The notes beneath the pieces are model-generated. The model was not told the DNA's origin. It did no database searches and worked only from the letters and a program-made list of their open reading frames with translations. 64,000 bases of DNA. Source: Emcibacter sp. SYSU 3D8. GTDB taxonomy: Bacteria; Pseudomonadota; Alphaproteobacteria; SMXS01. The position numbers were made by a program, and so were the translations under genes. The stretch covers positions 1 through 64,000 of the forward strand of contig NZ_JBBYXK010000006.1 of NCBI RefSeq assembly GCF_039655875.1. Reading direction: 5' to 3'. Positions 1 through 64,000 of this stretch are shown piece after piece (the first letter of the stretch is position 1; each line of letters opens with the position of its first letter).

Positions 1-1
1 C

Positions 2-310
2 AATCGGCTCAACGCCTATATCCAGGGTCCTATCTTCGGGGGCCTCAGCGGGCGGGTACAGATGTCTCACCTGTTCGACCGGCATTTCGATGGCGGCCTG
101 CCGAAGCATGACTTCTCCGGATACACCCTGGTGGACGCCATGGTATTCTATCAGACAGACAATCTCGGGCGCTTCACGCTCGCCGTCCAGAATCTGCTGA
201 ACAAGACCTACGTCACGTATTTCTCGCAGACCGCGACCTTTGTAACCAACCGAGACTACGTCGCCGGCCGGGGCCGCGCGATCACATTGCGGTGGCAGGG
301 GAGCTTCTAG
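2..310 (+). pseudogene. TonB-dependent receptor, C-terminal part (5' end outside window)
   Basis: This is the last ~100 residues of an outer-membrane TonB-dependent receptor. The frame is open from base 2, so the gene begins outside the window, and an ATG at 62 is internal. The segment has alternating beta-strand character and the typical receptor ending: an NLLNKTY-like motif (the usual N-L-F/L-N/D-K-x-Y strand), a GRGRAITLRW strand and a terminal Phe, the BAM recognition residue. The family imports siderophores or other large nutrients using TonB energy. The substrate cannot be told from the C-terminus. It may be intact upstream or a fragment. The receptor immediately downstream is clearly broken, so decay is possible here too. 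Confidence 0.75.
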
Positions 311-322
311 GCCCGACGATCC

Positions 323-357
323 GGCTGCCATGACTTCCATTAGAGGCCATGGCAGCC
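323..357 (+). terminator. 10-bp perfect hairpin after the receptor gene
   Basis: GGCTGCCATG (323-332) is repeated as its exact reverse complement at 348-357 with a 15-nt loop. It lies 12 bases past the receptor stop codon. There is no clear U-tract, so it could be a weak terminator or an mRNA 3'-end stabiliser. Confidence 0.4.
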
Positions 358-450
358 TCCTTCCGAAACATGGTTTGGCCCATATTTGCTATTGCTAGGC
401 GTTTGCATGTGGATTAATAGGCTGGCGGTAAAGTTAATAAGGGGCGGAAA

Positions 451-952
451 ATGCCCGCCACTCGCTCTATTCGTCATGCCCTCGCCGCATCCGCACTCCT
501 GATCCCCGCCGCAGTCTTCGCGCAGGAACGATCGTCGGCCTTCTCGCGTTCGGGGGGACGAGGATACAATCATCGTCACCGCGGCGCGTAACGTGCTGCC
601 GCCAAGCGCGCTGCCGTTGACCATCAATGTGATCGACGAGATCACGCTTGAGCAGCAGGTGTCGATCAGCGGCTCCATCGTCGATGCCGTGTCCGCACTG
701 TCGCCCTCCTTTTCGCCGACCCGGCAGAAGCTTTAGGGGGCGGGCGAAACCCTGCGCGGACGCTCGCCGCTCTATGCCGTGAACGGAATCCCGCAGTCGA
801 CACCGATCCGTGACGGGGCGCGAGATGGCTACACCATCGACCCTTTCTTCATCGAGCGCGTCGAGGTGATCTACGGCTCGAACGCATTGCAGGGCATCGG
901 CGCCACCGGCGGCGGCGTCAATCAGGTCACGGCTTGTGTCTTCCGGTCGTAA
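451..952 (+). pseudogene. TonB-dependent receptor, broken N-terminal part
   Basis: The ATG at 451 begins a clear signal peptide (basic start, then ALAASALLIPAAVFAQ). The reading frame shifts by one base near a run of six G at 552-557. It then continues as a TonB-box and plug region (IIVTAARNVLPP, then a GETLRGR segment, then IERVEVIYGSNALQGIGATGG). An in-frame TAG at 734-736 interrupts the plug. The plug match stops abruptly near 932 and only a few residues follow. A frameshift, a nonsense codon and loss of the whole barrel make this a dead gene. It is the 5' end of a receptor placed directly after the 3' end of another. Confidence 0.85.
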
Positions 953-994
953 GCCTCAAACGGAGAAGCGACCTGGAGCCGGATGGATTGACGT

Positions 995-1546
995 ATGTCG
1001 ACGCGGAGCGCACTGTTTCGGGACAGAGCGAACCCAATTCGCGAGGCCAAGTCCATGCACATCGACGCATTCGGAGCGGCTGTCAGCACCGACGAAAAAA
1101 TTAGGCCTGGAACCGTCTTCAAATGCGATCTTGGAGACGTTTCGGGGACGTTCCTGAAGGCCGAGGTTCCAGACGGGCCGGAAAATATCTGGCTGGTTCA
1201 CCTAGATAGCAAATCTGGGATGCCTGAGTTTATTTCACCATGCCACCTGCACCCGGATCGCTGCTTGGTGTTTCCGGATGCGACCTTGGTGCTACGCGAG
1301 TTCAGGACACCGCAAACGCTGAGCCGCTATCTCGTGGGCTCAGTCCTCGTATATGACGGCGGCGTTGCGATATACGCAGCCAGTCACTCCAATCCAACGT
1401 TCGACGGGCACATCGTCAATCTGGAAACCGGATGCCGCGCACTCGTCGCCCCACAGGAAGCTTCCTTCTGCCCTTCCTGGGCGATCTACCCGACGCGCCG
1501 GGACTGGGGTTATGACGGCCTGCAGCCGCTGGTCGCGTATCCCTAG
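995..1546 (+). CDS. hypothetical protein, 183 aa
   Basis: An uninterrupted 183-residue frame follows the dead receptor gene. I do not recognise the family. The first 60 residues (an Arg-rich start, an AFGAAVS segment, then IRPGTVFKCDLG) loosely resemble a PilZ-type beta-barrel, but the diagnostic RxxxR and D/NxSxxG motifs are not convincing. There is no signal peptide or membrane segment. The start is uncertain. Another ATG lies at 1055, and no strong ribosome-binding site marks either. Confidence 0.45.
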   Translation: MSTRSALFRDRANPIREAKSMHIDAFGAAVSTDEKIRPGTVFKCDLGDVSGTFLKAEVPDGPENIWLVHLDSKSGMPEFISPCHLHPDRCLVFPDATLVLREFRTPQTLSRYLVGSVLVYDGGVAIYAASHSNPTFDGHIVNLETGCRALVAPQEASFCPSWAIYPTRRDWGYDGLQPLVAYP

Positions 1547-1693
1547 ATGGTAAAAGCCTCAGAAGACCGCCGACTCTATATAGAGCAGCCCACAGGCCCC
1601 GCCAGAAATCAAGCGCGCCGCAAACTTACAATCGCATTGCCGGCGCATCCTACCGCCAATCTGTCACCCGCCACTGCAAGACGGTCACGCTCC

Positions 1694-2113
1694 TCAGTGA
1701 TGCGCGGAAACCGCCCCGGCGAATTCTCCAGAGAGTTCCCGGGACACTCGGTGAGAGACATCGCCCAGGCTCAACATACCGACCAAGCGCTTCTCTCGGT
1801 TAACGACCGGCAGTCGACGAACTTGCTTCATTTCCATTAGGTAGATGGCGTCCTCGATGTCCTCGTCCTCGGTGCAGTAGATGATGCCGCATGTCATCAC
1901 GTCGCCCGCGGTTATCGAATCCAGATCCCTGCCGTCCGAAATCGCGCGACAGACGATGTCACGGTCGGTCACCATGCCAATAAGTCTGTCGTTCTCGCCA
2001 ATGGGAATTGCGCCTACATCCTTGTCGCGCATAAGCTTGGCAACATCCGAAAGCGGGGTTTCTGGTGGGCACCAGTCGACTCCGCGATGCATCGCTTGCT
2101 TAACCGTGATCAT
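1694..2113 (-). CDS. tandem CBS-domain protein
   Basis: The protein has 139 residues with two CBS motifs in tandem. The first runs over about residues 10-60 (VGAIPIGENDRLIGMVTDRDI) and the second over about 75-130 (VRRLPVVNREKRLVGMLSLGDV). Paired CBS domains form a Bateman module that binds adenosyl ligands such as AMP or ATP. Stand-alone versions are cytoplasmic sensors without a fixed partner. I chose the ATG at 2113 because GGAGGG lies 4 bases upstream of it. A longer in-frame start at 2161 lacks such a site. Its neighbours, a hypothetical gene and a transposase remnant, give no functional hint. Confidence 0.85.
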   Translation of the reverse strand: MITVKQAMHRGVDWCPPETPLSDVAKLMRDKDVGAIPIGENDRLIGMVTDRDIVCRAISDGRDLDSITAGDVMTCGIIYCTEDEDIEDAIYLMEMKQVRRLPVVNREKRLVGMLSLGDVSHRVSRELSGEFAGAVSAHH

Positions 2114-2398
2114 TGGACCCTCCTGTCTAGGAAACGGGATTACAGTCCCGCCTGATTGCAATAATTATACAGGAAACGGTGCGTCATGACGATGATCACG
2201 CGGCGCGATGACAGGGTTTTACCTGCTTTGTCTCCCTTTGCCGCTGGCAGTCGATTCCGTTTGTAGGATCGACGATCTTGCGGGACATCGACTGATTGAG
2301 TTTATAGCTTTTCTCTGAGTGTCTAACCCGAAATTAAGCTGAGTGATATCAGCCGGTTGTGATTCTATCGGATATGCGAGAAACGACAGAGTTTGCAC

Positions 2399-3262
2399 AT
2401 GTGGACTGACATCACCCGGGCACAGCATGCTCGAAGCGGACAGCGGTTGCCAAGCGATCTGACGGACGGCGAATGGTCGATTGTCGAGCCGTACCTGCCG
2501 GCGGCATCGTGCGTTGGCCGGCCGCGCAAATGGCCGTTGCGCCAGGTCATGGACGGATTGCTGTATCTGATCCGCGGCGGCCTTCCCTGGCGGATGCTGC
2601 CGCCGGGCGTGTTTCCCCCGGTCTCGACCGTGCAGCGGTACTTCTACTAATTGCGCGACAGCGGGCTGTGGCATCACATCAATCATTGTCTGATGACGGG
2701 CACGAGAGGCCGAAGGCCGTAAGGCCTCGCCCAACGCCAGCGTGATCGACAGCCAGATCGTGAAAACCGCTGAAAGCGGCGGGCCCCGCGGGGCAGCCTG
2801 CCCTCGGGCCGGCAAAGCCGGACCCGGGGGGACGCGGGCAAGAAGGTCAAAGGCCGCAAGCGCCATATCCTTACCGACACCCTCGGATATCTGGCTCATG
2901 CCGTGGTTCATGGCGCCGACATCCGGGACAGGGATGGCGCGCCCCTGGTGCTCGCCGACATCCGCCACAGCTTCCCCTGGCTGCGCCATGTGTTCGCCAA
3001 GCCTGCCTCTGCGAATGCGGGGGGCGGCTACGCCGGCGAGAAACTCCGAACCACGCTCAAGGGAAAGGCGGCTGGACGCTCGAAATCATCAAGTGATCCG
3101 ACACCGCCAAGGGCTTCGAACTGCTGCCGCAACGATGGGTCGTCGAGCGCACCTTCGCCTGGTTCGGCCGCAACGGCCGCCTCGCCAAGGACTTTGAGAC
3201 CACCATCGAAAGCTCGACACCACGGCCATCTCTCAAAACGTGGACTATCTCGTCTGACATAA
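2399..3262 (+). mobile_element. inactivated IS5-family transposase
   Basis: Three reading frames together spell an IS5-family DDE transposase. It starts with a MWTDITRAQH-type N-terminus and the LPSDLTDGEW and PWRMLPPG segments. A TAA at 2648-2650 follows. Then comes VIDSQIVKTAESGGPRG with the first catalytic Asp, GADIRDRDGAPLVL with the second, and the [21 protein letters not shown] signature with the catalytic Glu. At least two frameshifts and a second stop (TGA at 3094-3096) break it, and the C-terminus is altered. It cannot make an active enzyme unaided. I could not define its terminal inverted repeats. Confidence 0.85.
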
Positions 3263-3578
3263 TTTCCGGCATGCGCTCGATTAACAGCCGGTCCCGTTCC
3301 GTATGCTCCACGTAGCCCCCGAATCAAATATCGGCGTGGATTCTAGCATGGCGTTTCATTGCTACGCGAACGCGGTGCGGCAATGCCCATAGACTGATGC
3401 CGGCCCGCCGCAAGCAGCGCCAGCAAACCTCCTGGATGGTGCGAGACCGTGCTTGAAGAATGTCACGTGGGTACGGCGAAGGGCATTGAGCAGCGGCAAT
3501 ATCCGGCAGTGGGTGTCCAACTCAGGGCGCCTCACATCGTCTGGATCGCGAAGAGAGCACATGCAAACTGCTAGCCCT
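3263..3578. other. gene-free stretch
   Basis: About 316 bases lie between the transposase remnant and the convergent ParB-like gene. I see no recognisable coding sequence, repeat or RNA. A short open frame on the minus strand here has no family resemblance. Confidence 0.5.
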
Positions 3579-4481
3579 TCACCTTGCCGCCAACTGATCC
3601 GGCTCGACCCTGGTCCCTCCACAAATGCGCTGCAAACCGCCGAGAAAATCGATGTGGCACCTCGCCAAATAACGCAAAACTTCAGCGTTCTGAAGCAGGC
3701 GCGAAGCGTAAGCGGTTGCCACGACTAGGTCGAGTTGACCCTGACCGTATGACTCCTCCACCGCCCTATACTGTGCTTCGATATTCCGAGCCTCACCTTC
3801 CAATTGGGCCAGACGTGCGAAACCGCGTTCGGGCGGAACGTGCTTTATCCGCCGAGATACCAGCTGCTCGTCAGGGGTTGCGGCAAGAAGGGCCTCAGCG
3901 TAGCGACCGGTAAATTTGTTCAAATCAGCCATGAGCCCGGCGGCCTCGATCTGGCGCACCGGCTTCATTCTCTTGAGCACCCGGAACACGGCGCGCGGGA
4001 CGTTGGCATCCTTGATAAGGTCCACGGCTTCTGGGCAAATGCCGTCGAGCAGCCGATTGCGTTGCCGCAGCGTCGTGAGGTCCATTGACAAAGCAGCCGC
4101 GATCGTCGCTTCCGCTGCTCCGCGCCTGATAGCCTGCCGTATCATCTGATGCTCCTGGACGAGTGTGAGCCGATTAACGCGCTTGTTGTACGTGAATGCC
4201 TCATCATCCGTCGCAACCAGGCATTCCACCTCAGTTTCCCCGATCTCCCGCAACACGTTGATCCTGATGTGTCCGTCAACGATTAGGTAGGTTCCATCGT
4301 CATCGGGAGAGACCACAGGCGGCTCCACGAGGCCCACCTGGAGGACAGAGGCAACGATCTGAGCGTATTTCCTGCTTTGATACACTTGCGAGGAGATGCG
4401 CTTGGTAGGAACCAGATCACTGATTGATACCCTTCGACCTTGTGGATGAAACCCCACAGCGACGTCCTCACCTGTTGGCAT
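3579..4481 (-). CDS. ParB/RepB-like protein B of recombinase operon
   Basis: This 300-residue protein resembles plasmid-partition RepB/ParB proteins. An N-terminal ParB-like fold (about residues 10-100) carries LIVDGHIRINVLREIG in place of the usual G-x-x-R nucleotide-binding loop. It is followed by a helical region with an HTH-like segment (QAIRRGAAEATIAAALSMDLTTLRQR). The C-terminal half resembles the RepB partition domain. The start was chosen where ATG overlaps the upstream stop codon region and GAGGAGGG lies just before it. It is the third gene of a compact operon with a serine recombinase and another ParB-like gene. No ParA is nearby, so a role in recombination or DNA binding is more likely than partition, as an inference. 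Confidence 0.75.
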   Translation of the reverse strand: MPTGEDVAVGFHPQGRRVSISDLVPTKRISSQVYQSRKYAQIVASVLQVGLVEPPVVSPDDDGTYLIVDGHIRINVLREIGETEVECLVATDDEAFTYNKRVNRLTLVQEHQMIRQAIRRGAAEATIAAALSMDLTTLRQRNRLLDGICPEAVDLIKDANVPRAVFRVLKRMKPVRQIEAAGLMADLNKFTGRYAEALLAATPDEQLVSRRIKHVPPERGFARLAQLEGEARNIEAQYRAVEESYGQGQLDLVVATAYASRLLQNAEVLRYLARCHIDFLGGLQRICGGTRVEPDQLAAR

Positions 4482-5349
4482 CGGTGCCCTCCTCTCCCTT
4501 GATGCGCCTAGCGAGACACTCCGGCAGGGAAGAGAGCCCCTCAACATCCAGGACCGCCACGAAGCCAGGATCGGCAAGCAGGCTTTTCAGGATATGGGCA
4601 AGGACCGCCAAATGCTCATCACTGTTGCGCACCTCCCGGATGAGGTGGCGTTTTCGTTCAGCGTCCCGTTCGTAGGTCCGAACCAGCCCGGCCACGGTCA
4701 TCTTTTCGCCGCCGCGCGAAGGAAGTACGGTCGACTTGCCCTTGCGCTGCCTGCTCTCCACCAGGCGCCGGGCGGCAATGAGCTTGTGACCCCGTAGGAC
4801 GCCGGACTCATAAGCGCTCTGCAGAATGCTTTGAATGTCAGGCCGGTTAGCCGCCGCAATGTCGATGGCGACAGTGAGCGGTATCGTCCCGCGCTCGACG
4901 CCATTGATCAGACGTTGCTCGCCGTTCTCCAGAAGCCTGGTTATGCCGGCAACGTATTCGGGACTAAGGCCGGTCTTGATAGCGACTTGTTGGTTGTCGT
5001 AGCCGCGCTGCTTGAGCCCGGCGATATCACCCAGCAATTCCATATGTGTGTGTCTGCGCCGCGCTACGTTCTCGACCAGACTTTTGACCATGCACTCGCT
5101 GACAGTTGCGTCGAGCACGATCGCTGGAATGAGCGATTGTCCGAGCGCGCGAAACGCCTCGATCCGGCCTTGGCCACAGATAAGATCGAAATTACGACCT
5201 TTTGCTCGCCGCGACACGGTAATGGGCCGCTTCAATCCTACCTTCCCGATGCTGTCGACAATTTCCTGGAAGAGATGTTGGTTGCGGCTGCGGGGATTGG
5301 GAATCTTGATTCTCTCGATGGGGACAAGCTCGGTGACCAGCGCCGCCAT
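4468..5349 (-). CDS. ParB/RepB-like protein A of recombinase operon
   Basis: The protein has 293 residues. The ParB N-terminal domain (about residues 5-100) shows LICGQGRIEAFRALG, equivalent to the ParB GERR-type loop, followed by LVENVARRRHTHMELLGDI. That is close to the canonical ENxxRxxL element. An HTH-type stretch follows (YDNQQVAIKTGLSPEYVAGI). The ATG at 5349 comes one base after the stop of the recombinase gene, with AGAGGTG upstream. The end overlaps the next gene by 14 bases, so the three genes are probably co-translated. It lacks the C-terminal similarity that its neighbour shows to RepB. The ParB fold is well supported, the function is not. Confidence 0.8.
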   Translation of the reverse strand: MAALVTELVPIERIKIPNPRSRNQHLFQEIVDSIGKVGLKRPITVSRRAKGRNFDLICGQGRIEAFRALGQSLIPAIVLDATVSECMVKSLVENVARRRHTHMELLGDIAGLKQRGYDNQQVAIKTGLSPEYVAGITRLLENGEQRLINGVERGTIPLTVAIDIAAANRPDIQSILQSAYESGVLRGHKLIAARRLVESRQRKGKSTVLPSRGGEKMTVAGLVRTYERDAERKRHLIREVRNSDEHLAVLAHILKSLLADPGFVAVLDVEGLSSLPECLARRIKGEEGTDANR

Positions 5350-5350
5350 A

Positions 5351-6913
5351 TCACACCTCTGAAAGCGGTTTGCGCGCGAGCAGAGCCACGGTCCGATCGA
5401 GGCTGGTTGCGTGAAAGACCTGGGGTATCGGTCCTGAATCACGCGCCATGTTGAACGGGGGCCTAGGCATCTTGCACGCCGGCACAACGTAGTAGTCCTC
5501 CGCGCCAGGGGCTTCCGGCAACTCGCGTGCGACGATGTATATATCGCCCCCTTTCGGAATCCGGGCGCAGTACCACAGCACCTGTCCGCTACTCGCCTCG
5601 ACCGGAGGCAGAACCTTGGTAATAATGGTCACTTCATCACTGACAAGGAGGCGTTTCATGCCCGACTGAAGATCGCAGCTGATACCACATTCCCTGACCC
5701 GGGCCGCAATCTTGCGGAGAAGCTCACGTTGGCGTGCGACACGACGCAGGTCTGCCTCATGGGTCCGGTAGTTGCGCCGGGGGCTGTAGCCGACGAGGCG
5801 ATAGGCCTTCAAAAGGCCTCCAAAGATCCGGGCATAGGTGTCCGCACATGGTATTGCCGGACACCCATCGATAATCTCGATCGACAGGTGTCCCTGCTCT
5901 CGCAGCAGTGCGCGGAGCCCATTAAGCATCAGGGTAGGATCGGTTCGACTACGACGCTCGCGCCGGCAGTCCTGAGCCCTCCTGAAGAGCTCTTCGGAAA
6001 TCATAGGCTCGATAGCTGCGGGCACTCGCACCCAGTCGTGGCGCTCGTTCGCTACACGAGGGCCTTTGAGCTTGTATGATGCCCGGTTCCAGACACTGAC
6101 GCCGGCGTACTTTTCATTGTCGAGAATCTTGCAGATCATGCTTCGGTGCCAAGGTTTACCGCTTGGGTGTCGGCAGCCGCGCTCATTCAAAACATCTACA
6201 ATTTGCTTCTGTGTGAGCCCCTCTTCGACCAAGGCAGCAAATATCCACCGGACAGTATCCACCTCTTCCTGCGCACCGTGGACGAGATGCACGCAATCGG
6301 ATTTGATGGATCTGTACTCGCCCGGAGCTAGCAGCCCTTTGGGCTCGCCGTTCTGACTGACCAGCAACCGGCGCAAGCCATAGATGGGTGGGCCGCCTGT
6401 GTGGACGCCCCGCAGCGCCTGACGCCTTTTTGCGGCAAACACTTTTGCGGACAACTCGCGGCTATACTCCGCGGCCATCACGCGTTTGATGTTCTTGACG
6501 AGAAGCGTCAGGGGCGAGCCGTCGTCCTGGAATGGCTCCGCGCAATAAACCACCCGGATCCCCATGGTACGGCAGAGAAACTCATAGTGGGCGCTTTCAT
6601 CCGTGTCCTGAAAGCGGCCCCACCTGCTCACGTCATAAACGAGGATCACGCCAAAAGGCGCATGGCCGGATCCGACATCGAATATGAGCCGCTGCAAACC
6701 GGGCCTGCCCCGGATGTTCAGCCCGCTCCTGGCCTCGTCGGTATAGGTCCGGATTATCGCCAGCCCCGCCGTCTGGGCGTATTTTGCGATCTCGACCGCC
6801 TGGAACTCGGTGGAGTATTTCTGGTGCTCCGTTGACACCCTCAAATAGACAGCCGCGAGATTTGCCTGGTCGTTTTCAGGCGGCTTGCGCCGTGCGCGTG
6901 CGGACGTTGCCAT
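5351..6913 (-). CDS. large serine recombinase (resolvase family)
   Basis: The protein has 520 residues. The N-terminal resolvase domain (about 18-165) has AVYLRVST with the catalytic Ser, VYDVSRWGRF with the conserved Arg, and an AAEYSRELSAKV helix. A recombinase domain follows (about 175-290, GVHTGGPPIYGLRRL and HPSGKPWHRSMICKILDNEKYAG). The C-terminal part (330-400) contains a segment found in other such recombinases (a DTYARIFGGLLKAYRLVGY motif). The family cuts and rejoins DNA through a 5'-phosphoserine link and moves integrative elements. It is the first gene of an operon with two ParB-like genes. Whether it moves this unit alone is unknown. Confidence 0.88.
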   Translation of the reverse strand: MATSARARRKPPENDQANLAAVYLRVSTEHQKYSTEFQAVEIAKYAQTAGLAIIRTYTDEARSGLNIRGRPGLQRLIFDVGSGHAPFGVILVYDVSRWGRFQDTDESAHYEFLCRTMGIRVVYCAEPFQDDGSPLTLLVKNIKRVMAAEYSRELSAKVFAAKRRQALRGVHTGGPPIYGLRRLLVSQNGEPKGLLAPGEYRSIKSDCVHLVHGAQEEVDTVRWIFAALVEEGLTQKQIVDVLNERGCRHPSGKPWHRSMICKILDNEKYAGVSVWNRASYKLKGPRVANERHDWVRVPAAIEPMISEELFRRAQDCRRERRSRTDPTLMLNGLRALLREQGHLSIEIIDGCPAIPCADTYARIFGGLLKAYRLVGYSPRRNYRTHEADLRRVARQRELLRKIAARVRECGISCDLQSGMKRLLVSDEVTIITKVLPPVEASSGQVLWYCARIPKGGDIYIVARELPEAPGAEDYYVVPACKMPRPPFNMARDSGPIPQVFHATSLDRTVALLARKPLSEV

Positions 6914-6988
6914 CAGGGCCCTTTCGTCGGCGCCACGCTGCCGACACCATTCGCGACCACGATACTGAACTCAGGGTAGCGTACTCGG

Positions 6989-7381
6989 TTGCGGAAGAGG
7001 TTGCCGGTAATGGGCAGAAATATGCATTCTTCGGGGACGATCGAAGCCTATACGGCAACCATTTCCCGTGCGTTGCGATCCGATCTCGGGGATAGCCACA
7101 GAGCCATCAAGACAGTGATGTCGTGGACAGGCGCCTCCGAGCGGTCAGCGAGGAACTGGCTCTGCGGTAGTTCCGGCCCTAACGGCCTCCACCTTGTGCG
7201 ATTGATGCGGCACTCTCACACCGTCACTCTCGCGGTGCTCGCGCTTACGGGAAAAGAGCGCCTGGTGCCAGCCCTCGCCCTCAGCGGCATTCGCGACCAA
7301 CTGCTGGAGACCGTCGAACTGATCGACGGTTTCGCGATCGGCGACATCGAGATTCATGTTCCGTGTGCACATTTGAATTAG
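6989..7381 (+). CDS. hypothetical HTH-like protein of mobile elements
   Basis: This small protein of up to 130 residues runs divergently from the recombinase operon. The central segment ([20 protein letters not shown], then [14 protein letters not shown]) looks like a helix-turn-helix with a following helix pair. It resembles short DNA-binding proteins seen near alphaproteobacterial integrative elements. Start codons at 6989, 7010 and 7022 are possible, and the last two give the more usual N-terminus ([17 protein letters not shown]). It may regulate the divergent recombinase operon across the 75-base gap. This is an inference from position only. Confidence 0.55.
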
Positions 7382-7451
7382 CCGGAAAGATATTCCGAAT
7401 CCATGCCGGGTGGTCCATATAGGGCACATCAAACTCCAGCCTGGAACGACA

Positions 7452-9287
7452 ATGCCCGCTTATCGCTCACGAACCACGACCCACGGACGCAACATGGCAG
7501 GCGCGCGCGGCCTCTGGCGCGCCACCGGTATGAAGGACAGCGACTTCGGCAAGCCGATCATCGCGGTGGTGAACTCGTTCACCCAATTCGTGCCGGGGCA
7601 TGTGCACCTGAAGGACCTCGGACAGCTGGTCGCCCGCGAGATTGAGGCGGCGGGCGGCGTGGCGAAAGAATTCAACACCATCGCGGTCGATGACGGCATC
7701 GCCATGGGCCATGACGGCATGCTGTATTCGCTGCCGTCGCGCGAGCTGATCGCCGACAGCGTCGAGTACATGGTGAACGCGCATTGCGCCGACGCCATGG
7801 TGTGCATCTCGAATTGCGACAAAATCACGCCCGGCATGCTGATGGCCGCGCTCCGGCTGAACATCCCGGTGGTGTTCGTGTCGGGCGGGCCCATGGAAGC
7901 GGGCAAGGTGGTGCTGGCGGGCAAGATGCAGGCCATGGACCTGGTCGACGCCATGGTGGCGGCCGCCGACGATTCGGTGAGCGACGAGGACGTGGAGAAG
8001 ATCGAGCGGTCGGCCTGCCCGACCTGTGGCTCGTGCTCGGGCATGTTCACCGCCAACTCGATGAACTGCCTGACCGAGGCGCTGGGCCTGTCTCTGCCGG
8101 GGAACGGTTCGACGCTGGCGACCCATGCGGACCGCAGGGGCCTGTTCCTGGAGGCCGGGCACCTGATCGTGGATCTGGCGCGCCGCTATTATGAGCAGGA
8201 CGACGAGACCGCGCTGCCGCGCAACATCGCCTCGAAGGGTGCGTTCGAGAACGCCATGGCGCTCGATATCGCCATGGGCGGCTCGACCAATACGGTGCTG
8301 CACATCCTGGCCGCGGCGCACGAGGCCGAACTGGATTTCACCATGGAGGACATCGACCGCCTTTCGCGCAAGGTGCCGGTGCTGTGCAAGGTGGCACCGG
8401 CCAAGGCGGACGTCCACATGGAGGACGTGCACCGTGCGGGCGGCATCATGTCGATTCTGGGTGAACTGGACCGTGCGGGGCTGATCAACCGCGAGCTGCC
8501 GACCGTGCATACAAAGACGATCGGCGACGCCATCGACCACTGGGATATCACCCGCACCACCAGCCAGAAGGTGAAGGACCTGTTCCTGGCAGCGCCTGGC
8601 GGCGTGCCGACCCAGACCGCATTCAGCCAGGAACGGCGCTGGGAAGAGCTGGACGTTGATCGCCGCGACGGCGTGATCCGCAGCGCCGAGCATCCGTTCT
8701 CGAAGGATGGCGGCCTGGCCGTGCTGAAGGGCAATCTGGCACCGGAAGGCTGCATCGTGAAGACCGCCGGCGTGGACGAGAGCATCCTGAAGTTTTCCGG
8801 ACCGGCGCGGGTGTTCGAGAGCCAAGATGCGACGGTTCAGGCGATCCTGTTCAATCAGGTCAAAGCGGGCGACGTGGTGGTGATCCGTTATGAGGGCCCG
8901 CGCGGCGGGCCGGGCATGCAGGAGATGCTGTATCCAACCAGCTACCTGAAGTCGAAGGGCTTGGGCAAGGAATGCGCGCTGATCACCGATGGACGGTTTT
9001 CGGGCGGCACTTCGGGACTTTCCATCGGGCATGTTTCGCCCGAGGCGGCGGACGGCGGGCTGATCGGCCTGGTGCGCGAAGGCGACAGGATCGAGATCGA
9101 CATTCCAAACCGCACCATTCACCTGGCGGTGGACGACACGGAACTGGCGGCACGCCGGTCGGCGCAGGACCAGACCGGCTGGAAGCCGGCCGAGATGCGC
9201 AAGCGCAAGGTGACGACGGCGCTGAGAGCCTATGCGGCGTTCGCGACCAGCGCGGCGCAGGGCGCCGTGCGCAAGCTGCCAGAGTAG
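7452..9287 (+). CDS. ilvD: dihydroxy-acid dehydratase
   Basis: IlvD converts 2,3-dihydroxy-isovalerate and its methylvalerate homologue to 2-oxo acids in valine, isoleucine, leucine and pantothenate synthesis. The 611-residue length matches the E. coli-type enzyme. The start [19 protein letters not shown] aligns with the canonical N-terminus, which fixes the ATG at 7452 rather than the in-frame codon at 7410. Iron-sulfur ligands are visible in [12 protein letters not shown] and [12 protein letters not shown]. The C-terminal domain carries the conserved [14 protein letters not shown] segment. The gene is intact, stands alone and has core-genome codon use, unlike its mobile neighbours. Confidence 0.97.
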
Positions 9288-9314
9288 GATGTTGGTCCGA
9301 CAGCATCTGGGCAT

Positions 9315-9566
9315 CTAGGAGAATAATTCCTCGATTTCCTGAGCAGAGCCATTGGTTCGCGGCATCACGACGATTTCCGGGTCGAGAGCGGCAAGCAGCT
9401 CGTAAAGAGTATCGAGCTTTGCCGCGGCATTGCCGTTCGCGATCTTTGAAACCGTCTTCTGACCCACTCCCGACAGCAAACCGAGCTCAGTCTGGGATAG
9501 CTGGTTCAGTTTATGGTGTCGCCTCAAGACAGCTTCCGGCAGCCGGGGCGTTCGGGTTCGTTCCAT
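9315..9566 (-). CDS. XRE-type HTH protein, HipB-like, without HipA
   Basis: This 83-residue protein has an XRE helix-turn-helix (LSQTELGLLSGVGQKTVSKIANG) followed by a short tail (LLAALDPEIVVMPR) of the HipB antitoxin type. HipB normally neutralises the HipA kinase, represses its own operon and is encoded just upstream of hipA. Here the next downstream sequence is ilvD in the opposite direction, so no hipA partner exists. It may be an orphan regulator or the survivor of a lost toxin-antitoxin pair. A long perfect hairpin lies ~75 bases upstream and could be its operator. Confidence 0.75.
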   Translation of the reverse strand: MERTRTPRLPEAVLRRHHKLNQLSQTELGLLSGVGQKTVSKIANGNAAAKLDTLYELLAALDPEIVVMPRTNGSAQEIEELFS

Positions 9567-9639
9567 GGCAATCTTCAGGGCGACTATACGGGGAAGCGCG
9601 GTGGCAAGCCGCGATACTCACCCACGTGGAAGCGCCCCC

Positions 9640-9677
9640 CCTCTTACCACACAAAAATGTTCTTGTGTGGTAAGAGG
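9640..9677. repeat. perfect 15-bp inverted repeat
   Basis: CCTCTTACCACACAA (9640-9654) is matched exactly by its reverse complement at 9663-9677 around an 8-base spacer. It lies upstream of the HipB-like gene. It could be an operator, a recombination site or an RNA hairpin. No T-run follows on either strand, so a terminator is less likely. Confidence 0.7.
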
Positions 9678-9787
9678 CCGGGTTGCCCCCCGCTTAGGCG
9701 CATGACCGTGAATCGCGATCTCAGGTATCGCCACAGGACCATGCCCAATCCGAGCGAATGTGGAGGCGACAGCAGAATCGCATCCCT

Positions 9788-9848
9788 TATTCGCCGCATG
9801 TTTTGCGGAGATTAAGTGGCCTATTCACCGCAGATTGTGCGGAGATTA
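9788..9848 (+). repeat. two 27-bp direct repeats each containing an inverted repeat
   Basis: Copies run 9788-9814 and 9822-9848, 34 bases apart. Each reads TATTC-R-CCGCA, five variable bases, then TGCGG-AGATTA. The CCGCA/TGCGG arms make each copy a small hairpin or dyad protein site. The layout resembles paired recombinase or regulator sites. No recombinase gene is adjacent. Confidence 0.65.
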
Positions 9849-9923
9849 CGCAGGGCGCCGTTTAAGCCGTCGGCGCATTTGATCTCGTGGTGCATCTAAC
9901 ACAGGGGCGACCGTCAGGTAAGA

Positions 9924-10733
9924 TCAGCCGGCGATTTCGTCGGTCCAGACCCGGAAGCCGGCCAGATTATTAGGGCCGAAGGTGTGCGTGAGCGGGACGT
10001 CAGCGGCGTCGCGGCCGTGGGCGATGAGAACGCGGCCGATGCGCCTGGTGTTGTTGCGCGGATCGAAGGTGCGCCACCGGCCGCCGAGAAACACTTCTAT
10101 CCACGCGGCGAAATCACCGATGCCCCAGGGCTGGGGCGTCCCGATGTCGCTGATATAGCCGGTGCAGTAGCGGGTGGGAATGTTGAGGCATCGGCAGAAT
10201 GTCACCGCCAGATGGGCGAAGTCGCGGCAGACGCCGGTGCCCTCGAAATAGGCTTCGGCGGCGGTGCGAGTGTTGCGGGCCTGCTGGTAATCAAAGCGAA
10301 TGTGGTTATGGACGAAATCGCAGACCGCCTGGACACGCTGCCAGCCGAGTGGCGTGTGCTGGAACAGCCGCCAGGCCTCGTCGGCTAGGCGGTCGGTTTC
10401 GCAGTACCGGCTGCCGAGCAGGAACTGAAGGGTGTCGGCCGGCAGGTCCTCCACCGGGTGCTGGACAGCGTCGAGGTCAATCGGGTCGGGCAGGCCGTCG
10501 TCGTCGATCACGGCGTCAGTGGTCATGGTGAACCGGCCCGCGGGGGCGACCAGCCGGCTGCACCAGTTGCCGAAGCTGTCGCGGTAGCTTTCGACGGGCA
10601 CGGGCGGGACGGTCGTCAGGTGGTCGGGACCCTCGAGGCTGGCGACGCGCGAATAGTGCACGTTGAGCAGGGCGATCATCGGCGTTGGCTGTGGGAAATC
10701 GTAGGTGAATTCGTAGCCGACCCGTATGCGCAT
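9924..10733 (-). CDS. transglutaminase-like family protein
   Basis: This 269-residue cytoplasmic-type protein has an N-terminal bacterial transglutaminase-like domain (1-90) and a transglutaminase core (about 130-230). The core shows GTGVCRDFAHLAVTFCRCL with the catalytic Cys169 and WRTFDPRNN with the Asp. The position normally held by His in the H-A-W-x-E segment is Ala209 (DFAAWIEVF), so the classic Cys-His-Asp triad is incomplete. From memory, related family members carry Ser at this place. GGGAGAC lies before the ATG at 10733. Family members act as proteases or amidases rather than cross-linkers. No specific substrate can be inferred. Confidence 0.85.
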   Translation of the reverse strand: MRIRVGYEFTYDFPQPTPMIALLNVHYSRVASLEGPDHLTTVPPVPVESYRDSFGNWCSRLVAPAGRFTMTTDAVIDDDGLPDPIDLDAVQHPVEDLPADTLQFLLGSRYCETDRLADEAWRLFQHTPLGWQRVQAVCDFVHNHIRFDYQQARNTRTAAEAYFEGTGVCRDFAHLAVTFCRCLNIPTRYCTGYISDIGTPQPWGIGDFAAWIEVFLGGRWRTFDPRNNTRRIGRVLIAHGRDAADVPLTHTFGPNNLAGFRVWTDEIAG

Positions 10734-10857
10734 GCCTGTCTCCCGAGGAAGCGGTCAAAGGAACACAGATGCGCGGCAAAAGCGATGGTCAATGCTACCG
10801 GGCTGGCCTGCCGCCAACGCGCTGCTATCGGCATCGACCAGAATGAGCTCACTACCC

Positions 10858-11325
10858 CTAGAACTTCGGCACGGACGGACGCTCCTCGACTTCGCACTGG
10901 CCATTGAACCCGGTAGCCCGTCCGATTTCAATTCGCCCCGTCATGCGATCGATGACTACGGGAGGATTAAACATCATCGGCAGGTGCCCTCGAATTTCCT
11001 CATCCGTTACGCTCATACCGTCGATGTTGTACCAGCCATCCCTCTTCCGGACGAAGATGCCCACCAGTTCGGCCGGAATCTTAACCTTGGCGTGTCCCTC
11101 GCGGATGCTGACCTGAACGACTGCGTCAAACCTTTGGAGGCTTGGACCAAAATCGACCGTCCCAGTTGCCGTTTCGCCAGTCGAACTCTTGGCCCGGACA
11201 TTCGCCTGGTTGTCGCGACTTATCGTCGCGGTGCCCTGGCAGGTCAGTGCGAGATCAAGAGCGTGACCGGACGAGGCAAACACCAGACTTGCCGCGGCGA
11301 TAGCCACGAGAGAAACATTCATCAT
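10858..11325 (-). CDS. hypothetical secreted protein
   Basis: The 155-residue protein has a signal peptide (NVSLVAIAAASLVFASSGHA, cleavage after HALA or nearby). A mature domain of mixed beta strands follows, with two Cys (TCQGT and NGQCEVEE) that could form a disulfide. I do not recognise the family. It is probably periplasmic. The ATG at 11325 is preceded by GGGGA. It is not in an obvious operon. Confidence 0.65.
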   Translation of the reverse strand: MMNVSLVAIAAASLVFASSGHALDLALTCQGTATISRDNQANVRAKSSTGETATGTVDFGPSLQRFDAVVQVSIREGHAKVKIPAELVGIFVRKRDGWYNIDGMSVTDEEIRGHLPMMFNPPVVIDRMTGRIEIGRATGFNGQCEVEERPSVPKF

Positions 11326-11565
11326 GTGAATCCCCGCGCCCCATGCTCAGGACAAGTTCCACTATTCACCGACAAGCATGCCAACCAGGGATTATGAACT
11401 CAATGAGGTCCTTGGCGGTCAACGCGATCGGCTCAGTTCAAGCAATCGGTGCTTACAGGGATCCAGCGTCTTACAGGTCGCCCCCCTCCGCTGCTAGACT
11501 TTAACTCGCTGATATCGCGCGCTTAATACAAAATCGATTACAAATCGCGTCATTCAAGGCTGGAT

Positions 11566-11590
11566 AATGCTCCTTCATCCAAGGAGCATT
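11566..11590 (+). promoter_or_regulatory. hairpin that contains the ribosome-binding site
   Basis: AATGCTCCTT (11566-11575) is the exact reverse complement of AAGGAGCATT (11581-11590), with a 5-base loop. The right arm contains AAGGAG, the ribosome-binding site of the small gene that starts at 11593. Folding in the mRNA would hide it. This suggests translational control, or chance occurrence of a strong palindrome. Confidence 0.6.
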
Positions 11591-11592
11591 CC

Positions 11593-11805
11593 ATGAACCT
11601 GAATATCCGATTGAGATTCCCGCGCCTTAAGTTCCACCTGAACATTCATGGTGGGCTAATCCACCAAATCCGCATTGTCATTGTCATCTTTGCCTGGGCG
11701 GCCCCGGTCCTGTCCCAGGGCACGCCGCCTGAAGCGGTCACATTCCCATCGGCGGCCACTCGCCAGCATCTACCACACCACGATGAACAAACCATGAACT
11801 TATGA
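11593..11805 (+). CDS. small hypothetical protein, 70 aa
   Basis: A small frame lies 8 bases after AAGGAG, which itself lies in a hairpin arm. The N-terminal part is basic and amphipathic. A hydrophobic stretch follows (IRIVIVIFAWAAPVLSQG) that could be a signal or membrane anchor, and then a short hydrophilic tail. I know no family for it. The good ribosome-binding site is the only evidence that it is translated. Confidence 0.4.
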   Translation: MNLNIRLRFPRLKFHLNIHGGLIHQIRIVIVIFAWAAPVLSQGTPPEAVTFPSAATRQHLPHHDEQTMNL

Positions 11806-12188
11806 TTCGGGGCGCAAGCGATGGCGGAGCGCACGCGCTCGGCCATCAGGACGACAGCATGTGGCGGGACGGCGCCGCCCAAGTGGTTGCTCCCAAGAAG
11901 CAGGAGGACTGACCGCGCGCGGACAAGTGAAGCTACCCACGCGGGAGAAGGTTCATGCTCACTACAGCTCGTTCTCGGCCGCGCCAACGAACCTGGAGCC
12001 GGCTTAGAATGTTGCGCTAACGCAGGACGTTTTGATTGTGACGGGCAGCGCCGAGGCATCGCGGGTTAATGGTGCGCTGGGGCTTGGCGCCGCTGTGGTC
12101 GTTGGAGCGCTTGTAAAAAAGGACGTCTCCCACATTTGATCGCGGCGTGTCCGATAAAATCGCGCTCCGCGAGGAACATCTGGATCAA
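11806..12188. other. gene-free stretch with a possible coding remnant
   Basis: No complete gene is visible. On the plus strand 12027-12139 reads as a plausible protein end (VLIVTGSAEASR, then GALGLGAAVVVGALVKK and a stop). It has no start codon because a stop precedes it. It may be the tail of a decayed lipoprotein or membrane gene. Confidence 0.4.
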
Positions 12189-12659
12189 TCAGCGACCACG
12201 GCCACCTTCCCTAATCCCGGCAGCGCGCATTTGATCGCCGATCGAGGTGCCGGAGATGCGGCAGTGGGCAACAATCCTGTCGTAGCTGCGTTTGCCCGAT
12301 ACGCAATCTGCCTTCTTGCCCAGCGCAATTTTCTCCAAGGCGCGCTTGGCGTCACCGCCTCCTTGCTCCCTAAGTTCGGGGGCGTAGAAGTCGCTGATAC
12401 GGACTTCGATCCAGTGTTCTGGTCCGCTGCCGAGCGCGACACAAAGGCTGTCGCCGTCACCGACATAAACCACTGGTCCCGAGAAATTCGAGCCTTTGGT
12501 CAGATAGGCCGGAAGTGGACCCTTGTCCGGGATCGCCATGCAAGGATCCGCCATGGCGGGCCACGCCGTCAGAGAGAAGAGTGTGAGGATCAACGCCGTC
12601 ACCGCAATGAGGGCGGGCTCCAGGCCACTTCGAAGTTCGGTCTCACGCTTCTCCCCCAT
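12189..12659 (-). CDS. SNase-like thermonuclease family protein, secreted or anchored
   Basis: The 156-residue protein begins with a basic segment and a hydrophobic signal or anchor (LIAVTALILTLFSLTAWPAMA). The rest resembles the staphylococcal-nuclease OB fold: VVYVGDGDSLCVAL (the usual DGDTL strand), IEVRISDFYAPELREQGG (the R-x-x-x-I-D/F-A-P-E motif) and a C-terminal helix. The family hydrolyses nucleic acids with calcium, and export is usual. It follows the membrane-protein gene by 10 bases and is probably co-transcribed with it. Its Arg and Glu residues look retained, but activity is not certain. Confidence 0.75.
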   Translation of the reverse strand: MGEKRETELRSGLEPALIAVTALILTLFSLTAWPAMADPCMAIPDKGPLPAYLTKGSNFSGPVVYVGDGDSLCVALGSGPEHWIEVRISDFYAPELREQGGGDAKRALEKIALGKKADCVSGKRSYDRIVAHCRISGTSIGDQMRAAGIREGGRGR

Positions 12660-12668
12660 CGGAGCTGA

Positions 12669-13340
12669 TTATTTCCTGAGCCGGTTCGAACGATCTGCCA
12701 GGCCCTCTTCGCTAGAACCGTTTTCAGGTTCTCGCTTATCCGGGGGCTCCTGAGCCTGGCTAGACGCCGAGGATGCCAGGTTGTCTATGAACTGAGGCAC
12801 AAGCCTTTCCGAAAAACCTGCCACAAAGGACCAGAAGATGAATTTCGCCAGATCCGCGCCTTTTTCCGGATAGGTCCTGACCAAAACTTCGATCATGAAA
12901 CTCGAATCTGGCGGAGCGTGATCTGGCGCCGGCACGTAAAAGACCGGAAAGAGGTTTCCGGCAAGGATGCCCCCCAGAAACATGCAGTAGAGCACGAGTG
13001 CAAATATTCCGCCGAAGATCGGCACCAGGACAACCTGGAACCAGGAACCAGCGAGAAGCCGAAGTTCCTCGGGCGGAACCTTTCTAAGTCGCTGCTGCAT
13101 ACTGACGAATCCCCCGATGATGCCGCAAGCAAACGCCAAGGGCGTGAGCATAAGACGACCGCCAAACACGAAGGGGGGGACGAAGATTGCAGTCACGATC
13201 AGGAGCGCTGCCCCCGTCATCAAGATGAGGCGGCGTGTTACAGTCAATAGATCTGTTGCAGGTTCCACTTCAACCTCCCGAGGCATCGGGGAACAATGTG
13301 CGCCGGCTGTTGTGCTACCGCAACTCCCGGCCTGATGCAT
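12669..13340 (-). CDS. hypothetical membrane protein
   Basis: This 223-residue protein has about four membrane segments (LILMTGAALLIVTAIFVPPF, LTPLAFACGIIGGFVS, VVLVPIFGGIFALVLYCMFL, and a weaker FIFWSFVAGFSERLVPQF). A hydrophilic acidic/basic tail follows. The GFSERLVP motif occurs in several uncharacterised bacterial membrane proteins. I chose the ATG at 13340 because GGAGGG lies 10 bases upstream. A longer start at 13421 and a shorter one at 13286 have poorer sites. The SNase-like gene follows at once. Confidence 0.65.
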   Translation of the reverse strand: MHQAGSCGSTTAGAHCSPMPREVEVEPATDLLTVTRRLILMTGAALLIVTAIFVPPFVFGGRLMLTPLAFACGIIGGFVSMQQRLRKVPPEELRLLAGSWFQVVLVPIFGGIFALVLYCMFLGGILAGNLFPVFYVPAPDHAPPDSSFMIEVLVRTYPEKGADLAKFIFWSFVAGFSERLVPQFIDNLASSASSQAQEPPDKREPENGSSEEGLADRSNRLRK

Positions 13341-13608
13341 AGTAGGCACACCCTCCAATATCTTAAGACCGGTTACTGGTGGCAGGCAAAAGGCTGGATG
13401 GTTGTCAGGGCAGAGGCACACACATCAGCGCGTTTCAGGGATCAATCCCTGGACGAACTCGTCGTTGGACGGGCGGCATTCAGGGAAGCCAAGCACCTCT
13501 TGAAGGCGCCCAACGTGGCCTCGAGCGCCCAACGTAGCCTCGACCGAACTGGTAATCATCGGAACATTGCGGCGAGGGCATATGTTGGGTGAGTAAAAGA
13601 GGCTGCCT

Positions 13609-13821
13609 ATGGCAAAATATTCAATTGGCGATCATGTAAGCTGGAATTCCGAGGCTGGACGCGTCAGCGGCCACATCGTGAAAGTTCACGAGGCGGATTT
13701 CGACTACAAGGGCCATCGTCACCGCGCTTCGGCAAAGGATCCGCAGTACGAGATACAAAGCGACAAGACCGATCACATCGCGGCGCATAAGGAGGGCGCA
13801 TTGACAAGGCTCAGTTCATGA
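13609..13821 (+). CDS. DUF2945 (HVA1/TUDOR-like) protein
   Basis: The 70-residue protein matches the DUF2945 family throughout: YSIGDHVSWNSEAGRVSGHI, then an HRASAKDPQYEIQSDKTDHIAAHK core. The family adopts a small beta-barrel of the hypervirulence-associated TUDOR type, and its biochemical role is not established. The end overlaps the start of the DUF488 gene (TCATGA), so the two are translated together. This pair occurs together in other alphaproteobacteria. Confidence 0.85.
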   Translation: MAKYSIGDHVSWNSEAGRVSGHIVKVHEADFDYKGHRHRASAKDPQYEIQSDKTDHIAAHKEGALTRLSS

Positions 13822-14351
13822 GCGCGTGCTTCGCAACCATTGGGCATTCGAACAGATCGGTGGAGACGGTCATCGGCATGTTGCACGAGGCTGATATCCG
13901 CCTTCTCATCGATGTGCGCTCGTTCCCGAAATCACGCAGCAATCCCGACTTCAACAACGATAAGTTTCCGGAGATGCTGGCCGAACATCAGATTGGTTAT
14001 CGTCATATGGTTGCTCTTGGCGGACGCCGTCCGAAGCAGCCGCATGTCGCCGAGAGCCTTAACGCATTCTGGAGGGTGCCGGCCTTCCACAATTATGCCG
14101 ACTACGCTCTTGGCAGTGACTTTCAGGATGCATTCCGGCAGTTGGTGGAGTTCGGCCACGAACACCCCCTGGTCATGATGTGTTCGGAAGCCGTCTGGTG
14201 GCGCTGTCATCGAAGGATTATCACTGATTACCTCCTCCTAAACGGCCATGAGGTGCGACATCTGATGGCACCCGGCCGTGCCGTCATGGCGGAACCGTCT
14301 GAGGGGGCGCGCTTGCGGGAGGACGGCGCAGTCATTTACCCGGTATCATGA
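13818..14351 (+). CDS. DUF488 family protein
   Basis: The 177-residue protein has the DUF488 hallmarks: TIGHSNRSVETVIGML at the N-terminus, LIDVRSFPKSRSNPDFN, an ALGGRR element, and the C-terminal VMMCSEAVWWRCHRRIITDYL with the conserved Cys-x-Glu and Cys-His. The family is cytoplasmic with no proven activity. The Cys/His cluster suggests a metal- or thiol-dependent enzyme. The ATG overlaps the stop of the DUF2945 gene. Confidence 0.85.
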   Translation: MSACFATIGHSNRSVETVIGMLHEADIRLLIDVRSFPKSRSNPDFNNDKFPEMLAEHQIGYRHMVALGGRRPKQPHVAESLNAFWRVPAFHNYADYALGSDFQDAFRQLVEFGHEHPLVMMCSEAVWWRCHRRIITDYLLLNGHEVRHLMAPGRAVMAEPSEGARLREDGAVIYPVS

Positions 14352-14475
14352 CAATGGGCCGTAATAGGTAGTTTCTGAAAGTGTGCCCGGATGCTGACTC
14401 AGAAGGCAGCCTCAGCCAGCCTTCAAAGCCAAGCAGCATGCCTGGGCTCCCCAGCGTCCCAGGAAGCGAACTGGT

Positions 14476-14589
14476 GTCGCCCTGACGGTGAACCTGTTCG
14501 ACAAGACCTATCCGGTCGCGCGCCAGCCCTACGGCCTGCGCCCGGGCAAGCCGCTGACGGTGACCGGCGGCGTCTTGCTCAGCTTCTGA
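14476..14589 (+). pseudogene. 3' scrap of a TonB-dependent siderophore receptor
   Basis: The 37 codons before a TGA read VALTVNLFDKTYPVARQPYG, then LRPGKPLTVTGGVLLSF. This is the classic last two strands of a siderophore receptor with terminal Phe. Nothing before 14470 continues the frame, so only the tail survives. It is unrelated in sequence to the receptor end at position 310. Confidence 0.8.
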
Positions 14590-14666
14590 GACCGGGCCCG
14601 AGGCGGCGCGGATTGCGGCATGGAGCTGCCAGCAGCACCTCCGTGTAGTGAGGGGTACCTCGGCTC

Positions 14667-14993
14667 TCACATTCCCTCGAACGGATTGGGCTCCCGCCGA
14701 CCGTTCCGCATGAACGGGTTGCTCGACCGGTGCGGCGGGATGGCGGAGACGCGGCTCCTCGATGCCGGGGTCATTCTAAACTCGATGCCAAACCGGCGAA
14801 CCTGTTCGAGAGCCTTGTTGGCGACGGCCAGAAACGGCGACGGCATCGGGAACCCGCTCGGTGAGCGCACCACCATGCCGTGCTTGGCCAGTGCCTCCTC
14901 GGCGTCGCCCCATCGTCCTTAGGCCAGGCAATATCCGGCAAACGCCGCCCGATCGATGTCGGTGAGCAGGCCCAGGGCGAACAAATGAAGGCT
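14667..14993 (-). pseudogene. P27-type small terminase fragment, copy 1
   Basis: On the minus strand this reads as the C-terminal part of a P27-family phage terminase small subunit (HGMVVRSPSGFP, FLAVANKALEQVRRFGIEF, MTPASRSRVS). A stop codon (CTAAGG) replaces the Tyr codon of copy 2, and the N-terminus is missing. It is a close copy of 16193-16549, about 1.5 kb away in the same orientation. Confidence 0.8.
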
Positions 14994-15050
14994 GCGACCC
15001 TGCTGACCCCGCAGAGCAGTTCGCGCTACGTTCACCTCATGGCTTGTCAT

Positions 15051-15557
15051 TTACGGACAAGGGAGCGTGGGGCAGGTATCAGTCTCATCCATCGGCTCCA
15101 AGGTCACTTCGGTCGGCTTGAGCTTCTTCATCTTTATGCGCTGCTGGGCCGTTGATCCTGCGTCATTGCCACTTACGGCGTTCAGAGCGTTTCCGGAATC
15201 AACCTTGCCTGGCGCGATCGGCGCTTCCTGATCTCCCCCGCCAGCGGAGGGCTGGCCCACACTTTTAACGGTTTCGGCGAGGGCTTTGCCTGCTTTGAAT
15301 TTACCGGTTCGGCTGACTTGATCCGGATCCGCAAGTCCATCGCCATCGACATCACCAACGCCCGTTTGCCCGCGCCTAATGTCGGATTTCTCGATCCCTC
15401 GCATGGCATCGTCGCCTTGAGACGCGGTTGCGGCCTCGCGCTCAGGGGCCGATTCCTGAGCCTGGGCAAAACTCATTCCCAAGAGTGTGAAGCCCAGAAA
15501 AGCTGCCGAAAGCAAAGCTCTTGAACGAAACGCCGATGGTGTAATTCCTTGCGTCAT
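15051..15557 (-). CDS. hypothetical secreted protein with one EF-hand-like loop
   Basis: The 168-residue protein has a signal peptide (LLSAAFLGFTLLGMSFAQAQ). The mature part is low in hydrophobic residues and holds a single Asp-rich loop, GDVDGDGLADPDQV, resembling a calcium-binding EF-hand or dockerin loop. The end has two Cys (DTCPTLPCP). GGGAGAG lies before the ATG. I do not recognise the family, and a role in calcium binding is only an inference. It lies between the two terminase fragments. Confidence 0.6.
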   Translation of the reverse strand: MTQGITPSAFRSRALLSAAFLGFTLLGMSFAQAQESAPEREAATASQGDDAMRGIEKSDIRRGQTGVGDVDGDGLADPDQVSRTGKFKAGKALAETVKSVGQPSAGGGDQEAPIAPGKVDSGNALNAVSGNDAGSTAQQRIKMKKLKPTEVTLEPMDETDTCPTLPCP

Positions 15558-15650
15558 GTCTCTCTCCCATCACTAATGTCCGTCGTCAGAACATTTAGCC
15601 CAGATCTCAGCTTTGATTAGCGGAGGATCGGTCTCGTCTTGGGGTTGATG

Positions 15651-15895
15651 TTAGGCGGCGAGCTTGCGGTGTTGCAAGCGCCGGTATTCGATGGTCTGTC
15701 GCTTGATCCTTTCGCGCTGTTTGATGATGGCCTGGGCCCTGCCGAAGTAGGCGTCGGCGGCGGTCACTTTGCCCAGGCTCTCGTGGTAAAGCTGGCCGTT
15801 GTCATGCTCGCCGGTGGCCTCGATCCGGGCCTCGACGTCGCCGGGCAGGAAGTAGTTCTCCAGCAGAATGCGGTTTTTCACGGTCTGGTGCCAGG
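15651..15895 (-). mobile_element. IS3-family transposase, C-terminal fragment
   Basis: This is the last ~80 residues of an IS3-type orfB transposase. It has WHQTVKNRILLENYFLPGD, a YHESLGKVTAADAYFGRA segment, and the basic tail RRLQHRKLAA. The catalytic core is absent and the upstream junction is abrupt, so this is a dead remnant. Confidence 0.8.
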
Positions 15896-15898
15896 GCT

Positions 15899-16147
15899 AT
15901 GAACCAAGCAAGAGGCATATTCGGCGACAATCGGGCGATCTTCATTCATATTTCCAAGACCGCTGGGGTAAGTCTGAAGCACTCGCTGGGTGTCCTGGAA
16001 GAGACCGGGCATGCCGATGACCAAGCCTTCCAAATGGCTTCACCAGCGAGGATCAACTGGGCCGACGTCACCACGCTCCACTACTACCGGGACCGCCTGC
16101 GCGAGCTCACCGACAAGGCCTTCCACGAAGGCGGACACGCCGCCTGA
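15899..16147 (+). pseudogene. sulfotransferase-like N-terminal fragment
   Basis: The first ~30 residues (DNRAIFIHISKTAGVSLKHS) match the phosphosulfate-binding loop of sulfotransferases (usual form F-x-H-I-P-K-T-A/G-G). After residue ~45 the frame changes character (a WADVTTLHYYRDRLRELTD tail) and ends at 82 residues, far short of a full enzyme. It probably joins a sulfotransferase 5' end to unrelated sequence. The fragment lies directly after the IS3 scrap. Confidence 0.45.
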
Positions 16148-16192
16148 GACCGCAGTCTCCGGCGTCCGCGCGCCAAGGTCGTCGATCAAATC

Positions 16193-16549
16193 TCACATTC
16201 CCTCGAACGGATTGGGCTCCCGCCGGCCGTTGCGCATGAACGGGTTGCCCGACCGGTGTGGCGGGATCGCCGAAACCCGGCTCCTCGAGGCGGGCGTCAT
16301 TCCAAACTCGATACCGAACCGGTGGATCTGCTCCAGCGCCTTGTTGGCGATGGCCAGGAACGGCGACGACATCGGAAAGCCGCTAGGCGAGCGCACGACA
16401 ATTCCATGTTTGGCGATGGCTTCCTCCGCCTCAACCCAGCGTCCGTAGGCCTGGCAATAGCCAGCAAGTGCGGCCCGGTCGATGTCTGTCAACAGGCCCA
16501 GGCCATACAGGTGCTTCGCCATCCGCCGCCATTCGGCCCGCGCCTTGAC
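16193..16549 (-). pseudogene. P27-type small terminase fragment, copy 2
   Basis: The minus-strand frame encodes the P27-family terminase small subunit from about AEWRRMAKHLYGLGLL to the C-terminus (GYCQAYGRWVEAEEAIAKHG, RSPSGFPMSSPFLAIANKAL). The expected N-terminal ~50 residues are missing. Unrelated sequence joins at ~16550, just beyond the end of the large terminase gene. No nonsense codon is seen, unlike copy 1. The intact element nearby uses a different small-terminase type, so this comes from another phage. Confidence 0.75.
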
Positions 16550-16577
16550 CATGAACATTAAGGCCAGACATTTCGCT

Positions 16578-18563
16578 TTACAGCCACCGCTTGTCCCTTC
16601 TCGGTATCCAATTATCCTTACGTGGCGCCGGCTCGCGTCGGTGCCGCTCCGGCGCCGCCCTGACCTGCTCGGGCGTGGGCCCGGCGTATTCATCGCGCAG
16701 GGACTGCCAGTCGTCCTCCGACATCATGTCGACACCGGCCCAGTAGGCGGCGGCGCGGGCGCCGACGCGGCAGTCGAGCCACTCGTTGCGCTCACTCTGG
16801 CGCACGCTCCAGACACCTTTCCCCGCATCGTAAACCTCCGAGACCAGCTGCCGGCAGCCGTCCTCCGGCACTGCCTCGGAGAGATGGACATACCCTGCAG
16901 GGAACGGGTCGCCGCTCTCCCTGGTCGGCCGCTCGAGCCGCAGCTGGCGGTAGAACTCATGCTTGAGCGACGAGGTGGCGATGTTGCGGATCTTGCGCCC
17001 GCCATGCCTACGGGTGGCATCGTCGATGTCCGAGCCGATCCACGAGACGTTCTTGCCGTGCTTCTGGCCCTTGGAGGCGTGAATGCGGCGCGCATCCTGC
17101 GAGCGGATGAACTTGTAGACCTCAGACGTGTAGGCGCCGCTGTCCACCATGCCGACGGCGATGCGCATCAGGTGACCGCTCTCCTGCCGCCAGGTCCGGT
17201 CGTTGAGCAGGTCGTGGAGCTGGAGCCAGGTCTCAGCCTCATTGGGGGCGCCGCGGATCACGGCGTGCTCGATCAACCAGCTCTCCAGTCCCTCACCCCA
17301 GGCCCAGACGGAGGTCTCCAGCCGGTCGCCCTGTACGTCAGTGAACGAGGTCAGCACCAGCCCGTCCGTGGGCACGGTGCCGACCGGCCAGACTTCCCTG
17401 CGGTCATAGAGCCGCTGCCAGTCGGGCGCCTCACCCCTCTCCTCCCAGGTCTGCGCAAGGACGGTGTTGCGGAACACCTTGTGCGCCTCGTCGGAAACCT
17501 GCGCGGCCTCCCAACCGCGGGCGATGCGCGCCCAGCTGAGCCAGCCGACCGGCGAGTACAGCGCCGACAGGTGGAAGCCGATAGTATCGGGATCGGTCGT
17601 ATTGGCCGTCGCCAGCCATTCACCGTTGGACAGCATGGCGCTCTTGTGATGCTCCGGGATCGGCTCGTCACAGCCTTCGCAGAGATAGGCCGCCGTCTCG
17701 GGGTGTCCCTTCTCCCAGCGCAGCCGCTCGAACTTCAGCCACTGCAACTGGCCGCAATGGGGACACGGCACATGGTAGCGCCGCTGGTCGGAGGCCTCGA
17801 ACTCCCGCTCGATGCGCGAGCGGCCCCGGATGGTGGGGGTAGAGACCAGGAACACCTTGCGCCGGTGGGCGAAGGTGAGCGAGCGCATCTCGGCGAGACT
17901 CACCGGATCGCCCTCCTCGTCCGCCGAGGCCGGATAGGCATCGACCTCGTCGAGGAACAGGTAACGCGCCGGGGTGGAGCGCAGCCCCACCGCCGAGTTG
18001 GCGCCGGTCATGATCAGGATGCCGCCGTCGAACTCCTTCGACAGCATGGTGTTGCCGGCATCGCGCGAGCGCGCCGGCTTGACCCTGTCCCTGAGCGCGG
18101 CGCTTTCCTCGATCAGCGGATCAATGCGCTGGCGCGAATTGCGCTTGGCCAGCTCCACCGTGGGCTGCACCGCCAGCATGGGACCGGGCGCCTGGTGGAT
18201 GACGTAGCCGATCCAGTTGTTCCCGGCTTCGGTCGCGCCCACCTGCGCCGCCTTCATGAACACCACCCGCTGTGCCGGGTGCCGGGTGGACAGCGCATCC
18301 ATGATCGCCCCCATGTACGGCGTTCTGGCGGTGCGGTAGCGCCCCGGCTCGGCGGAGGCGCGGTTGCTCAGCATGCGGTGCCGGTCGGACCATTCCGAGA
18401 CGGTGAGGTCGGCATCGGGCCGCAATCCCGCGCCCCACGCGCGCAGCACATCCTCGGTGCCCTCGAAGGCCGCACCGGCCGCGCCGGCCGCGCCGGCCGC
18501 GGCTGTGACCTCAGCGGAACTCGGGTCTGACGTCGGCGAGTTCTGAGAGGTGAAGTCGGACAT
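16578..18563 (-). CDS. phage terminase large subunit, GpA family
   Basis: The 661-residue protein drives DNA packaging into phage heads. The ATPase domain shows FMKAAQVGATEAGNNWIG (Walker A variant), YLFLDEVDAYP (Walker B) and VFLVSTPTIRGRSRIEREF (motif III). A zinc-finger-like C-x2-C pair follows (PCPHCGQ and LCEGCD). The nuclease half begins near LTSFTDVQGDRLE with its acidic residues. The N-terminus has a low-complexity Ala/Gly stretch encoded by short tandem repeats (18475-18505). The gene overlaps the preceding small-terminase-like gene by 53 bases. The sequence is complete and unbroken. Confidence 0.92.
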   Translation of the reverse strand: MSDFTSQNSPTSDPSSAEVTAAAGAAGAAGAAFEGTEDVLRAWGAGLRPDADLTVSEWSDRHRMLSNRASAEPGRYRTARTPYMGAIMDALSTRHPAQRVVFMKAAQVGATEAGNNWIGYVIHQAPGPMLAVQPTVELAKRNSRQRIDPLIEESAALRDRVKPARSRDAGNTMLSKEFDGGILIMTGANSAVGLRSTPARYLFLDEVDAYPASADEEGDPVSLAEMRSLTFAHRRKVFLVSTPTIRGRSRIEREFEASDQRRYHVPCPHCGQLQWLKFERLRWEKGHPETAAYLCEGCDEPIPEHHKSAMLSNGEWLATANTTDPDTIGFHLSALYSPVGWLSWARIARGWEAAQVSDEAHKVFRNTVLAQTWEERGEAPDWQRLYDRREVWPVGTVPTDGLVLTSFTDVQGDRLETSVWAWGEGLESWLIEHAVIRGAPNEAETWLQLHDLLNDRTWRQESGHLMRIAVGMVDSGAYTSEVYKFIRSQDARRIHASKGQKHGKNVSWIGSDIDDATRRHGGRKIRNIATSSLKHEFYRQLRLERPTRESGDPFPAGYVHLSEAVPEDGCRQLVSEVYDAGKGVWSVRQSERNEWLDCRVGARAAAYWAGVDMMSEDDWQSLRDEYAGPTPEQVRAAPERHRREPAPRKDNWIPRRDKRWL

Positions 18564-19047
18564 GCTTCTCCAGCACGGTTTGCATCGCGGCCACGTCGAC
18601 GCCCAGTTCCGCCGCCATCAGGGCAGCGGCGCGGGCGGGCCAGTTGATCCAGCCATCCCGCTCATCGCGGGCCAGCCGGAAGACCAGCGCGGTGACCCGC
18701 GACCGGTCGATCAGATCCCCCTTCAACTTCTGCAGCCGCAGCCGGCGCTCCTGCGCCTTCAGCACCTCGTTGGCGGTCCGCGCCTGCAGGAACGTGGTCC
18801 CGCCGCTGGCCAGCGTGCCCAGCCCGTTCTCGCGCAGGGTCTCGCCAACCGACGACAGCGCTGCCTCGGGCACCGGCTTCATCTTCTGCCGCTGCTTCGA
18901 CGGATCGGTGCTGGCCTGGCGCCGTGCATCGCTCTTGTCTGGATCAATCGAACCATCCGGGTGCAGCACCAGCCGACCCGATGTCTTGGCCTTCTGGACC
19001 GCGCCCCGCGACAGTCCGACACGGGCCGCATACTCCCGCTCGCTCAT
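18511..19047 (-). CDS. small terminase-like protein (elements of external origin type)
   Basis: The 178-residue protein belongs to the group often annotated as elements of external origin, found just upstream of GpA large terminases. It has an N-terminal HTH (SEREYAARVGLSRGAVQKAK) and a middle ARTANEVLKAQERRLRLQKL helix. The C-terminal half is helical (RDERDGWINWPARAAALMAAELG, then the ending HLSELADVRPEFR). It probably recognises DNA and partners the terminase, as an inference from order and fold. The ATG at 19047 gives the family N-terminus. A longer frame to 19140 adds no family sequence. Confidence 0.8.
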   Translation of the reverse strand: MSEREYAARVGLSRGAVQKAKTSGRLVLHPDGSIDPDKSDARRQASTDPSKQRQKMKPVPEAALSSVGETLRENGLGTLASGGTTFLQARTANEVLKAQERRLRLQKLKGDLIDRSRVTALVFRLARDERDGWINWPARAAALMAAELGVDVAAMQTVLEKHVRLHLSELADVRPEFR

Positions 19048-19216
19048 GCCCTGCACGGCGTTCCTCCGATTATTCCGAACATGATGTCTGATTGAGTTGA
19101 TAAGCCGTGCCACCAGAGCGACACGTGTCGTCACGGCCATCAGGGCCGGCCCGCCAACGCGGGCTCGGCCTGGTAGAAGGGGCGCGGTGGTCGCGCTCCT
19201 CTACCAGGAGGTCCAC

Positions 19217-19771
19217 ATGCTTACCGACACCCAACTCGTCATCCTCGGCGCCGCCGCCCAGCGCGACGGCCACGAGGCCCTGCCACTGCCCGACAGCCTG
19301 AAGGGCGGTGCCGCCCACAAGGTGGTGGGCGCCCTGCTCTCGCGCGGACTGATCGAAGAGGTCCTCGCCCCGCTGGCGACCGATCATGTCTGGCGCACCA
19401 GAGAGGACGGTCAGCGCATCCTGCTTCGCATCACCGACGCAGGCCTTGCGGCCATCGGCATTGAACCGGCCGACACTTCACCCACGGGCGACGCTGACGC
19501 GCCCGAGGCTCCGGCGGCAACCAAGACCGCACCGGCGGACGAACCCGCGCCCACGGCCCGCACGCCGCGCGAGGGCACCAAGCAGGCGGCGCTGATCGCC
19601 ATGCTGCGCTCACCCGAGGGCGCGACCATCGCCGAGGTGGTCGCCGCCACCGGCTGGCAGCAGCATACGGTGCGCGGCGCCATCGCCGGTGCGCTCAAGA
19701 AGAAGCTCGGGCTCGAGGTCGTCTCCGAGAAGGTCGAAGGCCGCGGCCGGGTCTACCGGATTGCGAACTGA
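19217..19771 (+). CDS. DUF3489 protein
   Basis: The 184-residue protein has a winged-helix-like N-terminal half (LTDTQLVILGAAAQRDGHEAL, GLIEEVLA) and a Pro/Ala/Thr-rich linker (about 90-120). The C-terminal DUF3489 domain is a second winged helix (GTKQAALIAMLRSPEGATIAEVVAATGWQQHTVRGAIAG). AGGAGG six bases before the ATG at 19217 fixes the start. The family is common in alphaproteobacterial phage-like islands and probably binds DNA. It is transcribed opposite to the flanking genes. Confidence 0.88.
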   Translation: MLTDTQLVILGAAAQRDGHEALPLPDSLKGGAAHKVVGALLSRGLIEEVLAPLATDHVWRTREDGQRILLRITDAGLAAIGIEPADTSPTGDADAPEAPAATKTAPADEPAPTARTPREGTKQAALIAMLRSPEGATIAEVVAATGWQQHTVRGAIAGALKKKLGLEVVSEKVEGRGRVYRIAN

Positions 19772-19774
19772 TGG

Positions 19775-19811
19775 GAGAGGGGAGGCAACTCACTGTCCGT
19801 TGCTTCCTCTC
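19775..19811. terminator. terminator hairpin between convergent genes
   Basis: GAGAGG...GCAAC (19775-19789) pairs with GTTGC...CCTCTC (19799-19811) in the 53-base gap between the convergent DUF3489 and GIY-YIG genes. A short T-run follows on the plus strand. The stem is imperfect. Confidence 0.45.
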
Positions 19812-19824
19812 TTTCCACTCCCTG

Positions 19825-20439
19825 TCAGGGAGCGAGGTCTTTAAAGCCGTGCAGATCGAAAAGTTGAGCTTGTCTCTCCAGCGCCGCTTGTTCGCCTGAT
19901 CCTAGGCCAAGCTCCAATATAATTGCATCGACCAATTCGCGGGGTTCAGGGAGGCGGTTCACCCTTTTTCGGGTTGAATTCCAACTCACCATGTCTGGGG
20001 GCGCCAACCTGATCACTTCACTTTCCAACGCCTCCAGTTCTGCCTTCGATCCCTCCATTGGGATACAAACCGCGCGACAATGGCGGCGTATGAACTCCTT
20101 ACGTACTCGCTTTGCCAGCGCCGCGTCGGCAGGGTTGTGATCCGCCGAGTTCCGATCACGCCACATTCTTCCGATATTGTAATTGCAGGCGAGCTTATGA
20201 CTGCGCTCTTCACTACCGTTGATGTGACGACTGTAGATGCGGTCCACGAATGAGCCTGCGGCTGTAATACCAATGTAGTGGAGTGTGCCTTCATGGTCGG
20301 CGAGGGCATACAATCCAGTTGTGCGAGGAAGTTCGTCGATCTTGCGAAGCTCCATGGTCTGCAACAGGTCCAGGCATTGGCCAGCAGATATTAATCCTAC
20401 TTTATACAATTTTTGCTGATCTCCCCACATATTAGGCAC
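19825..20439 (-). CDS. GIY-YIG nuclease-like protein
   Basis: The 204-residue protein has a GIY-YIG core: TGLYALADHEGTLHYIGIT gives the paired GLY and YIG motifs. An SHKLACNYNIGRMWRD region and a C-terminal LEALESEVIRL segment follow, with the Glu expected late in the domain. The family cuts DNA with one metal ion. It starts 8 bases inside the end of the ParB-methyltransferase gene, so they are likely co-expressed. It could be a homing-like nuclease or a restriction partner of the methylase. The pairing suggests, but does not show, restriction-modification. Confidence 0.75.
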   Translation of the reverse strand: MPNMWGDQQKLYKVGLISAGQCLDLLQTMELRKIDELPRTTGLYALADHEGTLHYIGITAAGSFVDRIYSRHINGSEERSHKLACNYNIGRMWRDRNSADHNPADAALAKRVRKEFIRRHCRAVCIPMEGSKAELEALESEVIRLAPPDMVSWNSTRKRVNRLPEPRELVDAIILELGLGSGEQAALERQAQLFDLHGFKDLAP

Positions 20440-21712
20440 ATTGGCGCGCTGTTTTCACTAGCATAAAGCTTCGCCCATCGCACTCCAGCACGGCCTCCCT
20501 TCCCGTCTCTGCCTGCCACCGCTCGATCGCCACGTCCACATAGGCCGGGCTGATCTCCATCGCAAAGACGCGCCGTCCGTTGGCCTCCCCCGCCATGATC
20601 TGCGAGCCCGAGCCGGAGAACGGTTCGTAGCAGACCCCGCCCCGCTCGACGTGCTGGCGCATCGGGATGCCGAAGGCCTCCAGTGGCTTGGGTGTCGGGT
20701 GGTCGGGCCGCTCGACCTTGGCGAAGCTGGGCATCTCCCACGTCGAGGAGAGAGTATTGTCGGCGACCTTGGGCGGACGGTTGCCCTTGATCCAGCCCAT
20801 GAAGCACGGCTCGTGCTTCCACAGATAGTGGGACCTTGTCAGCACGCCCCGGTCCTTCACCCAGATGATCTGCTGATGCACGAACGCCCCTGCCCGCTCC
20901 CAGCACGCCTCCAGCATCGCCTGACGCCTTGAGGCGTGCCAACAGTACCAGGCCGCATCCTCCGTGATTGCCTCGGCCACCGCCGCCGCGATGAAGCCGT
21001 CGTACAGCTCGGTACCCTGGCTGCTGTCGTCCCAGGTGACGCCGTAGCTGCTCGACCAGTCCTTGTTCCGGGTGGGATGGTTGGAGCCGTCATAGTCGAC
21101 CAGATACGGCGGGTCGGTCGCGAACAGCACCGCCCGCTCCCCGTTCATCAGCCGGCGCACGTCTTCATGGCTCGTGCTGTCGCCGCAGAGAAGCCGGTGA
21201 TCGCCCAGCAGCCACAGGTCGCCTGTACGCGACGCCGGATTACGCGGGGGCTCCGGGATCACCACCGGCGTTGTGCTCTCGCCATCGTCCGCCGAATACG
21301 CCAGCAGCGCGTCGAGCTCGCCATCGGAGAAGCCTGTCAGCGAAAGATCGACGTCCTCGGCCAGCAGGTCGCGCAGCTCGGCCGACAGCAGCGCCTCGTC
21401 CCACGTACCCAGCTCGGTCAGCTTGTTGTCGGCGATCCGGTAGGCCCGGCGCTGCGCCTCGCTGAGATGTCCCAGCACGATCACCGGCGCTTCGGTCAGT
21501 CCCAGCTGCCGCGCCGCGAGGACACGGCCATGGCCGGCGATCAGCTCCCCGTCGTCCGCCACCAGGCACGGCACGGTCCAGCCGAACTCGGCCATGCTTG
21601 CGGCGATCTTGGCAACCTGCGCGTCATCGTGCTGCTTGGCGTTGTGGGCATAGGGCATCAGGCGATCGAGCGGCCATGCCTCGATCGCCTCAGGGGCAAA
21701 GCTGAGGGTCAT
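20432..21712 (-). CDS. ParB-domain DNA methyltransferase fusion
   Basis: The 426-residue protein joins an N-terminal ParB nuclease-like domain (1-~110, GELIAGHGRVLAARQLG) to an adenine or N4-cytosine methyltransferase. The methylase has DPPY at 200-203 (catalytic motif IV) ahead of FSGSGS at 365-370 (SAM-binding motif I), which is the beta-class order. RPDHPTPKPLEAFGIPMRQ is the linking motif. Such fusions are usual in phages and satellites and protect DNA from host restriction or aid regulation. It overlaps the GIY-YIG gene downstream. The target sequence cannot be predicted. Confidence 0.92.
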   Translation of the reverse strand: MTLSFAPEAIEAWPLDRLMPYAHNAKQHDDAQVAKIAASMAEFGWTVPCLVADDGELIAGHGRVLAARQLGLTEAPVIVLGHLSEAQRRAYRIADNKLTELGTWDEALLSAELRDLLAEDVDLSLTGFSDGELDALLAYSADDGESTTPVVIPEPPRNPASRTGDLWLLGDHRLLCGDSTSHEDVRRLMNGERAVLFATDPPYLVDYDGSNHPTRNKDWSSSYGVTWDDSSQGTELYDGFIAAAVAEAITEDAAWYCWHASRRQAMLEACWERAGAFVHQQIIWVKDRGVLTRSHYLWKHEPCFMGWIKGNRPPKVADNTLSSTWEMPSFAKVERPDHPTPKPLEAFGIPMRQHVERGGVCYEPFSGSGSQIMAGEANGRRVFAMEISPAYVDVAIERWQAETGREAVLECDGRSFMLVKTARQCA

Positions 21713-22158
21713 TGTCGATTCCGAATTGATGGTGGATCCGGTAGATACCGGCGGGGCTCCGGCTGGACCCTAAAAGTGGAGTCCAGGTGGATCCCTGGCT
21801 TCCACGAGGTATCCACCCCGGAGGCGGTTCAAGCCTTTGATATGCAGGCAGTTTTAGCTTCGGCGTCCGCTCACTGGACCCCGGGTGGCTTCCCAAAAAA
21901 CAGGGCTGACGGTGCCGTTATCTCGAGCGGCTGCTTTCCGCAGGGGGGTACCCACAGGAGGGACCCATGAAATCAATGGGTTAGAGGGAGTGATGATAGG
22001 GGGTATGGCTGGTTGAGCTGTTGGTCACACAGTCATCCACCGTGCTTGAAGACTACCACGATCCTGTTGCAGATGTAAATGCCGGTGATGTTGCAACGCA
22101 TTGGAGTCACTGCGCATTCCGTCCCGTGGCGATGATGTTGAGCGCGGCTCGCACCCCG
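21713..22158. other. gene-free stretch, includes a duplicated DUF6362 3' end
   Basis: The 446-base gap between rsgA and the methyltransferase has no gene. Bases 22065-22150 resemble the 3' end and downstream flank of the DUF6362 gene at 23343-23410. The rest has no recognisable content. Confidence 0.6.
22065..22150 (-). repeat. diverged copy of DUF6362 3' end, left of rsgA
   Basis: On the minus strand this ends ...ALNIIATGRNAQ-stop, against ALSKIAVRLNA-stop at 23389. The sequence after the stop (down to CTGCAACAGG) is similar as well. The two copies flank rsgA as imperfect direct repeats. Confidence 0.6.
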
Positions 22159-23148
22159 CTATCGATGACGCTTCTCTACCCGTCCGCTGTTGGCGCTGTT
22201 CTCTGCCGCCAGTGAACGCCAACGGTCGAAGCGCAAGGACGTCAGTGCCCCTTCGGCAATCCCTGCCCGTACAGCGCAGCCTGGCTCGACGCCGTGCGCA
22301 CAGTCGGAGAACCGGCAGTTCTGCGATGCGAGAACGAAGTCGTCGAACACTTCCGATATCCCGGCAGCGGCATCCGACAGCTCCAGCTCGCGCATGCCCG
22401 GTGTGTCCAGCAGCCAGCCGCCGCAAGCAAGCCGGTGCATCTCGCGAACGGTGGTGGTGTGGCGCCCTGTATCGTCGCCGGCCCTGATCGTCTGGGTGGT
22501 GATGCTATCTGACCCACGCAACGTGTTGACCAGTGTGGACTTGCCAACACCCGAGGATCCCACGAGCGCAACGGTCTCCCCCTTGCCGCACCACTGAGTG
22601 AGGTGGGCGACACTGGCAGGATCGCGGCCGTTGACCATCTCGACGCACAGTCCCGGTTCGAGACCACGTGCAGCCGCCGCAAAGGTCTCCGGTGTGTCCG
22701 TCAAGTCGGTCTTGGTGAGAACCACTACCGGGTCCACTCCAACCTCCCGCGCCAGCACCAGATAGCGCTCCAGCCGTGCGATGCTGAAGTCCTGATTGCA
22801 CGAAGCGACGATGAACAACGTGTCGACGTTGGCGGCGATCATCTGGTCCTTGCGCGGATCGCCCGGGGCGCGCCGCTTGAACAGGTTCATCCGCCCAAGA
22901 ACACGGACAGGCGTCTCGCCATCGACAAGCACCCAGTCACCGACCGTGGGATGATCGTCCGAAGGCAGGGCGCCGGGAATATAGGGCGTGATGAGATGTT
23001 CTCCACGCGCGCCCGCGACAGCGAGTTGGCCCCGATGAACGTCCATCACCCGGACGGGGTGGCATCGCCGGGTCTCCTCGCGCGTGACCTGCTCACTGAA
23101 ACAGGTCTTCCAGCCGAGGTCATCCAAAGTCTCGTTGGTCGCTTTCAT
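22159..23148 (-). CDS. rsgA: ribosome small-subunit-dependent GTPase A (accessory copy)
   Basis: RsgA (YjeQ) hydrolyses GTP while checking late 30S maturation. The 329-residue protein has an OB-fold N-terminus, then the circularly permuted GTPase with TKTD (G4) at 145-148 before GSSGVGKST (G1) at 197-205 and DTPG (G3) at 248-251. A zinc-binding C-terminus follows with Cys278, Cys283, His285 and Cys291. All the key residues are retained. The ATG at 23148 gives the family N-terminus, and a longer frame to 23364 does not. Its place among phage genes, flanked by a duplicated DUF6362 end, marks it as cargo. A separate housekeeping copy may exist elsewhere. Confidence 0.93.
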   Translation of the reverse strand: MKATNETLDDLGWKTCFSEQVTREETRRCHPVRVMDVHRGQLAVAGARGEHLITPYIPGALPSDDHPTVGDWVLVDGETPVRVLGRMNLFKRRAPGDPRKDQMIAANVDTLFIVASCNQDFSIARLERYLVLAREVGVDPVVVLTKTDLTDTPETFAAAARGLEPGLCVEMVNGRDPASVAHLTQWCGKGETVALVGSSGVGKSTLVNTLRGSDSITTQTIRAGDDTGRHTTTVREMHRLACGGWLLDTPGMRELELSDAAAGISEVFDDFVLASQNCRFSDCAHGVEPGCAVRAGIAEGALTSLRFDRWRSLAAENSANSGRVEKRHR

Positions 23149-23342
23149 GGTGCTGCCGAAGCATCTTTCTGTTCCAGCGGCCAATCGGTCGCCGTTGCGG
23201 GTCGCGTGCAGATCAAGCCGGGTATCTCTCCAGACAAACTGGACCGGAACGCAGGGCGCGCCGGCTGTGACGGAAATGCAATGAGTGACCAGGACGTGCG
23301 ATTGGCGCACCAATCCAGCGTTCTCTATTTGTATCAGATTCT

Positions 23343-23410
23343 TGTTGCAGATGTCAATCTGCAATGCTCATGCAACTCACTGGATTCACTACGCATTCAG
23401 CCGCACCGCG
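23343..23410 (-). repeat. DUF6362 3' end and flank, right of rsgA
   Basis: This is the counterpart of the copy at 22065-22150. Just past the DUF6362 stop it contains TTGCAGA, six bases and TCTGCAA, a 7-bp hairpin that may end transcription. It is the original location, since the full gene joins it. Confidence 0.55.
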
Positions 23411-23784
23411 ATCTTGCTCAACGCGTTCTGCCAACGCCGCCACGCCGTCGTCCGGTCGCAGCCCAGTTCACCCGTGATCCGCTTCCATGGGACACGGGCT
23501 GCACGCGACCAGATCAGCTTGCGCTCGGCTTCTTCCACCCACAGCACCCAGTCGAAGGTCTGCTCCAGCCTCGTGATGGCAGCAGGCGATGGGGTGAACC
23601 GCATGGGCTCTGCCTCCATGGCCGCAACCTCCTGCCGCGTGCGGACGATACTCGGCCAGGTGTTGAAGTAGCCGCGGACCTTTGCTGCGGGCAGCAGACG
23701 CAGGGTCTGGAAGGCTTCCGCGAAGTGAGCCGCCACTGCATCGGCGGTCCAGAGGCGCCTAGCCAAGGCTCGACCAGCTGACAT
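23389..23784 (-). CDS. DUF6362 protein
   Basis: The 131-residue phage-associated protein matches DUF6362: WTADAVAAHFAEAFQTLRLLP, VRGYFNTWPSIVRTRQEV, a WVLWVEEAERKLIWSRA helix and a C-terminal HTH (WKRITGELGCDRTTAWRRW). The HTH suggests DNA binding, and homologues sit near terminase genes. The ATG at 23784 lies 4 bases after the stop of the small gene upstream. A longer frame to 23829 would overlap that gene. Confidence 0.8.
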   Translation of the reverse strand: MSAGRALARRLWTADAVAAHFAEAFQTLRLLPAAKVRGYFNTWPSIVRTRQEVAAMEAEPMRFTPSPAAITRLEQTFDWVLWVEEAERKLIWSRAARVPWKRITGELGCDRTTAWRRWQNALSKIAVRLNA

Positions 23785-23788
23785 GGAG

Positions 23789-23920
23789 CTAGTCACATAA
23801 ACCGCCACGGATCGGTTTCCTTGGCTCACAGACCTTCTCCGCCCGCCGCAGTGGGAGACGACTATGGAACAGATCGGGGGTCGCCTCCCATCTCAGAGCA
23901 GTCTGAATGGTTTCAGCCAT
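23789..23920 (-). CDS. small protein upstream of DUF6362, 43 aa
   Basis: The 43-residue frame has AGGAGACC placed 4 bases before ATG, a strong ribosome-binding site. It ends four bases before the DUF6362 start. The protein (MAETIQTALRWEATPDLFHS, then a basic C-terminus) has no family that I know. The tight spacing and good site support translation. Confidence 0.55.
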   Translation of the reverse strand: MAETIQTALRWEATPDLFHSRLPLRRAEKVCEPRKPIRGGLCD

Positions 23921-24081
23921 CGTGGTCTCCTTTACTGGCTGGCTGCGGGGTCGAAGACGTCGACGGTCATGTGCTTGGCGGTACGGGCCGCCCTTGTCGG
24001 ATCGGGATGTGCCGGGAGCCTCAGAGATCCCGCGCGAACACCCCTCGACGTCTGGGAGAGGCCAAACCTGCCGGTTGGCCT

Positions 24082-24100
24082 CCCCATACGTAGTATGGGG
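24082..24100. repeat. perfect hairpin CCCCATAC-gta-GTATGGGG
   Basis: The two 8-base arms pair fully around a 3-base loop, and TTT follows on the plus strand. It could be a protein-binding dyad next to the iteron-like repeats or a weak terminator. Confidence 0.6.
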
Positions 24101-24104
24101 TTTC

Positions 24105-24290
24105 ATTGTTCGTCCTCCGCTCAAGGTAAACCGCTGAATTCATTTGAGTTTTTAGAACGAACAGAGGACAGACAAGGGGACGGACATGTTCGACCTCATT
24201 TGAGATCAACTCCTTGATTTCATTGGGATGAGGACGAACAAGGGCGGAGGACGAACATGTTTGTCCTGAGGTCGAACAGAGGACGTACAA
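24105..24290. repeat. iteron-like repeats with core GGACGAACA
   Basis: Copies or near-copies of GAGGACGAACA occur at 24230-24240 and 24247-24257. A reversed copy, TGTTCGTCCTCC, is at 24107-24118. Weaker versions are at 24155-24168, 24177-24195 and 24271-24286. Two of them form near-palindromes (GGACGGACATGTTCGACC and GGACGAACATGTTTGTCC). The cluster lies just after the primase-helicase gene and is a candidate replication origin or regulator array. Confidence 0.55.
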
Positions 24291-24297
24291 ATCAGAA

Positions 24298-26547
24298 TCA
24301 GGCATCTTCAGCCTCCCGGACCGACCAGTCGGAGGGGTCTGCGAGGTCCAAGCACTGCCCGTTCGAGGCCGATTTATAGTGGCTCGGAACGACTGGAATG
24401 ACGCTGTTCAGGACCTCTCCTGTCTCGGGATCGATCCGCCCTTCTCGGCCGAACACCATGCCTTCGGCACAGAGATAGCCGAACCGGGAGCGCACGATGG
24501 AATGGCCGAATTCGGTACCGTCGCGCAGGAAGCGGATGTGGCCTTTCGTCGCCAACACGCTGATCCGGTCGCGGATCGTGGACTGGCTGCCAAGCCCGCG
24601 CTGGTTCTCAAATGCCTCACGGAATTGTGTAGAGGTGTAGAGTCTTCCCTCAGCCGCCTCCTCGAGGAGAATAGACAGGATCACATCCCTCTTTCGGTCG
24701 CGCTCGGCATCGTGCCTGGCCCCGACCTCCTGGCGCACCAGACGCTCGTTAATCGGGTTCAGCTCGACCCACTGACCGGCGACCTTGTCGATCAGCTTGG
24801 CAGGCAGGGCGGGACCATTGCGCAGCTCGATCTCAAGCCTGCGTTGTGAGCAAGTCTCGTCGGGTCGATGCAGGATCAGGCCGGAGGTGTAGAAGCCGCG
24901 CAGGGCGCTGGCGCCTGACAACGCAAGGAACGGGTCATCCTTGATGTGCTGCTTGCCGAGTTTTCTGGTGTGATGGACAAGGATGACACCGCAGTCCGGA
25001 TCAATCTGATCACGCAGGCTCTCCACCCGTTCCTTCAGGAAGAACATCATCGCGGTATTGTCGTTCTCGCCGCCACCATCGGGGCCGCCGTCGAACAGAT
25101 TACGGATCGGGTCGAGACAGATGACGTCGGGCGGCACCTCGGGGAACGCTGCCTGGACGGCGCGCGCAGTACGCGTGACGCCGTCGCTGTCGAGCAGCAT
25201 CTTCAACTTCGGCGTGGCGACGAAGTTATCGCCTGCGCCGCGCAGCACCTCTGGCGGCAAGGCAATCTGCTTCAGCCGTTCGCGAAGATAGTGATACTGG
25301 ATCTCGGCCTGCAGATAGAAGACCCGCAAGGGACGCGCGGGCGTAAAGCCGAGGAAGGGCGCACCTGCGGCCATATGAACAAGCCAGGAGATCAGCAGGT
25401 CGCTCTTGCCGACCTTTGGGGCACCGCCCAACACCAGCAGCCCGCCCGGGGTCAGGACGCGCGGGGAGATGATATCCCCTGGCATAGGGCTTGTGTCATC
25501 GAGCAGGGCGGCAAGACGGAAGACCGGCAGGGCCCGATCCGGCGTGTCCGTTCGCGGCCGGGGAGGCAGCGGTAGCCCGTTCCGCTCGACGTGCTTTCGC
25601 CAAAGTCGGGCAAACTCCTGACCGAGCCGGTCGGCGGACCAGGAGGGTCTCAGCATCGCAGCGTTATAGCCGCACACGGCCTCCCACGCGTCATCGCGGC
25701 TCATGCGGCCTTCATGACTCTGGCGCACGTAATGACCAATGGCTGCGCTGGCGCCTTCAAAGCGCGTCCACGCGTCCTCGCCGCCCTCGCGAACCGGTGT
25801 CGTCAGCACCTCTTTGACTGAGGGCTTCAGACGCGCCGCCTCGTCCCCGGCGGCCACCTCCAATGCCGGCATCTCCTCGACCCGGGCGGCGAACTCGTCG
25901 AGATCAACTTCGAGCCGAGAGTGGTCGCGGATCCGCACCAGTTTACTGACGCCATGCTTGTGATAGATCGATCCGGCGACGCGGATCGGCTGGTGCGCTG
26001 ACGCAAAGTGCCGGTCCCCGCCCACCTTGCTGGCAATCTGCTCCCGGAGTCTGCAGACGCGTTGCAGATCTTCGTCTTGGACAGCCTCGCTCAGGCGCCA
26101 CCAGACATGCAGCTTGTCGTGGCCTTCTGGCGTGATGCCGCCGCTTTCCACGATCATGGTGGGCCGGCCGAGGTATCGGACGAGGTGCGCAAGCTTTGCC
26201 GGGATGTCGCCATGATCCAGATCGGTCAGAACGGCCTGCATCTGCTGGATATCGGCCGCCTTGGCCGCACCCTCTTTCTTCACGGTCCCCGGCACGACGT
26301 AGAACGCCGCGCCATCACGGGCCGCTTGCCTGGCGAAGGCGAACGCCCCTTCGGTCACATCGCCGCTCGTCTGGACCCAGGTCATGCGCGGTACCGGTGT
26401 CGATGTGTGTCCCTGCTCTGCCAGAGCGCGCAGGGGAATCCAGCCATCGCAATATCCGAACACGACATCGAGAAAGATCGCGATCTGATCACGGTCGGGG
26501 TCGACGGCCGGATAATCGGCAACTACCGCGACTGGCCGGGCGTCCAT
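24298..26547 (-). CDS. primase-helicase replication protein (AAA ATPase)
   Basis: The 749-residue protein has an N-terminal archaeo-eukaryotic-type primase-like domain (about 100-200, AVLTDLDHGDIPAKLAHLVRY and IRVAGSIYHKHG) and a central RecA-type ATPase. The ATPase has GGAPKVGKS at 374-382, a Walker B PPDVICLDPIRNLFDGG near 470, and GVILVHHTRKLG. A helical or winged C-terminus follows. Such proteins start replication in phages, satellites and plasmids of RepA/RepB type. It is preceded after 3 bases by the HTH gene, and iteron-like repeats lie just after it. It is probably the replication initiator of the element. Confidence 0.85.
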   Translation of the reverse strand: MDARPVAVVADYPAVDPDRDQIAIFLDVVFGYCDGWIPLRALAEQGHTSTPVPRMTWVQTSGDVTEGAFAFARQAARDGAAFYVVPGTVKKEGAAKAADIQQMQAVLTDLDHGDIPAKLAHLVRYLGRPTMIVESGGITPEGHDKLHVWWRLSEAVQDEDLQRVCRLREQIASKVGGDRHFASAHQPIRVAGSIYHKHGVSKLVRIRDHSRLEVDLDEFAARVEEMPALEVAAGDEAARLKPSVKEVLTTPVREGGEDAWTRFEGASAAIGHYVRQSHEGRMSRDDAWEAVCGYNAAMLRPSWSADRLGQEFARLWRKHVERNGLPLPPRPRTDTPDRALPVFRLAALLDDTSPMPGDIISPRVLTPGGLLVLGGAPKVGKSDLLISWLVHMAAGAPFLGFTPARPLRVFYLQAEIQYHYLRERLKQIALPPEVLRGAGDNFVATPKLKMLLDSDGVTRTARAVQAAFPEVPPDVICLDPIRNLFDGGPDGGGENDNTAMMFFLKERVESLRDQIDPDCGVILVHHTRKLGKQHIKDDPFLALSGASALRGFYTSGLILHRPDETCSQRRLEIELRNGPALPAKLIDKVAGQWVELNPINERLVRQEVGARHDAERDRKRDVILSILLEEAAEGRLYTSTQFREAFENQRGLGSQSTIRDRISVLATKGHIRFLRDGTEFGHSIVRSRFGYLCAEGMVFGREGRIDPETGEVLNSVIPVVPSHYKSASNGQCLDLADPSDWSVREAEDA

Positions 26548-26550
26548 CGG

Positions 26551-26781
26551 CTAGGTCCCGGCCGCACCCGCCCGTGGCTCGTTCGCTGGACAATGGATCT
26601 GTGCGGCTTCGTAAGCCTCGATGTCTTCCAGGCGGTAGACAACCCGGCCGCGAATCTTCAGATAGGCAGGACCGTGACCTTCCACGCGCCAGCGCTCGAG
26701 TGTCCTGGGGCTGATACACCAGCGCCTCGCCAGATCACTCTGGTGGAGATGCTTTACGTCCGAGAAAGCTGTTGTCAACAT
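26551..26781 (-). CDS. excisionase/AlpA-like HTH protein
   Basis: The 76-residue protein has a MerR-type HTH_17 segment (QSDLARRWCISPRTLERWRV, then GPAYLKIRGRVVYRLEDIEAYEAA). This type acts as an excisionase or an AlpA-like regulator. It is the first gene of a run with the primase-helicase (gap 3 bases). A 19-bp palindrome lies ~110 bases upstream and may be its operator. Confidence 0.82.
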   Translation of the reverse strand: MLTTAFSDVKHLHQSDLARRWCISPRTLERWRVEGHGPAYLKIRGRVVYRLEDIEAYEAAQIHCPANEPRAGAAGT

Positions 26782-26891
26782 GGGTGCTGCACCGGCGATT
26801 GGATCGAACCTGATGCTTTCCTATTATTCACATGTCGAAGGCGCGGTCAGTAGATTTAAGTGCATTTAAATAGCGCCTATTTTTGTGCCCA

Positions 26892-26910
26892 TTTATATCC
26901 TTGATATAAA
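26892..26910. promoter_or_regulatory. 19-bp AT-rich palindrome upstream of HTH gene
   Basis: TTTATATC-ctt-GATATAAA is a perfect dyad in an AT-rich gap. Its position suggests an operator in the promoter of the excisionase-primase run. The low GC of 26860-26930 fits a promoter. Confidence 0.5.
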
Positions 26911-26968
26911 AAAGGATTTTGGCTCCAACCAATCACATTTACGGGGCGGATAATTGTCAGACATCAGC

Positions 26969-27664
26969 TCAATCAGGCGTATTCGGTCCGCGAACGCTGG
27001 CAAAACCCGAAGTAACTGTCCTGAGTTTATCGAGGGTCTCGTCGGAAAACGCCGTCAGCCCAACCTTCGGAGAGGCCAAGTCGTCGAGGAGGTCGTGAGG
27101 CAGCGATCCCGGCCCCTGCGAGCTACGACCAGACAGACCGCTCATCCCCTTCGGCGTTGACGTCGCTTCCGCCATGGAGCTCGAGGCAAATTGATAGGCT
27201 GCGGCGACCTCGAGGACTCCGTATCCCTCCTTCATGAGCATGCTGACAAATGCCCGGACCGGACCGCTTAGGCCGAAGTCGGATCCTCGTTCAGACGCGG
27301 CGCTCAGGAAGGCGATGTACCGGTTGATGATGTGATCTTGCTGACGGCGCCGCGCCGACATCAAAAGTTCCTGCCGGCGCGAGCGGAACTTTCTGACGAG
27401 CCGGCGGAAAAGCGCATCCTCCGAGTTCGCCAGTTGCCCCTGCCTGCGATTTTGCGCAGCAGCCAGTTTGCGGGCAGCGGCGCGCTCCGACGTAGCCTCT
27501 CGCCGGACGAGCATCTCCGCCATGCTGTTGAGCAGCCATTCGTCCTGCAATCGGCGGCGACCTCGCGTGCCTTTCGGATATCGCCCGAGAAAGGCTTCCT
27601 CCAGCCGATCGGCGCCAAACTGCGCCTCCAGATGATCCAGTTCCCTGACGATTTCTTCAGCCAT
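26969..27664 (-). CDS. hypothetical protein of the phage-like element
   Basis: The 231-residue protein is mostly helical and highly charged (GRYPKGTRGRRRLQDEWLLN and AAARKLAAAQNRRQG). A second half is rich in hydrophobic helices (AFVSMLMKEGYGVLEVAAAY), and a Ser/Gly-rich region precedes the C-terminus. I know no family. The ATG at 27664 has GTGGAG directly upstream and a conserved-looking N-terminus. It runs divergently from the recombinase cassette, so it could be its regulator. Confidence 0.6.
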   Translation of the reverse strand: MAEEIVRELDHLEAQFGADRLEEAFLGRYPKGTRGRRRLQDEWLLNSMAEMLVRREATSERAAARKLAAAQNRRQGQLANSEDALFRRLVRKFRSRRQELLMSARRRQQDHIINRYIAFLSAASERGSDFGLSGPVRAFVSMLMKEGYGVLEVAAAYQFASSSMAEATSTPKGMSGLSGRSSQGPGSLPHDLLDDLASPKVGLTAFSDETLDKLRTVTSGFASVRGPNTPD

Positions 27665-27853
27665 CTCCACGCTCCGGTGCGCCAACACGGTCGGTCCCCA
27701 CTGTGGCGGAATACGCAATCTTGCGCACGGGTCACTTTGTCTGCGCAACTCTACACCAAGAGATTGTTTTTGCTGTTCTTTTCGGACAGCGAAGCCAACA
27801 TCGAGAGAAACAGCCTCTCCAGATGTGGTATGAACGCGCTCTCACCTGTCCAT

Positions 27854-28024
27854 ATGTCCCCCGCCGAACGGCTCTCCGAGTTGGCCGAGATTCTGGCCCG
27901 TGGGCTGGTGAGGGTGAAGGTTCGGCAGTCAAGCCAACTATCTGCGGACTGCGGAGACAGTTCAGTGGACTGTCCCGGCGACCGGAGCGGACATGCGGAA
28001 CGTCCAACTCGGAGAACCGCATGA
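27854..28024 (+). CDS. small conserved protein of the DUF2924-recombinase cassette
   Basis: The 56-residue protein (MSPAERLSELAEILARGLVR, then a basic and Ser-rich tail) resembles short proteins that precede DUF2924 genes in other alphaproteobacteria. Its TGA overlaps the DUF2924 ATG as ATGA. The coupling and family resemblance support it as a real gene. The function is unknown. Confidence 0.7.
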   Translation: MSPAERLSELAEILARGLVRVKVRQSSQLSADCGDSSVDCPGDRSGHAERPTRRTA

Positions 28025-28464
28025 ACGACATCCTGGCCGAGATCGCCTCCTTCAAGACCATGGAGGTAAAGGCGCTCAAGCAGCGCTGGCGCGACCTGTT
28101 CGACACCGAGCCGCCCGCCTTTAATCGCCGCTTCCTGGAGAGCCGTCTCGCCTACCGGGTGCAGGAGCTGGCCTATGGCGGGCTGAAGCCCGAGGTGGTG
28201 GCCCGCCTGGAGGCGCTGGGTGAACAGCTGGATGGCGGTAATGTCTCGGTGCGCAAAAGGCGGGCCGACGACCGGCCCCTCGCAGGCACGCAGCTGATCC
28301 GGGAGTGGCAGGGCACCGAGCATTGCGTCACCGTGCTTGTGGACGGCTACGAGTGGCAGGGCAGGCCATACAAGTCGCTGTCCGCCGTCGCCCGCGCCAT
28401 CACCGGGACGCGCTGGAATGGATGGACCTTCTTCGGCATCCGCCGTTCCGGAGGCGGGGCATGA
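28021..28464 (+). CDS. DUF2924 protein
   Basis: The 147-residue protein matches DUF2924: an N-terminal helical part (LKQRWRDLFDTEPPAFNRRFLESRLAYRVQELAYG) and a C-terminal domain (LIREWQGTEHCVTVLVDGYEWQGRPYKSLSAVARAITGTRWNGWTFF). The family almost always precedes a serine recombinase and may guide it to DNA. That is inferred from gene order. Both ends overlap their neighbours as ATGA. Confidence 0.92.
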   Translation: MNDILAEIASFKTMEVKALKQRWRDLFDTEPPAFNRRFLESRLAYRVQELAYGGLKPEVVARLEALGEQLDGGNVSVRKRRADDRPLAGTQLIREWQGTEHCVTVLVDGYEWQGRPYKSLSAVARAITGTRWNGWTFFGIRRSGGGA

Positions 28465-29753
28465 TCCTGAAGCGCCGCTGCGCCGTCTACACCCGCAAGT
28501 CCAGCGAGGAAGGCCTCGACATGGCCTTCAACTCGCTCGATGCCCAGCGGGAGGCCTGCGAGGCCTACATCACCAGCCAGAAGAGCGAGGGCTGGGTGCT
28601 GGTGCGCGACCGCTACGACGACGGCGGCGTCTCCGGCGGCACGCTGGAGCGCCCTGCCCTCAAGCGTCTGCTCGCGGACATCGAAGAGGGGCTGGTCGAT
28701 GTGATCGTCGTCTACAAGATCGATCGCCTCACCCGCTCACTGATGGACTTCTCCAAACTGGTCGAGGTGTTCGACCGCAACGAGGTCAGCTTCGTCTCGA
28801 TCACCCAGAGCTTCAGCACCACCACCTCAATGGGACGGCTGACCCTCAACATGCTGCTCTCCTTCGCCCAGTTCGAGCGGGAGGTGAGCGGCGAGCGCAT
28901 CCGCGACAAGATCGCCGCCAGCCGGCGCAAGGGCATGTGGATGGGCGGGAGCACGCCGATTGGTTATGTGGTCGCGGACCGCAGGCTGGTGGTTGACCCG
29001 GAATACTCCGCCACAGTGCGCATGATCTTCGAGCGCTTCGTGCGGCTCGGCTCGCTCACTGCCCTGGCCCGGGAACTTGCGGCGGCAGGTGTGTACACGC
29101 GTCGGGGCAAGCCCATCGACAGGGGCTACCTACACCGCCTGCTGCGCAACCAGGTCTATATCGGCAAGGCCGTGCACAAGGGCATTCCCTATGACGGCCA
29201 GCACGAAGCCATCATCCCTCAGGACCTGTGGGACAAGGTAAAGTCCATCCTCACCACGCCAGCCCGAAGCCGGGCCGCCAACAGCCGGGCTCAAACACCC
29301 TCGCTGCTGAAGGGGTTGTTGTTCGGGCCAACCGGAGACGCCATGTCACCCACCCACACCCGCCGGAACGGCCGGCTCTACCGCTACTATGTCAGCCAGG
29401 CCATACTGAAGCGCGGAACGGGTGCCTGCCCAATCGGACGTATCGCCGCGGCGGAGATCGAGGGAGCCGTTATCGCGCAGATGCGTGCGCTGCTCCGCTC
29501 GCCAGAGGTGGTGGTGGCAACGTGGAAGAAGTCCGGCGGCATCGGCGAGGCGGAAGTTCGCGAGGCCCTGACCCGGCTGGATCCACTCTGGGAGGAACTG
29601 TTCCCCGCCGAGCAGGCGCGTGTGATGCAGCTGCTGGTGGAACGGGTCGACCTGAGCGCCGATGGCGTCGACATCCGCCTGAGGGTCGAGGGGCTCTCCG
29701 GCCTCGCGCGAGACCTCTCGGGCATCGGACATGATCGCGGGAGTGCGGCATGA
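28461..29753 (+). CDS. large serine recombinase of the phage-like element
   Basis: The 430-residue protein has a resolvase domain (CAVYTRKSSEEGL with the catalytic Ser, VVYKIDRLTRSL with the Arg, then FEREVSGERIRDKIAASRR). The recombinase domain follows (GMWMGGSTPIGYVV, RGYLHRLLRNQVYIG), then a zinc-ribbon-like region. The family integrates and excises elements. The ATG overlaps the DUF2924 stop. It is shorter than the other recombinase in the window (5351-6913) and does not resemble it closely outside the core motifs. Confidence 0.92.
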   Translation: MILKRRCAVYTRKSSEEGLDMAFNSLDAQREACEAYITSQKSEGWVLVRDRYDDGGVSGGTLERPALKRLLADIEEGLVDVIVVYKIDRLTRSLMDFSKLVEVFDRNEVSFVSITQSFSTTTSMGRLTLNMLLSFAQFEREVSGERIRDKIAASRRKGMWMGGSTPIGYVVADRRLVVDPEYSATVRMIFERFVRLGSLTALARELAAAGVYTRRGKPIDRGYLHRLLRNQVYIGKAVHKGIPYDGQHEAIIPQDLWDKVKSILTTPARSRAANSRAQTPSLLKGLLFGPTGDAMSPTHTRRNGRLYRYYVSQAILKRGTGACPIGRIAAAEIEGAVIAQMRALLRSPEVVVATWKKSGGIGEAEVREALTRLDPLWEELFPAEQARVMQLLVERVDLSADGVDIRLRVEGLSGLARDLSGIGHDRGSAA

Positions 29754-30148
29754 CTGAGGCGACGCTCACTGTGCGGGTGCCCCTGAAGCTGACCAGACGC
29801 GGCGGGCGCAAGCTGGTGATCTCGCCGGAGGGTAGCGGGCCATGGGCGCCGGAGCAGGCCAGAATCGACAGCACGCTGGTCAAGGCCCTAGCCCGGGCAT
29901 TCCGCTGGCGCAAGCAGCTCGAGACCGGCGTCCATACCTGTATCCGCGACATCGCCAAGGCCGAGCAGATCAACGAGAGCTACGTGTTCCGGGTCTACCG
30001 GCTAACGATGCTGGCGCCGGATATCATTGAGGCGATACTCGATGGGCGGCAGCCGGAGTGGCTGGCGCTGGCAAAGGTTATGGAGCCGTTTCCGTGCGAA
30101 TGGAAAACTCAGCGAGTGCTTCTTTTCAGCAACGGCGAGGACGGTTAA
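29750..30148 (+). CDS. HTH protein, last gene of the recombinase cassette
   Basis: The 132-residue protein holds the segment IRDIAKAEQINESYVFRVYRL, a ParB/KorB-like helix-turn-helix, followed by LAPDIIEAILDGRQPEWLAL. The C-terminus (EPFPCEWKTQRVLLF) matches the usual ending of this family. It overlaps the recombinase stop as ATGA. It may be a directionality or repressor factor of the recombinase, as an inference. Confidence 0.75.
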   Translation: MTEATLTVRVPLKLTRRGGRKLVISPEGSGPWAPEQARIDSTLVKALARAFRWRKQLETGVHTCIRDIAKAEQINESYVFRVYRLTMLAPDIIEAILDGRQPEWLALAKVMEPFPCEWKTQRVLLFSNGEDG

Positions 30149-30194
30149 TCTCAAGTCGGAACCCAGCCCGTCACACCCGTACGAGTGTCCTGCC

Positions 30195-30971
30195 ATGTCG
30201 CAAGCGGATCAAATCAGGGCGTATGTGATAAAGCAGATTGCCGATCCGGTTCGCGCTGCAGGAAAACTGCGCTTCTCTGTCCGGGCAGGCGATGTGCACC
30301 ACGCGACGGGCCTCTCGAATGCAATGCCCAATGTGTGCAGCGCGATCGGCAGCAAGAAGTTTGAGACAGCCGCTGGTGTGCGTCTGGTGCACCGCGTGGG
30401 GCCACATGCCGGACCAAATGCCAAGTTTGAATTTGAGTTCACTGAACCTCCGACACGCACCTCCGCACCACCGGCGAATGCCGGAGGAGCAGACAACCAA
30501 CACCTTCGAGGCCTCGGCCGCGGCGCCCGGGCCGAAGCCACGCCAGTAGATTTCACGGATGCGGTGTGCCTCATATCCTGTGTGAAAACCAAACAGCCCA
30601 AGGCTGCGCCCGCACGGGAGCTGTACATTTCATCCTTGTTTTTGAAGGCCCGCGACCTCGTCGAAGCGCATGGCTCGCCGTGGTACGTACTTTCCGCTCT
30701 GTATGGGCTCGTACCTCCCCATGAGGTAATCCAGCCATACGACCTCACCCTCAACAAACAAGGCATTGCCTACAGGAAAGACTGGGCAAGAAAGGTACTG
30801 CAGGATCTGATGCCTCGACTCAATGGCCACACCCGCCTCATCTTCTTCGCCGGCCAAAGGTACCGGGAGTTTCTAGTCAGCCCATTGCGCCAAGCCGGAT
30901 TCGAGGTGTGTGTGCCGATGATTGGCCTCAGGCAAGGGGAGCAGCTCGCTTGGCTGTCCCGATCCCGATAA
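30195..30971 (+). CDS. DUF6884-domain protein of the defence-like island
   Basis: The 258-residue protein has an N-terminal ~90-residue part with a possible winged-helix character, a linker rich in Pro/Gly/Ala, and a C-terminal DUF6884 domain. The domain runs from AVCLISCVKTKQPKAAPARE through LYISSLFLKARDLVEAHG and SALYGLVPPHEVIQPYD. DUF6884 resembles proteins with a conserved SC-x-K-T-K and A-L-Y-G-L pattern, and its chemistry is unknown. Its stop overlaps the next ATG (TAATG), so the two genes are a translational pair. Homologues often sit in variable islands. Confidence 0.7.
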   Translation: MSQADQIRAYVIKQIADPVRAAGKLRFSVRAGDVHHATGLSNAMPNVCSAIGSKKFETAAGVRLVHRVGPHAGPNAKFEFEFTEPPTRTSAPPANAGGADNQHLRGLGRGARAEATPVDFTDAVCLISCVKTKQPKAAPARELYISSLFLKARDLVEAHGSPWYVLSALYGLVPPHEVIQPYDLTLNKQGIAYRKDWARKVLQDLMPRLNGHTRLIFFAGQRYREFLVSPLRQAGFEVCVPMIGLRQGEQLAWLSRSR

Positions 30972-31678
30972 TGCTGGAAGATGCCCTTCACCAACTACTT
31001 GGGTCGGTCGCAGCGCTTCGTGCAGAGCAAGAAGGCGGCCAGACTCTGCAGGAGGTCATACGAAGCAAGGCACTGCCACGCCGGGGCGTTTATTTCTTCA
31101 TCGATCCCGCTGAGCCCCAGATCCTTGGACATCCTCGGATCGTCCGTGTGGGGACGCACGCCATCAGCGCGGGTTCCAAGTCCACCCTCAAACAGCGGCT
31201 GGCTCAACATAGAGGCAGAGTGTCGGAACCGGGTGGCAACCACCGCGGTTCGGTCTTTCGCCGTTTGGTGGGCGAGGCCTTTCTCGCAAAAGGCACGTTA
31301 GGAACATGTCCATCGTGGGGTCTGAAAGGTGCGCGGTCCGCCGCAGCTACAGCGCTGACCTTGGGTTCAGAAGCGTTAGCTGCAGTGGAAAGGCCGGTGG
31401 AGCGCGCCGTGTCGCTCTACCTCGCCCACCTGGAAGTCGTCTTCGTTCCAGTCGGCGATGAGCCTGGCACGGCCTCCGCGCGCGGCCTGATCGAACGGGG
31501 CACGATCTCCCTGTTGGCTGAGGCAGCGAGGCGAGGTTTGATCAAGTCGGGCCAAGATTGGCTTGGACATTGGTCCCGTCCGGCAGTCAGAGAGTCCGCA
31601 TTGTGGAACCAGAACCACGTCCACGAACCTTGGTCGGGGGCGTTTTTGAGGCTCCTGGAGAATCAAGTGGTGACGTAG
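30971..31678 (+). CDS. GIY-YIG-like protein coupled to DUF6884
   Basis: The 235-residue protein contains RGVYFFIDP and RIVRVGTH, a GIY-YIG-like pair, followed by LKQRLAQHRG, the usual helix with Arg. The centre and C-terminus (HLEVVFVPVGDEPG, then LWNQNHVHEPWSGAFLRLLE) do not match families that I know. The catalytic Glu is not certain. The TAATG overlap ties it to the DUF6884 gene. A nuclease role is inferred. Confidence 0.6.
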   Translation: MLEDALHQLLGSVAALRAEQEGGQTLQEVIRSKALPRRGVYFFIDPAEPQILGHPRIVRVGTHAISAGSKSTLKQRLAQHRGRVSEPGGNHRGSVFRRLVGEAFLAKGTLGTCPSWGLKGARSAAATALTLGSEALAAVERPVERAVSLYLAHLEVVFVPVGDEPGTASARGLIERGTISLLAEAARRGLIKSGQDWLGHWSRPAVRESALWNQNHVHEPWSGAFLRLLENQVVT

Positions 31679-31762
31679 CAGCGCCCTACCGCTCATGCTG
31701 ACAGCCTAAAGCCCGAATGCCGCCGGTCCCAGGCGACATGGGCAACGCTCCCACCAACAATG

Positions 31763-31768
31763 TATAAT
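31763..31768 (+). promoter_or_regulatory. TATAAT -10 box for a possible leaderless mRNA
   Basis: TGTATAAT ends 6 bases before the ATG at 31775, so transcription would start at or near that ATG. A clear -35 box is not seen. This matters for the start choice of the next gene. Confidence 0.4.
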
Positions 31769-31774
31769 CCGCGC

Positions 31775-32659
31775 ATGAATTTAAATGATTTACTGGCCAG
31801 CGAGGGAATAGATCCTAGTCAGGTCATCGTGATGCGCCACCGGCCCCAGGAGCCGGAACTCAACAAGGTTCTGCCTTGGCTAGCGGCCGAGAAGCCCGAC
31901 ACATTCAACGCCTATCAGCAGACACAAGGTACGGCCGCTGAGAACGCTATGCGGCAGCTTCAGGGAAAGGGGTACATCGCCTCATTCATTCGCCATGCGC
32001 CAACAAAGGCGCTGTTCGTGGGCGTCTACAAAATAGGAGCGACAACGCCTCTCACCCCGGAGCAGTATTGGTCCGTGCCCGCATATCAGGAGATGAAGGC
32101 GTTCGGGATGTACGGCTTCTCCGAGAACGACGGACGCGAACACGTCCTCTGGTTCGACCTGGCACTGACTGACTTCTACGCCGACTGGAAAGGCAAGCTG
32201 ATCGTAGGCTGGCCGCCTCCAGAGCGGTCGTGGTGGCGCCGCTCCCACAGGAACGTGATGCCTGTGCTTGCTGTCTTGGAACAAAGCGCCTTGGACGCGG
32301 CGATGCCGGAGTGGGATCAGATAGACCTCTCCTGGGAGGAACTGGCGGTTCTCCCCATGCGATGGCAAGACATATTGAGGCAATGGCGCGGTATCTACCT
32401 CATCTTCGACCAAAGTGATGGTAAGTCCTACGTCGGCTCGGCCTACGGGAGTTCAAACCTTTTGGGCCGGTGGCTGAGCTATGCCGCATCCGGGCATGGC
32501 GGGAACAGGCTGCTTCGCCAGCGGGACCCTAGGAATTTCCGATTTACCATCCTCCAACGGGCTTCTCCGGATCTGGAGGCTGAAGAGGTCATCCGACTGG
32601 AGGGTACATGGAAGGAACGGCTGCATACGCGCGCGCCGTGGGGCCTGAATGACAATTAG
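31775..32659 (+). CDS. GIY-YIG nuclease domain protein
   Basis: The ~294-residue protein has a long N-terminal part (NLNDLLASEGIDPSQVIVMRH, and a GYIASFIRHAPTKALFVGVY region) and a C-terminal GIY-YIG nuclease domain. The domain shows RGIYLIFDQSDGKSYVGSAY, then LLGRWLSYA, then FTILQRASPDLEAEEVIRLEGTWKERL with the late Glu. The full motif set is present, so nuclease activity is likely. The ATG at 31775 is preferred because a TATAAT box overlaps the ATG at 31760. It lies between the DUF6884 pair and the large STAND gene, which points to a defence role. Confidence 0.7.
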   Translation: MNLNDLLASEGIDPSQVIVMRHRPQEPELNKVLPWLAAEKPDTFNAYQQTQGTAAENAMRQLQGKGYIASFIRHAPTKALFVGVYKIGATTPLTPEQYWSVPAYQEMKAFGMYGFSENDGREHVLWFDLALTDFYADWKGKLIVGWPPPERSWWRRSHRNVMPVLAVLEQSALDAAMPEWDQIDLSWEELAVLPMRWQDILRQWRGIYLIFDQSDGKSYVGSAYGSSNLLGRWLSYAASGHGGNRLLRQRDPRNFRFTILQRASPDLEAEEVIRLEGTWKERLHTRAPWGLNDN

Positions 32660-32840
32660 GCGCCCTCGATCACAGTCCTACTTCGCCAATCGTCTAAGCT
32701 GAGCTGTGTCGCCGCGCATAAAATGATGCTGGAGAGAGACAATAATATGAGAGCTGAATGACAACTTATGGCTGGAAGTGGCCGATTGCGGTCTGACAGG
32801 TTTTGAGCAGAACAAACTCTGCAGCGGATATTCAGGAGCC

Positions 32841-35800
32841 CTATCTGAGGAGCTTGATACGCTCCTGCAGCGCGAGTGAGGCGTTGACGTTCTTTGCGGC
32901 CAGCACCGCAGCGATCGCGATTACTGCGTCCAAGGCAAGCCGGTTGCGCTGCAGCTCGGCACTGTTCTCGTTTGTCACGGTGTCCAGCAACTCGACCAAT
33001 GCAGGGCCTGCTTGATCGCGTGAGAACCGCGTGGACACGGTTCCGTCCGCTATGCCCGATGCGATCCACTGAACCCCTTCCAGACGGAGCGTCGCAGCGA
33101 ACCCGCCCGCGAGGAAGTAGGCAAAGCCCGCAACGTTATCCTCTTCAAAGCGCAGGTGCGTTGCGACCCACAGTTTATAGAGATCCTTGAGGCCGCCGAC
33201 TGCCGCTGCCCGGTCCCTCAGTTTCGTCAGCGCAGTGTGCCCAAAGCCGAGCAGGCTGCGCAAATAGCGTTCGCCGTAATACCAGCGGTCGCGTTTCTCC
33301 CAGCCCTGCGCGAGACCAAAGACGATCATCTCACGCCATGCGGCGCAGAACCTGACGTCGTCGCATTTGCCCGGAAGGAGCATGAACGCGTTGATAAATT
33401 GCTCGACGGCGGCATGGCCGTCATTCCCAAGCTCGAAGACCGCCTCCCACAGTCTGGGGGCCTGGTCCGCTGGTCCTACGACAATCATCGATGCGAATTT
33501 GCGGACGAGATCGTAGCCGAGGTCGCTTGGCAGAGGGTATTCGCCATCCTCTTTCTGCCGCGCCTTCATCCTGCGGACCTCCGCGTCCCAAAGCTTCAGG
33601 CAAAGGTTGAATTCGGTCGCTGCGTTGTCTTCTCCGAACGGCTGCTCACGGCCGAGAAGCCATTGGAAGAGGATGTTGAGGAACCGCGTTTCGAGCCCAA
33701 TAGACGTCCTGTCGGCCGGGGCGCGATGACGCCAGCTCGGTCCGTCTGAGGCGAACTCGCGGCGCCAACTGTCAGCCTCCAGCCGCTCGTAACCCTCGAT
33801 GATCCGCTGAAGGTCGAGGGCATCGGCATTTGCCTTCACGCCGAAGATCTTCATTCGCCGAAACTTCGCGAGCCACCGATTCCAAACAGCAGGCGCGATC
33901 CCATCGTCGTCGCGATGCGGCGCCAGCATCACAAGCGCAGACCAGAACAATCCTAGTTGCAGGACCCTCCACCACGCATCGCCCAAGGCTGCACGGTTTT
34001 GATAGGCAGCGTCACGTACGATGCCGACGGCGCGCTCATCGCCACTCGATAGGAGCCCAAGGACGAGAGGTTCCCAGACGTCGCGGTTCTCCACGTCGTG
34101 CAGCCATAGCTGCATGACGGCGTGACCCCAAAGCACGATGCTTTGGTCAGACGCACCGATCCGGTAACGGCGGATTCCTTCCGCCTCGTCGGGTGTCGAG
34201 AGCGCGGCGGTCTTTACGACTGCGCAGGCACGCTCAAAAGATTCCGAGCGATCCGAAATCCACTGATAGCAACACCCGATGAGCGCCGAAGAGAGCGCCA
34301 GCACGTTCAGCGTTTTGACCTCTTCGTCGTGCAAGTTGTTCGCCTCGACCGTCTGAAGATAGTCGGCGATCTCCTGTGCATTCTGATCGCTGAGCAATAA
34401 GCCCTTGTTGAGCCACTCCTGACACCGATAGGGGATGACGACGCCGAGGGTTAGATCCTCCCCCTCTGAACATCGCTCTTCGATCTCATTGAAAAGATCG
34501 TCGGGGCATTCGAACGTTAGCTCGCCGTCGCCCACGCCCGATGCTTCAACGGGGCGATAATTGTCTCTGTCGAGCGTCGCCTGAAGGGTTCGGATTTCCA
34601 TGGCACGTGCCGCGTCTTGGGGAAATTCCCATGCAGCGCATGACTGCTTCAGAGCGGCTGCTACGCCCGGATCATTCTTGAGAAGATCGACTGTCACCTC
34701 GTGTAAGGTGCGCTTCCGATGAGGTGCAAAGGCCCATGCCTTCGCAAACTCGAAGATCGTGTCGCCGAGCTTAGCCCAGTGCCACGCGACGAAGCTGAGC
34801 CCGATCTCCTTCACCCTATCTCCATCCCAGATGAAGATCGCAGGATGCGCAAGGAGGGGGGCTAATTGGCCGGCCAGAAGCTCCGGCTTAAATTTCGCGA
34901 CGTTGACGAGGACGCCTAGGAAGGCCGTCGATTTGCCCTGTGCCAACACCCGTTCGATATATTCCGAGCAGTCATTCCCCTGTAGTTGAAGCGTCAGCCA
35001 CCGCTCCAATGCATCAAGGGCGGAGAACAGCGTACCGTTCTGATGTGAGTTGGTCTGACCCCAGCCGAACACCGAACCAGCGCCAGTGTAGGTGATGATC
35101 ACATCCCCGACGGGAAGGCCGATGCTCGGCACCGTGCCCGAAGAGTCAGATCGATCAGCAGCCCAACGCTCGGTACTAAAGTTGACGAGCGCGATCAGAG
35201 CACCCAGAGCCTCGTTGGGTGCAATTTGGAGGAAGGAGAAGAACGGGCTCTTCCAGAAGGCACTCGGGTACGCTTCCCGCTGATCGGAAAGACCCAGCTC
35301 AGGTTCGATACGGGTAGAAGAACCAAATTCCTCTTCGGGGTTGTCATCAATGTGAACGGCTATCAGCACCTCGGCCGCCGCCGCTGGGTTTGCACGCATC
35401 AGCGCCGCGAGCGGATTGGATTTGAACGCCATATCTTCGAAATTGCGGTCGAGCCGACGCTGTGGTCCGAGCGGCCACGCAGGGAGCGCGCGACTCGACG
35501 AGATATTCATCGGGCCTCTCGACGCACGCCTGCGCTCTTGATCCCCCCGATAGGCCGGATCGGTCCGAAGCCGCTCCGCTCGCTCCTCGGCCTTCTTACG
35601 GTTGGCTTCCGCTACCCTCTCGCGCACAAGATCCGAGGGTTCCCGACGGCCTGCCATTTCAAGAGCCCATCCCGCCACCTCCTCCGGGAGGTCGGGCGCG
35701 CCTGCCAGGGCGGAAGAAAAGAAGGGCGGGTCGTCGTGACCGATGTGGATCGTGCCGCTCATTTTAGCCGCCTGAACTACCTGGGCGGCCCGAAGCGCAA

Positions 35801-38132
35801 GCTGCGCAAATTCCTTGCGGTACAGTGTGGGAGTATCACCGATAAGGGGCGGAACGCCGTTGAGCCATGCCTCGCAAACGGCGGACACGGAAGACAGCAT
35901 CAAATCCGCGACGCGCGCTTCGTGCCGGGCTAGAAAGTTCGCCATGGGCGGCCATCGCCCAATAACCAGCTCGCGGTAATTGGCGTCGAGGTAAAGGCCC
36001 ATCGACGTGTCGGCGCTCAACAATGCCGGCGCTACGCTTGGGACGGATGCGACATACCGAAAGCGGTGGAGCAACCTGTCGAGCCATCTTCCGCCGTTCG
36101 CGAAAAGGAATTCGGCGCGCTCCTTCAGGAAGCGCTCCGCTTCCGGGTCTAGGCAAATCGCATCGAGCAACACGTCCATGGCGAGGGGAGGTTGTCCTCC
36201 CTCAACCGCTCGAAACGCTTGGTCCCAGGCGGTTTCGGCACCGACCTTTTCTCGCAGAAGGTACTGGCCCAACATGCGAAGGGCGCCGGCCCACAGGGGG
36301 TTTGCCGCGTATGCGGCCCACGCCGGCACATCGTCCACGATCTCCTTGAGATGTTGGAACCGTGCCCAATCGGCCGCGAGGTCGTGCTCGAATTCGATCC
36401 GGTTGCGGCGGATGGACAGTGGTAGTTGCGACGGCCTGTTCTGAAAGATGGTCGCATCTGCAGGCTCAAGCTCCGAGATCGCAAAGCTCCGCTCGAAGGA
36501 GGCTTCGCGCCGGGCAAGGCGCATAATCAATCCCTGCACATCGATCCGACCGTCTGTCCAAAAATCCCACAGGTGGTCAGCAACCGCTGTATGGGAAGCA
36601 AGCGCGCCGCTATCGGCACCCATCGCGCCGCCGGCGGTCATCACCCAGGACAGGGTTTTAAGGTTGGCGAGCGCGGCAACGGTCTCGTCGTGGGACGCAA
36701 GCCAGCGAAGCGTGAGGCTGGATCGAAGTGCGGCCCGCACCTGCTCTGCATCCAGCGCATCTAGGGCAACGACTTTTGGTGGTATTGAACCCAGCAGTTG
36801 CTGGGACATTGCTCCCCAGCGCTGCGGCTGGCTTACGATGACAACACGCCATGTGGCGTTCTCCACGCCTTCGAGCGGAGGGGTTATCAGTTCGATCAGT
36901 CGTTTCGCGGCGGGCAGGTCGGTGGCGCTGAACCGCTCAGCGGAATCCAGCACCAGAACGTTACGTGCCTGGCTTGTGGCGTTTAGGATTTCGGGCAGCG
37001 GATGTGAGAGTGGCAGACTGGAACGCTTAGCGGCGCTCAGTGTTGCAGCCAATTCGTCCGGTCCAAGCCAGACCTGATTCCAGTCCGCAAAACGGTCGTC
37101 GAGCGTGTCCTTGACCAGGGCAGACTTCCCAACGCCCGAGTCGCCGAGAACGACTGCCACACTGGTGGACTTGATCAGCCCTTCCAGTTCGGCCGGCCGG
37201 TGGGAACGGTCAACGGCGTATCCTGCTGGCAGCTCGGTTTGGATGCTGTCGCGGTAGTCGATGGTGAGCTTCGAAAGCGCATCCCACGAGGCCGCATAGT
37301 CGGGAAGCGCTTGCAACGCATATTTCTTCCTCAGCCGATTCCACACCTCGGTAAGCGGCAGGGTGCCCGAAACCAGCCTCGTGTCTCGCGCTGCATCGAT
37401 GAGGTCCTTCCAGAGGTTCTCCGCGTCCGCCTGGCTACGGCTGGCAAGAAGCTGCCGACATTGAGCAATAGCCCGCGAATTGTCATTCGACTGCGCAAGC
37501 TGGAAGTCGAAAGGCAGGACATGAAGCTGGCGGATGATTTCGACGGTTTCCGCATCCGAGGCCGCTTCATACCCTGCCGGGCTTCGCAAGCTATCGAACA
37601 CCGTCTGGTGCTTGCGCGACACATTGATCCTGCTGAGGGCGAGCGCCGGATCGGCCCCCTCGCACCAACCTTTGATATCGGCCCACGTGGCCTCGAAGTC
37701 AGCGTTATGCCCGCGCGTAGCTAGGGCAAGGTGATCGGTCGCTCGATAGAACGGTCCGCTTTCCTCACGCCACTGCTGCAGGACGCGCCCCGCGAATTCG
37801 GGCGGCAGACCGTTCCTCGTCACCTGCACGTTGCTCTTGCAGGAGATAGCAAGCCGTTGGTACGTCCCGGCCGACACTGTGGTGACGAGGAGGTCGTCAA
37901 TCTTCCAGCCTAAGGGCTCGGTCTGCGTCTGTATTTGGATGCCGGACCCTTCGATGGCGGGCTGCGCTACACCCGATAACATCCGAAGTAAAAGTGAGGA
38001 AGCGACCCGATCTTCAAAATCGAAACCAGGACCAGCGGTAGACCGGGTTGTCGCTGCTCCTCTACGCGCATCGACTGCCTTAGTCCCTCGCGAGACATTC
38101 AGCTTCGTAGTATCTGCAGTCTTCTTCGCCAT
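32841..38132 (-). CDS. giant STAND NTPase with N-terminal nuclease-like domain, Avs-like
   Basis: This 1763-residue protein is built like an antiviral STAND sensor. The N-terminus (about 35-140) resembles Cap4/Mrr-type PD-(D/E)xK nucleases: FDFEDRVASSLLLRMLSG, WKIDDLLVTTV with Asp79/80, and LAISCKSN with Lys99. The NTPase has GDSGVGKS at 330-337 (Walker A) and VLVLDSAE at 392-399 (Walker B), then WRVVIVSQPQRWG. A long helical-repeat C-terminus of over 1200 residues could sense phage proteins. It has no frameshift. A zinc-ribbon/HEPN-motif gene is 208 bases upstream on the same strand. The subtype within Avs or related STAND families is uncertain. Confidence 0.75.
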   Translation of the reverse strand: MAKKTADTTKLNVSRGTKAVDARRGAATTRSTAGPGFDFEDRVASSLLLRMLSGVAQPAIEGSGIQIQTQTEPLGWKIDDLLVTTVSAGTYQRLAISCKSNVQVTRNGLPPEFAGRVLQQWREESGPFYRATDHLALATRGHNADFEATWADIKGWCEGADPALALSRINVSRKHQTVFDSLRSPAGYEAASDAETVEIIRQLHVLPFDFQLAQSNDNSRAIAQCRQLLASRSQADAENLWKDLIDAARDTRLVSGTLPLTEVWNRLRKKYALQALPDYAASWDALSKLTIDYRDSIQTELPAGYAVDRSHRPAELEGLIKSTSVAVVLGDSGVGKSALVKDTLDDRFADWNQVWLGPDELAATLSAAKRSSLPLSHPLPEILNATSQARNVLVLDSAERFSATDLPAAKRLIELITPPLEGVENATWRVVIVSQPQRWGAMSQQLLGSIPPKVVALDALDAEQVRAALRSSLTLRWLASHDETVAALANLKTLSWVMTAGGAMGADSGALASHTAVADHLWDFWTDGRIDVQGLIMRLARREASFERSFAISELEPADATIFQNRPSQLPLSIRRNRIEFEHDLAADWARFQHLKEIVDDVPAWAAYAANPLWAGALRMLGQYLLREKVGAETAWDQAFRAVEGGQPPLAMDVLLDAICLDPEAERFLKERAEFLFANGGRWLDRLLHRFRYVASVPSVAPALLSADTSMGLYLDANYRELVIGRWPPMANFLARHEARVADLMLSSVSAVCEAWLNGVPPLIGDTPTLYRKEFAQLALRAAQVVQAAKMSGTIHIGHDDPPFFSSALAGAPDLPEEVAGWALEMAGRREPSDLVRERVAEANRKKAEERAERLRTDPAYRGDQERRRASRGPMNISSSRALPAWPLGPQRRLDRNFEDMAFKSNPLAALMRANPAAAAEVLIAVHIDDNPEEEFGSSTRIEPELGLSDQREAYPSAFWKSPFFSFLQIAPNEALGALIALVNFSTERWAADRSDSSGTVPSIGLPVGDVIITYTGAGSVFGWGQTNSHQNGTLFSALDALERWLTLQLQGNDCSEYIERVLAQGKSTAFLGVLVNVAKFKPELLAGQLAPLLAHPAIFIWDGDRVKEIGLSFVAWHWAKLGDTIFEFAKAWAFAPHRKRTLHEVTVDLLKNDPGVAAALKQSCAAWEFPQDAARAMEIRTLQATLDRDNYRPVEASGVGDGELTFECPDDLFNEIEERCSEGEDLTLGVVIPYRCQEWLNKGLLLSDQNAQEIADYLQTVEANNLHDEEVKTLNVLALSSALIGCCYQWISDRSESFERACAVVKTAALSTPDEAEGIRRYRIGASDQSIVLWGHAVMQLWLHDVENRDVWEPLVLGLLSSGDERAVGIVRDAAYQNRAALGDAWWRVLQLGLFWSALVMLAPHRDDDGIAPAVWNRWLAKFRRMKIFGVKANADALDLQRIIEGYERLEADSWRREFASDGPSWRHRAPADRTSIGLETRFLNILFQWLLGREQPFGEDNAATEFNLCLKLWDAEVRRMKARQKEDGEYPLPSDLGYDLVRKFASMIVVGPADQAPRLWEAVFELGNDGHAAVEQFINAFMLLPGKCDDVRFCAAWREMIVFGLAQGWEKRDRWYYGERYLRSLLGFGHTALTKLRDRAAAVGGLKDLYKLWVATHLRFEEDNVAGFAYFLAGGFAATLRLEGVQWIASGIADGTVSTRFSRDQAGPALVELLDTVTNENSAELQRNRLALDAVIAIAAVLAAKNVNASLALQERIKLLR

Positions 38133-38340
38133 CTTCTCTGTATTGGTGCATCAGGTCATCTAGGGCAGCATATAACAACTACAAGCAGCAGAATGAGGGC
38201 TTAGGGCTTCGTCCTCCGCGCGCTTCGATGGCCTAGCCCAGCTTCGGTCGCCTAGCTCCCTGCAGCCGGTTCACCGCAAAGTCCGTGCTCCGCTTGCACA
38301 GCCCGTTCGCCACGTGGCAGGGCTGCAGATTACCTCCACC

Positions 38341-39369
38341 TCAAGGCTTCAAACGGGAAAGTAAGGCGGTGCCCAAGCGCTCGATCAGGCCGGCAAACTC
38401 CAACACGCTGGCCGACTTGATGAGGAGCCTCTGGCCTACAGCATACGTCTTATCGCCACTCCTCGTCAGATAGTCCGCATCCACAATGCCCTGCTGGTGG
38501 GCGAGCAGATGACGCTGTTGGTAATAGATGCGCAGGCGCCCGAGCGCGGCGGCATCGAGCAATTGTTCGTACGTGGCACCTATCACTGGAGCCCATAGAT
38601 CCGATCCCGCTTCAAGGTTCTGAAATGCGTTCCGACGGGCGGGTGCGCCAGTGCGCTCCTCGTAAAGCTGTTCCGACAAGCGCTGGAATGAGGTCACCGT
38701 ATCTTGCATCGCCTTCTCAAGCAATGTGCGGGTCATCACCTCCGCTTCGTCGGCATCAAGCGTCGCCTTAAGCGTATCGCCTAGCCCTGCCGCTGTCCGA
38801 ATGGCCTTCAGGGTTTGGCCAAAGGTGTGGCTCGCGGAATTCTTCCCGCAGCTCGGACAGAAGTAAGCGGCCCCGACGAACGAGTACCGGCAGCCGCAGG
38901 CATCGCATGTCGCACGGAGCCGCATCGGCTCTGCGGCGGCGACCGGCACTAGCAGGGCATCGCGCCCTCCCTTTGCCTCAAGCGTGATGCTGAGAAAGGC
39001 GCCTGGTCGTTGATTCCGTTTTGATGCTGCTGCATCGGCCCGGATCGCGCCGTTGATTTTGTTGACCAGCAAGCCGCGAGCGTACTCCTTCGCCGCCTCG
39101 ATCTGCTGGGTGGTGTACCACGACTTGGCGGGGGCAGCGTGGCGGCAGCTCGGGCAGAAGACCTCCTCATCACGAACGATGGCCTTCCAGTCGTCGCCGT
39201 GGATTTTGAACTGAAAGAGGCACGTCGGCGACGGGCACTCCTTATCCGCATAGCCCTCAGGGTCCGCTTCCAGTGGAACCGTGACCTGCATGGTGCCAGA
39301 TAGCCGCTCAAGTTCGCGTTGCAGATTTCTAAACATAAAATCCGAGGTTGCTGTGCTTGCCCGGTACAT
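38341..39369 (-). CDS. zinc-ribbon protein with HEPN-type Rx4H motif
   Basis: The 342-residue protein has Cys-rich segments at ~45-75 (ECPSPTC, FCPSC) and ~155-174 (CDACGC, FCPSC), which are zinc-ribbon-like. The C-terminal helical domain holds QQRHLLAHQQGIVDADYL with Arg286-x4-His291, the signature spacing of HEPN ribonucleases. HEPN proteins often act as toxins in defence. It precedes the STAND gene on the same strand after 208 bases. The start is uncertain. ATG at 39369 or 39336 is possible, and the frame runs on to 39612 without family support. Confidence 0.65.
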   Translation of the reverse strand: MYRASTATSDFMFRNLQRELERLSGTMQVTVPLEADPEGYADKECPSPTCLFQFKIHGDDWKAIVRDEEVFCPSCRHAAPAKSWYTTQQIEAAKEYARGLLVNKINGAIRADAAASKRNQRPGAFLSITLEAKGGRDALLVPVAAAEPMRLRATCDACGCRYSFVGAAYFCPSCGKNSASHTFGQTLKAIRTAAGLGDTLKATLDADEAEVMTRTLLEKAMQDTVTSFQRLSEQLYEERTGAPARRNAFQNLEAGSDLWAPVIGATYEQLLDAAALGRLRIYYQQRHLLAHQQGIVDADYLTRSGDKTYAVGQRLLIKSASVLEFAGLIERLGTALLSRLKP

Positions 39370-39844
39370 ATCATGAACGATGCGCCATGTTAATGGGCCA
39401 CGACGGCAGGTATGAGTGGCAAAATCAATGGCCGGTTTCGGGAAACGTGAAAGCGAGCGCGAATGTCCTAGATGGGCGCTGAGCGGACCGGCCGCTATCA
39501 TAGCGTTCATTGGGACGACTCCAGCCACTTCCCCGTTCCGGACGTGGCTCGGGAATGCGACGCGAAAGTAGACGTTCCGCTTTTCGACCTCAGTATCGCC
39601 CGCCTGCCGCAAGAGCCTGCTAAAAGTGAGGGCATAGTGCGTCTAGAAGCCACTGAACGATAAGGACTTTTGAAACCCGTACTTTCCACCGGCAGTCCAC
39701 AGCTTCAGAGAATAGTGCCGAAGTGAGAACGGTTCTCGGGAATAGACCCGTTTCAGCAGTTCAGAGGTTCGACGCAAAACCCTTGGGTTATGCGGGCTTC
39801 GCGCGCCCACGGCTGGCGGAGAGAGACCATTTATGAAAGGGGAG
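39370..39844. other. gene-free stretch between the island and the tRNA
   Basis: About 475 bases hold no gene that I recognise. The minus-strand frame up to 39612 is an unsupported extension of the zinc-ribbon gene. The promoter for that gene and the STAND gene must lie here. The tRNA 3' end lies at its right edge, where an attachment site would be expected. Confidence 0.55.
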
Positions 39845-39937
39845 TGGCGGAGAGGATGGGATTCGAACCCACGATACGGCTTTTGACCGTATAACGGTTT
39901 AGCAAACCGCCGCCTTCGGCCACTCGGCCACCTCTCC
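39845..39937 (-). tRNA. tRNA-Ser (anticodon GCU)
   Basis: The minus strand folds as a class II tRNA. The acceptor stem GGAGAGG (39931-39937) pairs with CCTCTCC (39849-39855), followed by the discriminator G and an encoded CCA. The D arm GCCGAGTGGCC is present. The anticodon loop TTGCTAA gives GCU. A long variable arm (TACGGTCAAAAGCCGTA) is typical of serine, and the T arm reads GTTCGAATC. Its 3' end faces the defence-like island. Confidence 0.97.
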
Positions 39938-39997
39938 GCCGCCGTTGGTAGCGAAGCGGCGGATTGGTGTCAACGGTTTAGCCAGCGTCACTGAATT

Positions 39998-40432
39998 TCA
40001 GGGCTGATCGAGGTGGTCCACATCCAGTTGCCCGGTCAGCCGGCGCTGCACGTGGGACCACGACATGCCCACGCCCATGACGATGGTGAGGATCACCTCG
40101 ACCACCATGACGCCCACCATGGGCGAGCCCACGTCGACCAGGTCATAGTCCGCGAGCAGCCACACGAAAACGCCGAATACCGCGACAACAAGAGCAATTC
40201 CCAGGATTCCAAGCGACAGCCAGGTGGCGCGGAAATAGACCGCGAAACCGCCCAGGAGAAGCAGTCCGGCAAGAATTTTAAGCGGAACGTTACCGCCGCC
40301 CGGGTCGGCGCCGCCGGCGGCCAGCCAGCCGGCATAGGACCAGCCCGTCGGGTTGTAGGCGGCGAATACCAGGAAGGCCGCACCCAGCCAGCGCAGCAAA
40401 AATCCCGACCAGGTCAATCCACCCGCGGCCAC
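39998..40432 (-). CDS. DUF6524-like small membrane protein
   Basis: The 144-residue protein has four membrane helices (LLRWLGAAFLVFAAYNPTGW, LKILAGLLLLGGFAVYF, LGILGIALVVAVFGVFVWLL, VGVMVVEVILTIVMGVGMSW). NPTGWSY at its start fits the DUF6524 family. It starts with GTG at 40432, 10 bases downstream of the methyltransferase stop, so they are likely co-transcribed. The function is unknown. Confidence 0.75.
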   Translation of the reverse strand: MAAGGLTWSGFLLRWLGAAFLVFAAYNPTGWSYAGWLAAGGADPGGGNVPLKILAGLLLLGGFAVYFRATWLSLGILGIALVVAVFGVFVWLLADYDLVDVGSPMVGVMVVEVILTIVMGVGMSWSHVQRRLTGQLDVDHLDQP

Positions 40433-40441
40433 GGGTTCTGG

Positions 40442-41350
40442 CTACGGCGATTCGGCGGCCGCCATGCCCGTGGTTGCGGGCTTGACGAACTTGAGGGTCA
40501 TGCGGTCGCTTTCCCCGATCTGGATGTATTTTTCGCGATCCTGGTCGCCGAGACGCAGCGTCGGCGGCAGGGTCCACACGCCCTTGGGATGGTCGCGGGT
40601 ATCGAGCGGATTGGCGTTGATCTCGGAATGCTCGGCGGCCTGGAACCCTGCGGCCTCGGCCAGCCTGATCACATGTTCCTCGGTTACGTAGCCGGTGGCG
40701 GCGAGCGGATCCTGCGGCAATTCAGGGTCGCCCCGATGCTCCTCGACGCCGAGGATGCCGCCGGGCTTCAGCGCCCGGAACATGGCGGCGAACACCTTGT
40801 CGGCATAGCCGCCCGACATCCAGTTGTGGACGTTGCGGAAGGTCAGCACCATGTCGGCCGAGCCCTCGGTCACCAGATCGATGGTGGCGGGTGTCAGGGT
40901 GGTGTAGCTGACCGTGCCATACACGTCCGGATTGGCCGCGATCTTGTCCTTGAGCGCCTTGTTGAGCTTGGGGCCATAGCCGGTGCCGTCACCCTCATCG
41001 AAGATGGCGGCCGTATAGGTTCCCTTGCCGGCGACATAAGGCGCGATGATATCGGTGTACCAGCCACCACCCGGCCAGATCTCGACCACGTTCATGTCCG
41101 GCTTCAGGCCAAAGAACGCCAGTGTCTGCTCGGGGTGGCGGTACTTGTCGCGAGCCCTGTCTTCGGGCCGGCGATGCTGCCCCATCACGATCGCTTCGAG
41201 GGAACCCGCGGCCGGCTGTTTGGCGGCCGGTACGTCGCCGGTTGACTCGGGCGTGGGAGCCGGCGGCGGCGGCGCGTCCTGGGTTGCGCCGTCACAGGCG
41301 ACAAGAAGGGCTGCCGTCAGCAGCGCGGCCAGTGTGAGTTGAGTACGCAT
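40442..41350 (-). CDS. lipoprotein-type SAM methyltransferase (COG4798-like)
   Basis: The 302-residue protein has a lipobox (LLTAALLVACDG), so it is probably membrane-anchored in the periplasm. A Pro-rich linker leads to a class I methyltransferase-like fold: MNVVEIWPGGGWYTDIIAPY (the SAM loop), then ADMVLTFRNVHNWM and LKPGGILGVEEHRG. The same motifs occur in the predicted methyltransferase group COG4798. A periplasmic location is odd for a SAM enzyme, so the fold may serve another reaction. It heads a pair with the DUF6524-like gene. Confidence 0.82.
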   Translation of the reverse strand: MRTQLTLAALLTAALLVACDGATQDAPPPPAPTPESTGDVPAAKQPAAGSLEAIVMGQHRRPEDRARDKYRHPEQTLAFFGLKPDMNVVEIWPGGGWYTDIIAPYVAGKGTYTAAIFDEGDGTGYGPKLNKALKDKIAANPDVYGTVSYTTLTPATIDLVTEGSADMVLTFRNVHNWMSGGYADKVFAAMFRALKPGGILGVEEHRGDPELPQDPLAATGYVTEEHVIRLAEAAGFQAAEHSEINANPLDTRDHPKGVWTLPPTLRLGDQDREKYIQIGESDRMTLKFVKPATTGMAAAESP

Positions 41351-41441
41351 GAGAGCTCCCGTTTCCCGTTCGGATCGGCAGCATAGCCTGTCGCACCGGG
41401 CTGCGCCACCCGGGGACCATTGCCCCCGGGGAGCGAGCGGT

Positions 41442-41726
41442 TCAGTGGCTGAGCACCCATTCGCGGGCCAGGCGCTGGGCTTCGGCGATCTCGGCCGGGC
41501 TCATGACCTCGGCGAGGTCGGCGCGTTCCTCGCGCGCCCTCGCATCGCCCAGCATGGCGGCGATATTGAACCACTTGTGGGCGCGGATGTAGTCGACCGG
41601 CTCGCCGTGGCCTGTCGCATACGCCAGGCCCAGCTCGAAATAATCGTCCGCACCTTCGGTTACAGGCGCATGGGTCGTGGTCGGCGCCGGCGCGCTGTAC
41701 GAGAAGCTGTGGGTTGCATCGAACAT
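41442..41726 (-). CDS. Sel1-like repeat protein
   Basis: The 94-residue protein holds one clear Sel1-like alpha-hairpin (YFELGLAYATGHGEPVDYIRAHKWFNIAAMLG) and part of a second (ADLAEVMSPAEIAEAQRLAREW). Short Sel1 proteins are adaptors. The partner is unknown. It has no signal peptide. Confidence 0.8.
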   Translation of the reverse strand: MFDATHSFSYSAPAPTTTHAPVTEGADDYFELGLAYATGHGEPVDYIRAHKWFNIAAMLGDARAREERADLAEVMSPAEIAEAQRLAREWVLSH

Positions 41727-41941
41727 GACTGGTTCTCCGTGTCTGTATGTTCACAACACGGATATCCTGCGGCCGGTTCCATGAACGCCATGTTAACGAA
41801 CCGGCGCGGAAAAACTGCCTGCGCGCCGCCGCATCAGATGGACTTCTGGTCCCATATCAATGACTTAGGCCAGCGTTATCGGAATACCGCAGCGGTTATG
41901 GGCCATCCGGGCGCATGGAAATTTCTTCGGAAAGTCACTTT

Positions 41942-42514
41942 TCAGGGTGCGGCCGAGGTCCGGTCCTGGACCAACGCGAAAGGCTCATCGGCTTCGGCGC
42001 CCGCGAGGCTGTAGGGCACCTGAATACCAGGCCGGACCTGGTCCTGCGCCACTTGCGCACCGGCGCGCACGGTGGGCCTGGTGCGAAGCTCGTCGTTCAT
42101 GCTCTGGCGGATACGCTCTGCGGTCGGGCCGGGTGTGGGATTGAGCGCCACGCTGATACCTTCGGGGTACTTGTTCAAGGCGCCGCTGATCCAGTCGGTA
42201 ACCGCCAGATCCCAGGCCCAGAAGCTGACAGCCCCCCAACCGCTGGTGGCCGAGATAACTTTCACCGTCTTGGTATCGTAGCCAGGTGCACTACAGACGA
42301 CTTCGAGCTTCCGGACGCTTTTCGTGACGTAGACAATTGGCGTCTTGTCCGATGTGGAGCCAATCAGCTTGCCACCCTTGTAGATGTCGCAGATCGCATG
42401 GACCGGATCGGTGTTGACGGGAATCGCCTGGTCGGTTCCGTCGAGGAAAGTGGCGCATCCCGAGAGAGCAGCGACAGCCGGCAGAATCGATAGCGTGCAA
42501 AGGCGCTTCAACAT
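41942..42514 (-). CDS. hypothetical lipoprotein with PEGA-like region
   Basis: The 190-residue protein has a lipobox (LPAVAALSGCATF). A beta-rich domain follows (VHAICDIYKGGKLIGSTSDKTPIVYVTKSVRKLEVVCSAPGY) that resembles PEGA-type repeats. A helical part (FWAWDLAVTDWISGALNKYP) and a Pro/Thr-rich C-terminus come next. ATG at 42514 was chosen because the signal peptide starts there. A longer frame to 42598 is not supported. Confidence 0.75.
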   Translation of the reverse strand: MLKRLCTLSILPAVAALSGCATFLDGTDQAIPVNTDPVHAICDIYKGGKLIGSTSDKTPIVYVTKSVRKLEVVCSAPGYDTKTVKVISATSGWGAVSFWAWDLAVTDWISGALNKYPEGISVALNPTPGPTAERIRQSMNDELRTRPTVRAGAQVAQDQVRPGIQVPYSLAGAEADEPFALVQDRTSAAP

Positions 42515-42638
42515 GAACTTCCCCCAAATTCCCCATGGCTGCCGATACGGCGGGCCACCATCAGAACTCCATGATACCAAAAAAGAAACGGCGGCCACAA
42601 GCCGCCGTTTCGACAGTGAAAATGCCGCCGGGATCGCT

Positions 42639-43403
42639 TCAGGAAGCCGCCTTGACGGCAGCCTCCCGCGCGGCGCGGACCTTGTCGTTGGTCTGGTTGA
42701 ACAGCAGCGCGCGCCGCTCCTTTTCCTCTGCCTCGGTCAGCTTGCGGTCGCCGAGCTCGCGGCCGACCTTGCGGCCCTTGTCGACGGCCGGCCGAGCGCC
42801 CACCAGATCGATCCAGCGCTTCAGGTTGGGAAACGGCTCCAGCACATTCTCGTCGATCAGCCGCGGTAACAGGAACGCCCAGGGCCAGCTGACCATGTCG
42901 GCGATGCTGTAATCGGGGCCGGCCAAGTACTCGTTCACCGAAAGCTGGGCATCCATGACGCCCGAAAGGCGATCCACCTCGCCGACGAAACGCCGCGTGC
43001 CGTATTCCAGTTGCTCCGGCTTGTCGGTCAGGTTCTTGGCGTAGTTCTTGAAGTGGTTGGCGTTGCCCATCATCGGCCCCAGATTGGCCATCTGCCAGTG
43101 CACCCATTGCAGCACCTTGTAGCGGCCGGGGCCGCTGGCCGGCAGGAACTGGCCGGTCTTGTCGGCCAGGTATTCCAGGATGGCGCCCGATTCGAAGATC
43201 GACAGGGGCGCGCCGCCGCCGATCGGGTCGTGGTCGACAATGGCGGGCATGCGGTTGTTGGGGCTGATGCGAAGGAAACCGGCGGTGAACTGGTCGCCGC
43301 CGCCGATGTCCACCGGCACGACGGTGTAAGGCAGGCCGGTTTCCTCCAGCATGATGGTGACCTTCCACCCGTTGGGCGTCGGCCAGTAATGCACGTCGAT
43401 CAT
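42639..43403 (-). CDS. glutathione S-transferase, YfcG/YghU-like
   Basis: The 254-residue protein has the thioredoxin-like GST domain (IDVHYWPTPNGWKVTIMLEETGLPY, NNRMPAIVDHDP, IFESGAILEYLADKTG). The helical domain has QWVHWQMANLGPMMGNANHF and YSIADMVSWPW. The PTPNGWKV motif places it near the nu-class YfcG/YghU enzymes, which act as disulfide reductases or peroxidases. GAGGAG lies seven bases before the ATG at 43403. Confidence 0.92.
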   Translation of the reverse strand: MIDVHYWPTPNGWKVTIMLEETGLPYTVVPVDIGGGDQFTAGFLRISPNNRMPAIVDHDPIGGGAPLSIFESGAILEYLADKTGQFLPASGPGRYKVLQWVHWQMANLGPMMGNANHFKNYAKNLTDKPEQLEYGTRRFVGEVDRLSGVMDAQLSVNEYLAGPDYSIADMVSWPWAFLLPRLIDENVLEPFPNLKRWIDLVGARPAVDKGRKVGRELGDRKLTEAEEKERRALLFNQTNDKVRAAREAAVKAAS

Positions 43404-43589
43404 CGCTCGCTCCTCGAATTTCAATTCGACGGCAGGATGGCCGAGCGGCCCGGTACTGGCAAAGAAAATTCACCCGCGCAGGTCCGCAAGCGCCGAGTGC
43501 ATCGCTGCGCCCGGACACGTGTTCCTGTTGGACCTGCGGGTTCCAGCCCTCATACTGCGCGGCCCTGCAGCTGACCTGGCGACGCTCCC

Positions 43590-44966
43590 ATGACATCAAA
43601 AAACTTGATGCGGATCACCTTTCTCGGCGCCGTGGGAACCGTGACCGGCTCGAAATATCTGGTGCGCGCCGGCAAGGCCCGCCTGCTGGTGGACTGCGGA
43701 TTGTTTCAGGGCTTCAAGAATCTGCGGCTGCGAAACCGGGCGCCCCTGCCGCTGGATCCGGCTTCGCTGGACGCGGTAATCCTGACCCATGCCCATCTGG
43801 ATCATTCCGGCTACCTGCCTCTGCTGGTTCGCAACGGCTTCCACGGGCCCGTCCTGTGCACGCCCGGCACCGCCGATCTGTGCCGCATCCTGCTGCCGGA
43901 CAGCGCCATGCTGCAGGAACGGGACGCGGACTTCGCCAACCGACACGGCACCTCGAAGCATCACCCGGCACAGCCGCTCTATACCAGAAAGGATGCCGAG
44001 CGCGCGCTGGGACAGCTGCGCTGCATGAACTATGGCGAGGACGCCCGCATCGGCAAGGGTGTCACGCTGCGCTTCGACCAGGCCGGCCACATCCTGGGCT
44101 CGGCATTGACCCGGCTGACCTGGAAGGGCACCAGCCTGCAGTTCTCGGGCGACCTTGGCCGGCCCGAATCCGCCACCCTGCCCGCGCCGGCGACAATCGA
44201 GGAAGCTGACTACCTGGTGGTGGAATCCACCTATGGCGACCGGCAACATCCGCATGTCGATCCGGAGACCATGCTGGCGGATGTGATCAACCGGACCAGC
44301 GGCCGGGGCGGCTCCGTGGTGATCCCGGCCTTCGCCGTGGGCCGCACCCAGACGCTGCTCTATCACCTGGCGCGGCTGAAGCACGAGCAGCGGATTCCCG
44401 ACCTGCCCATCTTTCTCGACAGCCCCATGGCGATCAACGCCACGGAGACATTCGAGCGGCATCCCAACGAGCACAAGCTGACGCGCAAGCAATGCCACGA
44501 GGCGTTCGACGTCGCCACCTATGTGCGGGATCCGGAGGACTCAAAGGCGCTGGACCGCTCGGCCATGCCCATGGTGCTGGTGTCGGCCAGCGGCATGGCG
44601 ACCGGCGGTCGGGTGCTGCACCACCTGATGCATTTCGCCCCGGATCCGCGCAACACCATCCTGTTCGCAGGATTCCAGGCCGGCGGCACGCGGGGCGCGG
44701 CCATAGTCGCCGGCGCCCGTGAGGTGAAGATTTTCGGCAATTACGTGCCGGTCAGGGCCGAGGTGCAGAACATGGACATGTTCTCGGCCCATGCGGATGC
44801 CGACGAGATCATGGCATGGCTGGGCGGCTTCCGCCGCCCGCCAAAGATGACCTTCGTGACCCATGGCGAGCCGGCCGCCGCCGACGCCCTGCGCCACCGC
44901 ATCGAGGAGGGGCTGGGCTGGGACTGCATGGTGCCCGACTACAAGGAACGCTACGACCTGGACTAG
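43590..44966 (+). CDS. beta-CASP metallo-beta-lactamase-fold RNA hydrolase
   Basis: The 458-residue protein has the MBL motifs: LTHAHLDHSGYLPLL (HxHxDH), DQAGHILGSALTRL and SGDLGRPESATLPAP. The beta-CASP part has VVESTYGDRQHP, AVGRTQTLLYHLARL and PMVLVSASGMATGGRV. AHADADEIMAWL follows, then the C-terminal FVTHGEPAAADAL with the last His. It belongs to the CPSF-like RNA exonuclease family. Starts at 43590 and 43608 are both possible, and neither has a strong ribosome-binding site. Confidence 0.93.
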   Translation: MTSKNLMRITFLGAVGTVTGSKYLVRAGKARLLVDCGLFQGFKNLRLRNRAPLPLDPASLDAVILTHAHLDHSGYLPLLVRNGFHGPVLCTPGTADLCRILLPDSAMLQERDADFANRHGTSKHHPAQPLYTRKDAERALGQLRCMNYGEDARIGKGVTLRFDQAGHILGSALTRLTWKGTSLQFSGDLGRPESATLPAPATIEEADYLVVESTYGDRQHPHVDPETMLADVINRTSGRGGSVVIPAFAVGRTQTLLYHLARLKHEQRIPDLPIFLDSPMAINATETFERHPNEHKLTRKQCHEAFDVATYVRDPEDSKALDRSAMPMVLVSASGMATGGRVLHHLMHFAPDPRNTILFAGFQAGGTRGAAIVAGAREVKIFGNYVPVRAEVQNMDMFSAHADADEIMAWLGGFRRPPKMTFVTHGEPAAADALRHRIEEGLGWDCMVPDYKERYDLD

Positions 44967-45015
44967 CCGTGCCGCCTCGCCGGGACGCCGTGCGCCGCCG
45001 GCGGGAAAGGCCGGA

Positions 45016-45474
45016 TCAGTCGAACGTGTCGCGCAGGCCGTAGAATTCCCGCGTCGGCCACAGGAAATCGATGCGGGTGCGGTGGATCTTCCAGGCGCCG
45101 TCCACCTTCTTGTAGACGTCGTCATAGACGCCGAACAGGGTGAGCGGTTTGGGCGCGCCGGGCGACACGTTCAGGTTGAGCTGGTACCAGCGCCCATTGG
45201 CGGTGTCCTTGTCGATCAGCCGGATCCAGGGGTTGGTGACCGCGTGCATCTGGGAGTGCTCCAGACGGCCGCTGCCATAAAGGAAATCGTGGTAGCGGGC
45301 GCGGATCTGGTCCTTGCCGACCCAGTCGCCGCCGAAATTCGGGCCGAACTCGCAGATGGCGTCGTCGGTGAACAGGCTGACCAGCTCGTCCAGCTTGTTG
45401 CCGTCGTAATAGTGAGAATAGAGATGGCGCATCTGCTTGATGGCCTCGATCTCCAGCAGCTCCTCGATGGTCAT
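45016..45474 (-). CDS. SnoaL-like NTF2-fold protein
   Basis: The 152-residue protein has the SnoaL-like pattern: an N-terminal helix (TIEELLEIEAIKQMRHLYSHYYDGNKLDELVSLF), TDDAICEFGP, IRARYHDFL, MHAVTNPWIRL, and GAWKIHRTRIDF at the end. The family includes isomerases, dehydratases and other small-molecule enzymes. The catalytic type is not clear. GGGGAGGA stands five bases before the ATG at 45474. The retron cassette starts just upstream. Confidence 0.85.
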   Translation of the reverse strand: MTIEELLEIEAIKQMRHLYSHYYDGNKLDELVSLFTDDAICEFGPNFGGDWVGKDQIRARYHDFLYGSGRLEHSQMHAVTNPWIRLIDKDTANGRWYQLNLNVSPGAPKPLTLFGVYDDVYKKVDGAWKIHRTRIDFLWPTREFYGLRDTFD

Positions 45475-45562
45475 GGCATTCCTCCCCTGCGGTTCGGCGG
45501 CGAGCCTAGCGCATGGGCCGGAGAGGGCCAAGCCTTCACGCGTGAATTTGAGTCCGACCAAC

Positions 45563-46594
45563 CTACAGCTCTTCACCGTCCAAAATTTGTTTCTCCACTG
45601 CAATTGCTTCCATGTAATGAGTCATCACATCACTTTGCCCCTCTACAAGGGCAAGATAAGAAACCCTACCTTGTAACTGCTCGAGATATAGTGGATCCAA
45701 ATTTAATCGCTCGCTACTGGATATCACTCCAAACTTTTCTAGATAATAAATCTCTTGACGAACACTTTTCTTAAAGGCCCGCGGCAGACGAGGTTTCAAT
45801 CCATTCACGACGATTCCAGTTACGATTTTTCTACTATTTTCCCAGATAAAATGGGTTTTTCTGCCATTTATTTCGAACCCCTCCCCCCTAACAATCTCAC
45901 TGACAAAATTTATCCAGCTAGGTTCTATACTAAAACCAGAAATTGCAATATCGTCTGCATATCTTGTGTATTTCGCGCCTTTCGCACTCGCGAGACTGAA
46001 CAACCTATTGTCAAGCTTCCGAGCGATTATATTACTAACATAAGGGCTTGTAGGCGCACCTTGTGGAAGTTTTCCATTTAAACAGCATATCGATGCCAGG
46101 TAGAATGCCGCGTTTAAAGGATACCCGAACTGCCGGAACATCCCAATCACCCGTGGCAAGGAAATGCTCGGAAAGAAATCCTTTATGTCCATTTTGAGAA
46201 GCCTGCCGCAACCGAGATGCTGGGAGGCATTGGACAAAATGCCTTTTCCTTTTATAAAACCATGAGCCGCATAATGAACGTCTATTTTTTCTAATATTTC
46301 CGTTAGAATTACGCGCTGTATGGCCATTAGAGATGGTTTTGGAACTGCTATCTCGCGCGAGCCACCGGTTCGCTTCGCAATATTGAAATTCCGGTAGAAG
46401 CCATTAGACCTATTAATAATATCTGCTAACAATTCATCCTGAACTCCCAAATATTCTGCCAATTGACCAAAATCTAGAACGACTGGCAGCTCGTTGTCAG
46501 AGAGTCTTCTGAGCGCAGTCTCTATTCCCCGTGTTTGATCGAGGCGTAGATTCCACTTCGATAAAGCGTCGAGAAAATCATCAAGCGCAGACAT
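45563..46594 (-). CDS. retron reverse transcriptase
   Basis: The 343-residue RT has all the landmarks of a retron enzyme: NASQH at 122-126 (NAxxH of region X), MDIKDFFPS at 135-143 (motif A), QGAPTSP at 178-184 (motif B), YADD at 212-215 (catalytic motif C) and VTG at 258-260 (region Y). It copies part of its own RNA into msDNA from a 2'-5' branch. The RNA gene lies immediately upstream. The gene is AT-richer than its chromosome context, which suggests transfer. It is not a group II intron RT, because no maturase domain follows. Confidence 0.93.
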   Translation of the reverse strand: MSALDDFLDALSKWNLRLDQTRGIETALRRLSDNELPVVLDFGQLAEYLGVQDELLADIINRSNGFYRNFNIAKRTGGSREIAVPKPSLMAIQRVILTEILEKIDVHYAAHGFIKGKGILSNASQHLGCGRLLKMDIKDFFPSISLPRVIGMFRQFGYPLNAAFYLASICCLNGKLPQGAPTSPYVSNIIARKLDNRLFSLASAKGAKYTRYADDIAISGFSIEPSWINFVSEIVRGEGFEINGRKTHFIWENSRKIVTGIVVNGLKPRLPRAFKKSVRQEIYYLEKFGVISSSERLNLDPLYLEQLQGRVSYLALVEGQSDVMTHYMEAIAVEKQILDGEEL

Positions 46595-46613
46595 TGGCCC
46601 CCAGCGTCATGGT

Positions 46614-46800
46614 GTGCAGCGCTGACCGCTACCTACTTACTGATTCATCCTGCGAAACGCCGAACCCACCCCAAGCGAGGCAGTTTCGTGCGCTTGTAAA
46701 GCGCGAGGGTGGCGGACTTCGCCACCCTCATCGTTAACGCGACCATTCGGACCAGAGGCGACTCGCCTCCCTGGCTCTAGCCGCCAACGCTGCACGTACA
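46614..46800 (-). ncRNA. retron msr-msd RNA
   Basis: On the minus strand a1 (46785-46795, GTGCAGCGTTG) pairs with a2 (46614-46624, CAGCGCTGCAC) over 11 bases with one G-U. Between them lie a hairpin at 46752-46774, a perfect 10-bp hairpin at 46705-46729, a small GCGCTT/AAGCGC hairpin at 46690-46704, and an msd-like stem (46653-46661 with 46679-46688). This order of a1, msr hairpins, msd and a2, ahead of an RT gene, is the retron pattern. Exact transcript ends and the branching G are not determined. Confidence 0.82.
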
Positions 46801-46826
46801 AAGGTTATTAAGTTTAGAACGGTCGG

Positions 46827-47162
46827 TCAATTCGCGAAATAGGCTCGCGCCAACGCCTTCCTCTTCGGTGTGTATGTGTCAGTACGTGGCGCTAAACCAA
46901 TTGGATCTTTCCAAGGAGCCGCAACATTAATGAACAGCTGTTTACGCATCCGAAGCGCCCAAGTTCGGCCGTACCTAGTCATTATGAACCTCCCCGATTC
47001 CTCGACAACCACTTTATTTTCTCTTAGCCACTCAAGAGCAGAAATTATTTGAATGGGAGACAGCCGATATTTCAAATGAAAGTCATATGGCACCAAACCA
47101 TTCCGGTTAGCAAAAAGGCTACGCAAAATTTCTCTGTCGGCAGATGTCAACTCTCTCAACAT
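46827..47162 (-). CDS. winged-helix protein of the retron
   Basis: The 111-residue protein has a winged-helix pattern: LTSADREILRSLFANRNGLV, then IQIISALEWLRENKVVVEESGRFIMT. Its start directly follows the stop of the PRTase-like gene (TGA then ATG) with AGGAG upstream. In type III retrons a DNA-binding protein of this kind accompanies the PRTase-like effector. It may bind msDNA. Confidence 0.75.
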   Translation of the reverse strand: MLRELTSADREILRSLFANRNGLVPYDFHLKYRLSPIQIISALEWLRENKVVVEESGRFIMTRYGRTWALRMRKQLFINVAAPWKDPIGLAPRTDTYTPKRKALARAYFAN

Positions 47163-48026
47163 TCAAATTCTCCTAAATATCACTGGTCGTCTCGATTTAT
47201 CTATGTACTTTGGCCACCAAAATATTGGAAAGACGTTATCTGGCACATTCCAATCTTGCATACAAAATAATGATTCCGATTGCTGATATCCAAAGCTTTG
47301 AAGAGGGGCGCGTTTAATGGTTTTTGCCAAATCCTGCTCAAGACGCTTCATATGAGCAATATTATTTGGAAGCTCTACTCCAGAGTAATTTCCCGAAATA
47401 CCTTTTTTCAACCAAACCGGACAATAGGTGTCAATTTTTTCATCCAAAAGCCGATCTCTAGCATTTTCCATACCGGCTGCCGCCGTCACATACATTTTAA
47501 CGTGTGCCATGCCCATGGCTGCCAACCGATTCTCAAGCGATCTATATCTCGAAATCATCGTTTCGCCGGTGCCAATAAAGTCATCAAGAAGAACCATATT
47601 GTTCTTACCATTCAGTCTTTTTAGGCCCTCAGGCACGCTATTAACAAATGATCTGCCGGTCCAATTGTCATCGGGATCAAATTTATTCTTTATAATCTGC
47701 AAAAACGCCTGAGATCCATCAGCATCTCCGTCATCGCTAATAGCCACAATTATTGAGTCATCAGCGGACAAATTCCACCTCCTCTCAATCACCTTAGCAA
47801 TAGAGGTTGCCATATCATTCTGCAAGTTACTATCAGCAACATAGAATCTTCGAATTAGATCATTAATTAAATCTCTTTCCCCCTGAGTTTGGCACTTATT
47901 CCAAAGCGCCAGCACGCCAGCGCTGGACCTCTTCAGCCAATTACAATCATTGAAGAGGGAATACAATTGCTCAAAGTCGGCAGGATCCATAATTGCCACT
48001 GCTCTGGGAAGCTCGTCTTCACTCAC
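47163..48026 (-). CDS. PRTase-like retron effector
   Basis: The 287-residue protein has a phosphoribosyltransferase-like signature, NNMVLLDDFIGTGETM (about 143-157, the PRPP-binding loop type). It is preceded by SIIVAISDDGDADGSQAF and followed by AHVKMYVTAAAGMENARDRL. Phosphoribosyltransferase-like proteins are the effector of type III retrons. I chose GTG at 48026 because AGGAG lies six bases upstream. A TTG at 48041 is also open. Order and composition tie it to the RT. The substrate is unknown. Confidence 0.75.
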   Translation of the reverse strand: MSEDELPRAVAIMDPADFEQLYSLFNDCNWLKRSSAGVLALWNKCQTQGERDLINDLIRRFYVADSNLQNDMATSIAKVIERRWNLSADDSIIVAISDDGDADGSQAFLQIIKNKFDPDDNWTGRSFVNSVPEGLKRLNGKNNMVLLDDFIGTGETMISRYRSLENRLAAMGMAHVKMYVTAAAGMENARDRLLDEKIDTYCPVWLKKGISGNYSGVELPNNIAHMKRLEQDLAKTIKRAPLQSFGYQQSESLFCMQDWNVPDNVFPIFWWPKYIDKSRRPVIFRRI

Positions 48027-48106
48027 GAACTGCTCCTGCAATATTAGAAAGAGAATAGCCTAAGGCACATGGTATATTGATCACAAGGTTAGATTAAAGT
48101 GAGTCC

Positions 48107-49561
48107 TTATCCCAGCTTCTTTTTCAGCAGCTCGTTGACCTGGGCCGGATTCGCCTTGCCCTGGCTCTGCTTCATCACCTGGCCGACGAACCAGCCGATG
48201 ACCTTCGGATTGGCGCCGCCGTCATACTGGGCGACCTGGCCGGGATTGTCGGCGATGATCTTGTCGACGATGCCTTCGATGAAGCCGGTGTCGGTGATCT
48301 GCTTCAGGCCCTTTTCCTCGACGATCACCGCCGGGTCGCCGCCGGTTTCCGCCATGATCTCGAACACGTCCTTGGCGATGCGGCCGGAGATGGTGTTGTC
48401 GGCGATCAGGTCGATCAGCTTGCCCAGGTTGGCGGCGGTCACCGGGCTTTCGGTGATCGACACGCCTTTGGCGTTGAGCGCGGCGAACAGGCTGCCGGTG
48501 ACCCAGTTGGACGCCTGCTTGGCATCGCGGCCCTTGGCCACTTCCTCGAAATAGACGCCGATCTCGGGCTCGGAGACCATCACGCCCGCGTCATAGACCG
48601 ACAGGCCGAAGTCGCGCATCAGGCGGTTCTTCTTCTCGTCGGGCAGCTCGGGCAGGCCGGCCCTGATCTCCTCGACCCAGTCGGGATCGAGTTCCAGCGG
48701 CAGCAGGTCCGGATCGGGGAAGTAGCGGTAGTCGTGCGCCTCTTCCTTCGAGCGCATGGAGCGGGTTACGCCCTGCGCCACGTCGTAGAGACGGGTCTGC
48801 TGGACGATGGCGCCGCCGTCCTCGATCACGTCGATCTGGCGGCGCGCCTCGTATTCGATGGCCTGCTGCACGAAACGCACCGAATTGACGTTCTTGATCT
48901 CGCAGCGCGTGCCCAGCGGACCGCCCGGCTTGCGCACCGATACGTTGACGTCGGCGCGCATGGAGCCCTGCTCCATGTTGCCGTCGCAGGTGCCGATATA
49001 GCGCAGGATGGTGCGCAGCTTCTTCAGATAGGCCCCCGCCTCTTCCGACGATCGCATGTCGGGCTTGGACACGATCTCCATCAGCGCCACGCCCGACCGG
49101 TTCAGGTCCACATAGGTCATGCTCGGATGCTGGTCGTGCATGGACTTGCCGGCGTCCTGCTCGAGATGCAGGCGCTCGATGCCGACCTCCTTGGTCTCGC
49201 CGTCCTTCAGGTCGAGGGTAATGATCCCCTCGCCCACCACCGGCTGCTTGTACTGGGAAATCTGGTAGCCCTGCGGCAGGTCGGCGTAGAAATAGTTCTT
49301 CCGGTCGAAGATCGAATAGAAGTTGATCTGTGCCTCAAGCGCCAGGCCGGTGCGCACCGCCTGCTCGACGCAATAGCCGTTGATCACCGGCAGCATGCCA
49401 GGCATGGCGGCGTCCACCAGGCTGACCTGGGTGTTGGGTTCGGCGCCGAATTCGGTGGACGCGCCGGAGAACAGCTTGGAATTGGAGGTGATCTGGGCGT
49501 GGACCTCGAGGCCGATGACCACTTCCCACTCGCCGGTCGCGCCGGAAATCAGCTTGGACAT
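48107..49561 (-). CDS. gatB: Asp-tRNA(Asn)/Glu-tRNA(Gln) amidotransferase subunit B
   Basis: GatB recognises misacylated tRNA and activates it for amidation. The 484-residue protein has the family core ([78 protein letters not shown]). A C-terminal YqeY-like helical tail ends [15 protein letters not shown]. The ATG overlaps the gatA stop. Longer start codons lie inside gatA. The retron inserts just past its end. Confidence 0.98.
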
Positions 49562-51042
49562 CACGCGGCCTCCTTCCACCACGCCTTGGGCCGGGCGCCG
49601 AGTCCGGCGGCCTGCTCGATGACGTGTCCCACCTTCAGCACGGTCTCTTCCTCGAACGGACGGCCAAGGACCTGCAGGCCCAACGGCATACCGGCGCTGC
49701 ACATGCCCGCAGGCACCGACATGCCCGGGATGCCGGCCAGCGAGGCCGGCACGGTGAACACGTCGTTGAGATACATGGAGATCGGATCGGCCGACTTTTC
49801 GCCCGGCGAGAAGGCCGAGCACGGCGCCGTCGGCGTCAGGATGGCGTCGACCTGGCCGAACGCCTGCTCGAAATCCTGGGCGATCAGGGTCCGGACCTTC
49901 TGCGCCTTCAGGTAATAGGCATCGTAGTAGCCCGCCGACAGCACATAGGTGCCGATCAGGATGCGGCGCTGCACCTCGTGGCCGAAGCCGGCGCCGCGGG
50001 TGTTCTCGTACATCTCGCTGAGGCTGTTCCCGGTCTCGCGCAGACCGTAGCGCACGCCGTCATACCGCGCCAGGTTGGAGCTGGCCTCGGCCGGGGCGAC
50101 CACGTAATAGGTCGCCAGCGCGTATTTGGTGTGGGGCAGCGAGATGTCGACGATCTGGGCGCCGGCGTCCTTCATCCACTGGATGCCGCGATCCCACAGA
50201 TCGAGAATGTCCTGCGGCGCGCCGTCGAGACGATATTCGCGGGGAATGCCGATCTTCATGCCGCGGATGTCGCCGGTCAGCGCCTTGGCGTAATCCGGCA
50301 CCGGCAGATTGATGGATGTCGAGTCCTTCGGATCGTGACCAGCCATGGAACGCAGCATGATCGCCGCGTCCTCGACGGTGCGGGCAAGCGGGCCCGCCTG
50401 GTCCAGCGACGAGGCGAAGGCGATGATGCCCCAGCGCGAGCAGCGGCCATAGGTCGGCTTGATGCCGGCAAGACCGCAGAAGCTGGCAGGCTGGCGGATC
50501 GAGCCGCCGGTATCGGTACCGGTGGCCGCAGCGGCCATGTGCGCCGCGACCGCGGCGGCCGAGCCGCCCGACGAACCGCCCGGCACGCGGGCCTTGCCGT
50601 CGCTGGCGCGCCACGGATTCTCGACCGGGCCGTAGAAGCTGGTCTCGTTCGACGAGCCCATGGCGAATTCGTCAAGGCTCACCTTGCCCAGCATCACCGC
50701 GCCGTCGCGCCAGAGATTGGCGGTGACCGATGATTCATAGGGCGGCTTGAAGCCGTCGAGGATGTGGCTCGAGGCGGTGGTGAGGATATCCTTGGTGCAG
50801 AACAGGTCCTTGATGGCGACCGGAATGCCGCCCAGCGGCCCGGCGTCACCCGCGCGGCGCGCTGTGTCGGCGGCATCGGCCATCTCCAGCGCCTTGTCGG
50901 GCGTCTCGGTGGTGAAGGCGTTGAGCGCCCGGCCGTTCTCGACCTCGGCAAGGTAGGCCTGGGTCAGTTCGCGGGAGGTGAATTCGCCCTTGGCGAGGCC
51001 GGCGAGCGCGCCGGCAATGGTCAGGTCGGTGAGGCTGGTCAT
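49561..51042 (-). CDS. gatA: Asp-tRNA(Asn)/Glu-tRNA(Gln) amidotransferase subunit A
   Basis: GatA is the amidase that frees ammonia from glutamine for transfer to the tRNA. The 493-residue protein has the Ser-cisSer-Lys triad segments: [10 protein letters not shown] with Lys, GSSNETS, and [16 protein letters not shown] with both Ser. It overlaps gatC (TAATG) and gatB at its ends. The gene is intact. Confidence 0.98.
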
Positions 51043-51329
51043 TATTCGATCACTTTCGGCACGGCGAAGAAGCCGTTCTGGGCATCGGGCGCGTTGGCCA
51101 GCACGTCGGCCTGCCGGTCGCCATCGGTGACGACATCGTCACGCCGCGGCAACCGCACATGCACCACGCTGGTCAGCGGCGGCACGTTGTCGGTATTGAC
51201 CTCGGAGAGTTGCTCGACCCAGGACAGCAATTGGTTCAACTCGCCCGCCAGGGGCTCGAGCCTGTCTTCCGGCACCTTGAGGCGCGCCAGATGGGCGATG
51301 CGTGCGACCGTTTTCGTATCAACCGACAT
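51042..51329 (-). CDS. gatC: Asp-tRNA(Asn)/Glu-tRNA(Gln) amidotransferase subunit C
   Basis: GatC is the 95-residue linker that stabilises GatA-GatB. It has the usual start ([21 protein letters not shown]), [17 protein letters not shown] and the ending [21 protein letters not shown]. It heads the gatCAB operon. A 173-base gap with the divergent GrpB-like gene must contain both promoters. Confidence 0.97.
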
Positions 51330-51502
51330 GGATGTTCCAAATTATGCCGGGGCGGCAGCCGCCCCCTGTTCCGAAGGCGCGGAAATTAGCCCGGATGGGG
51401 CGTCGCGGCAAGGTGCGAGGGGTAATGCAATATGTGCATGTTGCGGCCGATCACCGTCGTCGCCGCTTTCGCCCGGATAACAACTAAGGGTATCGTCGCC
51501 CC

Positions 51503-52051
51503 ATGCGCGAACCTGCCATCCATGATGTTGAAATCGTTCCTTACGATCCGGCATGGCCGAGTCTGGCCGAACTGGAGTCCGTCCGGCTGGCCGGCGTGCT
51601 CGGCGGCACCCTGCTGCGCATCGAGCATGTCGGCTCGACGTCGGTGCCTGGACTGGCCGCCAAGCCGATCATCGACATGATCCCCGTCGTCGCGAATCTC
51701 GATGATCTGGACTGGAAGCGACCGAACGTCGAGGCGCTGGGCTATGCATGGTTCGGCGAATACGGCATCGAGGGACGGCGATTCTGCAGTCTCGACAGGA
51801 ACGGCAAGCGGACCGTTCATCTGCACGTCTTCCAACAGGGATCGCCGCAGATCACCCGGCACCTCGCATTCAGGAACTATCTGCGGGCGAATCCCGCCGC
51901 AGCCCGCGACTACGAAACCGAGAAGCACCGTGCCGCGGCGCTCCATCCACACGATTCCTCGGCCTACAACCGGGAAAAGTGGGACTGGGTGGCGCGCATG
52001 GAAGCCACGGCGATGGACTGGGCAGGATCGGAGCCGACGGCCAATGCCTGA
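51503..52051 (+). CDS. GrpB family protein
   Basis: The 182-residue protein has the GrpB nucleotidyltransferase-like motifs: VEIVPYDPAWPSLAELESVRL, LLRIEHVGSTSVPGLAAKPIIDMIPVV, and VHLHVFQQGSPQITRHLAFRNYLRANP. The family is related to nucleotidyltransferases and may act with small nucleotides. No substrate is proven. Its end overlaps ruvX. Confidence 0.9.
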   Translation: MREPAIHDVEIVPYDPAWPSLAELESVRLAGVLGGTLLRIEHVGSTSVPGLAAKPIIDMIPVVANLDDLDWKRPNVEALGYAWFGEYGIEGRRFCSLDRNGKRTVHLHVFQQGSPQITRHLAFRNYLRANPAAARDYETEKHRAAALHPHDSSAYNREKWDWVARMEATAMDWAGSEPTANA

Positions 52052-52508
52052 AATGAGCCTGACCGACCTGAAAGCATCGCTGCCGCGCGGCGGGCGTTTG
52101 CTGGGCCTCGACCTGGGCAGCAAGACAATCGGCCTTGCCGTCAGCGATGGCGCGCTGATGGTGGCAAGCCCCATCGAGACCATCCAGCGCACCAAGTTCA
52201 CCGCCGATGCACAAAAGCTGCTGGCCATCGTCGACGGACGGCAGATCGCGGGACTTGTGCTCGGCCTGCCGGTCAACATGGACGGCACGGAAGGACCGCG
52301 TTGCCAGTCGACCCGGCAATTCGCCCGCAACCTGCTGGGCATCCGCGACGTCGCCATTGCCTATTGGGACGAGCGGCTGTCCACCGCCGCCGTGCAGCGC
52401 GCCATGATCGAGGCCGACGTAACGCGGGCGAAACGAGCCAAGGTCGTTGACCAGATGGCCGCCGGGTATATCCTTCAGGGCGCGCTGGATTTTCTGCGCC
52501 GCAACTGA
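52044..52508 (+). CDS. ruvX: putative Holliday-junction resolvase / pre-16S rRNA nuclease
   Basis: The 154-residue YqgF-type RNase H-fold protein has LLGLDLGSKTIGLAVSDG with the catalytic Asp, LVLGLPVNMDGTEGPRCQSTRQF with the next part of the fold, WDERLSTAAVQRAMIEAD with the Glu, and KRAKVVDQMAAGYILQGALD with the last Asp. The family trims the 16S rRNA 5' end and may resolve junctions. The ATG at 52044 overlaps the GrpB stop. Confidence 0.95.
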   Translation: MPEMSLTDLKASLPRGGRLLGLDLGSKTIGLAVSDGALMVASPIETIQRTKFTADAQKLLAIVDGRQIAGLVLGLPVNMDGTEGPRCQSTRQFARNLLGIRDVAIAYWDERLSTAAVQRAMIEADVTRAKRAKVVDQMAAGYILQGALDFLRRN

Positions 52509-52550
52509 CGCTTGCCGGAGAACCTGCTTGACCCTATACACCCGGCTTCA

Positions 52551-53498
52551 ATGACAAAAACAGACGGCATCAGGCATCTTCTCGGAATCGAGGGGATGAA
52601 ACCGCAGGAGATCGCTGCGCTCCTCGACCTTGGCGATTCCTATCTGGACCGCTACCGATCCGGCAAGAAGATCAGGAAGGTCCTGAAGAACCGGACCCAG
52701 ATCAATCTGTTCTTCGAGGAATCCACCCGCACCTCGACCTCGTTCGAACTGGCCGGCAAGCGGCTGGGCGCGGACGTCATCAACATGGTGACCTCGACCT
52801 CGTCCATCAAGAAGGGCGAGACGCTGATCGACACCGCCATGACCCTGAACGCCATGCGCCCGAGCGTGCTGGTGATCCGGCACGGATCGTCAGGCGCGGC
52901 GGCGCTGCTGGCGCAGAAGGTGAACTGCGCGGTGATCAATGCGGGCGACGGCCGCCACGAGCATCCAACCCAGGCACTGCTGGACGCGGCGACCATCCGC
53001 CGGCGCAAAGGCAGGATCGCCGGCCTGACCGTGGCGATCTGCGGCGACATCCTGCACAGCCGGGTGGCGCGCTCGAACATCCACCTGCTGAGCGCCATGG
53101 GCGCCCGGGTGCGCGTGGTGGCGCCGCCCACCCTGATGCCCGTCGAAGTCGACAGGCTGGGCGTGGACGTGTTCCACGACATGCGCGGCGGCCTCGAGGG
53201 GGCCGACATCGTGATGATGCTGCGGCTCCAGACCGAACGGATGAAGGGCGCCTTCGTGCCCAGTCCGCGGGAATATTTCCACTTCTACGGTCTCGACACC
53301 GAAAAGCTGGCCATGGCCAAGCCCGACGCCATGATCATGCATCCCGGCCCCATGAACCGGGGCGTCGAGATCGACACGGCGGTGGCCGACGACATCGACC
53401 GCAGCGCCATCCGGGAACAGGTGGAAACCGGCGTCGCCATCCGCATGGCCTGCCTCGACATGCTGTGCCGGGACCTCGAAGCCGAGGAGGACGACTGA
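52551..53498 (+). CDS. pyrB: aspartate carbamoyltransferase catalytic subunit
   Basis: PyrB makes carbamoyl aspartate from carbamoyl phosphate and aspartate in pyrimidine synthesis. The 315-residue protein has [20 protein letters not shown] (the STRTS loop), [45 protein letters not shown], and the closing loop in [12 protein letters not shown] at 52551 is the start, about 40 bases after ruvX. The TGA overlaps the pyrC ATG, so the products may assemble together. Confidence 0.97.
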
Positions 53499-54772
53499 TG
53501 GCCGCCGACCGCCGCATCGTCTATCTGAACGCCAGGCTGATCGATCCGTCGAGCGGCCGCGACGAACGCGGCGCATTGCTGACCGTGGGCGGCAAGATCT
53601 GGGAGCTGGGGGCCGAGCTTTTCGCCGACGGCATCACTGACGGCAGCCAGGTGATCGACTGCAAGGGTCTGTGCCTGACGCCAGGCTTCATCGACATGCA
53701 GGTGTTTCTCGGCGAGCCGATCGACACCACGGCCAAGGCGGCGGCGGCAGGCGGCATCACCGCCATCGCCACCATGCCCAACATGATTCCGGTGGTCGAT
53801 CGTCCATCGCTGGTCGACTATGTGGAGCGGCTGGCTCGCGATTCCGGCGTGCGCATCCACCCCATCGCCGCCGCCACCAAGGATCTGGGCGGCGAGGAGA
53901 TGGCCGAGATCGGCCTGCTGCGGCAGGCCGGCGCATTGGCGTTTACCGACGGGCGCGCGGCGATCGCCGATTCGCAGGTGATGCGCCGCATCCTGACCTA
54001 TGCCAAGGCCCACGATGCGCTGGTGATCCAGCATGCCGAAGACCCCATGCTTGCTCGCGAGGGCGTGATGAACGAAGGCGAGATCGCGACGCGGCTCGGC
54101 CTGCCCGGCATTCCCGCCATCGCCGAAGTGATCATCATCGAGCGCGACCTGCGGCTGGTCGAGCTGACCGGTTGCCGCTATCACGTGGGGCTGGTGACGA
54201 CAGCGGCCGCGGTCGATGCCGTCCGCAAGGCAAAGGCCACCGGCTTGCCGGTGACCTGCGGCACGGCGCCCCACTATTTCGCGCTCAACGAGCTGGCCGT
54301 TGCCGAGTACCGCACCTTTGCCCGCACCTCGCCGCCGCTGCGCACCGAGGAGGATCGCCGCGCCGTGGTCGAGGGCCTGGCCGACGGCACCATCGACGTG
54401 ATCGTCAGCTCGCACGATCCGCACGATGTGGAAAGCAAGCGCCTGCCGTTCGACCTGGCGGCCTCGGGCGTGATCGGGCTGGAAACGTTGCTGCCGATGA
54501 TGCTGGAGCTGCATCATGGCGGCCATGCGCCGCTGCAGCGTCTCCTCGCGGCGCTGACCTCGAGGCCCGCCGAGATTCTCGGCATCCCCGGCGGCAAACT
54601 GGCCAAGGGCGAACCCGCCGACCTGGTGCTGTTCAATCCGGACACGCCGTGGCGCATCGACCCCGAATTGTTTCACAGCAAGGCGAAGAACAGCCCCTTC
54701 GAAGGCCGGCCCGTACAGGGTAGAATAGTGCGCACCATCGTGGGCGGACACACCGTCTACCAGTCGGGGTAA
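53498..54772 (+). CDS. pyrC: dihydroorotase-like protein, probably non-catalytic
   Basis: The 424-residue amidohydrolase-fold protein directly follows pyrB. The metal motif HxH is lost: DMHVHLREP becomes DMQVFLGEP (Gln68, Phe70). The late His segment reads CRYHVGLVTTAA, with Leu where the metal-binding His usually stands. The catalytic Asp in TDHAPH becomes SSHDPH. This fits the inactive PyrX-type partners that PyrB needs for assembly in pseudomonads. The overall fold is kept. A true dihydroorotase should exist elsewhere. Confidence 0.9.
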   Translation: MAADRRIVYLNARLIDPSSGRDERGALLTVGGKIWELGAELFADGITDGSQVIDCKGLCLTPGFIDMQVFLGEPIDTTAKAAAAGGITAIATMPNMIPVVDRPSLVDYVERLARDSGVRIHPIAAATKDLGGEEMAEIGLLRQAGALAFTDGRAAIADSQVMRRILTYAKAHDALVIQHAEDPMLAREGVMNEGEIATRLGLPGIPAIAEVIIIERDLRLVELTGCRYHVGLVTTAAAVDAVRKAKATGLPVTCGTAPHYFALNELAVAEYRTFARTSPPLRTEEDRRAVVEGLADGTIDVIVSSHDPHDVESKRLPFDLAASGVIGLETLLPMMLELHHGGHAPLQRLLAALTSRPAEILGIPGGKLAKGEPADLVLFNPDTPWRIDPELFHSKAKNSPFEGRPVQGRIVRTIVGGHTVYQSG

Positions 54773-54775
54773 GTG

Positions 54776-55369
54776 ATGGACGGGATACTCGGAGTCATTA
54801 TCGCGGCGGTGATGGGCTATCTGCTGGGCTCCATTCCGTTCGGCCTGTTGCTGACCAAGGCAGCCGGCATGGGCGATATTCGCGCCATGGGCTCGGGCAA
54901 CATCGGCGCCACCAACGTGCTGCGCACCGGCAACAAGTGGCTGGCCCTGGCAACCCTGCTGCTGGACGCCGGCAAGGGCGCGGTGGCGGTTCTGGCGGCC
55001 CGTGAAATCGCGCCGGACGCCACCCTGATCGCCGCCGCGTCGGCGTTCTTCGGGCACCTCTATCCCATGTGGCTGAATTTCCGGGGTGGCAAGGGTGTGG
55101 CGGTTTTCCTGGGCATCGCACTGGCGGTCAATCTGGCTCTGGGCGCCCTCTGCTGCGGCGTCTGGCTGCTGACCGGGCTGCTGTTCCGTTATTCGTCCAT
55201 GGCGGCGCTTGCCGCCGCGGCCATCGCGCCGGTCTATGCCATGGTGATGGTGCCGCCGCTGGAGACGGCCGTGTTGTTCCTGTTGCTGGCGCTGATGATC
55301 TTTCAGCGGCACTCGTCGAACATCCGCCGGCTGCTGCGCGGCGAGGAGCCGCGGATCGGTCAGAAATAA
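54776..55369 (+). CDS. plsY: acyl-phosphate glycerol-3-phosphate acyltransferase
   Basis: PlsY makes lysophosphatidic acid from acyl phosphate. The 197-residue inner-membrane protein has the three family loops: GSIPFGLLLTKAAG, RAMGSGNIGATNVLRTG, and GHLYPMWLNFRGGKGVAVFLG, with several membrane helices. The ATG at 54776 comes three bases after the pyrC stop, and a GTG at 54773 is also possible. Confidence 0.96.
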   Translation: MDGILGVIIAAVMGYLLGSIPFGLLLTKAAGMGDIRAMGSGNIGATNVLRTGNKWLALATLLLDAGKGAVAVLAAREIAPDATLIAAASAFFGHLYPMWLNFRGGKGVAVFLGIALAVNLALGALCCGVWLLTGLLFRYSSMAALAAAAIAPVYAMVMVPPLETAVLFLLLALMIFQRHSSNIRRLLRGEEPRIGQK

Positions 55370-55372
55370 CCC

Positions 55373-56473
55373 ATGGCAACCGTCACGCTCACCGATCGTG
55401 ATCTGCGCGACCGCCTGCGGCTGATCCGCAGCGCCAATGTGGGGTCGTCGGCCTTCCGGCAGCTTCTCGCGCGTTATGGCACCGCGGGCCGGGCGCTCGA
55501 TGCCTTGCCGGGCCTGGTGCGCAAGGGCGGCTATCAGGGCACGGCGCTCTGCTCGGCCGACGAAGCCGACGACGAGATCGCGGCCATCGAGAAGCTTGGC
55601 GCCCAGCTTCTGCAATTCGACGACGACGCCTACCCGCCGTTGCTGGCGGAGATTACCGGCGCACCGCCCATCCTGACCGTGCTGGGCAATGCCGCGCTGC
55701 TGAGCGCGCCCGGCATCGGCATGGTTGGCGCACGCAACGCGTCGGCCGCAGGCATCCGGTTTACCAGACAATTATCCGGAGACCTGGGCGCGCAGGGTTT
55801 CGTCATAGTCTCGGGCATGGCACGCGGCATCGACACCGCCGCGCACCAGGCCGCGCTGCCGACCGGGACAGTCGCCGTCATGGCCGGCGGCGTCGATGTG
55901 GTCTATCCGGCGGAAAATCAGGCGCTATATGAAGCGATTGCCGCGACGGGGGTCATCGTCTGCGAAATGCCACTCGGCACCAGGCCGCAGGCGCGACACT
56001 TTCCCCGCCGCAACCGGCTGATTTCCGGCCTTTCGCAGGGTCTCGTCGTGGTGGAGGCGGCGCTGAAGTCCGGCTCCCTGATCACCGCCAATTACGCCAT
56101 CGAACAGGGCCGCGAAGTATTCGCCGTTCCCGGCTCGCCCCTTGACCCGCGGTGCCGCGGCACCAATAACCTTATCCGCGAGGGTGCTGTGCTGACCGAG
56201 GGCGCCGAGGACATTCTTTCGAACCTTCAGTCGTGGCGCCGGCGGCCGGTTTCAGCGACGCAGCCAAGCCTCGGCCTGGAGCAGAATCCTGCCGAGGCCG
56301 ACGACGCCGCTCGTGGGTCGTTGATGGAGAAACTCGGGCCTACGCCGATGGAGGTGGATGAACTCATCCGGCAAAGCGGTTTGACACCCGAGGTTGTTTT
56401 GACCATTTTGCTGGAACTCGAATTAGCCGGTCGCCTTGACCGGCATGCAGGAAACAAGGTTTCTCTGGCCTGA
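55373..56473 (+). CDS. dprA: DNA processing protein DprA
   Basis: DprA loads RecA on incoming single-stranded DNA in transformation. The 366-residue protein has the Rossmann core (GIGMVGARNASAAG, VSGMARGIDTAAHQAAL, VAVMAGGVDVVYPAEN, NRLISGLSQGLVVVEAA, SGSLITANYAIEQGREVFAVPG). A C-terminal winged helix follows (LGPTPMEVDELIRQSGLTPEVVLTILLELEL). It lies 3 bases after plsY. Confidence 0.97.
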   Translation: MATVTLTDRDLRDRLRLIRSANVGSSAFRQLLARYGTAGRALDALPGLVRKGGYQGTALCSADEADDEIAAIEKLGAQLLQFDDDAYPPLLAEITGAPPILTVLGNAALLSAPGIGMVGARNASAAGIRFTRQLSGDLGAQGFVIVSGMARGIDTAAHQAALPTGTVAVMAGGVDVVYPAENQALYEAIAATGVIVCEMPLGTRPQARHFPRRNRLISGLSQGLVVVEAALKSGSLITANYAIEQGREVFAVPGSPLDPRCRGTNNLIREGAVLTEGAEDILSNLQSWRRRPVSATQPSLGLEQNPAEADDAARGSLMEKLGPTPMEVDELIRQSGLTPEVVLTILLELELAGRLDRHAGNKVSLA

Positions 56474-56514
56474 CGCCAGACCCCTCTCAGCGATCAACCC
56501 GCAGAACGGACGTC

Positions 56515-59139
56515 ATGAACCTGGTTATCGTCGAATCGCCGGCGAAGGCAAAGACCATCAACAAATATCTGGGCAGCAACTTCAAGGTGCTGGCCAGCTT
56601 CGGTCACGTGCGCGACCTGCCGTCGAAGGACGGTTCGGTGCGGCCGGCCGAAGACTTTGCCATGGACTGGGAGGTTGATAGCGATTCCAAGAAGCGGATG
56701 AAGGACATCGCCGACGCCGCCAAGGGTGTCGAGATGCTCTATCTGGCAACCGATCCGGATCGCGAGGGCGAGGCCATCTCCTGGCATGTGCAGGAGATCC
56801 TGAAGAACACCAAGGGTCTTGCCGGTACGCCCGTGAAGCGGGTGGTGTTCAACGAGATCACCAAGTCGGCGGTACTGGAAGCGATCGCCAATCCGCGCGA
56901 CGTCGACCAGGAACTGGTGGACGCCTATCTGGCGCGCCGGGCGCTCGACTATCTGGTGGGCTTCACGCTGTCGCCCGTGCTGTGGCGCAAGCTGCCGGGC
57001 GCACGGTCGGCGGGACGGGTGCAATCGGTTGCGCTGCGGCTGATCTGCGAGCGCGAACTGGACATCGAGGCATTCCGGGCGCGTGAGTACTGGAGCGTCG
57101 ATGTCGACCTGACAACGCCGTCCGGCGAGCCGTTCACCGCCGCGCTGACCGAACTCGACGGCCGGAAGCTGGACAAGTTCGACCTGGCCGACGAAGCCGC
57201 CGCCAAGGCGGCTGTCGCCGCCATCGAGGCGCGCGATTTCTCGGTGGCGACGGTTGAGAGCAAACCGGCCCGCCGCAATCCCGCGCCGCCGTTCACCACC
57301 TCGACCTTGCAGCAGGAAGCGTCCCGCAAGCTTGGCTTCTCGGCCTCGCGCACCATGCGCATTGCCCAGAAGCTCTATGAGGGCATGGAAGTCGATGGCG
57401 AGACCGTTGGCCTGATCACCTATATGCGAACCGATGGCGTGCAGCTCGCGGGCGAGGCCATCGCCGGCGCCCGCACGCTGATCGCCAGGGATTACGGCGA
57501 CCGCTACGTGCCGCCGCAGCCCCGCATCTACAAAACCAAGGCGAAGAACGCCCAGGAGGCTCACGAGGCCATCCGCCCCACCGACCTGCACCGGCTGCCG
57601 GCGCAGGTGACCCGGCAGCTGAGCGAAGAGCAACTCAAGCTCTACGACCTGATCTGGAAGCGGACCGTGGCGAGCCAGATGGAAAGCGCCCAGTTCGAGC
57701 GCACCGTGGCCGACATCAAGGCGCCGGACGGCAATGTCATGCTGCGCGCGCGTGGCTCGGTGCTGACCTTTCCCGGTTTCCTGGCGCTTTACCAGGAAGG
57801 CCTCGACGACAGCGAGGATTCCGACGCCGACCGCCGCCTGCCCGCGCTGGCGAGCGGCGACGCGGTTAACCGCCACGCGGTCAAACCGGAACAGCACTTC
57901 ACCGAACCGCCGCCGCGCTTTACGGAAGCAAGTCTGGTGCGCCGGATGGAAGAGCTGGGCATCGGCCGGCCGTCCACCTACGCCTCGATCCTCGATGTGC
58001 TGCGCGACCGGTCCTATGTGAAGATGGACCGCAACCGCTTCGTGCCCGAGGACAAGGGCCGTCTGGTCACCGCGTTCCTCGAGAGTTTCTTCCGCCGTTA
58101 TGTGGAATACGATTTCACCGCCCAGATGGAAGAGAAGCTCGACGAGATTTCGGCCGGCAAGATCGAGTGGAAGTCGGTGCTGCGCGAGTTCTGGGGCGAT
58201 TTCAGCAACGCCATCGAGGGCACCGCAGAGTTGCGTGTCACCCAGGTACTGGAAGCGATCAACGAAATTCTGGGCCCGCATATCTTCCCGGCGCCCGAAG
58301 GCGGCGGCGACCCGCGGGCCTGCCCATCCTGCAGCGCAGGCCGGCTGAGCCTGAAATTGGGCAAGTTCGGCGCGTTCATCGGCTGCTCGAATTATCCGGA
58401 ATGCAAGTTCACCCGTCAGCTTGGCACCAATGGCGACGGCGCCAATGGCGATGCCAACAGCACCAAGGTTCTGGGTGAGTCAGACGGCGACGAGATCAGC
58501 CTGCGGGGTGGCCGGTTTGGCCAGTATCTGCAGCGGGGCGAGGCCAAGGACGGCGTCAAGCCGTCGCGCGTATCGATCCCGAAGGATCTCCCGGCCGACA
58601 CCATCGACCTGGAAAAGGCGGTCGCGCTGCTGGCGCTGCCGCGCGAGGTGGGCATGCATCCCGAGACGGGCAAGCCGATCCTGGCAGGTGTCGGGCGCTA
58701 CGGGCCGTATATCCATCACGAAAAGAAATACGTCAATCTGCCGACCAGTGACGAGGTGTTCACCATCGGCATCAACCGCGCGGTCGACATGCTGGCCGCC
58801 GAGCGGCCCGGCCGCCAGGCCAGTTCGAGCGTAATCAAGGCGCTGGGCGATCATCCGGCCGATGGCAAGCCGGTGAATGTCATGAAAGGCCGCTTCGGGC
58901 CCTATGTGACCCACAACAAGGTCAACGCGACCTTGCCGCGGGATTCCGACCCGGAAGAATTCACACTGGAGGCCGCCATACCGCTGCTCGAGGCCAAGGC
59001 AAGCCAGCCCAAGAAGGGCAAGGCCAGGGCCGCCCCCAAGGCAAAGGCGGCAGCGCCGAAAAAGGCAAAGGCCAAGAAGCCGGCTGCCAAGAAGCCGGCA
59101 GCCACGAAGGCCACCAAGCCGGCGGCGAAAGCGAAGTAG
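56515..59139 (+). CDS. topA: DNA topoisomerase I
   Basis: TopA relaxes negatively supercoiled DNA. The 874-residue protein has the Toprim domain (VIVESPAKAKTINKYLG, LATDPDREGEAISWH) and the core (GAGRVQSVALRLICERE-like helix, FTTSTLQQEASRKLGFSASRT). The active Tyr lies in GLITYMRTDGVQL. One zinc-ribbon remains (CPSCSAGRLSLKLGKFGAFIGCSNYPEC), followed by topo-C repeats and a Lys/Ala/Pro-rich tail. It is typical of alphaproteobacteria. Confidence 0.98.
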   Translation: MNLVIVESPAKAKTINKYLGSNFKVLASFGHVRDLPSKDGSVRPAEDFAMDWEVDSDSKKRMKDIADAAKGVEMLYLATDPDREGEAISWHVQEILKNTKGLAGTPVKRVVFNEITKSAVLEAIANPRDVDQELVDAYLARRALDYLVGFTLSPVLWRKLPGARSAGRVQSVALRLICERELDIEAFRAREYWSVDVDLTTPSGEPFTAALTELDGRKLDKFDLADEAAAKAAVAAIEARDFSVATVESKPARRNPAPPFTTSTLQQEASRKLGFSASRTMRIAQKLYEGMEVDGETVGLITYMRTDGVQLAGEAIAGARTLIARDYGDRYVPPQPRIYKTKAKNAQEAHEAIRPTDLHRLPAQVTRQLSEEQLKLYDLIWKRTVASQMESAQFERTVADIKAPDGNVMLRARGSVLTFPGFLALYQEGLDDSEDSDADRRLPALASGDAVNRHAVKPEQHFTEPPPRFTEASLVRRMEELGIGRPSTYASILDVLRDRSYVKMDRNRFVPEDKGRLVTAFLESFFRRYVEYDFTAQMEEKLDEISAGKIEWKSVLREFWGDFSNAIEGTAELRVTQVLEAINEILGPHIFPAPEGGGDPRACPSCSAGRLSLKLGKFGAFIGCSNYPECKFTRQLGTNGDGANGDANSTKVLGESDGDEISLRGGRFGQYLQRGEAKDGVKPSRVSIPKDLPADTIDLEKAVALLALPREVGMHPETGKPILAGVGRYGPYIHHEKKYVNLPTSDEVFTIGINRAVDMLAAERPGRQASSSVIKALGDHPADGKPVNVMKGRFGPYVTHNKVNATLPRDSDPEEFTLEAAIPLLEAKASQPKKGKARAAPKAKAAAPKKAKAKKPAAKKPAATKATKPAAKAK

Positions 59140-59144
59140 GGCCG

Positions 59145-61361
59145 GTGACGAAGGACAGGACGAAATCGCCGCCCTTCCCGACCAAGGCAGACATTATCCG
59201 CTTCGTCGAGGAGAACCCGGGCCTCGTCGGCAAGAACGACATTGCCCGCGCCTTTCACGTTCGCGGCGACAACCGCGCGGTGCTGAAGGACCTGCTGCGC
59301 GACATGGCGCTGGAAGGTTTGCTGGAGAAGGGCCATCGCCGCTCGCTCAAGACGGCTTCGGCGCTGCCCAATGTGACCGTGGTCGAAATCACTGGCCAGG
59401 ATGTGGACGGCGAATTGCTGGCCAGGCCCGTGAAATGGACCGACAAGAACGAGGATCCGCCGCGCATCCTGGTCGCGCCGGGCAAGCAGGTCACCGGCAC
59501 GCTGGGTCCCGGCGACCGGGTTCTGGTGCGGCTGGAGCGCCTTGACGACGGTTACGAAGCCAAGATCCTCAAGAAGCTGGAAGCGGCAAGCGACCGCACC
59601 CTGGGCGTTTACCGGCGCAAGGACGCACGCGTCGTTCCCACCGACAAGCGAGAGCGCCACGAACTGATCGTCGAACAGGAGGACAGCAACGGCGCCCAGG
59701 ACGGCGAACTGGTGCTGGTCGAGGTCAGAGGATCGAGGAACAACCGGCTGGGCCTGAAACATGCCCGCGTCATCGAGCGGCTGGGCGACCTGAACGCACC
59801 GCGCAGCACCAGCCTGATCGCCATCCATGCGCACGGCATTCCGACCGAATTTCCCGCCGACACGATCGACGAGGCGAATGCGGCGAAGCCGGTTGGGCTT
59901 GAGGGCCGCACCGACCTGCGCGCCGTACCGCTGGTGACCATCGATCCGGCCGATGCACGCGACCACGACGACGCGGTCTGGGCCGAACCGGACCCGGACC
60001 CGAAGAATCCCGGCGGCTGGCACGTCATCGTCGCCATCGCTGACGTGGCTCACTATGTGACGCAGGGCAGCGCGCTCGACCGTGAGGCCTACCGGCGCGG
60101 CAATTCCGTGTATTTCCCTGACCGGGTCGTGCCCATGCTGCCGCATGAGCTGTCCTCGGATCTGTGCTCGTTGATGCCGGGCGTCGACCGCGCCTGCCTT
60201 GCCGTCTCCATGTGGTTCGACGCCAGCGGCAACAAGCTGGCCCACAAGTTCATGCGCGGCCTGATGCGCTCGGCCGGCAATATGAGCTACGAGCGGGTGC
60301 AGGCCGCCTATGACGGCCATCCGGACGACGAGACTGGCCCGCTGCTGGAGCCGGTGATCAAGCCGCTCTATGCCGCCTATTTCGCCCGGGTGAAGGAACG
60401 CACCGCGCGCGGTCCCCTCGACCTCGACCTGCCGGAGCGCAAGGTGGAACTGGACGAGGAAGGCAAGGTCAGGCGTATCGCGCTGCGCGAACGGTTCGAT
60501 GCGCACAGGCTGATCGAGGAATTCATGATCGCGGCCAATGTCGCGGCCGCCGAGGAACTGGAGAAGCACCGCACGCCGTGCATGTACCGGGTCCACGAGC
60601 CGCCAGGCGAGGAGAAGCTGTCCTCGCTGCGCGAATTCCTGGAGACGCTGAGTCTCAAGCTGCCCAAGGGCCAGAAGCTGAGTCCGAACCACTTCAACAA
60701 GGTCCTGCAGAGGGCGAACGAGACCGCCCAGTCGCATATCGTCAGCACCGTGGTGCTGCGCAGCCAGAGCCAGGCCTATTACGGCCCCGACAATCAGGGT
60801 CACTTCGGGCTCGCATTGGCGCGCTACGCCCATTTCACCTCGCCGATCCGGCGCTATGCGGACTTGCTGGTGCACCGCGGGCTGATTCGAGCCCTGCGTC
60901 TGGGGCATGACGGCCTGCGCGAGGATGCAGGATCGAGCTTCAACGAAACCGGCGAACACATCTCCAGGACCGAGCGGCGCGCCATGGTCGCCGAACGCGA
61001 TGCCAACGACCGATACATGGCGCAATTCATGTCGGACAAGGTCGGCAGCCAGTTCAGAGGGCGGATTTCCGGGGTTTCGCGCTTCGGTCTGTTCATCGCG
61101 CTTGACGAGACCGGTGCCGAAGGCCTCGCGCCGATCAGCACCTTGGGCTGGGAATTCTTCACCCACGATGAAAAGACGCATGCCCTTGTCGGCCGTGACA
61201 GCGGCACCATGTTCCGATTGGGCGACCCCGTTGACGTGCGCCTGGCGGAGGCCGCGCCGATAACGGGTGGCCTTCGTTTCGAAGTCATCTATGATGCCGG
61301 TCCACGCCGGTCTCGCGGAAAGCCGCGGAAATCGGGCGGTCCGCCACGGCGCCGACGGTGA
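59145..61361 (+). CDS. rnr: ribonuclease R
   Basis: RNase R degrades structured RNA 3' to 5'. The 738-residue protein has an N-terminal winged HTH (TKADIIRFVEENPGLVGKND), cold-shock domains, the RNB core (VTIDPADARDHDDAVWAE with the metal Asp residues, then HYVTQGSALDREAYRRGNSVYF, PMLPHELSSDLCSL), an FTSPIRRYADLLVHR motif and an S1 domain (FRGRISGVSRFGLFIAL). A basic tail ends it. It starts at GTG 59145, 5 bases after topA. Confidence 0.97.
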   Translation: MTKDRTKSPPFPTKADIIRFVEENPGLVGKNDIARAFHVRGDNRAVLKDLLRDMALEGLLEKGHRRSLKTASALPNVTVVEITGQDVDGELLARPVKWTDKNEDPPRILVAPGKQVTGTLGPGDRVLVRLERLDDGYEAKILKKLEAASDRTLGVYRRKDARVVPTDKRERHELIVEQEDSNGAQDGELVLVEVRGSRNNRLGLKHARVIERLGDLNAPRSTSLIAIHAHGIPTEFPADTIDEANAAKPVGLEGRTDLRAVPLVTIDPADARDHDDAVWAEPDPDPKNPGGWHVIVAIADVAHYVTQGSALDREAYRRGNSVYFPDRVVPMLPHELSSDLCSLMPGVDRACLAVSMWFDASGNKLAHKFMRGLMRSAGNMSYERVQAAYDGHPDDETGPLLEPVIKPLYAAYFARVKERTARGPLDLDLPERKVELDEEGKVRRIALRERFDAHRLIEEFMIAANVAAAEELEKHRTPCMYRVHEPPGEEKLSSLREFLETLSLKLPKGQKLSPNHFNKVLQRANETAQSHIVSTVVLRSQSQAYYGPDNQGHFGLALARYAHFTSPIRRYADLLVHRGLIRALRLGHDGLREDAGSSFNETGEHISRTERRAMVAERDANDRYMAQFMSDKVGSQFRGRISGVSRFGLFIALDETGAEGLAPISTLGWEFFTHDEKTHALVGRDSGTMFRLGDPVDVRLAEAAPITGGLRFEVIYDAGPRRSRGKPRKSGGPPRRRR

Positions 61362-61369
61362 GGAACAAC

Positions 61370-61798
61370 ATGACGGCCAGCACCGACAACACCACCCTGC
61401 AGTTCGGCGGCCACGCCGAGCGGTCCACCGGCGAAAGCCTGAAGCGTGGCTGGCTGGGCAAGTGCCCGCGCTGCGGCAAGGGACACATCTTCAGGGCCTA
61501 TCTGAAGGTCCGGGACAATTGCGAAATGTGCGGGCTGGAGTTGTCGCACCACCGGGCCGATGATGCGCCCCCCTATTTCACCATCCTGATCGTCGGCCAC
61601 GTCATCGTGCCGCTGATGATCGTGTATGACCGGATGGCCACGCCGCCGCTCTGGCACCAGATGGTTCTCGCGGTCTTCGGCACCATCGCCGCTTGCCTGC
61701 TCCTCCTGCCCCGGATCAAGGGCGCGCTTGTGGCGTTCCAGTGGGCCAAGCAGATGCACGGCTTCGGCGACGAGCACAAGGCCCACGCCGACCTCTGA
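61370..61798 (+). CDS. DUF983 membrane protein
   Basis: The 142-residue protein has an N-terminal zinc-ribbon-like motif (GKCPRCGKGHIFRAYLKV and NCEMCGLEL), then two membrane helices (TILIVGHVIVPLMIVYD and LAVFGTIAACLLLLPRIKGALVAF). DUF983 is conserved in alphaproteobacteria, often near rnr. The function is unknown. The ATG at 61370 is 8 bases after the rnr stop. Confidence 0.92.
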   Translation: MTASTDNTTLQFGGHAERSTGESLKRGWLGKCPRCGKGHIFRAYLKVRDNCEMCGLELSHHRADDAPPYFTILIVGHVIVPLMIVYDRMATPPLWHQMVLAVFGTIAACLLLLPRIKGALVAFQWAKQMHGFGDEHKAHADL

Positions 61799-61802
61799 CC
61801 CC

Positions 61803-62954
61803 ATGACCGGCCGCTCGCGCACTCGCAGTCTGGCGGCCATCATCGGCATGATCAGCGTGGTCGGTCTGGTGTTCGGTCTCACTGCACCGCTGCTCAACCT
61901 GCTGCTCGAGCGTCAGGGCCTGAGCGGCCGGATGATCGGCCTGAATGGCGCCATGACGGCGTTTGGCGCACTGATCTTCACGCCGTTCATTCCGTCGGTC
62001 GCGGTCAGGCTTGGCCCCTTCCGCGTGCTGTTCTTCACCCTGAGCGCAACCGCGCTCCTGCTGCTCGCATTCAAACTGCTCGACGACTATCGGTTGTGGT
62101 TCGCGCTGCGTTTCCTGATGGGAATCGCCATTGTCGTGCCCTTCCTGATCAGCGAGATCTGGATCAACCAGATCGCCACGCCCGAGAACCGGGGACGCTT
62201 GCTGGGCATCTATGCCGCCAGCATATCGGCCGGGTTCGGCGCCGGGCCGCTGCTGATGCAGCTGACCGGCGTGGACGGCTGGACACCCTTCATTGTCGCG
62301 GCTCTGCTGGTGCTGGTCGCGATCGGCGCCATCACCATGGCGCGCAGCGACCGGCCCTACCTGGATCCGAAAGGCCACAAGTCGCCGCTGCCCTATATGC
62401 GTGCGGCGCCAATCGCCATTCTGGCCGGCCTGATGTATGGCGCCATCGAAACCGGCATTTTCGGCCTGTTGCCGGTTTTCGGCGTGCGCTCGGGCTTTAG
62501 CGAGGGCATGGCGGCGGCGCAATTGACGGTGATCGCGGCGGGCAACATCCTGCTGCAATATCCGGTGGGCTGGCTGGCCGACAAGGCGCCCGCACGCCGC
62601 GTCCTGATGTTGTGCGCCGTCACCGGCGTACTGGGCGGCCTGCTGCTGCCGGCGGTGAAGGACTCGCTCCTGATGTGGCCGCTGCTGTTCTTCTGGGGCG
62701 GCACCATCACCGGCATGTACACCGTGGCGCTGACCATGCTCGGTCGCAAATATACCGGCCTGGCGCTGGCCTCGGCCAATGCGGCGTTGATCCTGGCCTA
62801 CAATGCGGGCGCCATGGGCGGTCCCCCCCTGCTGGGGCAGGCCATGGATCTGGTCGACCCTGACGGTCTGGTCTACGGGCTGGCCGGCTTCTTCCTGATC
62901 TTCGTGATCGCCAACCTGGTCGTGCCCAGGGAACGGGCCGCGACCGCTGCGTGA
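61803..62954 (+). CDS. MFS transporter
   Basis: The 383-residue protein has about twelve membrane helices. Features include an N-terminal VVGLVFGLTAPLLNLLLERQG, the loop FLMGIAIVVPFLISEIWINQIATPENRGRLLGIY between helices 4 and 5, and QYPVGWLADKAPARRVLM (motif A-like) in the second half. It resembles the YcaD/UMF-type branch. The substrate is unknown. It starts four bases after the DUF983 gene. Confidence 0.9.
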   Translation: MTGRSRTRSLAAIIGMISVVGLVFGLTAPLLNLLLERQGLSGRMIGLNGAMTAFGALIFTPFIPSVAVRLGPFRVLFFTLSATALLLLAFKLLDDYRLWFALRFLMGIAIVVPFLISEIWINQIATPENRGRLLGIYAASISAGFGAGPLLMQLTGVDGWTPFIVAALLVLVAIGAITMARSDRPYLDPKGHKSPLPYMRAAPIAILAGLMYGAIETGIFGLLPVFGVRSGFSEGMAAAQLTVIAAGNILLQYPVGWLADKAPARRVLMLCAVTGVLGGLLLPAVKDSLLMWPLLFFWGGTITGMYTVALTMLGRKYTGLALASANAALILAYNAGAMGGPPLLGQAMDLVDPDGLVYGLAGFFLIFVIANLVVPRERAATAA

Positions 62955-62955
62955 G

Positions 62956-63642
62956 CTAGCGGCCCATGCTCACCGGAGCGCTGTAGCTTAACTCGCCATC
63001 GGGATAGGTCGCGGTCATCCGCGCGGCGGTGCCGTCGATCACCACGTCGTCCCTCGACAGGTTCATTCGGCGAAGCGTCAGGTCCCCGAAATTGAGTCTC
63101 ACAAACGGTATGGCATCGGCGAAATTCTGCCGCAGCCAGGCCGTCGCGACCTGGCCGACCCGCTCGGCCACACCGTGCGCCTGCTGCAGATTTCGCGCCG
63201 ACGCGGCCAGCGCAATACGGCGCCCGGCACGAAGCGCCGCCCAGTCGCCCTTGACGAACCGGGCGGGCACCGTCACCTCGTTCGGCAGATCGCGGGCCCA
63301 GATACGCAGCAGCGGTTGACCGTTCACCGCCTTGCCCACAACAAATCCACGCGGTTCCTGACCTGGCGCGAAGCTGTCGTCGCGGGACTGCGGTGCGCTG
63401 CCGATACGCTGGCTTGCCAGCATGCCGCTACCATTCGCCGACAGGGTGTAGTGCAGCCGGGTACGGCTTACGGCATAACTCAACCGGGCAGGATCGCCAG
63501 CGTATTCTTCGGTGACGCCGCTGATGCCAATATGAACGTCGATACCGGCCGTGTCCGACTGGGCCAGCGCGGGCGCCGGCGTCAGGGCCAGACCGGCGAC
63601 GGCCAGAACGCGCAGCAGCGCGGATGTCCGGGGGCGCCTCAG
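62956..63642 (-). CDS. hypothetical secreted protein, CTG start proposed
   Basis: The frame open to 63642 encodes a clear signal peptide (LRRPRTSALLRVLAVAGLAL, then TPAPALAQ and SDTAG). It has no ATG, GTG or TTG before 63483, which lies inside the mature part. A CTG at 63640-63642 overlaps the upstream TGA (CTGA), like an ATGA junction, and is the likely start. The C-terminal domain (LLRIWARDLPNEVTVPARFVKGDW, then MTATYPDGELSYSAPVS) resembles the neighbouring upstream gene. The family is unknown. It is probably periplasmic. Confidence 0.65.
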   Translation of the reverse strand: MRRPRTSALLRVLAVAGLALTPAPALAQSDTAGIDVHIGISGVTEEYAGDPARLSYAVSRTRLHYTLSANGSGMLASQRIGSAPQSRDDSFAPGQEPRGFVVGKAVNGQPLLRIWARDLPNEVTVPARFVKGDWAALRAGRRIALAASARNLQQAHGVAERVGQVATAWLRQNFADAIPFVRLNFGDLTLRRMNLSRDDVVIDGTAARMTATYPDGELSYSAPVSMGR

Positions 63643-64000
63643 GGCGCGGCTTTCAGTTCGGCGCTGTAAGTGGCCGTCGCCGAGGGATAACTGATGGTGA
63701 AGCCCATCTTGTTCCCCTGGATGATGACCTGGTCGCCGTCGGTGCGCATCGTGCGCAACTCCAGCATCTCAAGGCCGGGTTTTGGAAGACTCGTCAGTTG
63801 ATTGCTGACCTCCTTGGTGATCGGCGCCCTGATCTGGTCGAGAATACTCCGCAAGACCTGCATGTCCTCGACCGGGGCGATGATGGTAATGGTGCGGCCT
63901 TCGGTGAGCATGTTCCAGTCGCTGCGGATGAACTTGCCCTTCACCAGGACGTCGCCCTTCTTGCCCGACATGCGAATGCGCAACGTGGGCTGGTCGCCCG
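63639..64000 (-). CDS. hypothetical protein, 5' end outside window
   Basis: The C-terminal 120 residues are visible. They read QPTLRIRMSGKKGDVLVKGK, then FIRSDWNMLTEGRTITIIA, and end FTISYPSATATYSAEL. The pattern of R-I/W, F-x-x-x-D-W, G-R-x-I and Y-P-x-x-x-Y-S resembles the gene downstream, so the two look like tandem duplicates. It ends with TGA at 63639, sharing bases with the CTG start proposed for that gene. The frame stays open past the window edge, and a TTG at 63983 is probably internal. Confidence 0.65.
   Translation of the reverse strand, partial: GDQPTLRIRMSGKKGDVLVKGKFIRSDWNMLTEGRTITIIAPVEDMQVLRSILDQIRAPITKEVSNQLTSLPKPGLEMLELRTMRTDGDQVIIQGNKMGFTISYPSATATYSAELKAAP

Follow-up and report, generated by a model that had tools for sequence, protein, structure and literature searches.

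A divergent type III-A retron with a compact noncoding RNA in Emcibacter sp. SYSU 3D8

Genes of the locus and their genomic setting

Within the 64-kb stretch of DNA analyzed here (the window), a PRTase gene, a winged-helix (WH) gene, a noncoding RNA (ncRNA) and a reverse transcriptase (RT) gene follow one another in this order on the minus strand, the ncRNA lying in the 232-nt gap between the WH and RT genes. Retrons are bacterial antivirus systems that make small pieces of DNA from RNA. At the level of genes, the locus comprises the following features:

45550 to 48110, no strand assigned: whole retron island, 2.56 kb (G+C contrast; empty sites of siblings)
47163 to 48041, minus: PRTase_III-A/PRTase-CE, effector, 292 aa, TTG start with an ATG alternative at 47990 (PADLOC, 5.1e-86; Pfam PRTase-CE, 9.3e-20)
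46827 to 47162, minus: WH_III-A, winged-helix accessory protein, 111 aa (PADLOC, 8.8e-9)
46614 to 46795, minus: retron ncRNA (msr-msd), 182 nt
45563 to 46594, minus: retron RT, 343 aa (PADLOC RT_III-A, 1.8e-115; Pfam RVT_1, 1.2e-19)

Using PADLOC, it was found that III-A models match all three genes, with PRTase and WH proteins of III-A families adjoining the RT; the assignment is made at the level of III-A, finer subtypes being left aside. RT_III-A models account for five of the seven best PADLOC matches to the RT, while the NCBIfam retron models match it below their cutoff (best, 224.7 versus 235 bits). The RT falls in the retron clade and carries residues, seen in the alignment, that we take to be the motifs NAxxH (N122 to H126), YADD and VTG; N122, H126, D136, D214, D215 and G260 are invariant across 15 sequences.

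The PRTase carries a PRPP-loop-like sequence, LLDDFIGTGET, which in relatives reads roughly hh(D/E)(D/E)FxG(T/S)G, with G157 and G159 invariant in 24 sequences and D153 present in at least 90%. An AlphaFold2 model of the protein (pLDDT 92) has a type I PRTase fold. Foldseek returned a best E value of 8.7e-4 for this model at a low TM of 0.35, and VIA gave Z scores of up to 12.5, the first two rows covering 119 to 155 residues at 2.8 to 4.5 Å. A sequence search of the PDB with the PRTase alignment yielded weak matches on the PRPP motif alone (0.0089 at best), and none of three candidate stretches for a PRTase in viral contigs was a relative. The WH gene starts where the PRTase gene stops, and its product has no Pfam match above the cutoff and no NCBIfam match.

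A second retron-type RT is encoded on the minus strand of the same genome (L002:1378-2304; G000:C1:1231096-1231836), with RT_VI as its best match (1.5e-76). An open reading frame upstream of it (L002:2301-2885) was labeled helix-turn-helix-like from a reading of its translation, and the locus is likely a type VI retron.

The island has a G+C content of 44.6%, compared with 62.7% in the rest of the window, the ncRNA itself being at 62%. Of six same-genus genomes examined, five have both flanks aligned on one contig, and in all five the retron is missing at this site; the sixth (G006) was set aside as its locus is split over contigs, and genomes of other genera were not counted. When window positions 45550 to 48110 were compared with the sites of the siblings (L179 to L183), homology was found to stop at 45549 in all five and at 48111 in four (at 48100 in G005). 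Between the flanks lie approximately 175 nt in G001 and G004, 351 nt in G003, 707 nt in G005 and 718 nt in G002. The G005 insert encodes two proteins, one small and AbrB-like, the other PIN-like, and the G002 insert the same pair with the second frame shortened (labels from reading translations). These sharp boundaries and varied inserts indicate that a small exchange site behind gatB is taken up by the retron alone.

An Rfam scan of positions 44900 to 48300 gave three matches, every one below its gathering score. Counts from a promoter and terminator scan were inside the range of shuffles, and a simple terminator scan listed none inside the ncRNA.

Relatives of the retron

To place the locus among its relatives, 80 of the 214 GTDB loci found with the RT were kept. 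Iterated profiles (E value of 0.01) identified a PRTase in 33 of the 80 and a WH protein as well in 25. Among the 20 nearest GTDB loci (L003 to L022), a PRTase is encoded upstream of the RT in 19 and a WH protein in 19, and relatives with the same gene order hold a structured RNA in the same gap. Searches of 60 and of 385 genomes of the class were positive in three each, the genome of the window being among the three, and supplied two further relatives, L084 and L085. One more came from plasmids (L087; L088 matches L085 in its genes and RNA), and viral contigs contributed several. No further copies turned up in the families of two class-mates, where each search covered one genome. Approximately 0.8 kb past the RT of a Pseudomonas III-A retron, matches to Rfam RF01695 and RF03163 mark a C4 antisense RNA together with its target at L016:6780-6979, which suggests a prophage or phage-like neighbor.

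In an RT tree of 41 rows, a 24-row clade (support, 98/97) unites the window RT with 22 loci that have a PRTase and/or a WH protein and with L041, a long and uncertain row that has neither; the RT thus groups with other PRTase/WH-linked RTs. Other PRTase loci, such as L021, L030 and L075, lie outside this clade. The window RT forms a long branch of its own, lacks a supported sister and is at most 40% identical to any other row of the tree; the best tblastn segment of any relative found (in L023) reaches 46% identity, and the best from plasmids reaches 43%. The enzyme is a III-A retron RT that has no close kin in the collections searched.

Fold and conservation of the ncRNA

The 182-nt RNA folds with a minimum free energy of -93.3 kcal/mol, against a mean of -70.2 kcal/mol for 200 dinucleotide shuffles (z score of -5.60), none of which was as good. 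All coordinates given for features between 46614 and 46800 in the original prediction proved correct on the minus strand, and the ncRNA can be divided as follows, from its 5' end:

46778 to 46795, minus: a1 arm (sequence and fold; stem score in 0/60 shuffles; inner pairs covary in 25 sequences)
46777, minus: predicted branching (priming) G, first base after a1 (G in 22/22 alignment rows; role as primer by inference)
46752 to 46774, minus: SL1, msr hairpin with triloop AGT (fold; SL1 pairs covary in relatives)
46730 to 46743, minus: SL2 remnant, weak 4-bp hairpin with a CGTTAA block (fold)
46705 to 46729, minus: SL3, 10-bp hairpin on the template side, at the msr/msd border (RNA and DNA folds)
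46690 to 46704, minus: SL4, 6-bp hairpin (RNA and DNA folds)
46653 to 46688, minus: SL5, proposed msd hairpin (present in the DNA fold; paired otherwise in the RNA fold)
46632 to 46652, minus: single-stranded linker before a2, aligning with the AAGAAAGTAG-like block of relatives (3' alignment, in which L087 is misaligned at this point)
46614 to 46631, minus: a2 arm (sequence, fold and 25-sequence registers)

The a1 arm GTGCAGCGTTGGCGGCTA (46795 to 46778) pairs with the a2 arm TAGCGGTCAGCGCTGCAC (46631 to 46614) at 17 of 18 positions, including two G-U pairs; 13 contiguous pairs are followed by one G/G mismatch and then by GCTA/TAGC, and the stem ends just before the G at 46777. The pairing had been foreseen at a length of 11 bp, which is too short, and had also been described as a perfect 10-bp stem, which is incorrect, as the longest run of pure Watson-Crick pairs is 8. 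Folding was the check on which the predicted stem had been staked, and the a1/a2 pairing is present in the minimum-energy fold. As for the claim that such a stem is unlikely by chance, the shuffles of the whole RNA bear it out, as does the finding of an equally good end-to-end stem in only 1 of 1,000 dinucleotide shuffles of the 232-nt gap, but the stem taken alone does not: 8 of 987 random stretches of the G+C-rich window have one as good, so that it is suggestive rather than decisive. It is conservation in relatives, not the stem alone, that decides the case for a1/a2.

A whole-RNA MAFFT alignment of 19 relatives was unreliable in the template part, and RNAalifold on this alignment found only the SL1 helix, in which five of seven pairs are changed on both sides. 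For this reason, a1/a2 covariation was counted in hand-set registers, set by eye on typed motifs, at the G and with the pairing in view, and then checked with a motif-free alignment. Over six inner positions in 25 sequences, 131 of 150 cells are paired, compared with 47 to 81 of 150 in six registers offset by 1 to 3 positions; the cell counts are inflated by the presence of near copies (L003/L004, L019/L020 and L099/L103). Position 1 is A-T in 21 sequences and T-A in 4; position 2 is T-A in 24 and A-T in 1; position 3 is C-G in 20, A-T in 3 and mispaired in 2; and position 4 is A-T in 13, G-C in 10, T-A in 1 and G-T in 1. The registers also have the G in 25 of 25 sequences, but by construction, because G is the last base of every typed motif. 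When the 5' parts were aligned with no motif chosen beforehand, the base matching G46777 was G in 22 of 22 rows, and the TCGC side of SL1 and the A of the SL2 block align in 20 to 22 of the 22, the window included. L021, which has no consistent a1/a2, was left out of both the 25-sequence registers and the motif-free alignments. Together with the covariation of the inner pairs, the count of 22 of 22 places the predicted branching G at 46777; hand folding had originally been thought unable to fix either this base or the msDNA length, a caution that holds for the length.

Each sequence was also compared with its own dinucleotide shuffles over a stretch extended into the WH gene, one mismatch being tolerated. 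In 15 of 23 sequences, no more than 3 of 60 shuffles had an end-to-end stem as good (0 of 60 for the window). In the other eight (L005, L007, L009, L015, L019, L020, L021 and L085), the stem is not clearly above shuffles (4 to 21 of 60). A first count restricted to the intergenic gap had left many relatives no better than shuffles, in part because a1 extends into the WH gene. L012 was left out of the 25-sequence registers and of the 23-sequence stem and alignment analysis. The PRTase loci outside the nearest group (L028, L030, L034 to L039, L043, L047, L048, L050, L075 and L076) are in no RNA alignment; seven were folded, and 5 to 94 of 100 shuffles had as good a stem.

The two msr-type hairpins first proposed, at 46752 to 46774 (SL1) and 46705 to 46729 (SL3), both appear in the fold. 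The triloop of SL1 corresponds to a four-base loop in the consensus of relatives, and the conserved TAAGG..TTTAACC-like element that relatives carry at the position of SL2 is cut down in the window to a 4-bp hairpin around CGTTAA. The proposed msd-type stem at 46653 to 46688 holds as DNA: when the complementary strand of the whole template side was folded as DNA, three tandem hairpins including SL5 were obtained (z score of -5.0). It is absent from the RNA minimum-energy fold, where CUGCCUC pairs with GGGGUGG instead, and SL5 alone as RNA is unremarkable (z score of -1.22; 25 of 200 shuffles as good). The 5' piece from 46795 to 46740, folded without a2, is also no better than shuffles (z score of +0.37). 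Covariation counts cover a1/a2 and SL1.

Interpretation and comparison with known systems

To measure how far the ncRNA departs from its relatives, two covariance models were built: R1 from the first 71 positions of 19 relatives, the window being left out, and R2 from more relatives (22 rows). Alignment A2 omits L020 (a near copy of L019) and the window, and alignment A6 omits L004, L015, L020 and the window. R1 recovers the held-out L020 at 1.3e-15 and, with values of 3.9e-9 or better, four loci from viral contigs, of which two are near copies, and held-out loci of the same clade score 34 to 76 bits. On the 64-kb window, the best R1 match starts at the expected base, but at 8.6 bits (E value of 0.61) and with the SL2 part deleted. 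R2 performs worse on this RNA, which it misses on the window and matches at 5.8 bits (E value of 0.23) on 901 bases around the locus. The ncRNA of the window is thus divergent, like that of the Rhizobium plasmid relative (L087), which scores 9.7 bits with R1. Neither model gave a match better than an E value of 0.2 in the searched PRTase loci outside the clade, and an Rfam scan of four relatives found no retron family. In the held-out L012 (4247-5948), a WH gene, an ncRNA (R1, 2.9e-21) and an RT gene were found, with no PRTase identified by profile; this locus may have exchanged its effector, a change that PMC12548924 describes for Retron-Sda1.

Taken together, the locus is read as a horizontally acquired type III-A retron, with PRTase, WH, ncRNA and RT on one strand and a conserved a1/a2 stem, at a probability of roughly 0.93; membership in III-A is near certain. 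The III-A matches of the three genes, the recurring gene order and the adjacent ncRNA, whose paired and covarying a1/a2 ends are followed directly by a conserved G, uphold the type III retron of the original prediction. The window retron, though divergent, is an ordinary representative of a known class.

The weak covariance-model scores, the reduced SL2 and the short msd stem with its competing RNA fold could also be those of a decaying retron, in which the genes remain open while the RNA has lost msr elements (SL2 and the long msd stem) and msDNA is no longer made. We consider this improbable, as all three frames are open with their conserved motifs kept, the 17-pair a1/a2 stem is retained, and similar divergence and compactness are seen in the Rhizobium plasmid relative, whose branch is long too. 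Lower still is the probability that the RNA is an ordinary operon element, acting as an attenuator or as processing hairpins, and that it separates a PRTase/WH pair resembling a toxin-antitoxin system from an RT that works with a different RNA; the equally good stems in random stretches of the window and the lack of an Rfam match above the gathering score fit such an element, but the covariation of a1/a2 and the invariant G found at the corresponding place in relatives do not, nor does a terminator appear within the RNA in the simple scan. That the RT belongs to another defense class (DRT, Abi or group II-like) can practically be dismissed, as its weak matches to group_II_RT_mat, Drt2, Drt3a and AbiA reach 10 to 43 bits against 383 for RT_III-A, and its nearest solved structures by sequence are the retron Ec86 RTs (8.3e-42).

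For the type III-A retron preferred here, both msDNA synthesis and defense are inferred. In known retrons, the RT uses the 2'-OH of a G beside the a1/a2 stem, and copying starts just 5' of a2. By extension, the RT of the window would bind the ncRNA and extend cDNA from the 2'-OH of G46777, starting on the template immediately 5' of a2; with retron Eco1 as the guide, the first base copied is predicted at about 46633, in the linker. The RT would then copy SL5, and perhaps SL4 and SL3, into a hairpin DNA of roughly 50 to 100 nt still joined to the msr RNA. Our best guess, again by analogy, is that the toxin is held by msDNA: the RT-msDNA complex would keep the PRTase silent, the winged-helix protein serving as an adaptor or reading the DNA, until an infecting phage perturbs the msDNA or some host factor and the PRTase is released or activated. 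Through its PRPP site, the PRTase might then spend or modify a nucleotide pool, so that growth stops (abortive infection); for nucleotide depletion as the effector chemistry, we see about even odds.

A tentative idea, more doubtful than probable, is that the ncRNA is pared down in the deep alphaproteobacterial III-A branches (the window locus and its counterpart on the Rhizobium plasmid), with almost no SL2, here a triloop SL1, and several short tandem template hairpins replacing the long msd stem. If true, this would give a multihairpin msDNA of approximately 100 nt, read differently by the winged-helix partner. The locus leaves the general picture of retrons unchanged but adds a divergent member with an RT at most 46% identical to relatives (best segment), a predicted priming G and a compact RNA. 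Such a member would help III-A ncRNA models reach alphaproteobacteria, and the shortness of its RNA would be handy for biochemical work on this class.

Among known systems, the type III-A retrons Retron-Ppe1 and Retron-Bpu1 have the same three proteins as the window, a likeness drawn by class and not from a comparison of sequences. In contrast to the III-A loci aligned here, the RNA of the window is compact, with a triloop SL1, a reduced SL2 and a short msd stem. Both named retrons are treated experimentally in PMC12548924, according to which Retron-Bpu1 makes RT-DNA in Escherichia coli but gave no defense against the phages tested, and Retron-Ppe1 could not be transformed into E. coli and is presumed toxic. 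On that account of Retron-Bpu1, antiphage defense by the III-A class is thinly supported. The mode of action of retron PRTases is described as unknown in PMC9122126, where a DprA-PRTase pair is reported to protect against T7 and lambda.

The retron on the Rhizobium leguminosarum plasmid pRlvC (L087; NZ_CP025505.1) resembles that of the window in its order of PRTase, hypothetical protein and RT, in having an a1/a2 stem of its own (GGGGCGCAGCGATA/TATCGTTGCGCTCC), in loop length (142 versus 146 nt) and in its equally low R1 score, whereas the hairpins of the template part differ. Unlike the window retron, it is carried on a conjugative plasmid, where its neighbors are UvrD-helicase, AAA and phospholipase D-like genes (L185; NZ_CP025505.1, 20000-36000), perhaps a defense island. 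Retron-Eco1 (Ec86, type II-A) provides the RT structure nearest to the window RT by sequence. Its a1/a2 stem ends in TTA followed by the priming G, an arrangement shared with the window, where the role of the G is predicted, and its effector is NDT-like, unlike the PRTase and winged-helix pair encoded here.
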